Below are positions 1 through 30,860 of a DNA stretch of 30,860 nucleotides, piece by piece. The first letter of the stretch is position 1, and each line of letters starts with the position of its first letter. The notes beneath the pieces were generated by a model, which saw nothing but the letters and a program-made list of their open reading frames with translations, ran no database searches and was not told where the DNA came from. The stretch is taken from positions 1-30,860 of IMG/VR virus record IMGVR_UViG_3300035183_000666; one strand, written 5' to 3'. Source of the stretch: a virus. Made by a program: the position numbers and the translations under genes.

Positions 1-141
1 CTGCTTCAGCGTCGGCGCAGCGTCGCCGGCCAACCAGGCTTCGAAGCGAGGGAAGCGCCGGTCCCAATCCTCGGGGGCGACGCCGGAGCGAGCGCGGGCC
101 CACTCGAGCACGCTTGGTTGAACTTCGACCCGGACGCTCAC
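1..141 (-). CDS. XRE-ImmA/IrrE-type regulator or antitoxin, N-terminus only (cut by window edge)
   Basis: The first 47 codons of a minus-strand gene run off the left edge. The visible peptide starts VSVRVEVQPSVLEWARARSG and continues with RFPRFEAWLAGDAAPTLKQ. This closely resembles the N-terminal helix-turn-helix of proteins that fuse an XRE domain to an ImmA/IrrE (DUF955) metallopeptidase, where the usual wording is 'ELLRWAR...RFPKLEAWE.G...PTLKQ'. The GTG start at 141 overlaps the stop of the next upstream gene as GTGA, the same coupling used along the whole operon. Family members act as antitoxins to PIN-like toxins or as proteases that cleave phage-type repressors. The HExxH peptidase motif would lie outside the window, so the fusion itself is inferred from the N-terminus. 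Confidence 0.7.
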   Translation of the reverse strand, partial: MSVRVEVQPSVLEWARARSGVAPEDWDRRFPRFEAWLAGDAAPTLKQ

Positions 142-530
142 GGCTGCGCACCTCCTCGGGATTCTCGGACTTCATCCGAGTGCCCTCCCTCGGGTGCGTC
201 GAAACTGACGAACACGCTCCTGGTTTTGTCTTCCGGGAGTGCGCAATCGGGGCACAGCGTGAACCCGTCTGCTGGTGTCGGGCGCCACAACATGGGGCTC
301 ACCACCACTGTCCCGGTGTCGGTGGGGTATGGCACTGGCATGAGTTTGACGCGGGCGCCGCAGCGTGCATCCAAGGTAATGCGATGCTCACTCGGGATCG
401 GGTCGTCGATCGCGTGCAGTGTGCGGGATGGTAGGGCTATCCCGGTGAGTGGCGCGTTGAACAGTAGGGACGCCACTGACGTCCCCACCACTGCCGAGAT
501 GTCTGGGTGTTCCGTGGGTTTCTTGGTCAT
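138..530 (-). CDS. Hypothetical phage protein with a CxxC motif
   Basis: A protein of about 130 aa with no family I recognise. It contains one CxxC motif (LCPDCALPED) about two thirds along and an isolated upstream Cys (LDARCGAR), so a small metal site is possible but not shown. The C-terminus is charged. I chose ATG at 530 because GGAGG lies four bases upstream. A GTG at 554 with GAGGAGG five bases upstream is an equally credible start and would add eight residues. The gene is the penultimate visible member of the leftward early operon and ends in a GTGA overlap with the XRE-ImmA-like gene. Confidence 0.6.
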   Translation of the reverse strand: MTKKPTEHPDISAVVGTSVASLLFNAPLTGIALPSRTLHAIDDPIPSEHRITLDARCGARVKLMPVPYPTDTGTVVVSPMLWRPTPADGFTLCPDCALPEDKTRSVFVSFDAPEGGHSDEVRESRGGAQP

Positions 531-575
531 CGATCCTCCAATGCGCATGGTCACATCAACCTCCTCGGCCTCGTC

Positions 576-1013
576 CTAGACCCTCACAACCCTGACCGAC
601 GAGTCGCGGGCCAAGACCCGCTCGACGATGCACTGCCGGTGACACTGCCGCTCGTCGTGCTCGAAGCAGAGCAGCGCGACCGTGTGGGCGCGTACCAGTT
701 CCATCACGCGATCGAACGCCGGACCCGCACTGTTGTCGAGCCTGGCGAAGTACCGTCGACGGCCACGAGGAAGGTCGCCCGTGACGAACGGTTCGCGGTT
801 GTCCTTGGGGTTGCCGAGGTCCCGCTCGTGGACGTAGCCGATCCCTCGTTTGTCGAGCGCCTCACGGAGTGCCGTTTCCGACAGGCCCCGCTTCCGACTG
901 ATCGGGTTCAGCCGAACATCGACGAGTACCTCCACGAGGTTCGCCTCGAGGATGTCGAGGAGTTCCTCGACCGACCGGCCCTCGTAGCCGATGCTCACGA
1001 TCCCGGTGCGCAT
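576..1013 (-). CDS. DUF488 family protein
   Basis: A 145-aa protein matching the DUF488 family along its length. It has an N-terminal IVSIGYEGRS (family 'TIGHS/GYEGR' start), VDVRLNPISRKRGLS at 31-45, YVHERDLGNPKD at 60-71, and the C-terminal LLCFEHDERQCHR with Cys116 and the conserved C124-H125-R126. The biochemical role of DUF488 is unsettled. The conserved Cys and CHR residues suggest a nucleic acid- or nucleotide-directed enzyme, and members often occur in mobile elements and defence-type islands. The ATG at 1013 overlaps the stop of the pentapeptide gene by one base (TGATG), so the two are probably translated together. Why a phage carries it is unknown. Confidence 0.85.
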   Translation of the reverse strand: MRTGIVSIGYEGRSVEELLDILEANLVEVLVDVRLNPISRKRGLSETALREALDKRGIGYVHERDLGNPKDNREPFVTGDLPRGRRRYFARLDNSAGPAFDRVMELVRAHTVALLCFEHDERQCHRQCIVERVLARDSSVRVVRV

Positions 1014-2170
1014 CACAGTGGGTACAGGCGGCCGTTGTGGGCTTCCCAGCCGGGCGGCGGGGTCGGGTGTGTCCACTGTGCTTTCCACAGCTTCGCGTCG
1101 GTGAAATCCGCACCGTCAACTGTCGCGTCCCGCAGATCGGCGCATGTGAGATCGGCGTCCCGCAGATCGCAACCGGAGAGATCGCTACGGTTGAGGTTCG
1201 CGGAGGTAAGCGCCGCGCCCCGAAGATCAGCGGCGGCGACCTCGCACCCCGACAGGTCCACGCCGGTGAGATCAGCCCCACGCAAATCCGCGCCGAACAA
1301 CCTGCAGTCGTCGAACGTGGCCGCAACCAGGTCGACACCAGAGAGCACGGCGCACGTCAGGTTGACTTCGGTGAACGAGGCGTTCTCGCTGAACAGTGCG
1401 TGGCGCAGATCAGCATGGTGGAGGTTGGTTTTGTAGAGCACGGCGTCGCGCAGATCGGCATACTGCATGTGTGCGCCGACGAGGCTTGTGTGGTGCAGAA
1501 CGGTGTAGCGCATGTCGGCGCCGGTCAGGTCCGTGTCCTGCATCCTGGCCCACGACAGGTTCGATCCGTTGAGCTGAGCTTCACGCATGTCCGCGCCCCT
1601 AAGGTCGGCGCTGGACAGGGTGCAGCGGTGGATGACCGCTCGGCGTAGGTCGGCGCACCCCAAATCCAGGTTCGGGAAGGACTCGTCCTGCAAGGTGATC
1701 CCGGCGAGGACCAGCGGGCCAGTGAAACCCCTGACACCCTGTTTCCACGCCGTGACGCCTTCCAAGACACACAGCGCGGAGACCGCGGTGGCCCTGTACC
1801 CTCGTGCAACTACTGGGCCGCGTCCCGCCAACACGGGCAGGATTCCCGCCCCCGAGACAGCGGCCAACACCACCTCGGTCGGCACATCCGCCGTGTCAAG
1901 CAAGCCAGTCACGCCCGCGCGCACCAAGGCCTCCCGGTCCTCGGGGGTGGTGTCGGGTGCGTCGTTGCCGCTTACCACGATCTTGCAGAGCAACGGATGC
2001 GCGCACTCCGGTTCGTCACTCCACGGTTCTTCTGCGATCCATGACAGCGCGGACACCGCGCACGCGGTGCCTTTCCGCGGTTCACCCACCCACCCCGCGA
2101 TCAGCTCGAACCGTTTGAGCGCCTCCTCGACGCGATCGCGTGTGACCAGCCGCTCGACGTACCTGTCCAC
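1013..2170 (-). CDS. Pentapeptide-repeat protein with extra N-terminal domain
   Basis: A 385-aa protein. Residues from about 155 to 375 are tandem pentapeptide repeats of the A(D/N)LXX type (for example SADLRGADM, GADLRGADLTGVDLSG, CADLRDATVDGADF), which fold as a right-handed square beta-helix. The first 150 residues are non-repetitive and I do not recognise them. Some pentapeptide proteins mimic DNA and inhibit or protect gyrase (MfpA and Qnr types), but this one has a sizeable N-terminal domain and no diagnostic Qnr loop that I can identify, so the target is open. The GTG start at 2170 is preceded by GGAGG seven bases away. The gene sits between a small hypothetical and DUF488 with overlapping junctions. 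Confidence 0.88.
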   Translation of the reverse strand: MDRYVERLVTRDRVEEALKRFELIAGWVGEPRKGTACAVSALSWIAEEPWSDEPECAHPLLCKIVVSGNDAPDTTPEDREALVRAGVTGLLDTADVPTEVVLAAVSGAGILPVLAGRGPVVARGYRATAVSALCVLEGVTAWKQGVRGFTGPLVLAGITLQDESFPNLDLGCADLRRAVIHRCTLSSADLRGADMREAQLNGSNLSWARMQDTDLTGADMRYTVLHHTSLVGAHMQYADLRDAVLYKTNLHHADLRHALFSENASFTEVNLTCAVLSGVDLVAATFDDCRLFGADLRGADLTGVDLSGCEVAAADLRGAALTSANLNRSDLSGCDLRDADLTCADLRDATVDGADFTDAKLWKAQWTHPTPPPGWEAHNGRLYPL

Positions 2171-2172
2171 CG

Positions 2173-2544
2173 CTACACCTCCTCCGACGTGAAACAGACC
2201 GTGACACCCGCCTCGGACACCTCGACCGTGAACGCGTCGGCAAGCCGGTACGGTCCGGGCCGGTCGATCGCGGCCGCGACCGCGGCACGAAGCATCTCGA
2301 TGTGCGCGGTGACGTCCGGTGCGTCAACGACACGATCAGCGTCGTCGACCATGCGGTCCGCCAACTCATAAGCGAGCCACCGTCGAATGTCGTCCCCGGT
2401 GGGGACAGTGTCGATCGGGTCGGTCGCCGACCATTTCTCGACCCGGTATTGACCGTGGCCGCGGTCCGCGAGCAGGTCGAGGGTTTCGTCGAGTGACGAG
2501 CACCATTCGAAACCGGGCTCGTCGATGCGCCACAGGTTCACCAC
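2173..2544 (-). CDS. Hypothetical phage protein
   Basis: A protein of 123 aa, acidic, starting MVNLWRIDEPGFEWCSSLDE. No recognised domain. Two consecutive GTG codons (2544 and 2541) are possible starts; GGAGG lies four or seven bases upstream respectively, so 2541 may be the better one. It follows a 30-aa ORF by a single base and ends just before the pentapeptide gene, which fits a housekeeping or accessory role in the early operon. Function unknown. Confidence 0.7.
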   Translation of the reverse strand: MVNLWRIDEPGFEWCSSLDETLDLLADRGHGQYRVEKWSATDPIDTVPTGDDIRRWLAYELADRMVDDADRVVDAPDVTAHIEMLRAAVAAAIDRPGPYRLADAFTVEVSEAGVTVCFTSEEV

Positions 2545-2545
2545 G

Positions 2546-2638
2546 TCACCTCCGGAGTTCGCAGCGGATCGTGTCGTCCTGGTCGTCGCTGGAGAAGTCG
2601 CACCATTGGCGGATGAACTCCCGTGGGTGCGGGTTCAT
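2546..2638 (-). CDS. Small 30-aa ORF coupled to the replication protein
   Basis: A short ORF encoding MNPHPREFIRQWCDFSSDDQ and ten more residues. Its ATG overlaps the TGA of the replication-initiator-like gene as ATGA, and the next gene starts one base after its stop. Without it there would be a 90-base hole in an otherwise gapless operon. That placement is the main reason to call it; the sequence itself matches nothing I know. Confidence 0.5.
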   Translation of the reverse strand: MNPHPREFIRQWCDFSSDDQDDTIRCELRR

Positions 2639-3297
2639 CGATCGCTCCTCAGCTGGAGCTCTGCTCGGATGCTGCGGGCTGCCGAAGCGTTCGCTGCCGG
2701 ATCGAGCAGATCCGACGCTGAATCCGCCAGAAATTCCGCCAGGGAATCGGTTGAAGAAGGCAAAGGGGGGTTAGGGGGGTTATCTGTATCTGTATCTGTG
2801 TCTGTATCTGGGGCGTTCCGATCCCGTTTCGCGGAACGCGCGTGAAACGTTTCGCGAAACGTTTCATTGCCGTTCCATGCAACGTTGCGTGAAACGTCGA
2901 TGTTCGAGCGTTGACGACGCGTTTGCACAGGCTCAACCGACTGGTTGTCCACACGTTGCTCGCGGTGCTTCCGCACCCGCAGCGACGAGAAATCCGAGTC
3001 GAACTGGCGTCGCTCCCAACCCGGAATCGACCAGGTCACAGCGTCGGACTCGATCAAACCGAGCCGGCACAGCGCCTCGAGGCCAGCGGTCACGCGCTTC
3101 CGAGGAAGCGCCGCAGCGTCCACGATGTCATCCACACTCAGCGGGATCGAGTCGGTCAACATCAACCGGCCCGGCACGGGCGATTTTCTCGCCAGCACGA
3201 GCACCACGACGAACAGCCACCGATGGTCCGGATCGAGCCGTGCTAAACGGCGATCATCGATGATCTCGACGTACAAACGGAGCCACGGGAACCTCAT
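2635..3297 (-). CDS. Replication initiator / replisome organizer-like protein (winged helix N-terminus)
   Basis: A 220-aa protein. Residues 1 to about 125 (FPWLRLYVEIIDDRRLARLD, then SVDDIVDAAALPRKRVTAGLEAL and the IPGWERRQFDSD end) resemble the winged-helix N-terminal domain of phage replisome organizers of the O/DnaD type, which bind origin repeats and load the host helicase. The second half is a low-complexity linker, including an Asp-Thr repeat (DTDTDTDTD) and a Pro/Asn run, followed by a short Ser/Ala-rich tail. As in lambda O, repeated sequences resembling an origin lie inside the gene, in the linker-coding part (2826-2894), with a second block just upstream (3325-3393). ATG at 3297 overlaps the preceding 37-aa ORF stop as ATGA. 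No DnaC-like ATPase is adjacent. Initiator role inferred from domain resemblance and iterons. Confidence 0.7.
   Translation of the reverse strand: MRFPWLRLYVEIIDDRRLARLDPDHRWLFVVVLVLARKSPVPGRLMLTDSIPLSVDDIVDAAALPRKRVTAGLEALCRLGLIESDAVTWSIPGWERRQFDSDFSSLRVRKHREQRVDNQSVEPVQTRRQRSNIDVSRNVAWNGNETFRETFHARSAKRDRNAPDTDTDTDTDNPPNPPLPSSTDSLAEFLADSASDLLDPAANASAARSIRAELQLRSDR
2781..2810 (+). repeat. Five-unit TATCTG hexanucleotide repeat within the initiator gene
   Basis: Five in-frame copies of TATCTG (fourth copy TGTCTG) encode the alternating Asp-Thr run of the initiator linker. A neighbouring G-rich stretch (2765-2780) encodes the Asn-Pro-Pro motif. Because the unit is six bases, copy-number change would alter linker length without a frameshift. 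Confidence 0.85.
2826..2894 (+). repeat. Iteron block inside the initiator gene (three 23-bp units)
   Basis: Three tandem 23-bp units begin at 2826, 2849 and 2872. Each starts GTT(T/C)C and carries a central palindromic core: GAAACGTTTC at 2856-2865, GCAACGTTGC at 2879-2888, and a degenerate core in the first. A further perfect GAAACGTTTC at 2844-2853 spans the first and second units. The period and core match the block at 3325-3393. Iterons of about 20 bp next to an initiator gene are typical of theta-type origins. Confidence 0.75.
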
Positions 3298-3407
3298 CGC
3301 GGCCTCGTTTCTCGGTCAAAACACACCGTGCAGAACGTTTCGTGGCCGTTCCGTGAAACGTTTCGTGGGTGTTCCACGAAACGTTTCATGGGTGTTGGGG
3401 TTGTCAT
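3294..3407 (-). CDS. Small 37-aa ORF spanning the upstream iterons
   Basis: A 37-codon ORF starting MTTPTPMKRFVEHPRNVSRN and ending with a CxxC-containing tail (FCTVCFDRETRPR). Its ATG overlaps the WhiB stop (ATGA) and its stop overlaps the initiator start (ATGA), so it fills the gap exactly. The iteron block lies within it. It may be a real peptide, or only a way to carry ribosomes through the origin to the initiator gene. No known family. Confidence 0.45.
   Translation of the reverse strand: MTTPTPMKRFVEHPRNVSRNGHETFCTVCFDRETRPR
3325..3393 (+). repeat. Iteron block upstream of the initiator gene (three tandem 23-bp units)
   Basis: Units at 3325-3347, 3348-3370 and 3371-3393 are in perfect 23-bp register. 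The last two differ at only three positions. Each has the core (G)AAACGTTTC: AGAACGTTTC at 3332, GAAACGTTTC at 3355 and at 3378, flanked by GTTCC on the left and TGG on the right. With the 2826-2894 block this makes six units about 500 bp apart. The likely role is initiator binding at the origin; autoregulation of the initiator gene is an alternative. Confidence 0.8.
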
Positions 3408-3706
3408 GCGCTCATCCTCCTCGTGTCGATCCTCGACCGCTGTCGAGGTGTCAGCCCGCCCCACATGCCCTCCGGGATGCGCTCGACGACCGCCTCGATG
3501 AGGCAGTCCTCGATCACGGGGCAACGCGCACACACCACCCGAGGTGTCTCCCAGTCGACCGGTTTCGAGCGGCGGGGAAGCGGGAACCACAAGCTGGTGT
3601 TGTGACCACGGCACGCGGCCTGGTTACGCCAACCCGGTGTCGGTGTCGCCCGCCGCGGTGGATGGTCGATCAGCGTGCGCGGATCAACCAGTGCTTCGCA
3701 GGTCAT
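3404..3706 (-). CDS. whiB-like: WhiB-family iron-sulfur transcription factor
   Basis: A 100-aa protein with the four Fe-S cysteines of the WhiB family: Cys32 in AACRG, then Cys59, Cys62 and Cys68 in VCARCPVIEDC. The family turn motif follows as EGMWGGLTPRQR at 79-90, then a basic C-terminus. WhiB proteins hold a 4Fe-4S cluster and bind the host primary sigma factor to alter promoter choice. Several actinophages carry one, and phage copies can block the essential host WhiB. ATG at 3706 has GGAGG six bases upstream and overlaps the end of the radical SAM gene by 23 bases. Coupling to that gene suggests joint expression, and both proteins need Fe-S clusters. Confidence 0.93.
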   Translation of the reverse strand: MTCEALVDPRTLIDHPPRRATPTPGWRNQAACRGHNTSLWFPLPRRSKPVDWETPRVVCARCPVIEDCLIEAVVERIPEGMWGGLTPRQRSRIDTRRMSA

Positions 3707-5201
3707 GTCTGTCCTCCATCAATCTGCGCTGAACCCCGACCCAGGAGCGGGCCAGGAACTCCTTCGAGCGCCACGTGACGATGAAGTCCCATGGCAGCGC
3801 CACATCGACTGGTAGCTCATCCCACGTCCCTCCTGTGATTGCTCTCGCCTCGTCGAGTCCCACTCGTCGACGAGCGAGCGCGTCGAACAGGTCGACGGCA
3901 CGCTCGTCGGCACGCGAGATCAGGGTGCAGAGCCGTGCCATCTGGTCGGTCCTGCCGACAACGTGGCGGACCTGGAGGTGACTGCAGTGACGCAGATGCG
4001 CCAGGATGAAAGCAGCCCGCCGCGCACCGCCTCCACATGGAGCCCACTGCATTGGTGTGCCCGGCAGCGGCTGAAACGGCTGCCAATGCAACGACAGGTT
4101 CCTCTTCCTCGAGCGGTTCGCGCGTTGCCTCGCGTCGATCTCGGCGACAACCGCCCCGAGCGCGGGGTAATCAATGATCCTCTCAGTCGGGAGCCCGGCA
4201 ATGAGATGCCATGCGGCGCGACCAACAGATGAATCCTCGACCTGACCGAAGAAGCGGACCGTGTCATCGATCAACCGCTCGTCAGTGAGATAGCCCTTGC
4301 CGACTGCCCTGCGCAGCCGGTAGGACACGCCCTCGACACCGAAGGCGTAGCGCTTCTGACCGGGAATCGTCTGATCAGGGTTCTCCAGCAGCGAATCCAG
4401 ACGGCCGGTCCAACCTGAATCGAAACCGCCGTGCTCGCGAAGCGCGGCTCTGATCTCGCTGATCCCCGAGTGAGACTCGGCGTCACCGGCCTGCAGGTGC
4501 ACGAGCTTCGGTGACCGTCTGATCTCGGCAACCACCGCTTCCGCTGGGTTCTCTCGCAGTGGTGTGCGCCAACCAAGCGAGCAGAAGTGGCAGTTGTACC
4601 TGCAGCCTCTCGCGATCTCGATCCGCCGGCGGTTGTCCAGGTTGACGCTGATCTCGTGTCGCAGTGTCACTGTGATGTCACTCGCGACAGCTTGCGTGAT
4701 CGGCGGCGCCGACGACGATGGGCCGTGGACGCTCGGCACCCACACCCCCTCGATGGCAGCAGCGGCACTCAAGAACCGCTCCGTGTTCCCGTGTGCGTCC
4801 CACAGCGCCAACAGCTGCGGCAGTGGATCTTCAGCGTCTCCGATCACGACAAGGTCGGCGATCGCGCCGAACGGCGCCGGATTGTGTGCGCCAGAGCCAC
4901 CGAGCCACACCAGTGGCCACGACCCAACCGGTCGACGATCGGCGGACCGGATCGGCATCCGCCACTCGATGAATCGCTCACCGATGTGGACCGCGCAGCG
5001 CGAATCGAGAACCGAGATGAACACGGCGTCGAAGGCTGTGACCGGGTCGGCTGTTTCCTCCTCGGCAACGAGGTCCAGACCGTGCGGTCCTCCGATCGCT
5101 GCGACGATCGCCAACGGGAATACGAGGCCGTGCGGAACGCGCACACCCTCTTGCTGCTCGAGCATCCGCCACGCGTGGATGGATGACGCAAGTGCTCTCA
5201 C
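3684..5201 (-). CDS. Radical SAM protein with B12-binding-like N-terminal domain, coupled to the cas module
   Basis: A 505-aa protein. Residues 1 to about 160 resemble a cobalamin-binding-type domain, including LGGSGAHNPAPFGAIADLVV then IGDAED (about 100-125), the usual 'GG...P.....D.vv.GE.E' pattern. The radical SAM core follows with C200-x3-C204-x2-C207 (GCRYNCHFC), which ligates the 4Fe-4S cluster that cleaves SAM. Further core motifs are FGVEGVSYRLRRAVGKGYLT and LIAGLPTE, then the PLPGTPMQW motif seen in B12-binding radical SAM proteins. The N-terminal domain has no clear DxHxxG, so cobalamin may not actually bind. The chosen start is GTG 5201, which forms a GTGA overlap with csf3 and has GAGG upstream; GTG 5225 is possible. 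It sits where type IV systems usually carry dinG or cysH. Substrate unknown. Confidence 0.85.
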   Translation of the reverse strand: MRALASSIHAWRMLEQQEGVRVPHGLVFPLAIVAAIGGPHGLDLVAEEETADPVTAFDAVFISVLDSRCAVHIGERFIEWRMPIRSADRRPVGSWPLVWLGGSGAHNPAPFGAIADLVVIGDAEDPLPQLLALWDAHGNTERFLSAAAAIEGVWVPSVHGPSSSAPPITQAVASDITVTLRHEISVNLDNRRRIEIARGCRYNCHFCSLGWRTPLRENPAEAVVAEIRRSPKLVHLQAGDAESHSGISEIRAALREHGGFDSGWTGRLDSLLENPDQTIPGQKRYAFGVEGVSYRLRRAVGKGYLTDERLIDDTVRFFGQVEDSSVGRAAWHLIAGLPTERIIDYPALGAVVAEIDARQRANRSRKRNLSLHWQPFQPLPGTPMQWAPCGGGARRAAFILAHLRHCSHLQVRHVVGRTDQMARLCTLISRADERAVDLFDALARRRVGLDEARAITGGTWDELPVDVALPWDFIVTWRSKEFLARSWVGVQRRLMEDRHDLRSTG

Positions 5202-6010
5202 CTTGCGACCTCGAGACGCGTCCACGGTGCGATGACCTCCGGGAGGATGCGAGCGAAGCCGCCGCTGCCGGGGTCACGTTGCGGTGCACGGAAATATGGC
5301 GGCCGGATCGGTGCGCGTGTGATGTCGCAGTCGGGAACGCCGAGGGACGGCGCGCACCGCGCAGGGATCGGTCGGCCGATCATCCCATCCCGCCAGATCA
5401 CCTGCAGAGGATCCGGATCGCCGATGTCGATCACATCCCAGTCGAGGACGAGTCCCTCTCCCATCGACCGGTTCCGGCCGAGCTGACGAACGCCGCTGAG
5501 CACATCAGAGATCGCCGCCGGGTCACCAATAGCAACCCATTCCAGCGCGGCGCACACCGTTACCACTTCGGGTGTGCGCCACGCGCGGTAGCGGCCGATC
5601 TTGCCGTCCAGAGCGGATGTCGGGACTCGCACACCGAGATCGATGGCCTCCATTCCGTTGAACCGCTTGTGCCACCAGCGCACATCCTCGGCGGCGGCAC
5701 CGACCGGTGCCGCGCACGACGCGAGATGCCACCATTGCGCTCCCGTGTCGATCCGCAGGTGCTTCCACCCCGATTTCTTGCAAACCACGATCGGGATGTT
5801 CTCGGCGTGATGATCAACGGCCGCGCCGTAGCGGACATCGAGCCGCTGGCGGCGCATCGCGGCGGCAAGCACAGCGTCGAGAGGCAACGGCCAATCGTGG
5901 TGCATGAGCACGCCTGACTGCAGACGTGCGATCACGCGCACTGTCCGGGACTCACTGATCAGCGGACCAACGAAGCCACGGAGCGCCCGACTCTTGGATG
6001 CAGTTGTCAT
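5198..6010 (-). CDS. csf3: Type IV Cas5-like protein (Csf3)
   Basis: A 270-aa RAMP-type protein. The N-terminal region reads VRVIARLQSGVLMHHDWPLP followed by LDAVLAAAM (about 24-52), matching the 'l....pl.lD.lLa.a' opening of Csf3/Cas5 proteins. A glycine-rich loop, GVRQLGRNRSMGEGLVL (173-189), matches the conserved RAMP loop near the Csf3 C-terminal half. In type IV complexes Csf3 caps the 5' handle end of the guide RNA beside Csf1. ATG at 6010 overlaps the csf2 stop as ATGA; a GTG nine bases upstream is less likely. It is the last cas gene of the cluster and is coupled to the radical SAM gene by GTGA. Confidence 0.82.
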   Translation of the reverse strand: MTTASKSRALRGFVGPLISESRTVRVIARLQSGVLMHHDWPLPLDAVLAAAMRRQRLDVRYGAAVDHHAENIPIVVCKKSGWKHLRIDTGAQWWHLASCAAPVGAAAEDVRWWHKRFNGMEAIDLGVRVPTSALDGKIGRYRAWRTPEVVTVCAALEWVAIGDPAAISDVLSGVRQLGRNRSMGEGLVLDWDVIDIGDPDPLQVIWRDGMIGRPIPARCAPSLGVPDCDITRAPIRPPYFRAPQRDPGSGGFARILPEVIAPWTRLEVAR

Positions 6011-6936
6011 GTGAGCCACGACAGCGCGTCGAGGATCCGGTCAGCGTGATCGCCGTGATGCGACCTCAGTTGCTGGTGCCACTCGGGTGCGAGCTCCGAC
6101 CCATGGGTTGCGACCATCGAGGAGGTCTGCACCCACTGAGAACAGTCGAGCTGCAGGCGGCCGTGACCAGTCGACGACCGCCCACCGATGTGCGCACCAG
6201 CCGCGGCCCACGCATTCAAGGCTGCACGGAGCTGCGCGACGCAGAGATCGTCTGCTCCTTCGAGCGCCATCCACCAATGGAACCGGGTGCCCGCAGCGAG
6301 CGTCTCGACGCCGTAGCGCATCTGCTGTGCCGTGTCGCGTTCGATGTCGGACACCTCAGGTGTGCTGGCCGAGTTGGCACCAGTGGTGAGCACACCAGCG
6401 ATGCGCTCGTTCAGCATTGGGCGCTTCGCGTCATCTCGACGGCTGAACTCCTCGAGCTGCAGCAGCTCCCAGATCGTCACCGGTCGAGCCGGGACGATGT
6501 CGCTTGGCACGATGTGCGCGGTTTCCACGCAGATCGGAATAAGCTTCCCGACTCGGAGCCGGCCTTCGATGATGCGCCCGCCACCAGACGCACCGAACAG
6601 ATTCACGTGTGGCACAAGCCGGCGAAGCTCCGCGAGTTGCGTCGCTGTGAGCACCGAAGTCGATCCCGCCTTCGCAAGTTGCCCACCAGACCACAGCACG
6701 TCGAACATCTGCAGCGACAGTTCTGGCTGCCCGAGCATTTGCCAGGTCAGTTCGGCGGACATATCACGCAGGATGCCGCGCAATGAGTTCCCGGAGATCA
6801 CCGGTATTTCGGCGATTGTGCCATCAGGTTGGACGATTTTCTCGCGGCGAAAAAACTGGGTTGTGCCTGCTGATTCGCCGCCATGCGAGATAGATGAGAG
6901 TGCTATAGCGGCGCCTTCGATACGGTGATCATTCAT
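6007..6936 (-). CDS. csf2: Type IV Cas7-like backbone protein (Csf2)
   Basis: A 309-aa protein with strong Csf2/Cas7 signatures. ISGNSLRGILRD at 47-58 is the RAMP motif 'ISGNSvRGilRD'; FDVLWSGGQL at 78-87; VNLFGASGGG at 111-120; then RLRVGKLIPIC and VETAHIVP at 126-144. A glycine-rich segment near residue 250 (GGRSSTGHGRL) closes the fold. Csf2 subunits polymerise along the guide RNA and form the backbone of the type IV ribonucleoprotein. ATG at 6936 has GGAGG nine bases upstream, and it overlaps the cas11-like gene by eight bases. This is the best supported gene of the module. Confidence 0.92.
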   Translation of the reverse strand: MNDHRIEGAAIALSSISHGGESAGTTQFFRREKIVQPDGTIAEIPVISGNSLRGILRDMSAELTWQMLGQPELSLQMFDVLWSGGQLAKAGSTSVLTATQLAELRRLVPHVNLFGASGGGRIIEGRLRVGKLIPICVETAHIVPSDIVPARPVTIWELLQLEEFSRRDDAKRPMLNERIAGVLTTGANSASTPEVSDIERDTAQQMRYGVETLAAGTRFHWWMALEGADDLCVAQLRAALNAWAAAGAHIGGRSSTGHGRLQLDCSQWVQTSSMVATHGSELAPEWHQQLRSHHGDHADRILDALSWLT

Positions 6937-7351
6937 CGATGCTGTCCTCCGTTGCTGTGATGTGCGCTTCCTTGTGATGCTCGACGTTCACCCGTACCCG
7001 CAAGACAAGTAGATGGGAGCGATTTCTGAACGCGTCGAGGATTTCTCGGTCATGTCCGCAGCTAAGCAATTCCGCGAGCAGCAATCGGTCGGCTTTCGTG
7101 TGTGGTGGGCTGAGCTGCATCGACGTGGTCATGCGTTGCCACCAATCACCGAGAGACGGCCCGGCGTAGACCGCTGTTCGGGAACGGTCGGTCAGCGCGT
7201 CCCAGTAGCGCATGGCTTTCGGCCCGCCCCACACGTCCCAGTTGACGGAGCGGTGTGCCAATGTCAGCAGAATCTCAGCAGACCGGTCGATGTCATCGAC
7301 CGGTGGTAGCGGCGAATCAGCGACAAAAGCCGCTGTGTCGAGTTTGGTCAC
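6929..7351 (-). CDS. cas11-like: Small subunit of type IV complex (Cas11-like)
   Basis: A 140-aa, mostly helical protein beginning VTKLDTAAFVADSPLPPVDD. Key stretches are AEILLTLAHRSVNWDVWGGP, AMRYWDALTDRSR and LGDWWQRMTTSMQL. Its position between csf1 and csf2, its size and its helical character fit the small subunit of type IV-B modules; the sequence alone is less diagnostic than Csf1 or Csf2. Cas11 proteins line the belly of the effector and contact target or guide. The GTG at 7351 overlaps the csf1 stop (GTGA) and has AGGAGG upstream. Longer starts in the same frame would run inside csf1 and are unlikely. Confidence 0.72.
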   Translation of the reverse strand: MTKLDTAAFVADSPLPPVDDIDRSAEILLTLAHRSVNWDVWGGPKAMRYWDALTDRSRTAVYAGPSLGDWWQRMTTSMQLSPPHTKADRLLLAELLSCGHDREILDAFRNRSHLLVLRVRVNVEHHKEAHITATEDSIDE

Positions 7352-8043
7352 TGGTTGTCCTCCTTTGGTTTGCGTGTCGCCCGCGCTGCCACCGCGAGAC
7401 ACGACGGTCTCGTGCGCCACGGATCCAACAGTGGCCACGCCGTGACCACGAATCGTTTGCGGTCCGCGTCGAGACGCGACAGCGTCGCCCACCGTGGAGA
7501 AGGTTCCGACAGAGCGGATTCGCTGAATCCGGCTGCCCGCAAGTCGAAGAACACCGCTAATCTGCGGACATTGTCGGCGTCCCAAACGATCGTGTCATCG
7601 TCGGTGCGGACACGACCCCATTCGGCAAACGGCAGCACATGTTTCTGCCGTGAAACCGGGATGATCACAGCGGAATCTTGATCCAATGGGACCGACAGGG
7701 CTCGCACCAGATCGTGTGGCTGAGCGGGATGCACGCACACCCCGGAGCGTGACACGATCGTCGGATACGTCCGAAAGGACCGATTTTTGTGTGCCCAAGC
7801 GCACGGCGAGCAGAACCCAGTCAGCACAACGTCCCGCCACTTGCAACAATCCCACGCCATGTAGTTGTCCGAGACGACCTGGTCGCACGGATGGACCTGG
7901 CCGGTCACGCCGCACATGACACAGGTGCCCCAGACGAGATCGGCCGGAGTGGTGACACCGCGACCGGGGCCAGGCACCACAGGCTCACCCATCGCGTCCC
8001 ATACGACGCGGGCGACGGTCACGGCAGCGAGTCGGGCTGTCAC
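7348..8043 (-). CDS. csf1: Type IV Cas8-like large subunit (Csf1)
   Basis: A 231-aa protein with two CxxC pairs, C41-x2-C44 (GTCVMCGVTG) and C78-x2-C81 (FCSPCAWAHKNR), which form a zinc finger in Csf1. Around them are the typical VSDNYMAWD and FRTYPTIVSRSGV segments, like the 'LCPaCaWa...lRt.P.lV' pattern of actinobacterial type IV-B Csf1. Csf1 is the small Cas8-like subunit that joins Csf3 at one end of the complex. The GTG at 8043 overlaps the preceding stop (GTGA), with GAGGAG upstream. It opens the gene order csf1-cas11-csf2-csf3, which is the type IV-B order. Confidence 0.83.
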   Translation of the reverse strand: MTARLAAVTVARVVWDAMGEPVVPGPGRGVTTPADLVWGTCVMCGVTGQVHPCDQVVSDNYMAWDCCKWRDVVLTGFCSPCAWAHKNRSFRTYPTIVSRSGVCVHPAQPHDLVRALSVPLDQDSAVIIPVSRQKHVLPFAEWGRVRTDDDTIVWDADNVRRLAVFFDLRAAGFSESALSEPSPRWATLSRLDADRKRFVVTAWPLLDPWRTRPSCLAVAARATRKPKEDNQ

Positions 8044-8267
8044 CTGACGCTCCTCGAGAGCGCGTCACATGAGCGCCGCCACGACGCCATCGTGTCGAGG
8101 TCTTTCGATGCTCGGCTGTGATTCGGCAGGATCGTGACAACGAGCCCAACGGTTGCGACGATCAGCGCGACCACCATCAACCGAAGGCTGTGGTCGGCTG
8201 CGTCAGCGACACCAGAGATCATGACCGCTGCCACCGCGAGAGCGATCCCGAGAGCGTCACGTCTCAT
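8040..8267 (-). CDS. Small two-helix membrane protein directly upstream of csf1
   Basis: A 75-aa protein with two hydrophobic segments: residues about 4-24 (ALGIALAVAAVMISGVADAA) and about 29-47 (LRLMVVALIVATVGLVVTIL), followed by a basic tail. ATG at 8267 is preceded by AGGAG and overlaps the previous gene by 11 bases; its stop overlaps csf1 as GTGA. It could be a holin-like or superinfection-exclusion protein, or a membrane anchor working with its coiled-coil neighbour. No specific family recognised. Confidence 0.65.
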   Translation of the reverse strand: MRRDALGIALAVAAVMISGVADAADHSLRLMVVALIVATVGLVVTILPNHSRASKDLDTMASWRRSCDALSRSVR

Positions 8268-8514
8268 TGTCGACTCCTTTGATGACCCGCAGGAACTCCT
8301 CGGCTGTCCGCAGTCGACGCTGCAGAGCATCCAACGTCGTCTCGCACACCCGAAGGTCTCGGGCGAGACCTTCGGCGGTCCGCGACCATTCCCACGCCCG
8401 TGCTTCAGCGGCGGCCCTCGCTTCGCACGCCTCCGCGATGAGCGATCCGAGCCGCGCCCACGCGGCACCGGCGCCGACAGCGACACCGAGGATGAACAAC
8501 ACGACCCCGATCAC
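8257..8514 (-). CDS. Small membrane-anchored coiled-coil protein
   Basis: An 85-aa protein: one N-terminal transmembrane helix (IGVVLFILGVAVGAGAAWA) followed by an Ala/Glu/Arg-rich helix likely to form a coiled coil (EACEARAAAEARAWEWSRTA). This Rz- or spanin-like layout is common in phages, but it lies in the early operon and not with the lysis genes. GTG at 8514 overlaps the HNH gene stop (GTGA). Function unknown. Confidence 0.65.
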   Translation of the reverse strand: MIGVVLFILGVAVGAGAAWARLGSLIAEACEARAAAEARAWEWSRTAEGLARDLRVCETTLDALQRRLRTAEEFLRVIKGVDNET

Positions 8515-8909
8515 AAGATCCCCATCTGCTCAGCGATTCCGGTGAGCCGATCCAGCTCGTCCCGCCACCGGACCGACCCGCCGGCAGACGCGACCGCGTG
8601 CAACCGGAGCCGTGCCTCGCGGCCGATCACCTCGTCAACGAACTCGCCGAACATCGCGGGGCAACGCTCGAAATACGCGTGGCAGGTGGCGCACAGGCAG
8701 ACCGCGTTGTCGAGACATGTCCGAGTCACGCTGACCGACCTGGACACGATGTGCGCGCACTGCAGCGGGCAGCCCGCAGAGTGTGATCGTGGCCTGTCCG
8801 GGCAGGCGCACCGCCGGCCGCACCGCTGGCACGCGCCACGAGCACGCACGATCAGCGAATGCAACCGCGTCGCCCTACCCTTGGCGCCGGTGCCGTAGTC
8901 AACGGCCAT
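8511..8909 (-). CDS. HNH / NinG-like zinc protein, putative recombination endonuclease
   Basis: About 132 aa. CQRCGRRCAC in the first third and the later LQCAHIVSRS, TCLDNAVCLCATCHAYF give the layout of a Cys-coordinated HNH domain: paired cysteines, the 'AHi.SRs' His, the N in DNA, and the C..CH. This arrangement is seen in actinophage proteins annotated as HNH or NinG-like; NinG (lambda Rap) resolves branched DNA during recombination. It lies two genes downstream of the Rad52-like annealing protein, which supports a recombination role. ATG 8909 was chosen; GTG 8924 is possible and would overlap the previous gene by 26 bases. Confidence 0.72.
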   Translation of the reverse strand: MAVDYGTGAKGRATRLHSLIVRARGACQRCGRRCACPDRPRSHSAGCPLQCAHIVSRSVSVTRTCLDNAVCLCATCHAYFERCPAMFGEFVDEVIGREARLRLHAVASAGGSVRWRDELDRLTGIAEQMGIL

Positions 8910-9081
8910 CAGCCCGCCAGTCACGTCGAGGTGGGGCGGGCCGGTAGACGACCCTGCCAGCGTGGTCGACGTCCTCGAGGAGCGCTCCGCGTTCGACCGC
9001 GAATCGGAGCGGATCGACCAGGCGGAGCGCCTCGATGATCATCCTGTCTGGGTGTGGTTCCGGGGGGTTCCCACTCATCAT
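8899..9081 (-). CDS. Hypothetical 60-aa phage protein
   Basis: Starts MMSGNPPEPHPDRMIIEALR and ends with a Pro/Arg-rich segment. ATG at 9081 overlaps the stop of the Rad52-like gene by one base (TGATG), with a second ATG at 9078. No known domain. It sits between the annealing protein and the HNH protein and could be an adaptor, but there is no direct sign of this. Confidence 0.6.
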   Translation of the reverse strand: MMSGNPPEPHPDRMIIEALRLVDPLRFAVERGALLEDVDHAGRVVYRPAPPRRDWRADGR

Positions 9082-9899
9082 CAGTCCTCCAGTGCGTCGA
9101 GAGCTGCGCGCACGAGATCAGGGTCAGTCACGTCGCTGAGCGATGACGGTGCACGCCGACCGGCCCGGCGGGCCGCCGCGACGGCCGCCTTGAGAGCACG
9201 CGCGCGTTTCGGTGACGTGTCCGCAGCGCTCAGGAGCCGGTCGAGCAGGTCGAGATTCTCGGTGCTCGTCTCGTGCGCATCACCACCGGGATCGCCGGTC
9301 GTGGCGGAACGCGGCGGGGTGGAGCCCGGTGGGGCCGGCGTCGTGCTCGCCTCGACACCAGCCCCACCGGGAAGCGGGGAGCACGGATCGGCAGCGCCGA
9401 CCTCGCCCGAGGGGACAGGCCCCGAGGGGCCAGGCGAGGACTCCCCGAGATCCTCTCTCGACCACAGGTCCAGTGCGACACCGAACCGCATCGCGCCGTT
9501 GCGGATCGCGTCGCTGATCAGCTGCTTGTCCAGCTCGACGGCGTCAGCTGGCGCGACGCCGACGGCCGGTCGAGTGACACCAGCGACGGTGAGACGGATC
9601 CAGAGCTTCGCTTCGCCGCTTTCGACGCGGATCATCGGCCCGCCGTCGGCGGCGTACGCCATCGGCTCCCACCCCCAGTCCGGGTCGACTGTGAGCAGAC
9701 GGTCAGTCACTGCTGCGTGACCGACGAAATCGAGGTGGACATGCGCGGGTGAGATGCTCACTCTGCAGACATCGCAACGCTGTCTGCGGTGCTGCTGGCA
9801 GCGTTTCTGGATGCAGTCCCGGCACGTCACCCGCGGGAGTTTCCCGATTTGGCTCGCAGGGAACGGTGCCCGCAGCGCGGCGGCCTGCTCAGGAGTCAC
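9081..9899 (-). CDS. Rad52-like single-strand annealing protein (predicted)
   Basis: A 272-aa protein. After FPASQIGKLPRVTC comes a Cys-rich segment (CRDCIQKRC ... CDVC). Then the core: HLDFVGHAAVTDRLLTVDPD and WGWEP, LWIRLTVAGVTRPAVG, and ELDKQLISDAIRNGAMRFGV then ALDLW. The 'tdRL..vdp.W', 'gv.r.GvG.a' and 'sDAikrAamrfGi.l.LW' order is that of Rad52/Sak-type annealases. Residues 150-215 form a Pro/Gly/Ser linker, and a short helical C-terminus follows. Such proteins pair single-stranded phage DNA during replication and recombination. GTG 9899 overlaps the preceding stop (GTGA) with GGGAGG upstream. Longer in-frame starts up to 10049 would lie inside the previous gene. No partner exonuclease was found. 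Confidence 0.72.
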   Translation of the reverse strand: MTPEQAAALRAPFPASQIGKLPRVTCRDCIQKRCQQHRRQRCDVCRVSISPAHVHLDFVGHAAVTDRLLTVDPDWGWEPMAYAADGGPMIRVESGEAKLWIRLTVAGVTRPAVGVAPADAVELDKQLISDAIRNGAMRFGVALDLWSREDLGESSPGPSGPVPSGEVGAADPCSPLPGGAGVEASTTPAPPGSTPPRSATTGDPGGDAHETSTENLDLLDRLLSAADTSPKRARALKAAVAAARRAGRRAPSSLSDVTDPDLVRAALDALED

Positions 9900-10357
9900 T
9901 CGTCCTCCCCCCACGTGGACGGTGCGCCGCGGAGCGGTTCGATCCGCACCGCGATCCGTGAGCGTGTCTCGCGCTCGCGGTAGAGGTCGGGGTTGAGTCC
10001 GAGGCCCCGGATCCGGGGAGCGGACCACTTCGTGGAGGCCGGCAGACACGCGACCAGTTCATCGATGTCACCACCGACAGCTCTGATCACGTCCCGCGCG
10101 ACCGCGGCGTGGTCCCATCGTTCCGACGCGGATGCCGATCTGGACACGATGATCTCGTGCGTGGAATCCCAGATCGGCATCGACCGGTCAACGGTCGCGG
10201 CGATCTCCGCGTCGATCGTCGCTCGCAACGCGGCGAGATCAGCGGCGAGGTCGCTGCACAGCTGGTGTGCGCGGGCGAGATCGTCGAGATCCAGGCGGGG
10301 GACCTCGAGGTCCGCGGCCGTCAGCAGCCCGCGGACCTGTTCCAGCTGGGCGAGCAT
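9896..10357 (-). CDS. Hypothetical phage protein near the annealase
   Basis: A 153-aa protein, helical in its first half (LAQLEQVRGLLTAADLEVPR, then RAHQLCSDLAADLAALRATI), with a C-terminal half rich in Trp and Arg. No family recognised. ATG at 10357 overlaps the previous stop by one base. Its tight coupling to the Rad52-like gene suggests a DNA metabolism accessory. Confidence 0.65.
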   Translation of the reverse strand: MLAQLEQVRGLLTAADLEVPRLDLDDLARAHQLCSDLAADLAALRATIDAEIAATVDRSMPIWDSTHEIIVSRSASASERWDHAAVARDVIRAVGGDIDELVACLPASTKWSAPRIRGLGLNPDLYRERETRSRIAVRIEPLRGAPSTWGEDE

Positions 10358-10812
10358 CAGTCCTCGCTCTCGGTGTGACCGAAGCTGCGGAGGTGTTGCG
10401 CCGTGAGCGGTGAGTTCGGCTCGCCGAACGGGTCATCGGCTGGCACGACCGTCGGCCGCGGGATGAGCACACGCACCGGCGCCGACAGCGACATTGTCAC
10501 GTCACCAGCAGAATGCAGGACGTGCACGCAACTGGTGGCGAGGTTGACCGTCACCGACGTGACCGTCTCGATCTTGTCGGGTCCGAAGAAGATCCGATCG
10601 CCACGGACGAGCTGCGCAGCAGCGATGGTGGCGGTGTCAGGGCCGATGATCTCGCGGACCGCGGCGATGATGCGGGGCCCGAGATCCTCCCAGACCGCGT
10701 CGGTGGCGAGCAGGCGCACCGTGCCGACGCACACGGCCCGCAGACTGGACCGGTGATCCGCGCGTACAGCGGTGTCGCGATCCGCGATGAGCGCAACTGC
10801 TGGTCCGTGCAT
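10357..10812 (-). CDS. Hypothetical protein with a beta-rich, Hint/SH3-like segment
   Basis: A 151-aa protein starting MHGPAVALIADRDTAVRADH. The segment LVRGDRIFFGPDKIETVTSV through HSAGDVTMSLSAPVRVL alternates short beta strands with a GD turn, as in Hint- or SH3-like barrels; this is a structural impression, not a family assignment. ATG 10812 follows GGAGAGGGG. Upstream reading in frame crosses the 10837-10880 hairpin, so longer starts are unlikely. It is the second gene of the early operon. Confidence 0.65.
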   Translation of the reverse strand: MHGPAVALIADRDTAVRADHRSSLRAVCVGTVRLLATDAVWEDLGPRIIAAVREIIGPDTATIAAAQLVRGDRIFFGPDKIETVTSVTVNLATSCVHVLHSAGDVTMSLSAPVRVLIPRPTVVPADDPFGEPNSPLTAQHLRSFGHTESED

Positions 10813-10836
10813 GTGTTTCCCCTCTCCTTGTTGGGA

Positions 10837-10880
10837 GCTGGGCCGGGGCAAGGTGACGGCGGAGCCCGCCCCGGCCCAGC
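10837..10880 (-). terminator. Perfect 13-bp stem-loop between early genes 1 and 2
   Basis: Arms GCTGGGCCGGGGC (10837-10849) and GCCCCGGCCCAGC (10868-10880) pair perfectly with an 18-base loop. There is no U-run after it. It lies in the only sizeable gap of the early operon, 24 bases before the next start codon. It could attenuate transcription, stabilise the downstream mRNA or hold an RNA-binding site. Confidence 0.6.
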
Positions 10881-10886
10881 AAGTGG

Positions 10887-11243
10887 TCACGCAGCCGGAG
10901 GCTGGTCGTCGTCCGCGTGACCGGTGGTGGCGGTGGTGGTGGGTGAGCCGGCCCCGACGTGGGTGGAACAGGGAGTGCTGGCGCGTGGAAGCCCATCGGG
11001 GCCGGCTCGGGCTGTGGCTCGGGCTGTGGGGTGCGATCCGGGATCTGAGTCAGCGCACCATCGGCGCATCGCCTCCGGAGAAACGTCGACGAGGCCGGCG
11101 GTTGCGTCGGCCAGGTCCCGAGCGATCAGACGCCACGACCGGCCGTCAGCTCGGCGTCGGGCCACAAACGCCGTCAGCGACGACCCGGTCCGCGCTTCGA
11201 CGACCGCCTCGACTGCCCGCCGCAACGGCGTCATGGATGACAT
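10887..11243 (-). CDS. Small HTH regulator, first gene of the leftward early operon (Cro-like position)
   Basis: A 118-aa protein. Residues about 20-65 (SLTAFVARRRADGRSWRLIA, RDLADATAGLVDVSPEAM, RRWC) form a helix-turn-helix of the kind found in small actinophage regulators that sit opposite the repressor. The C-terminal third is low-complexity (Thr/Pro/Gly) and probably disordered. I prefer ATG 11243 because a TTGACA / CAGAAT promoter places the transcript start at or next to it, giving a leaderless mRNA. ATG 11234 is an alternative. Its place suggests Cro-like control of the repressor side. Confidence 0.7.
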   Translation of the reverse strand: MSSMTPLRRAVEAVVEARTGSSLTAFVARRRADGRSWRLIARDLADATAGLVDVSPEAMRRWCADSDPGSHPTARATARAGPDGLPRASTPCSTHVGAGSPTTTATTGHADDDQPPAA

Positions 11244-11249
11244 GACCGC

Positions 11250-11278
11250 ATTCTGATCCCGAATTTCGCAAGTGTCAA
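11250..11278 (-). promoter_or_regulatory. Leftward early promoter
   Basis: On the minus strand, TTGACA (11278-11273) is followed after exactly 17 bases by CAGAAT (11255-11250). The predicted start of transcription is close to 11243, the ATG of the first early gene. It would drive the whole 11-kb operon, including the annealase, cas, radical SAM, WhiB and replication genes. Confidence 0.7.
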
Positions 11279-11285
11279 CCATTTC

Positions 11286-11300
11286 GCCACCACTGGTGGC
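11286..11300 (+). promoter_or_regulatory. Candidate operator palindrome
   Basis: GCCACCA and TGGTGGC flank a single central C, a perfect 7-1-7 inverted repeat. It lies between the divergent start codons, beside the leftward -35 box, and overlaps the proposed rightward -35. A site here could let one regulator control both directions. No second copy was found nearby. Confidence 0.6.
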
Positions 11301-11325
11301 AACTTCTGTGTCGCTCTGTCATGCT
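11297..11325 (+). promoter_or_regulatory. Candidate rightward promoter of the repressor-integrase unit
   Basis: TGGCAA (11297-11302), 17 bases, then CATGCT (11320-11325). The boxes are weak matches to consensus, but the spacing is ideal and the predicted start falls at about 11332, the repressor ATG, again leaderless. No ribosome binding site is seen before that ATG, which supports this. Confidence 0.45.
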
Positions 11326-11331
11326 GTTCGC

Positions 11332-11703
11332 ATGGCTCTCACCGAAGCCGCGTCCGCCATGCGGCCATTCGACGTGCGTCGCAACATCGCTGCCGTCGTC
11401 AAGCTCTTGATGCGACTCCGCGACGAGTCACAACAGGAATTGGCACCAGCGATTCACATGAGCCCCTCATCACTCAGTCGGGCACTCAACGCGCAACGCG
11501 CATGGACCGACGAGGACCTCGCTCATCTCGCCAGCCACTTCGGTGTGTCACCGGCGACCTTCTTCCGGCCGGTCGAGGACCTCGAGGGCGAGCTGCTCGC
11601 CCCCGTTCAGAATTGGAAGATTCTGAACCAGCTCACCACCGTCGAGCACTTCGGGCAACTCGAGTTCGCCTTCAATGACCCCCCGCAGCTCGAGCTGGTG
11701 TGA
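11332..11703 (+). CDS. XRE-family repressor-like DNA-binding protein
   Basis: A 123-aa protein. Residues about 18-75 (NIAAVVKLLMRLRDESQQEL, then MSPSSLSRALNAQRAWTDED, LAHLASHFGVSP) form a five-helix XRE/lambda-repressor HTH domain. The C-terminal 45 residues are not a peptidase-type repressor domain. The ATG at 11332 was chosen over an earlier in-frame GTG/ATG-type start at 11272, because that would place the operator palindrome inside the gene. It is divergent from the early operon and followed by the integrase, the usual immunity arrangement. It is the likely immunity repressor, but too short for RecA-stimulated self-cleavage. Confidence 0.8.
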   Translation: MALTEAASAMRPFDVRRNIAAVVKLLMRLRDESQQELAPAIHMSPSSLSRALNAQRAWTDEDLAHLASHFGVSPATFFRPVEDLEGELLAPVQNWKILNQLTTVEHFGQLEFAFNDPPQLELV

Positions 11704-11742
11704 CCGCTCACATCAGCGTCACATCCTGCCGACAGACTCGAC

Positions 11743-12582
11743 ATGGGGGACGAATGGCGTGTGGTGGTGGAGGCCCATCTCTCTGATGCTCGAGCGAGGA
11801 ACCTGCGGCCCAGCACCATCGAGCAGCGTCGACGTGCTCTGACCCGGCTGCGACGGTGGCTCGGGCGTGACCCGCTCACCGCCCGAGATGACGAGCTGGC
11901 CGAGTTCATCGCCCGCCCGACGCTGTCAGCTGAGGCACGAGCAACCGAGCTGAGCCATCTCCGCCAGTTCTTCCGATGGGCACTCAGATGGGGGTATCTG
12001 ACGGTCGACCCGACGATCAACCTCGAGCGACCGCGGCTACCGAGACGTGTCCCGAGACCGATGTCCGAGGGCGACCTCGCCATGGCCCTCGACCTCGCAC
12101 CGGAGCGGATCCGACCATGGCTGCTGTTGGCGGGCTGGGCGGGGCTGCGCTGCGCTGAGATCGCTCAGCTGCGCGCGGAGGACATCTTGTGGCACACAGA
12201 CCCAGCGATCATCGTGATCACGGCAGGCAAGGGCGGGCACGCGGGCACGGTGCCGATGGGTCGGTGGCTCGCCGCCGAGCTGCACAGTTGTGGATTGCCA
12301 CGGAAGGGATGGCTGTTCCCGCGGCGCGACGGTCAGGCTGGACATGTGCCGGCGCACCTCGTGAGTCAGCTGACCAACCGCTTCCTCCGCGAAATCGGGA
12401 TCGACGCCACGATGCACATGCTCCGGCACCGGTTCGGCACCCAGGCCTACCGCGCGTCCGGTCGGGATCTGCGCTTGACACAGGAGCTGCTGCGTCATGC
12501 GAGCCCCGCATCGACGCAGCGCTACACCTGGGTCGATCCGGTCGAGGCGACGCTCACTGTCGACGCCCTCCCCGTGGTCTGA
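11743..12582 (+). CDS. int: Tyrosine recombinase / phage integrase (XerC/D-like)
   Basis: A 279-aa protein. Residues about 5-90 are the SAM-like core-binding domain; residues 105-270 are the catalytic domain with all six residues visible: Arg136 (GLRCAE), Lys163 (AGKGGH), His225 and Arg228 (HMLRHRF), His252 (LLRHAS) and the nucleophile Tyr261 (TQRYTW). The length is that of XerC/D-type enzymes, with no extra N-terminal arm-binding domain as in lambda Int, so the attachment site may be simple. It follows the repressor by 39 bases. It marks the element as temperate. I could not find attP by eye. Confidence 0.95.
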   Translation: MGDEWRVVVEAHLSDARARNLRPSTIEQRRRALTRLRRWLGRDPLTARDDELAEFIARPTLSAEARATELSHLRQFFRWALRWGYLTVDPTINLERPRLPRRVPRPMSEGDLAMALDLAPERIRPWLLLAGWAGLRCAEIAQLRAEDILWHTDPAIIVITAGKGGHAGTVPMGRWLAAELHSCGLPRKGWLFPRRDGQAGHVPAHLVSQLTNRFLREIGIDATMHMLRHRFGTQAYRASGRDLRLTQELLRHASPASTQRYTWVDPVEATLTVDALPVV

Positions 12583-12601
12583 CACCGACTGTCATTTTTT
12601 T
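12580..12601 (+). terminator. Intrinsic terminator after the integrase
   Basis: TGACA (12580-12584), loop CCGAC, TGTCA (12590-12594), then seven T (12595-12601). The stem is short but the T-run is rare in this GC-rich sequence, and the position directly after the integrase stop is right. Confidence 0.6.
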
Positions 12602-12602
12602 G

Positions 12603-12631
12603 TTGACAGCCGGCTCTCAGTGTGTCATCAT
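12603..12631 (+). promoter_or_regulatory. Rightward promoter before the gene at 12691
   Basis: TTGACA (12603-12608), 17 bases, CATCAT (12626-12631). It lies immediately after the integrase terminator and gives a leader of about 53 bases that ends in GGAGG before the ATG at 12691. The two downstream genes thus have their own promoter, probably active in the prophage. Confidence 0.65.
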
Positions 12632-12690
12632 TCTGGTGACGCGACTGGCGGCTGCCCGAGGGGGCGGCCGGGAATCACGGAGGTGGCACG

Positions 12691-13083
12691 ATGTTCGAGA
12701 CACTCGAGACCATCGCCGGCCGAGATGGCCGGTTCGACGTGGTCGGCGTGACGCCGATCCAGGACAACATCACCCACCGCGTGGAGGGTGCGCTGATTTC
12801 GACCCCCGCCAGCCGCACCTGCCTGATGTGCGGCCAAGAACTGACCTTCCGTCCGCTGCGCGTCGAAGGCTACTTCGACCGCGACGAATCCCTGTGGGTC
12901 ACGGCCACCTGGGATGCTGCCCACGGTTGCGGGCAATGGCCGCCGATCGCTTCGGTCGGCGTCCCACTCGATGCGTGCGACGACCCGGACCGCATCCGCG
13001 CCGCGCTCGACAGACTCGTCGACGAGCGGGACGCGCTCGCCATCGCCGACGCGGACGACGCGGACGACGAGGTGACCGTATGA
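12691..13083 (+). CDS. Hypothetical protein with Cys pairs, rightward unit
   Basis: A 130-aa acidic protein starting MFETLETIAGRDGRFDVVGV. It has TCLMCGQELTF (CxxC) and AAHGCGQW, which together could bind zinc, and an Asp/Ala-rich tail. No known family. A clear GGAGG precedes the ATG. It is co-transcribed with the HTH protein through an ATGA overlap. Expression separate from the lytic operons suggests a lysogenic or accessory role, but the function is unknown. Confidence 0.7.
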   Translation: MFETLETIAGRDGRFDVVGVTPIQDNITHRVEGALISTPASRTCLMCGQELTFRPLRVEGYFDRDESLWVTATWDAAHGCGQWPPIASVGVPLDACDDPDRIRAALDRLVDERDALAIADADDADDEVTV

Positions 13084-13577
13084 GCGCGATTCGGTCTGAG
13101 GCTGAGCGCCAGCTCAGCGACGAGATCACCGATCGGCTGTGGCGGTTGCATGTGCTGGGCATCGCCGCAGCCGATCCACATGACCCGGTGGCAGCGTCAC
13201 AAATCCGCGCCATTGCGGGCATGCTGGTCGCTCAGCTCGCCCAGGACGACGATGACCGGCTGGCAGCCCAAACGGCCATCGACGTGATGGCCGCGCTCTG
13301 GCCGCACGGCGATCCCGAGCAGATCGGACAGCCGACATGGTGGCGCACACCGCTCGGTCGGCTGATCGGTCGCTCGATCGGCAGCGACGACGAGGCAGTG
13401 TCGCTGTCGGTCGCCGCAGCGATGCTGGGTGTGTCCCGATCCGCGGTCTCGCATCTGCTGGCCCGAGGGCAGCTCGACCGCCATCCCGATGGTGGTGTGG
13501 TGCGGTCGAGCATCCTGCAGAGGCTCGAGCGCAGAGGACTTCGGGTCACGGGGTGGGATCCGAGATGCGGAGCATGA
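13080..13577 (+). CDS. Excisionase-like helix-turn-helix protein
   Basis: A 165-aa protein. The first 100 residues are helical and unrecognised (AERQLSDEITDRLWRLHVLG). Residues about 107-155 (SLSVAAAMLGVSRSAVSHLL, ARGQLDRHPDGGVVRSSILQ) have the helix-turn-helix plus wing of excisionase/MerR-type small DNA-binding domains. Lying one gene after the integrase, it could be the directionality factor or a second regulator; excisionases are usually shorter, so the N-terminal extension is unusual. ATG 13080 overlaps the previous stop (ATGA). Its 3' end overlaps the convergent fibre gene by 32 bases. Confidence 0.65.
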   Translation: MSAIRSEAERQLSDEITDRLWRLHVLGIAAADPHDPVAASQIRAIAGMLVAQLAQDDDDRLAAQTAIDVMAALWPHGDPEQIGQPTWWRTPLGRLIGRSIGSDDEAVSLSVAAAMLGVSRSAVSHLLARGQLDRHPDGGVVRSSILQRLERRGLRVTGWDPRCGA

Positions 13578-14586
13578 CCCCAGCATGCTCCGCGCCACCG
13601 GACGCCACTGCCGTCCAAGGCGTCGTGTCGAGTGGGCCATAGGTGAGCGGCACGGACCGGCGAGCGATGACGGGGGCCGACCCGAGCGTCGTCAGGAGGT
13701 CGGCCGTAGCGAGCCCACCAGTCAGTACCCGGATCGCCGCCGCCGCCGAGGCGTGGAGCACACCGAGATACCGGCCCGGTGGGAGCAGGAGTGGCGAGCC
13801 GGGGGTGAAGGTCTTGACGCCGGTCGTGCCAGTGCTGATGTCACCCGAATCGGTCAGGATCGCGGCTGGCTGCCAATCCTCGTCGGCCGATGCGAGCCCG
13901 ATCCTCGCGTTTCCTGCGGCGGCGGTGGTGACCTCGAAGAGCAGCTGGTCGACCTGCAGCGACGTGCCAACGAACAGCCGCCAGAAGTAGCGGACGCCAG
14001 CGCTGAGCGTGAGGGTCGTGGCAGAAGCGACGACGAACCCCGGCACACTGAGGTAGGTGGTGCCGCCCTGCTTTGAACGGCCGAACGGCACCAGGGCCTG
14101 CTTCTCTGAGTCGAGTTCGGCGAGCGCGGCCTGCACGTCCGTCGCGGCGAGACCACCGGTCGGGGTGACACTGATCGCCGCCGCCGCGTGAGCACCCGAA
14201 GAATCCGCCAAATGATCAGCGAGATCCGCCGCGAGCGCGTACCGGTATGTGGCAGGCAGCTCCGAGGTGGCAGGGATCAAATCCGCGATGTCCTGAGTCG
14301 ACGGAGCCGCCGGAAGCGAGAAGACGAACGTCTCCTTTCGGGTTGTGAGATTCATCGTGCACCGGTACTGCACGTTTGCTGGTTGCAGGTCGGTTGTCGC
14401 GTAGAGCTGCGTACCAGCTGGGATCGCACCCGCGGCTGTCAACGTCACGGATTTCACGGCACGCGACACGATCAGATCGCCGCTGCTGTCGAACAGCGCA
14501 TGCGTTGGCTGGAAGTGAATCGTGCCAGCCTCAGCTGTGCCGTCGGGTTTCTTCAGCGTGCCGGTGATCGTGACGAGCGTGGCCAT
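13546..14586 (-). CDS. Tail fibre-like structural protein, last gene of the late operon
   Basis: A 346-aa protein. The N-terminal 100 residues (MATLVTITGTLKKPDGTAEA) form a beta-rich domain. At about 130-165 there is GAHAAAAISVTPTGGLAATD followed by VQAALAELDSEKQA, the 'aSaI...p.....atdVQ.AL.eL' segment typical of phage tail fibre and baseplate proteins. The C-terminal half is beta-rich with Thr/Ala runs and may bind receptor or carbohydrate. It is the distal gene of the late operon, after the lysis genes. Confidence 0.7.
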   Translation of the reverse strand: MATLVTITGTLKKPDGTAEAGTIHFQPTHALFDSSGDLIVSRAVKSVTLTAAGAIPAGTQLYATTDLQPANVQYRCTMNLTTRKETFVFSLPAAPSTQDIADLIPATSELPATYRYALAADLADHLADSSGAHAAAAISVTPTGGLAATDVQAALAELDSEKQALVPFGRSKQGGTTYLSVPGFVVASATTLTLSAGVRYFWRLFVGTSLQVDQLLFEVTTAAAGNARIGLASADEDWQPAAILTDSGDISTGTTGVKTFTPGSPLLLPPGRYLGVLHASAAAAIRVLTGGLATADLLTTLGSAPVIARRSVPLTYGPLDTTPWTAVASGGAEHAGVMLRISDPTP

Positions 14587-14595
14587 GTCATCGTG

Positions 14596-14808
14596 TCATT
14601 CGTCGATTGGCGTGACTTTTGCTCTCGACCATAACGCGAACACGACCACGAGAATCGAGTTGACGAACGCGATCGTTGTCGCAGCCTGCTCGGCGGTTAC
14701 ACGGAGTCCCCACGCGACCGCACAAGCGAACGCTGCTTGAACGAGCGCGTGGATCATCGCTCTTGTCACAACAGGTTCGCGGCGGATCCGCTGTTTGAAC
14801 GTTGGCAT
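14596..14808 (-). CDS. Holin-like small membrane protein
   Basis: A 70-aa protein with a basic N-terminus (MPTFKQRIRREPVVTR) and two hydrophobic helices (ALVQAAFACAVAWGL and AATTIAFVNSILVVVFALW), then a short polar tail. The size, two helices and position after the endolysin fit a holin, or a membrane partner of one. It is one of three small membrane proteins in the cassette, so which is the holin is open. Confidence 0.7.
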   Translation of the reverse strand: MPTFKQRIRREPVVTRAMIHALVQAAFACAVAWGLRVTAEQAATTIAFVNSILVVVFALWSRAKVTPIDE

Positions 14809-14818
14809 CGGCTGCTCC

Positions 14819-15037
14819 TTACAGGTTGAGGAGGCGGTTCACGGCCTGAGCTGTCGGGGAATCCCAGTCGTAGGGCGATGGTGGAGGTGGGTCCACGCCG
14901 GTGTCATCACGCATACATATCGAGCTTTCTTGCTCAGCTGCACGGTTCATGACGATCGCATTCGGCGGTAACGGCGGATCTGCACGGCGACCCTCGAGCC
15001 AGTCGAGCATGTGCGTCACAACCCTCATGAACAGCAC
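14819..15037 (-). CDS. Hypothetical 72-aa protein in the lysis region
   Basis: Begins MLFMRVVTHMLDWLEGRRAD, then is proline-rich (DPPPPSPYDWDSP). No membrane helix and no domain I recognise. It lies between two small membrane proteins with short gaps of two and ten bases, so it is likely a real member of the lysis cassette. Confidence 0.6.
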   Translation of the reverse strand: MLFMRVVTHMLDWLEGRRADPPLPPNAIVMNRAAEQESSICMRDDTGVDPPPPSPYDWDSPTAQAVNRLLNL

Positions 15038-15039
15038 CG

Positions 15040-15270
15040 TCAGGTCTCCAACCGTCGAATGGTCGGATCCGCGACGAGATGCCAGGCAAGCGCAGCGAGC
15101 ACGCCGATCACGATCGGGCCGCCGAGCGGGTCACGGCCGAGATGAGCGACAGCGGCCGACAGTGTCGGCCGACCAGTGCGAGAAGCCCACGTGTCGGCAG
15201 CGACGATTGCCGCCGCGATCCCCGCTATCCCACAGGAGGCCGGCAACCAACGACGGCTGTCCACGGTCAT
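15040..15270 (-). CDS. Small membrane protein, holin-like
   Basis: A 76-aa protein with two hydrophobic segments (LPASCGIAGIAAAIVAADTW and GGPIVIGVLAALAWHLVA) separated by a polar loop. Its start overlaps the end of the preceding coiled-coil gene by four bases. Two helices near the endolysin make it a second holin candidate. Confidence 0.65.
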   Translation of the reverse strand: MTVDSRRWLPASCGIAGIAAAIVAADTWASRTGRPTLSAAVAHLGRDPLGGPIVIGVLAALAWHLVADPTIRRLET

Positions 15271-15608
15271 GACCGTCTGATCTCCGGGTGCCCAGCGATG
15301 AGCTGTGTCAGCGTCGCGTCTAGACGGTCGTGCATCTCAGCGACATCGGCTTTGAGTTCGCGGCGTGTCTCGTCGATCGCTTTCTCCAGTCGGCCCATCC
15401 GTGTGTCGATCTCGGCCTGGCGGGCGACACGGTCGCGTTGCTCCGCCTCTCGGAGGGCTTCCTCCGCGGCCATGTGCACCCGCAGATCGGAGCGAGTTGC
15501 GCGCACCTCGGTGAGGACCGACCGGATCGTCGCGAGCACCGCAGCGGAGCACGCCGACAGCAGCGTGAGCACAGCACCGACGACTAGCGGATGGGACCAG
15601 AAATCCAT
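15267..15608 (-). CDS. Membrane-anchored coiled-coil protein in the lysis cassette
   Basis: A 113-aa protein. It has an N-terminal helix (PLVVGAVLTLLSACSAAVLA) and then a long charged helix (AAEEALREAEQRDRVARQAE, IDTRMGRLEKAIDETRRELK) predicted to be a coiled coil. This layout recalls DUF2746/DUF1515-type phage proteins next to holins, and it could be a holin regulator. It starts two bases downstream of the endolysin stop. Confidence 0.7.
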   Translation of the reverse strand: MDFWSHPLVVGAVLTLLSACSAAVLATIRSVLTEVRATRSDLRVHMAAEEALREAEQRDRVARQAEIDTRMGRLEKAIDETRRELKADVAEMHDRLDATLTQLIAGHPEIRRS

Positions 15609-15610
15609 GG

Positions 15611-15832
15611 TCAGTCGTTGACGTTGAGCGGAGGGAGATCCACGCCGAGTTTCGCTGCGAGCGGCAGCAGCTGGTCTTGGATCTCCTTCGCTGTGAGAAC
15701 GTTGCCGCGCAGACCCGATATGAGGACCCGTTCGACGTGCTCTTCGAGTTCGGCGAGCATCGTTTCGCGTTCTTTGGAGATGTGCTGATGAAGCTCAGCG
15801 AATTTCACCTCGAAGTAGTCTTGTGACGGCAT
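15611..15832 (-). CDS. Probable internal in-frame start giving the endolysin C-terminal domain alone
   Basis: ATG 15832 is in frame within the endolysin and lies exactly where the catalytic domain ends. It is preceded by AGGAGGA seven bases upstream, a near-perfect ribosome binding site that the full-length frame does not need. It would give a separate 73-aa helical polypeptide starting MPSQDYFEVKFAELHQHISK. Several endolysins are known to make such a second product that assembles with the full-length enzyme. Confidence 0.6.
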   Translation of the reverse strand: MPSQDYFEVKFAELHQHISKERETMLAELEEHVERVLISGLRGNVLTAKEIQDQLLPLAAKLGVDLPPLNVND

Positions 15833-16261
15833 GCTGTCTTCCTCCTGTGGGGGGTTTTTCGCGGCGAGTAGTGACGGGAGCGGGTCGATCACGGCGCCGT
15901 TCACCCACAGTTCGAGGTGAGCGTGCGGACCGGTTGACGCGCCGGTCGATCCGACATAGGCGATGATGTCGCCCGCATTGACATCACCATGAGCGATCGC
16001 TGTGTGGGAATGGTGAAACGACTTGAACAAGCCTCGGCCGTCTTTAGCGTCCACCCACGCCCACCATCCAGCCCCTTGCGGTTCGTATCCTGTGGTCACC
16101 TTACCGGCGAAAGGCGCTCTGATCGGAGCGCCATAGATCGGTAACCGGCTCGGGTCTGGTGACCCGAAATCGACGCCTCGGTGCATGCGTCCCCAGCGCA
16201 TCCCGAACGGAGAAGTGACGATCACCCAGTCCGGCAACGGGAACACATCGAGCTGCACCAT
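15611..16261 (-). CDS. M23-family peptidase endolysin
   Basis: A 216-aa protein. Residues about 10-130 are an M23 (LytM-like) zinc endopeptidase with HRGVDFG (first His and Asp ligands), FHHSH, and TGPHAHLELW (HxH). Such enzymes cut peptide cross-links in peptidoglycan. The C-terminal 73 residues are helical (FEVKFAELHQHISKERETML, AELEEHVERV) and could oligomerise or bind the wall. The N-terminal SPFGMRWGRMHRGVDF is standard for the family. The place after the tail genes and before the holin-like genes argues for an endolysin over a tail lysin. An internal start at 15832 is described separately. Confidence 0.85.
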   Translation of the reverse strand: MVQLDVFPLPDWVIVTSPFGMRWGRMHRGVDFGSPDPSRLPIYGAPIRAPFAGKVTTGYEPQGAGWWAWVDAKDGRGLFKSFHHSHTAIAHGDVNAGDIIAYVGSTGASTGPHAHLELWVNGAVIDPLPSLLAAKNPPQEEDSMPSQDYFEVKFAELHQHISKERETMLAELEEHVERVLISGLRGNVLTAKEIQDQLLPLAAKLGVDLPPLNVND

Positions 16262-16276
16262 CGGGACCTCTTTCCG

Positions 16277-17548
16277 CTATGAATCGTGGCTTTTGCGCCA
16301 TCTTGATCCTCGCACAATCCGCCGAGTTGTTGGTGGAGGATCGAATTCGACATGAGCTGGACCGTCGTCCGCTATGACGAAATCAGTCAGATCTTCGACC
16401 GAGTTCGCGCCTCCCGTCCCGGAGGCGTTGTGGATGATGTAGACGCCATGCTCCGGCCTGATAGGGCACGTCACGAGACTGGTTCGGACACGCAGAGGAT
16501 GGGTTTCCTCGCCGCCGTAGTTGACGTGTTCATCGAGGTCGTAGATCAACAGTTCCGGGATCCACACCCACACGTAGTCTCCGGCATGTAGGTCCCGCAT
16601 AAGCGAGTGGGCGTCAACGTCGAAGGCCATGCGATCACGACGCCGGTAGTTGTTGTTCACCACGTCATCGATGTTGATGTTACGGAGTTCCTCGTTTTTG
16701 TGTCCGAGCAGAATTGACGTGGTATCGGCGTTGACACCACCGAAGTCGCGCGTCAACCGGTCTGCGTTGAGATACGACTTCGACCAGGTGTCGGACCAGG
16801 CGTCCCCGGCTGCACAAAACGTGGACCAGTCGAACTCGACGCTGCCGGTCACGCGATAGCCGATGAGGTCACCATCAGCTCCGACGGTTCCTTGCGACAC
16901 GAAGATCACGCGAGGGTTTTGGACGAACGCGTAGCTGTTGCCGCTGTCTGCCGGCGCGAACCGCAGCTCACCGGTAGGGGTGCACCGGTATTCGGTGCGG
17001 GTCGATGTGAGCCGAATCACCTTGTTGATGCGGTCCCGTGTCGGGTCGGCGTCGGAGATCGGTTGCGGACTCGATACGGACCCGAGACTGTTGGTCGACA
17101 ATCCCGACGACGACCAACTGAGCCCATTCAGTCTGTTGTTCGTGGATAGCGTCGTGAGATATGCACTCAAGGTCGATGTCCAGTTCGCGACACCGTCCGC
17201 ATGCAATCCGGGGCCTTTGCTTGGGGAGTCGTCGTCACCGATCCACGCCAGGATGGACGGGCCTGAGACGGTCCACGGCTGGTCACCGAGCTCGAAGCGG
17301 AACTTTGCGACACGACCGGAGAACAGGGCTTGGCTGAGCACTGTTGCGCGGGATGCACCAGGGTCGAGACGGTGCGGGGTGATGCAGATCGTGTCCCGCA
17401 GCCAGTTCCGTGTCGGCCCGCCTTCTGTCGCGGGTACGGTCGTCGGAGCCGCGCCGAGGATCCGCTGCGACCCCGGCGCGAATCGCACGGTGAACCCGCC
17501 GAGACCGGGGAACCCTTGGTCAGAGTCGAACACTTCGGTGAATGGCAT
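16277..17548 (-). CDS. Minor tail protein (distal tail/baseplate)
   Basis: A 423-aa beta-rich protein starting MPFTEVFDSDQGFPGLGGFT, with RNWLRDTICITPHRLDPGAS and repeated short strands. It follows the distal tail-like protein and comes before the endolysin, the usual place for tail tip or baseplate proteins in siphoviruses. The resemblance is to actinophage minor tail proteins; no catalytic motif is seen. Confidence 0.7.
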   Translation of the reverse strand: MPFTEVFDSDQGFPGLGGFTVRFAPGSQRILGAAPTTVPATEGGPTRNWLRDTICITPHRLDPGASRATVLSQALFSGRVAKFRFELGDQPWTVSGPSILAWIGDDDSPSKGPGLHADGVANWTSTLSAYLTTLSTNNRLNGLSWSSSGLSTNSLGSVSSPQPISDADPTRDRINKVIRLTSTRTEYRCTPTGELRFAPADSGNSYAFVQNPRVIFVSQGTVGADGDLIGYRVTGSVEFDWSTFCAAGDAWSDTWSKSYLNADRLTRDFGGVNADTTSILLGHKNEELRNINIDDVVNNNYRRRDRMAFDVDAHSLMRDLHAGDYVWVWIPELLIYDLDEHVNYGGEETHPLRVRTSLVTCPIRPEHGVYIIHNASGTGGANSVEDLTDFVIADDGPAHVEFDPPPTTRRIVRGSRWRKSHDS

Positions 17549-17551
17549 CGG

Positions 17552-18790
17552 TCAGGATCCGATCATGATCGTCGATCCGCCCGCCGCGAAGTATTGGTCT
17601 CGGACGTCGGTTGCCTTGTTCGGCGTGGATGCACCGCTGCCACCGAGATTGCATCCCACCGCGCCACGCCACCGTTTCGCCGCCGCCGCCAGATATGCCT
17701 GTCCGGTGGTGAGAACACCGGTTGCCAACGCGTCCGCGGAGATGAGCAGGATCCGGTTGCCGTCGCTGTCGTTCGCGGTGCGGTAGCAGCCCTCATTTGA
17801 CGGGAACGCGGTGGTGGCCGGCGCACCGTTGATCGCCATCCCGTAGCGTTCTGACCGGCCGCCAACGATCTGTGTCTCGCAGAGCAGGCTCCCGCGTCGC
17901 AACCGCAGATCGATCATCATGTCCCATACGAGCGCGTTCAGCGGGTGCTTGACCCGGACTACGAGCCGCCAGCGGAGTTCCTCCGGGTCGGCGCGCATCA
18001 CCTTGATGCCGACGAGGTTGGTTTGCGGCCGCCATGTCGCACCGTCGTAGTAGCCGACCTCGAGGTCTTGTGGCGTGCCCCACGTTGATCCGCCTGACGC
18101 GGGGAACGTGACTTTCATCAGACAATTCGATGTGGCGGACGCCTCGATTTTGATCAAACCGTTGTCAGCGGACCACGACGACAGAGATGTGAGGATCGGG
18201 ATTTGGTCGCCGACAACGATCTGGTTGCCGAGCCGTAATGTGGGTGACATGTCCCACCAGTTCGCCGGGTCGATCTGCCCTCTCGGGCGTGCATCGGCGA
18301 ACACAGCGGCGGATTGCATCCAATGGACAGTGCCGCCGGGTCCAGTACGGGGGTAGTAGTAGACGATCGCGTTGGTTCCGACATCGAAATTCCGGCGCGT
18401 TGCTGGGACAGCATGCCAAGGTTGGGCTGTCACGGCGCCGGGTTTCCCGTCGCGGTCGGCGTGCGTCACGATCCACGAGCATCCCGGTGTTTGGGCGTGC
18501 GCTACGCGGCGAGCCCGCACCGCCATTTCCGCCCAAAACTGTTGATCCCACAGTCCGGGAGAGCGCTCGAATTGCACTTCGATGATCTCATAGAAACCGT
18601 CGAGGTGCGGTTCTTCGCTGCAGATCACCGGTTGGGTTGTGTCGACGAGCCCCGCGACCTGTTGGACAATCGCTCGGATCTCGTCTTGTGTCGCGCCGTG
18701 GGCGGTGCACCGCAACGTCAGCTCTGTCGCCGCGGACTGCTGCACTGCCCGCAACGCAAGACCAGCGGTGCGGCCGATCGTGAGGCTCAT
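17552..18790 (-). CDS. Distal tail-like / minor tail protein
   Basis: A 412-aa protein directly after the tape measure gene, whose stop it overlaps by four bases. The first half resembles Dit-type proteins that form the tail-tip hub (LTLRCTAHGATQDEIRAIVQ, YEIIEVQFERSPGLWDQQFW). The rest is beta-rich with a galectin-like feel (GMAINGAPATTAFPSNEGCY). The position next to the tape measure is the main support. Confidence 0.68.
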   Translation of the reverse strand: MSLTIGRTAGLALRAVQQSAATELTLRCTAHGATQDEIRAIVQQVAGLVDTTQPVICSEEPHLDGFYEIIEVQFERSPGLWDQQFWAEMAVRARRVAHAQTPGCSWIVTHADRDGKPGAVTAQPWHAVPATRRNFDVGTNAIVYYYPRTGPGGTVHWMQSAAVFADARPRGQIDPANWWDMSPTLRLGNQIVVGDQIPILTSLSSWSADNGLIKIEASATSNCLMKVTFPASGGSTWGTPQDLEVGYYDGATWRPQTNLVGIKVMRADPEELRWRLVVRVKHPLNALVWDMMIDLRLRRGSLLCETQIVGGRSERYGMAINGAPATTAFPSNEGCYRTANDSDGNRILLISADALATGVLTTGQAYLAAAAKRWRGAVGCNLGGSGASTPNKATDVRDQYFAAGGSTIMIGS

Positions 18791-21027
18791 CCTCGCACCG
18801 CCTCGAGTTCGGCGAGGGCCCGCGCGATCTCTCTGCCGTTGATCTCGACGCTCACATGCACCGGCTGCGGCGCGACTGGCTGACCTGACGAGGGTGGCAG
18901 CGGCACGACCGTCCCGGAGACGTCCGGGACGAACAGCTCTTTGCCGCGTTCGCCGACCACGTAGGGTTGGCCGGCAGTGACCGGACCACCCGATGCACGA
19001 CCGGGCAGCACACTGACCAGCCCGGCCATGAACGACGCCGCAACCCCGCCTGACACGCCGCCGCGGACGAGCGCCTGGATGATCTCGTCAGCGTGGCCAC
19101 GGATGAAGATGTCGATCTCACGGACGGTCGGCATCGACATCAGCTCGCCGATCAGCGCTTCCAGGTTCTTCCGGAGCGGTGAGTCCGGAGCGAGCGTCGA
19201 CGCGACTTGCATCAACGCGAACGCGTGAAGCCGGGCTTTCTGCTCACCGTCGAGCGTCGCCCAGTTCAGGCCCTGCTGCGCCGCGGCGTTCTTCGCTAGC
19301 AGTTCGGCTTTCCGCTCATAGACGTCCATCAACGACTGCTCTGCTTGCGCGGCGCGCAACGGATCTCCGCTCGCGTATGCCTCATTGAGACTGCGTTGCG
19401 CTTCGAGCACCTCCAGCTCTGTTTTGCGTAGCTCCCGTTGCAGCTCATGATGCGACAACGCTTGGCCGTACAGCTCGTCTTTCGCGCGTTTCAGTTCATC
19501 TACAGCTCGAGTCTGCTCCCGGTATGCCGCGACGGCATCGTCGAGCGCTTTCTGCTCATCGAGTTGCGCCTGTGTGAGATTCCCTGTTGCTTCTGCGGCG
19601 TCGCTGGTCGCCCGCTGGGAGTCCCGGACCGCCGTCAAATAATCATCGAACCCAGCTTCGACATCGGACACCGACACCCCAGCGGACACGAGCTGAGCTT
19701 TCAGCGCTTCGAACGCTGCTTTCGCTTGTGTCGGGTCCTGTTTGAACAGTTCTTTGAGCGCTTGGTCGACCGCTTCGATCTGCTGTTGCGCTTCTTCGAT
19801 CCGGTTCTTGTTGAAGATCACATCCAACGCAGTGCCTGACCCGCCGCTGGTGAACCATGCTTTCCAGTCCGCTCCGACATCACGGAACGCGACCTTCAAT
19901 TTGTCGAAATCCTCTGCGAGGACACCCATCCGGTTGCCCGCTGCGAGCTCTTTCAGCGACAAAGACAACCGGTCGGCGTCATCAGCCATCTTCCCGAATC
20001 GTCCCTCCCAGAATCGCTTTGCGAGCTGATCGAAAGCGATACCGGCGGCGGTGATTCCAGCGGCGGCGAGGCCGAGCTTGCCGACAGTGCCAGCAAACGT
20101 CGACAGGCCGCCGTGGTTCGCGATGAACGCTTTGACCGCGCCAGTCGCGGTCGAGAAGGTTTGGTGCATCCGCATCACCTGACCAATCACGGTTGAGGTG
20201 ACGCCCGCGACCGTGAGACCGACACCGGCGTACGCGGTCAGCTCCCCGACCATGCGTTGCGTTCCCGAGCCCAGCTCGGTGAAGCGGTCCGCCCCCCATC
20301 GCACCACACCGAACAGCGATTGGAACGCCGACAGAGCACCTTGTCCGGCTTCTTCGGAGGTGTCGTGCAACCGGTTCTTCAGGATCGCGAGCTGACCGGA
20401 CAGCGATTGCGGGTTCTGCGCGAACCCTTTGACCGACTCGTTCAATTTGTCGGTCACCGCACGGAACCGGTCTTGCGCATAGGTCGTGCGATCAATGACC
20501 CCGACGAGTCCTTCGAGGCCTTTGGTTTTGCCGTTCACGGCCATCGCGACACGTTTCGCCGCGTCCGCGTAGTCGATACCGAACCGCCTAGCGAGATCAA
20601 CAACGAGCGGTGTCAACGTGAGGATCTGATCTTTTGTCAAACCCATCGCACCGAGATTGGCTTGGATGCCGAGCACCGCTTCGTCACTCGCGACGGTGAT
20701 CTTCTGGATCGCTTTCGCTTGGTCCTCGAATGCTCGGCTGGTGGCGCCCGCTAGTTGCGGTGAATTCTTCAGCGTGTTGTTGAGCTTCGCGAGCGCGAGA
20801 TTGTGTTCCTCCGCTGCATTTGTCCACCGCATCGCCCCAGCGATGAGCACACCACCCGCGGCCATCATTGACAAACCCGCTGCGGAGAACTTCGACGCCA
20901 ACTGGGCTGTGGACGCTTCGGCCTTCCCGAGGTCCTTCGCAGCTGATTCACCAACTTTGCGGAACGCTGAGACCGCTTTGTCGGGGTTCGCGTTGATGAT
21001 GATGTCGAGTTTCTCAGCGATCGACAT
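18787..21027 (-). CDS. Tape measure protein
   Basis: A 746-aa protein, the longest in the window. It starts MSIAEKLDIIINANPDKAVS. Near the N-terminus is a hydrophobic stretch (LSMMAAGGVLIAGAMRW), and later SLSGQLAILKNRLHDTSEEA, a typical tape measure 'lsgq...Lkn.l' segment. Residues about 480-600 are a long charged coiled coil (DELKRAKDELYGQALSHHEL). It sets tail length, and at the usual 0.15 nm per residue would give a tail of roughly 110 nm. It follows the assembly chaperones, as expected. Confidence 0.92.
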   Translation of the reverse strand: MSIAEKLDIIINANPDKAVSAFRKVGESAAKDLGKAEASTAQLASKFSAAGLSMMAAGGVLIAGAMRWTNAAEEHNLALAKLNNTLKNSPQLAGATSRAFEDQAKAIQKITVASDEAVLGIQANLGAMGLTKDQILTLTPLVVDLARRFGIDYADAAKRVAMAVNGKTKGLEGLVGVIDRTTYAQDRFRAVTDKLNESVKGFAQNPQSLSGQLAILKNRLHDTSEEAGQGALSAFQSLFGVVRWGADRFTELGSGTQRMVGELTAYAGVGLTVAGVTSTVIGQVMRMHQTFSTATGAVKAFIANHGGLSTFAGTVGKLGLAAAGITAAGIAFDQLAKRFWEGRFGKMADDADRLSLSLKELAAGNRMGVLAEDFDKLKVAFRDVGADWKAWFTSGGSGTALDVIFNKNRIEEAQQQIEAVDQALKELFKQDPTQAKAAFEALKAQLVSAGVSVSDVEAGFDDYLTAVRDSQRATSDAAEATGNLTQAQLDEQKALDDAVAAYREQTRAVDELKRAKDELYGQALSHHELQRELRKTELEVLEAQRSLNEAYASGDPLRAAQAEQSLMDVYERKAELLAKNAAAQQGLNWATLDGEQKARLHAFALMQVASTLAPDSPLRKNLEALIGELMSMPTVREIDIFIRGHADEIIQALVRGGVSGGVAASFMAGLVSVLPGRASGGPVTAGQPYVVGERGKELFVPDVSGTVVPLPPSSGQPVAPQPVHVSVEINGREIARALAELEAVRG

Positions 21028-21030
21028 TCA

Positions 21031-21210
21031 TCACCCCTTGCGGTAGGTCACAAGCGATCGAAGATCACCGACAGTTTGGCGCATTGTCGTTTCTCTCGGC
21101 CAGCACCAAGGCGGGCGCATCAGTTGACGCACGAACCAGTCTATGCCGAGGTATTTGCGTCTATCCGGGATCCGCGCCGGCCAGATCACGAATCCTGGCC
21201 GGCGTCGATA
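21031..21210 (-). CDS. Frameshift extension of the tail assembly chaperone (GT product, downstream part)
   Basis: An open frame in the -1 register relative to the upstream chaperone. It encodes RPGFVIWPARIPDRRKYLGI, DWFVRQLMRPPWCWPRETTM and RQTVGDLRSLVTYRKG, and ends three bases before the tape measure start. It lacks its own start codon and ribosome binding site. The Trp/Pro-rich content looks coded, and the position is that of the lambda T-type domain. The left boundary given is approximate, because the slip site is not certain. Confidence 0.65.
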   Translation of the reverse strand, partial: YRRRPGFVIWPARIPDRRKYLGIDWFVRQLMRPPWCWPRETTMRQTVGDLRSLVTYRKG

Positions 21211-21584
21211 GGGTCCGCTTGGTAGGTCTCCAAACCGGCCGCGTACTCCATTGCCGTGATCTTCGATACAGCGTCTATGGCTTCTTCGGGTTGCATGTCG
21301 CGCCGATGAACGAGCACGGCCTGCAGGACAGCACGGACGTGGATCGGGTCGTTGTAGATGTCGAGGTCCACGAACCCAGCGCCGCAGGTCCGTTTGATCG
21401 TCGCATATTCGGCGAGTGTCAGATCGTCTTCGGAGATCTCGAGGTCGAGCGAGGGGATCGTGAGCCGCCACCGCATCCCGATGTCTGCTGCGGTGATGCG
21501 TCGCCCGATCGCGGTGGCGATATCCGCGAGGTGATCGTCGACCCGGCCAATGGTGATGTGCTGGATGATCTGGTCGGCGTCCAT
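21186..21584 (-). CDS. Tail assembly chaperone (G product)
   Basis: A 132-aa protein between the tail completion-like gene and the tape measure gene. It has the composition of gpG-type chaperones (MDADQIIQHITIGRVDDHLA, EDDLTLAEYATIKRTCGAGF). It ends QADPIDAGQDS. Gp G and the frameshifted GT bind the tape measure and tail tube protein during tail assembly. The overlapping -1 frame continues with 21031-21210. Confidence 0.72.
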   Translation of the reverse strand: MDADQIIQHITIGRVDDHLADIATAIGRRITAADIGMRWRLTIPSLDLEISEDDLTLAEYATIKRTCGAGFVDLDIYNDPIHVRAVLQAVLVHRRDMQPEEAIDAVSKITAMEYAAGLETYQADPIDAGQDS

Positions 21585-21591
21585 CGTCCTC

Positions 21592-22146
21592 CTATCGGAA
21601 CGCTGAGATCAGGGCCCGGCGCTGCGCGGCTCGGATCACAGCGGGGATTTCCCGTCGGATCATGGTCATCGTTGGGGTCACGAACGGTCGAGCTGGTGCA
21701 CCGGGATGCTGTACCCATCGGCGAGGCCCCCACGGGGTGCGCAGCACAGCGTTGGAGCGTGACCCGCTTGTCATGCCAGCTGCACCACTGACAGCAGCGC
21801 CGGTGAGCGCGGACACCACGGCGATCCCTCGTCGGGCTTGTCGTGCACGTCGTGGAAGGATCACGTGGGGTTTTGTGCCCCGATCGATCCACCAGTACGG
21901 GCCGCGTGCTCTCACACGCGCGGTCGGGTTGGCGACACCGAGGATGTCGAACCCGACACCCCATTTCGTTTTGCGGTGGCGTGGCAGTGGTGCACCCGGC
22001 CGCAGTCCCACCGCAGCCGCGCCCGCCAGCATGGTCTGTTTCGCTGTCAGCGCCGCTTGCGCGACAGCAGCCCTGTTCGCGCCGTGGAGTTCCGTGCCGG
22101 CGCGGTAGCACTTCGCGGCGAGCTGCGTCGACGACACTGACCCCAT
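21592..22146 (-). CDS. Tail completion / gp10-like protein
   Basis: A 184-aa basic protein. YWWIDRGTKPHVILPRR and the C-terminal HPGAPARPFVTPTMTMIRRE match the 'v..GT..h.I.p' and 'HPG....pf..pA' motifs of HK97 gp10-like tail completion proteins. In this phage it lies after, not before, the tail tube genes, a modest difference from the canonical order. Confidence 0.68.
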   Translation of the reverse strand: MGSVSSTQLAAKCYRAGTELHGANRAAVAQAALTAKQTMLAGAAAVGLRPGAPLPRHRKTKWGVGFDILGVANPTARVRARGPYWWIDRGTKPHVILPRRARQARRGIAVVSALTGAAVSGAAGMTSGSRSNAVLRTPWGPRRWVQHPGAPARPFVTPTMTMIRREIPAVIRAAQRRALISAFR

Positions 22147-22152
22147 CGTCGA

Positions 22153-22566
22153 TCAGGAGGTGGCTCGGGCCACTGGTCCGGTCAGCTGCCATTGCAGCGA
22201 CGCCGACCCGACCTCGCCGACTTTCCCAGCAATCGGTGTGTATTTGCTGATGACGACGTAGCCCGTGTATTTCGGGTTGTTCGCCGAGACCGCGGCCTGG
22301 TCGATCCGCACCTCGAACGGCACGACAGTCCCGAACAGCGGCCACAGGGCGGCGTCGAGCTGTGACGCCGCCCAGTCGTTATGCACCTCGACGGTCAACT
22401 TGCCGGTCTTGAGACCAGCGAGGAACTCGCGCCAACCGTTCGACGACATGTCCGTGTCGTCTTGCACGTCGGCTTCGAGCTCGAGCTGGATTGACTGTGC
22501 CCATTGGTGCAGGTTTGTCGCACCATTGATCTGGCAATACGCGGCAGTCACAACTCGTGTTGCCAT
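22153..22566 (-). CDS. Tail tube-like protein (short)
   Basis: A 137-aa protein starting MATRVVTAAYCQINGATNLH, with SSNGWREFLAGLKTGKLTVE and SLQWQLTGPV at the end. It has the beta-rich pattern of major tail proteins and shares the GWREF..GL segment with the larger neighbour. Which of the two forms the tube is not clear from sequence. Confidence 0.65.
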   Translation of the reverse strand: MATRVVTAAYCQINGATNLHQWAQSIQLELEADVQDDTDMSSNGWREFLAGLKTGKLTVEVHNDWAASQLDAALWPLFGTVVPFEVRIDQAAVSANNPKYTGYVVISKYTPIAGKVGEVGSASLQWQLTGPVARATS

Positions 22567-22581
22567 GTGGCTACTCCTTTG

Positions 22582-23298
22582 TCATTGGATCCCGGCCAAA
22601 ACAGCGAACGTGAAACTTGGTGATGTCCCTGAGATCGACCAGCTGACACGCCAATAATTGTCGCTGATCGCACCGGCAGTTGCCGCCATTTCGTAACCGG
22701 TCGCCGTGAACGGCGAGAACATGACACGGTCTGTCGGTGACGAGAACCCGGCGTTGTCGTCGGATTGGACCTTCACCGAGAGCGACGGTGACGTGCCCGA
22801 CGCAGCGAAACAGAACAGCGCGGCATGGATCTTCTGTCCTGTCGATACGCTGCCGAGCTGCTGACCGGAGCTGTTGCCCGACGCGGTCGCTGTCGCCTTC
22901 GGCAGCAATACTGATCCGCGGACGACGCCCTCGGGGGCAGAGGTCGTCAGCTCTGTCTCGAGCATCGCCATCTCACCGAGTTTCGCCGGCAAACCCGCTT
23001 TGTGCTCGAGGCCCCTGGCGATATATGCGGCTGACCCGGCCTGCCCGGTCACTGAGACACCGAGCAGGACGTTCGAGGCGATTAGCGATGACGCCACCGC
23101 CTCGAACAGGGCGGGATCGAAGAAGCCTTTCACCGCGGCCGTCGCTCGTCGCAGGCCGGGCTTGAACTCGCGCCAGCCGCCCGACGCGAATGACGTCGCG
23201 TCGACAACATCGATTTCGGCGGACACCGAGAATTCGTTGACGTTGGACTGCAGGTCGTACTGGTTCAACCAGATCGTGCAGTCAGTCATGACCGGCAT
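22582..23298 (-). CDS. Tail tube-like protein (long)
   Basis: A 238-aa protein starting MPVMTDCTIWLNQYDLQSNV. Residues 20-110 show VVDATSFASGGWREFKPGLR, similar to the shorter neighbour. The C-terminal half is a separate beta domain (LPKATATASGNSSGQQLGSV, HAALFCFAASGTSPSLSVKV) of the kind appended to tail tube proteins as a surface decoration. Start ATG 23298 has GGAGG eight bases upstream. Confidence 0.68.
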   Translation of the reverse strand: MPVMTDCTIWLNQYDLQSNVNEFSVSAEIDVVDATSFASGGWREFKPGLRRATAAVKGFFDPALFEAVASSLIASNVLLGVSVTGQAGSAAYIARGLEHKAGLPAKLGEMAMLETELTTSAPEGVVRGSVLLPKATATASGNSSGQQLGSVSTGQKIHAALFCFAASGTSPSLSVKVQSDDNAGFSSPTDRVMFSPFTATGYEMAATAGAISDNYWRVSWSISGTSPSFTFAVLAGIQ

Positions 23299-23301
23299 CA
23301 G

Positions 23302-23454
23302 TCATACCTCCGCAGTCCGATCCGCCGGGGCGCTGCCTTGGCGCGCCTGGTCGATGTCGACGGCGACACAGCCGCAGTCGCTGCTGCATACGTGCCCGGT
23401 GAGTTTCTCGGTGCGGTCTGTTCGCCGCGGCTCGTTCTTCGGTCGCTTCGCCAT
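23302..23454 (-). CDS. Small 50-aa phage protein with a Cys cluster
   Basis: An ORF of 50 codons, MAKRPKNEPRRTDRTEKLTG, then HVCSSDCGCVAVDIDQ. Its ATG overlaps the preceding stop by one base (TGATG), AGGAGAGG lies upstream, and its stop is just before the tail tube gene. The CxxxCxC cluster may bind metal. It fills an otherwise empty gap in the late operon, so I judge it real. No known family. Confidence 0.6.
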   Translation of the reverse strand: MAKRPKNEPRRTDRTEKLTGHVCSSDCGCVAVDIDQARQGSAPADRTAEV

Positions 23455-23876
23455 CAACCTCTCCTAGCGAGGACTCGCACCGTGAACACGCCACCCCACC
23501 GGCCGTATTCCATGTATTCCTCCGCTCCAAGCTCGCGGAATGACAGCACAGCGGCGTCTTCGACAACACCGCCGAGAGTGCGGTCCTGTTCAACGGCTTT
23601 GAACACGCTGTTCGCTCCGAACGCACGAGCGAATTGTGCCAGATCATCCACGGCGACATCGGTCAATTGGGCGCCGACAAAGAGGAGAACCTCGAAATCG
23701 AGCTGCCCCCACAACCCAACTGGCTGTGTGCCCATCGCGCCGCGATAGGTGAGCTGCGGGATCCGCACGATCGCGACCGGGAACAGGTCTTGTGATGGTG
23801 AGTGCGTCACCGCCAGATTCGGGATTGACCTGAGCCGGGATTTCAACGCGTCGCGGATCGTGTCGATGTCAGCCAT
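23454..23876 (-). CDS. Tail terminator-like / minor capsid protein
   Basis: A 140-aa protein starting MADIDTIRDALKSRLRSIPN. It has the size, position (after the head-tail connector, before the tail tube) and alpha/beta content of tail terminator proteins of the gpU type, with DFEVLLFVGAQ and a C-terminal GGVFTVRVLARRG strand. Function inferred mainly from synteny. Confidence 0.65.
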   Translation of the reverse strand: MADIDTIRDALKSRLRSIPNLAVTHSPSQDLFPVAIVRIPQLTYRGAMGTQPVGLWGQLDFEVLLFVGAQLTDVAVDDLAQFARAFGANSVFKAVEQDRTLGGVVEDAAVLSFRELGAEEYMEYGRWGGVFTVRVLARRG

Positions 23877-24527
23877 TCAGGCAAACCCCCCGATCCCTGA
23901 GCCCGAAGCGACACAGAACCCGCGGAGGAGACCAGTGACCCGGCGGGTGATCTCCGGTGAGACACGCACCCCGCCGAACTCGCTGACACCGAGCACACCA
24001 AACGGCGCTTCACGCAATTTCACGAGATCGGCGGCGATGATCTCGCATGCGGTGCGAACCGCCTCAGGGACAGATGACCAGCCGACCTTCCCGGTGACGG
24101 TCATGGCTGGATGTCGGCCTCTGCGCCGAATCGGTTTCGTGCCGAGGGCCCGCAGCGCGACGGCCGGCCAGCCTGTGATCGCTGACCGGACCGCGTTGAG
24201 CGGCAACGCGACGTAGTCCGTGCCGACCGTCCAGGTTGTTTCCGCAGTTCCGTCGTCGTCGTCGTCGGTCGCTACCGAGGTGATCTCCCACATCGGCAAC
24301 GGCAGTGTCACGACCTGGAATCCGCAGTCGAGCATCCGGTCCGGCCACACCTTGAACGAGGACACAGCGCTGTCCTTGTAGAACACTTGGCCGGTGTAGG
24401 TGTCGATCGACCGAGACGCGGTCGTGATCGCCGACTCGAGCTCTTCGCTGTAGCGGTCGTCGCCACCGGTCGATGACAGGCGACGCGACAGTCGGTCCTC
24501 GGTCGTGTACCCGCGGTCAACAGTCAT
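23877..24527 (-). CDS. Head-tail connector protein (gp6-like)
   Basis: A 216-aa protein. ESAITTASRSIDTYTGQVFY, then VPEAVRTACEIIAADLVKLR, match the helical bundle of HK97 gp6-like connectors, with a beta-rich insertion between. These form a ring below the portal. Start ATG 24527 overlaps the preceding stop (ATGA). Confidence 0.75.
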   Translation of the reverse strand: MTVDRGYTTEDRLSRRLSSTGGDDRYSEELESAITTASRSIDTYTGQVFYKDSAVSSFKVWPDRMLDCGFQVVTLPLPMWEITSVATDDDDDGTAETTWTVGTDYVALPLNAVRSAITGWPAVALRALGTKPIRRRGRHPAMTVTGKVGWSSVPEAVRTACEIIAADLVKLREAPFGVLGVSEFGGVRVSPEITRRVTGLLRGFCVASGSGIGGFA

Positions 24528-24763
24528 TCGTCACTGGTGCGTTTCACGGTTGGTCGCCGAGTCGCTTTGCGTCGCGGACCGGGCGGTTCCGTCTCGATCG
24601 GCGGCGCGACATCGGACGGGAGTTCTTCCTGTGCGCGTTCGGCATAGCCGGCCGCAATGAGGTCGACGGCCTCATGATCGGGCACGTCGAGCACGCCACC
24701 GACATCGGGCCACTCCACGCCGTTTCGTGTACCGCCGATTTTGCGGAGCATACGCACTCGCAT
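24524..24763 (-). CDS. Small head protein, hypothetical
   Basis: A 79-aa protein: MRVRMLRKIGGTRNGVEWPD, VGGVLDVPDHEAVDLIAAGY, then a charged Pro/Arg/Thr tail. Small proteins with the 'G..ldvpd.eA..Li..GyA' segment commonly sit between capsid and connector genes in actinophages. Exact role unknown. Confidence 0.65.
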   Translation of the reverse strand: MRVRMLRKIGGTRNGVEWPDVGGVLDVPDHEAVDLIAAGYAERAQEELPSDVAPPIETEPPGPRRKATRRPTVKRTSDE

Positions 24764-24785
24764 CGCTCGTCCTCTCAGCTAGGGG

Positions 24786-24830
24786 GTGGGGTTTGACCGC
24801 CGGGAGGACAGCGCGACGGTCAAACCCCAC
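24786..24830 (-). terminator. Perfect 14-bp stem-loop after the capsid gene
   Basis: GTGGGGTTTGACCG (24786-24799) and CGGTCAAACCCCAC (24817-24830) pair perfectly with a 17-base loop, ten bases after the major capsid stop. No T-run follows. A structure here would partly end transcription or protect the capsid mRNA, keeping capsid levels above the downstream genes. Confidence 0.72.
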
Positions 24831-24839
24831 GATCACGGA

Positions 24840-26096
24840 TCAGGCCTGCTGCAGGAGCTTGATCGCCGAGACGTTCTGCACACGCCCGTCGAACCGGCCG
24901 AACGCAAGGAAACCGACCTGGAGGAAATCGGCGTAGCGTTCGTCGAGCCGCAGCAGTTGGCCGCCCGACACGGACCGCACGACATAGCCGGCGGTGAAAT
25001 CACCGAATGCGATCGTCTTCTTCCCGGTCGTGACGGTCGCGTCCATGAAGTTGTTGACCGTGTAGGGATGGCCATTGAACGTGTCCGGCGCGCCGGCCTG
25101 CACCGACGGCTGCCATAGAGGACGGCCCTGACCGTCGAGCAGTTTCCGCAGATACGCGAAGACCTGATCGTGGAACATGTATCGGCACCGGCCGCCGTTG
25201 CGGTACGCGAAGTCAACCGAATGCTCGAGGTCGATGATCTCGCCGTAGGTGATCGCGGTCGCCGATGCGGTGGTCTTGCCGACCGTCGCTCCGGTGACGA
25301 ATCCCTGCGGCTGCGACGTGCCGGTCCCGACCGTCAGATGCTCATTGAGTGCCCGGCCGATCCGCTCACCAAGCTTGCGTGCGAGGAACGCTTCGACATC
25401 GAACGCGGAGTCCTGCATCAGTGACAGCGAGACACGCACCAGCTTTGAGGTGTAGATGTACGCGGCCAACGTCAACCCACCGAACGTGAGATCCTGTTCG
25501 GTGACCTGAGCGTTCTCCGCGAGGATCGCGCCCTTGTTGGCGGTGTCGTCGTTGCTCGGCCACTGCAGATCAGCACCTGTCGTGGTCTCGACACGTTCCG
25601 CGACAGATGCCACCGACGCGTAGTAGGCGAGCGCCTCGGTGATCTTCTCCCAGAACTCCTTGGGGACCGTGTAGCCGCCGGCGGCACCGGTGCTGGTGCC
25701 GAGAGCTCGCAGCTCCGGTGCCGGCACCATCGCAGAGGCGAGCAGCTGCCGCTGCGCGACGCTCAGACCGTCTCGCCCGAACCGCACAAACGCGGAGAAC
25801 GCGTCCCGATACTCCCGGTCGGGGTCGGGTTGGTCTGTGGGTCCGCCTCGCACCTCGAGGTCGTCGGCCGGGTCGATCTCTCCGAGTTCGGTTGCTCGCT
25901 GTTCGCGTTCGATGTCGGCGTTGAGACGTTCGATCTCAGCGTCGGCCCGATCGAACTTCTGGCGCAGCTCATCGGTCCAACCGTCGCTGTCGGGATCCGC
26001 GTCGCGATTCCGGGCCACTTCGTCGGTGACCTCTTGCATCTGCGCCCACACGTTGGCGCGGCGGCGCTTCAAGCGCTGAACGTCGAGATGGGACAT
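24840..26096 (-). CDS. HK97-type major capsid protein
   Basis: A 418-aa protein. Residues 1 to about 110 form a charged helical domain (MSHLDVQRLKRRRANVWAQM) that acts as a built-in scaffold and is removed by the prohead protease. The rest is the HK97 fold: ALGTSTGAAGGYTVPKEFWE, VERVETTTGADLQWPSND, ERIGRALNEHLTVGTGTSQP, QGFVTGA, and AYLRKLLDGQGRPLWQP. The sequence ends SAIKLLQQA. ATG 26096 follows the protease stop directly; earlier in-frame codons lie inside the protease gene. Confidence 0.93.
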   Translation of the reverse strand: MSHLDVQRLKRRRANVWAQMQEVTDEVARNRDADPDSDGWTDELRQKFDRADAEIERLNADIEREQRATELGEIDPADDLEVRGGPTDQPDPDREYRDAFSAFVRFGRDGLSVAQRQLLASAMVPAPELRALGTSTGAAGGYTVPKEFWEKITEALAYYASVASVAERVETTTGADLQWPSNDDTANKGAILAENAQVTEQDLTFGGLTLAAYIYTSKLVRVSLSLMQDSAFDVEAFLARKLGERIGRALNEHLTVGTGTSQPQGFVTGATVGKTTASATAITYGEIIDLEHSVDFAYRNGGRCRYMFHDQVFAYLRKLLDGQGRPLWQPSVQAGAPDTFNGHPYTVNNFMDATVTTGKKTIAFGDFTAGYVVRSVSGGQLLRLDERYADFLQVGFLAFGRFDGRVQNVSAIKLLQQA

Positions 26097-26097
26097 G

Positions 26098-26931
26098 TCA
26101 TGACTCCTGTGACAATCGTGCGGCGTGTTCACGTGCGCGCACCTGGCGGAGCGCGTCGCGTGGGTCACGCGGTCGCTTTCTTTGCTGGATGCCGCCGGTT
26201 TCATCCGGCTGGCTGCCGTCGTGCCGCGTGGTCTCAGCCGGCGCGGGCACAGCCGGGGTGGTCTCAGCCGGCCCCAGCAGATCAGTGGGCTCGCCCGAAG
26301 CGAGCCGGCGTAGCATCGCGTCGCGCTGCTGCACAGAAATCCCTAGTGTCTCGCAGAGGGATTCGAACGCAGCGCCACGCAGCGCAGCGTCGGTTTCCTC
26401 GTATGCGGGGAAGGTAACGACGGCGACATCCCATAGACGGACCTCGGTCAATCTGATCATGGGTTTGCCGTCGGCGGCTTCGGTGCGCTCGAACCCGATG
26501 ATGTCGAACGCGAACGACATCTGCGAAATGTCGCCACGTTCGAGGAGTGTCGCCAAATCACGGGCGTAGGAGACGGGCGCGAGTTCTGCTGATACAGCAA
26601 GACCGATGTCGTCCTCGGACAGCCGGAGTGTGCCGGCGCGGTTACGTGCCAACAGCAGGTTCGGGTCGTGGTTAACTAACAGTCGGATGTCGTTCTCGGC
26701 GATCGTTTTGCGGAAAGCTCCGGGAGCGATCTCCTCCCAGAACCCGAAGTCTTTGCTGCCGATCCAGGTGCGCCGGTTGAAGACCGCGGCGTGGCCACGG
26801 AAACCAAGTGAATCTGTGTTGCGACTAATACCGCTCCGATCAAGATCAGACCGGAGTCGTGCACGACCGAGCGAGTCGACCGGGTGACGGCACCCGCCGA
26901 GATCGACGCTTCGTTCAAGCAGCTTAGGCAT
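26098..26931 (-). CDS. HK97-type prohead protease
   Basis: A 277-aa protein of peptidase family S78. GHAAVFNRRTWIGSKDFGFW, EEIAPGAF, then VNHDPN with catalytic His88, and ISQMSFAFDI with Ser139. The C-terminal 60 residues are a Thr/Pro/Arg-rich tail that may be trimmed. It cleaves the scaffold part of the capsid protein during head maturation. Lies between portal and capsid, and overlaps the portal end by eight bases. Confidence 0.93.
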   Translation of the reverse strand: MPKLLERSVDLGGCRHPVDSLGRARLRSDLDRSGISRNTDSLGFRGHAAVFNRRTWIGSKDFGFWEEIAPGAFRKTIAENDIRLLVNHDPNLLLARNRAGTLRLSEDDIGLAVSAELAPVSYARDLATLLERGDISQMSFAFDIIGFERTEAADGKPMIRLTEVRLWDVAVVTFPAYEETDAALRGAAFESLCETLGISVQQRDAMLRRLASGEPTDLLGPAETTPAVPAPAETTRHDGSQPDETGGIQQRKRPRDPRDALRQVRAREHAARLSQES

Positions 26932-28129
26932 CCGGTTGCTCCTGGACGGTTTGGTCTAATGCTACATCAGCGATGTCGGGTTTCAGGTAATAGTCGAGCC
27001 CGTCGACCGGCTCGAGGTTCTCTAACTGGCGTGCCTCATTCGGTGAGAGCACACCGGATTTGATGAGCAGTGCATACACAGAGCTGCGGGTCCGCGAATC
27101 GCCACGCAACAATCCATCTAGTGAATATTCGGCGTATTCGTCGGGGCCGACGAGTTCTTTGGTGCAGCGTTGCTCGAAGCGAGTGAGCCATGCCCGCAGG
27201 TTTGTTGTGACCCACCCGATGAACTGCTGCTCTATGCCGCTGCCCCATGATGTTGATTTCTCGACGAGGCCGAGCATGTGCGGTGGGATGCCGAGCAGCG
27301 TGCAGATGTCCTGTTTGGAGAACGCTCGTGATTCCAGTAGCTGCGCGTCTGCTGGTGGGATGGTCACCGGGAGAAACGACGATTTAGCATCGATCACAGC
27401 GATCTCGTGGGCGTTCTCGACGCCACTGACGCGTTCCCGCCACGCGCGTTTGATCTGCGCGGCTTCATCCGCGGTGAGTTCCCGATCGACTGAGAGGACG
27501 CCACGCAGCATCGAGCCCTGTGAGAAGAACCGGGCGACGTATTCCTCGGCGGACAGCGCGGAGGACAGCGACTGGCGCACGAGCCGCACCGGTGACACAC
27601 CGAACATCCCATCGAGGCTCAGGCCGGGCACATGGAAGATGTCGTCGGAGCTGAGCTTGCGTTCGGCCTTCGTTTTCGTGTCTCGCACGAAGAACGCCTT
27701 GCCGTCATCAGCGAAACCGGGGTCGACTTCGCAGCGGACGTTCGACGGGTGAATCGGCCACAGCTGCATGGTCGCACCAGCCTGATTCTTCACCTTTCTG
27801 GCGAAGAAGTTGCCCCACCCGATCGCGTGCGCGTATGCGGTCTCGAAGAACTCGAAGCGTGTTTGCGCGGGATTCGGCTCGTTGATCACGGACCACCGGT
27901 CCACTCGTTGGCGTGTTCCCCGGCGGTAGATCTTGAGCGGAAGTGACGCTGACGTTGCCGACATCAGCGCAATTCCACGGTAGTAGGTGATCAGCCCAAA
28001 CGCGGATTCCTCGGTTGCCACTGGCGTGCCATCCACAGCCGATCCCGCAGTGAACGCGTCGTAACTGAGCGGCATCGCCGGGTTTTCCAGCGACCGCCTG
28101 CTGCTGAACAGGAAGCGCAGCACAGTCAC
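26924..28129 (-). CDS. HK97-type portal protein
   Basis: A 401-aa protein. The family pattern is clear: ITYYRGIALMSATSASLPLK, RFEFFETAYAHAIGWGNFFA, DDIFHVPGLSLDGMFGVSPV, FSQGSMLRGVLSVDREL, and DICTLLGIPPHMLGLVEKST followed by SWGSGIEQQFIGWV. The dodecameric portal is the DNA channel of the head. GTG at 28129 overlaps the small membrane protein stop (GTGA). Confidence 0.93.
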   Translation of the reverse strand: MTVLRFLFSSRRSLENPAMPLSYDAFTAGSAVDGTPVATEESAFGLITYYRGIALMSATSASLPLKIYRRGTRQRVDRWSVINEPNPAQTRFEFFETAYAHAIGWGNFFARKVKNQAGATMQLWPIHPSNVRCEVDPGFADDGKAFFVRDTKTKAERKLSSDDIFHVPGLSLDGMFGVSPVRLVRQSLSSALSAEEYVARFFSQGSMLRGVLSVDRELTADEAAQIKRAWRERVSGVENAHEIAVIDAKSSFLPVTIPPADAQLLESRAFSKQDICTLLGIPPHMLGLVEKSTSWGSGIEQQFIGWVTTNLRAWLTRFEQRCTKELVGPDEYAEYSLDGLLRGDSRTRSSVYALLIKSGVLSPNEARQLENLEPVDGLDYYLKPDIADVALDQTVQEQPDA

Positions 28130-28266
28130 CGGCGCACCTCGAGCTCAAACGCTTTCACCATGAGGAACACACCGGCCGCGATCAACGCGACCGGTATTAA
28201 CCACATCGCTAAACCGGCGACAACGAGCGCTGCGCCAACCGTTTCGAGGACCGTGCTTTTCGTCAA
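28126..28266 (-). CDS. Small 46-aa membrane protein with TTG start, between terL and portal
   Basis: An ORF too short to stand out. It starts TTG at 28266, overlapping the terminase stop as TTGA, with GGGAGG nine bases upstream, and ends in a GTGA overlap with portal. The product (LTKSTVLETVGAALVVAGLA, MWLIPVALIAAGVFLMVKAF) is two close hydrophobic helices and a charged tail. Both coupled junctions make it credible. Function unknown. Confidence 0.6.
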   Translation of the reverse strand: MTKSTVLETVGAALVVAGLAMWLIPVALIAAGVFLMVKAFELEVRR

Positions 28267-29897
28267 AAGACGTGCACCTCCCGGCGACGGACGCTGCGTG
28301 TCTGCTCGGCCTCAGCGACACCGATGATGAGCCCGACACCGCCGTCGATCCGCATCATTTCCTCGTGCCCTCGGCGGCGCGCTACTGCCTGCGGGTCGAT
28401 CGGTTTCACCGGCACCGGTCCCCATGTCGTCTGTTTCGCAGCCATGTTGAGCACATGTGACGTTAGCACTTGGTCTCCTGAATGCGTGAGAGACCCCTCG
28501 CGCAATGCTGCCAGAAACCGATCCGTCGCGGCTGCCATTCGTTTCAGCACCCGCGTGTCGAACTCCAGCACACGCGGCTCTCCCTGCGCGTCGGCACCGT
28601 ACAACTCCGACCAGTCCTCGATGTCGGTTTGCCAGCCCCACGGGTCGCACACGAGGCGTCTCACGTTGAAACGGGCGAACATGTCAGCGACAGCGTCATG
28701 CACTTCTCGGCGCGGTACCCGCCACTCGAATCCGGCATGCTGTGGCCTGATCCAGGCGCGCAATAGCATCGCATGGCGAGGTTCGGCGACCGTGACAACA
28801 CCGAGAACCGATGCGTCACGGTTCTGCGACCCGTCGAAAAACCCGACGACCTCGGCGCCTGGCTCGATACGACGCTCGGGGGCCGCCAGCTCCGCCCAAC
28901 GATTCGGGTCGACCAGCCGGCCCTCAATGCGTTCCGGCAGATTGCACCACAGCCTTTTCCACATCTGCGGACTCGTTGACGGGCGATGCCATGTCGCGAC
29001 GACGCCCTCCACGTCCGTGAATTCGATGTACGGGCCACGCGCCTCTATCAGCGCTGCCCGCCGCCCTTCATCAGTCGTGAAATCCGAATCAGGTGACGCC
29101 TGCCGGTGGAAGAACGAGAACGCCGGATCTTCAACCGCTCCCGACGCGATCTCCGCGGCGTGCGCAAAAGCGTCTTCCGCGACCGATCCCTCACCCGGAC
29201 CGAACATGGTCGTCGTCGACAGCGACCAACCGTCGCCGACGCCCTTGACAACATTCTGGGTCATCGTCTCCACCGCCTCCCGCAGACGAGGCGTCACAAA
29301 CCGGTGCGTCTCATCGAAATGCTGGAAAGTCGTGCGCGCACCATCACGAGCATTCGGCGACCCCGAAAGCGGTTTTATCGACCCGCGACCGTCACGCCGC
29401 TTCGTTTCCTGAAGGCCAGGATCGAAATCCGCCGCCGCGGCGCACCGATCTTCCGTCAAGATCGCGTACACCGCGCCATACGCGAGGTCCTCCGTCTGTT
29501 CCTCGGTGTAGGCGATCATCGGGATGTACGGGTCCCGCAACGGTCGACCAACCGGCTCCCACACACCGCCACGTTTCCGCCATCCATCGCACCGCACAGG
29601 CGCCTCCGGGTGCGCCTCGGTGATCGCTACAAACGCCGCAAGCTCCGTTTTCGCGGTCCCTTTCGGGAGCGACAAATGGCAATCCCGGAACCGGCGGCGA
29701 CCAGCCAATGGATGGCCCCGCGGGTACACCTCATACCAGCGGCACAACAACCAGATCTGCTCGTCGAGCAGCTGAATGTCGTCCCCGCGTTTCTCGCCAG
29801 GCCCGTGCACGAGCATCGCCTCGATGAACTCCGCGACCTGCAACCCGAGCGTCGGCCACCGCTCGCCGGGCTCGTCACCAGGCACCTGGAGGATCAC
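28263..29897 (-). CDS. terL: Terminase large subunit
   Basis: A 544-aa protein. The ATPase domain has a Walker A-like SLPKGTAKTELAAF at 76-89 and, later, a DE pair (FQHFDETHRF) at the Walker B position. The nuclease domain shows VVGFFDGSQNRDASVLG and RRLVCDPWGWQTDI, the Asp residues of the RNase H-like site. It ends REVHVF. It packages DNA into the prohead with the small subunit. GTG 29897 overlaps the small subunit stop (GTGA); the longer in-frame start at 29978 would lie inside terS. Confidence 0.93.
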   Translation of the reverse strand: MILQVPGDEPGERWPTLGLQVAEFIEAMLVHGPGEKRGDDIQLLDEQIWLLCRWYEVYPRGHPLAGRRRFRDCHLSLPKGTAKTELAAFVAITEAHPEAPVRCDGWRKRGGVWEPVGRPLRDPYIPMIAYTEEQTEDLAYGAVYAILTEDRCAAAADFDPGLQETKRRDGRGSIKPLSGSPNARDGARTTFQHFDETHRFVTPRLREAVETMTQNVVKGVGDGWSLSTTTMFGPGEGSVAEDAFAHAAEIASGAVEDPAFSFFHRQASPDSDFTTDEGRRAALIEARGPYIEFTDVEGVVATWHRPSTSPQMWKRLWCNLPERIEGRLVDPNRWAELAAPERRIEPGAEVVGFFDGSQNRDASVLGVVTVAEPRHAMLLRAWIRPQHAGFEWRVPRREVHDAVADMFARFNVRRLVCDPWGWQTDIEDWSELYGADAQGEPRVLEFDTRVLKRMAAATDRFLAALREGSLTHSGDQVLTSHVLNMAAKQTTWGPVPVKPIDPQAVARRRGHEEMMRIDGGVGLIIGVAEAEQTRSVRRREVHVF

Positions 29898-30328
29898 GAC
29901 GCCGGCCCCGACGGCACCGCAGTCAACCGCCGAACACGACGGTGACCAGCGGCCTCGTCCCGCTCCTTCAAGTTCCAACGCAGCGACAGCATGTCCCGAG
30001 GTGTCGCACCGAACGATTGCTCATTCAACCTGATCTCAGCCAACAGGGACGTGCTCGGCGACCGATGAAACTGGTCCACGAGACGGGCCAGCATCAGCAG
30101 ACGCTGCCAGCCGGTCCTCGTGATCCGCCGAGCCTGCGGCGACTCTCGCCACGACTCGAACCACTCGCGGGTTTCGTCACGGAACACCACCGACCGTTTC
30201 CCGTCGCGGTACCCGCGCGGCAGCTCAGGTGGATCGAACGCCTCCAGTTCGAGTTCGATCCATTCGCCACGGTGGTTCTTTCGCTGATTGATCGAGTTCG
30301 GATTTGGAGCGAACCCTCGTCCGGCCAT
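29894..30328 (-). CDS. terS: Terminase small subunit-like protein
   Basis: A 144-aa protein starting MAGRGFAPNPNSINQRKNHR. The middle (RRITRTGWQRLLMLARLVDQ) and SLLAEIRLNEQSFGATPRDM, LSLRWNLKE match the small terminase proteins found upstream of this TerL type in actinophages. It recognises the packaging site. GGGAGG lies five bases before the ATG, and the repeat region 30350-30605 directly upstream is a plausible binding site. Confidence 0.82.
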   Translation of the reverse strand: MAGRGFAPNPNSINQRKNHRGEWIELELEAFDPPELPRGYRDGKRSVVFRDETREWFESWRESPQARRITRTGWQRLLMLARLVDQFHRSPSTSLLAEIRLNEQSFGATPRDMLSLRWNLKERDEAAGHRRVRRLTAVPSGPAS

Positions 30329-30349
30329 CCAGACCTCCCAGAGTCATGC

Positions 30350-30363
30350 GCACAAAATTGTGC
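30350..30363 (+). repeat. Short inverted repeat upstream of terS
   Basis: GCACAA and TTGTGC flank AA, a 6-2-6 palindrome 21 bases upstream of the terS start codon. It is AT-rich compared with its surroundings. It might be an operator for the late genes or part of the packaging site. The stretch 30329-30585 shows no convincing gene and no clear sigma-70 promoter. Confidence 0.45.
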
Positions 30364-30440
30364 CTGCGGCGGGGTGCTGGCGGGTGATTTCGCTCAGAGT
30401 TTTTTCGTCGGTGCAGGTCGACCAGATAGGGACTGCATTC

Positions 30441-30605
30441 GAGCGTCGCGAGCGTCGCGAGCGTTGTACCAGGGTTTTTGTCGCGACGCTTCGGTGGTTC
30501 CGCGACGCTCGGAGCGTCGCGAGCGTCGCGGAAGCGTCGCGACCGGTGAACGCGAAACCGCAGGTCACTGGCGTGCGCTAACGCTCTAACGCTCGCGACG
30601 CTTCG
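30441..30605 (+). repeat. GAGCGTCGC repeat cluster upstream of the terminase genes
   Basis: GAGCGTCGC occurs in tandem at 30441 and 30450 (a third partial copy at 30459) and again at 30512 and 30521. CGCGACGCTC (30501-30510) and GAGCGTCGCG (30512-30521) form a 10-1-10 palindrome. TCGCGACGCTTCG is repeated at 30481 and 30593, with its inverted copy at 30531-30542. A tandem TAACGCTC at 30579 and 30587 overlaps the end of the SWIM gene. Candidates are a terminase binding/cos region, a regulator array or a recombination hot spot. Confidence 0.75.
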
Positions 30606-30852
30606 ATGCGGTATCTGTCTGGTTCGGTTTGACGGTGACTAACCGCAGCGCGCAGAGGTGGGCGCAGCGGTCGGTGCGGGCCGGGCAGTCACACCACCAT
30701 CCGCGAGTCGGGTCGTAGCCGAGGTGGTAGTGGTCGCCGTCGCCTCGGCACCACGCGTCGATGTGCCGCCGGCCACGGTCAACCGCCAGGACGATGAGTC
30801 GTCCTTCGGTGAGGTAGCGGCGCGCTTTCGTTTCCGCGTTGTCACGGGGCAT
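30586..30852 (-). CDS. SWIM-type zinc finger protein
   Basis: An 88-aa protein. The C-terminal half has WWCDCPARTDRCAHLCAL, a CxC...CxH SWIM zinc-finger pattern, preceded by AWCRGDGDHYHLGYDPTRGW. The N-terminal half (AETKARRYLTEGRLIVLAVD) is a short helix-strand unit. Similar small proteins recur in actinophages. SWIM domains bind nucleic acid or protein partners. It precedes the repeat-rich non-coding region and terS. Its ATG at 30852 lies eight bases from the window edge, so the upstream neighbour is unknown. Confidence 0.72.
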   Translation of the reverse strand: MPRDNAETKARRYLTEGRLIVLAVDRGRRHIDAWCRGDGDHYHLGYDPTRGWWCDCPARTDRCAHLCALRLVTVKPNQTDTASKRRER

Positions 30853-30860
30853 TGGGATCG

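What the first reader, a model, noticed from the sequence alone, without database searches (positions are those of the whole stretch)
30329..30605. Dense GAGCGTCGC repeats and nested palindromes before the terminase genes
About 160 bases hold at least eight copies of GCGTCGC or its complement, a 10-1-10 palindrome and a 13-mer repeated in both orientations. They do not code for a credible gene. The place next to terS suggests a packaging initiation region or a late regulatory array.
Basis: partly seen in the sequence, partly recalled or inferred. Interest (0 to 1): 0.55.

Follow-up and report, generated by a model that had tools for sequence, protein, structure and literature searches.

The report
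Hairpin array beside predicted packaging site
Next to a phage's packaging genes lies a dense cluster of mirrored repeats that folds into one long hairpin, but the likely signal for cutting and packaging the DNA is a separate, ordinary site between that cluster and the first packaging gene.

Summary
The repeats are real: 8 copies of GCGTCGC/complement in about 165 nt (500 simulations never exceeded 4), a 10-1-10 palindrome, and a 13-mer in both orientations. The stretch 30421-30623 folds as one long hairpin (z about -9). The neighbours are terS (Pfam Terminase_7) and terL. Related phages place the packaging signal outside the array. Isolates with defined virion ends, and 17 of 44 related contigs that begin at a cos-like end, share a layout: cut, A/T tract at about +5 to +11, then GTACGGGTCTGG near +16. 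A matrix built from them puts its best match in the whole window at 30364 (minus strand), 36 nt before terS and 57 nt from the array. This agrees with the HK97 small-terminase site at +15 to +29. So a cos site is predicted at 30365|30364, and the array lies on its right-end side. The array is not conserved: relatives' right ends fold far less strongly, and no other copy was found. I read it as a lineage-specific foldback repeat in the non-coding right-end spacer, perhaps terminator-like, and not the TerS site. Virion ends were not measured.

The parts
30421..30623 (.). GCGTCGC foldback array: 203 nt, imperfect 35-nt outer inverted repeats, nested palindromes; 3-nt TCG on both flanks
30421..30455 (+). 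left outer arm of the fold-back
   Evidence: I1, 80% complementary to 30589-30623
30589..30623 (+). right outer arm of the fold-back; overlaps the 3' end of the small upstream ORF
30480..30543 (.). inner nested hairpin (13-mer pair, 10-1-10 palindrome, 14-nt arms)
30552..30567 (-). TGACCTGCGGTTTCGC, variant of a motif (TGACCTGCGGAAACGC) found near the right ends of many phages
30364..30365 (-). predicted cos cleavage position (left virion end would begin at 30364)
   Evidence: best matrix hit in the window; prediction only
30365..30378 (-). AGCACCCCGCCGCA, predicted cohesive-end box (relatives: GACCGCCGGGGA)
   Evidence: weak, rank 821 of 61694 when scored alone
30354..30359 (-). AATTTT, A/T tract at +6 to +11 of the predicted left end
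30336..30350 (-). predicted small-terminase site, +15 to +29 (contains TCTGGG)
   Evidence: position compared with HK97
29894..30328 (-). small terminase gene (144 aa, Terminase_7)
28263..29978 (-). large terminase gene
30586..30852 (-). small ORF with a cysteine/histidine pattern resembling a SWIM zinc finger (recalled, no family match); no relatives found

Best explanation
The stretch is the cos region of a tailed phage with HK97-type head genes. Working model: TerS binds the conserved block just inside the left end (30336-30350), TerL cuts at about 30365|30364, and packaging runs into the head genes. The GCGTCGC array is a separate, lineage-specific foldback repeat in the non-coding spacer at the right end of the packaged molecule, 57-259 nt from the cut. 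It probably grew by duplication and palindrome correction of a short GCGTCGC palindrome. If it acts at all, it most likely acts as a hairpin that insulates the last right-end gene from the late operon when cos is joined. Shown: the repeats, the predicted fold, the gene identities, the cos layout in relatives. Inferred: the cut position in this phage, the TerS site, the origin of the array and any action of the hairpin.
For: Cos layout in relatives: motif GTACGGGTCTGG or a close variant begins 15 nt after the left end in 5 of 8 phage records examined (Apricot, DrSierra, Estave1, P318, Marvin), 17 nt in two sister phages (Brujita, Xula), about 29 nt in ReT1v. P318's last 11 nt equal its published overhang CGCCGGGGGCC. 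17 of 44 related contigs with a nearby contig edge begin at such an end, against 0.17% of internal positions (the pattern was written after seeing them). TACG[GC][GA]TC lies within 1100 nt upstream of terL in 29 of 86 loci, background 0.02 per 1100 nt. The matrix ranks minus 30364 first in the window with 27 nt and with 41 nt. HK97 TerS needs +15 to +29. Array not conserved: right-end folding z -5.6 in the window, +0.97 to -3.28 in 21 relatives, -0.95 to +0.24 in 4 isolates.
Against: The margin is small: second hit 12.6 against 14.0 and 12.0 against 12.4. With contig starts alone as training, 30364 ranks only 16th. In register it lacks the TAC core of GTACGGG. Divergent true sites also score badly when left out (Brujita -30.8, L008 -8.4, DrSierra -3.7), so the matrix is not decisive. 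The second contig of this phage starts at 30446 inside the array, which could be a real end and not an assembly break. In P318 and Marvin the cos lies 10-16 kb from terS, so nearness to terS is no proof. Nothing tests the hairpin's action.
Confidence: 0.55

Rival explanations
1. The array itself is the packaging signal: TerS, or a partner nuclease, reads the GCGTCGC repeats, and the cut lies in or beside them (for example at 30446).
For: Position beside terS; contig L006 of the same phage starts at 30446 inside the array, 13 nt before GTCCCTATCTGG, which matches 8 of 12 letters of GTACGGGTCTGG.
Against: The 30446 position is not among the about 400 best-scoring sites of either matrix; relatives with defined ends have no such array; repeats are a usual cause of contig breaks (general knowledge).
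Confidence: 0.15
2. The array is a selected, strong bidirectional transcription terminator or insulator between the right-end genes and the late operon, without a classic T-run.
For: Very stable predicted fold on either strand; sits between the stop of the last right-end ORF and terS; hairpin clusters are reported as terminators (PMC8355165, abstract and section list seen).
Against: The consensus scan finds no terminator in the array itself; its 2 hits (mean 0.8 in shuffles) are at 30379-30395 on the plus strand. Not conserved in relatives. It overlaps the end of an ORF.
Confidence: 0.3
3. A small non-autonomous mobile or REP/MITE-like element inserted next to cos.
For: 35-nt imperfect outer inverted repeats, same 3 nt (TCG) on both flanks, nested palindromes.
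Against: No second copy: none in the window, none in phages or plasmids beyond short chance-like matches, none in viral contigs for a degenerate outer-arm pattern; the 19-mer occurs singly in 2 of 296 and 2 of 201 bacterial genomes of two phyla in contexts with no array. A 3-nt match is 1 in 64 by chance.
Confidence: 0.15
4. An operator or origin: binding sites for a phage regulator or replication protein.
For: Short repeated units in both orientations.
Against: A better origin candidate exists: 23-nt iteron-like repeats at 2825-2891 and 3334-3390 in and before a gene matching Phage_rep_org_N. Spacing in the array is irregular.
Confidence: 0.08

Closest known systems
3'-overhang cos regions of actinobacterial siphophages (Brujita, Apricot, DrSierra, Estave1, P318)
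   Same: Right-end gene, non-coding spacer, cut, conserved block at about +16 (5 of 8 records examined begin it exactly 15 nt in), usually then terS-terL
   Different: Window block is diverged (GCATGACTCTGG); the HNH gene before cos in Brujita, Apricot, DrSierra and Estave1 is here an ORF without relatives; the C-run/G-run palindrome about 37-58 nt before the cut (16 of 26 relatives by my reading) is absent, with only GGTCGACC there; a large foldback array is added
HK97 cos and small terminase
   Same: TerS site at +15 to +29 from the cut (PMC11331095, section 5 read), the same position as the conserved block
   Different: No credible sequence match of this TerS to solved structures (best E 0.54); HK97's A-tract lies at about +24 to +29 (passages), here the A/T tract lies before the block
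REP/MITE-like foldback repeats of bacteria (recalled class)
   Same: Palindromic, GC-rich, non-coding, outer inverted repeats
   Different: Single copy; no relatives found

Membership tests
cos region of an HK97-like actinophage | adjacent terS and terL | tested here: met
cos region of an HK97-like actinophage | conserved TerS block at about +16 with upstream A/T tract | tested here: inconclusive
   top match in the window but diverged and with a small margin
cos region of an HK97-like actinophage | virion DNA ends with a short 3' overhang at this site | not testable with these tools
   needs virion DNA or reads
cos region of an HK97-like actinophage | HNH endonuclease gene beside the terminase genes | tested here: inconclusive
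   the one ORF in the 0.5 kb available upstream matches no family; the record ends at 30860
TerS-binding repeat array (pac/cosB type) | array conserved beside terS in relatives | tested here: not met
MITE/REP element | multiple copies | tested here: not met
   within the collections searched
MITE/REP element | terminal inverted repeats and target duplication | tested here: inconclusive
   35-nt arms, 80%; 3-nt TCG flanks
intrinsic terminator | stable hairpin followed by T-run | tested here: not met
   hairpin yes, no consensus terminator in the array

The most novel reading that the evidence does not exclude
The array is a new kind of right-end packaging element: a large foldback that takes the place of the C-run/G-run palindrome found about 50 nt before the cut in many actinophages and helps terminase stop or cut at the end of packaging.
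Probability: 0.1. Interest if true: 0.55.

Novelty: new member of a known kind. Interest (0 to 1): 0.3.

Why it matters
It shows that a conspicuous repeat array beside terS need not be the packaging signal, and that cos can be predicted in uncultivated phages from relatives whose contigs start at virion ends. The shared layout (palindrome near -50, cut, A/T tract, GTACGGGTCTGG near +16), which fits the HK97 TerS site, is directly testable in isolated actinophages.

Tried and rejected
Host-repeat idea: the 19-mer GAGCGTCGCGAGCGTCGCG is not a genomic repeat in the sampled phyla; its 10 loci in viral contigs show no array around them. Other copies of the array: none convincing. Rfam: no match. 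tRNA: none. Other cos candidates were considered and ranked lower: 30410 (CGACGAAAAAACTCTGAGCG, like L005's contig start; rank 329 or 58) and the L006 contig start 30446. Closer relatives by portal: best 41% apart from L006, with too little upstream sequence to use. Relatives of the small upstream ORF: none. A folding scan of the whole window (12 shuffles each, noisy) has 30501 as the most extreme of 307 windows. Training rows dropped: L085 as a copy of L083, ReT1v because its motif is at about +29; L008 and L067 were kept though they fit badly. 57 of 86 loci lacked the exact core; some are contigs that begin too late or carry variants.

Papers: PMC11331095 (passages and section 5), PMC6893835 and PMC13313380 (passages), PMC8355165 (abstract and section list). 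Searches of little or no use: (listings only, apart from the papers named). No paper held TGACCTGCGGAAAC.

Full report
Observation. The array is real. Eight GCGTCGC/GCGACGC copies lie at 30443-30601; 500 Markov simulations never put more than 4 within 170 nt. Allowing any 7-mer to be the motif, 2 of 20 simulations did as well, so the count alone is only suggestive and it is the inverted arrangement that is striking. The stretch folds on itself: outer arms 30421-30455/30589-30623 (35 nt, 80%), inner arms of 13-18 nt, one long hairpin with z -8.9 (DNA) and -9.5 (RNA), 0 of 200 shuffles as good.

Setting. The window is a 30,860-base virus record. On the minus strand terS (Terminase_7, E 1.3e-20) overlaps terL, followed by portal, protease and capsid. 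PHROGs calls the terS family 'minor tail protein', a label also on several phage records, which I take to be a misnomer. Upstream of the array is an 88-aa ORF with no relatives found; its last codons lie in the right outer arm of the fold-back.

Relatives. 80 viral contigs (110 matched, the best 80 kept) and 14 genome loci encode TerL relatives; apart from L006 (the same phage, 100%) the best is 49%. L006 matches the window over 6,076 bases with 9 differences, all near its far end, and starts at 30446 in the array. Two kinds of evidence show where such phages are cut. First, phage records: the block GTACGGGTCTGG or a variant begins 15 nt after the left end in Apricot, DrSierra, Estave1, P318 and Marvin, 17 nt in Brujita and Xula, about 29 nt in ReT1v. 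That these records start at virion ends is convention (recalled) except for P318, whose published overhang CGCCGGGGGCC is the last 11 nt of its record. VWB had no such block in the 701 nt around terS, and GAL1 was not scanned. Second, contig edges: 17 of 44 related contigs begin with N4, G or C, an A/T tract, and a TACG- or TGCA-like core near +15, against 58 of 34,379 internal positions (the pattern was written after reading the starts).

Predicted cos. A matrix from 36 such ends (16 contig starts, 3 isolates, 17 internal sites) ranks GGCACAATTTTGTGCGCATGACTCTGG at minus 30364 first among all window positions on both strands (score 14.0; next 12.6). A 41-nt matrix from 25 sites ranks it first again (12.4; next 12.0). 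The upstream half alone ranks 821 of 61,694. With contig starts alone it is 16th. It lies 36 nt before the terS start; a similarly short distance to an ATG is seen in contigs such as L012 and L021. In HK97 the small terminase needs +15 to +29 from the cut (PMC11331095), the same place as the conserved block. I therefore predict a cut at 30365|30364 and a TerS site at 30336-30350, with moderate confidence.

The array. It lies at 57-259 nt on the right-end side of the predicted cut. In 16 of 26 relatives (my reading) a C-run/G-run palindrome such as ACCCCCNGGGGGT lies about 37-58 nt before the cut; singly these rarely beat shuffles, but the position recurs. The window has only GGTCGACC there (0.7 of shuffles as good). 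Right-end folding in 21 relatives (+0.97 to -3.28) and 4 isolates (-0.95 to +0.24) is weaker than in the window (-5.6). The array contains TGACCTGCGGTTTCGC (30552-30567), a variant of CTGACCTGCGGAAACGC, which occurs near the right ends of many phage contigs; Estave1 has three variants around its cos, one with TTT. No other copy of the array was found in the collections searched.

Conclusion. The array is best read as a lineage-specific foldback in the right-end spacer; terminator-like action is the likeliest function, and no function is quite possible. Virion ends and binding were not measured.

Noticed in passing
window 2825-2891 and 3334-3390: 23-nt iteron-like repeats with the palindrome GAAACGTTTC in and before ORF 2635-3297 (minus), which matches Phage_rep_org_N (E 6e-5); a likely replication origin, laid out like that of lambda O (recalled).
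   Followed up: partly
L123-L242 and window 30552-30567: The 17-mer GCGTTTCCGCAGGTCAG occurs in at least 120 viral-contig stretches (scan stopped at its limit); in about 22 distinct sequences its complement lies within 160 nt of the sequence's right end, often 37-83 nt. No paper found with TGACCTGCGGAAAC. Function unknown to me.
   Followed up: partly
first bases of L005, L010, L012, L021, L036, L044, L059, L061, L069, L070, L071, L073, L076, L078, L083, L084, L085: IMG/VR contigs that start at a cos-like virion end: contig edges can be used to map cos in uncultivated phages.
   Followed up: partly
window 2781-2810: TATCTG repeated five times, just beside the iteron-like repeats.
   Followed up: no
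window 6010-6936 (minus): Protein of PHROG 22746 (E 2e-86, unknown function) with a sub-threshold match to the RAMP superfamily.
   Followed up: no
window 3687-5225 and 1016-2170 (minus): A radical-SAM protein and a pentapeptide-repeat protein in the same phage record.
   Followed up: no
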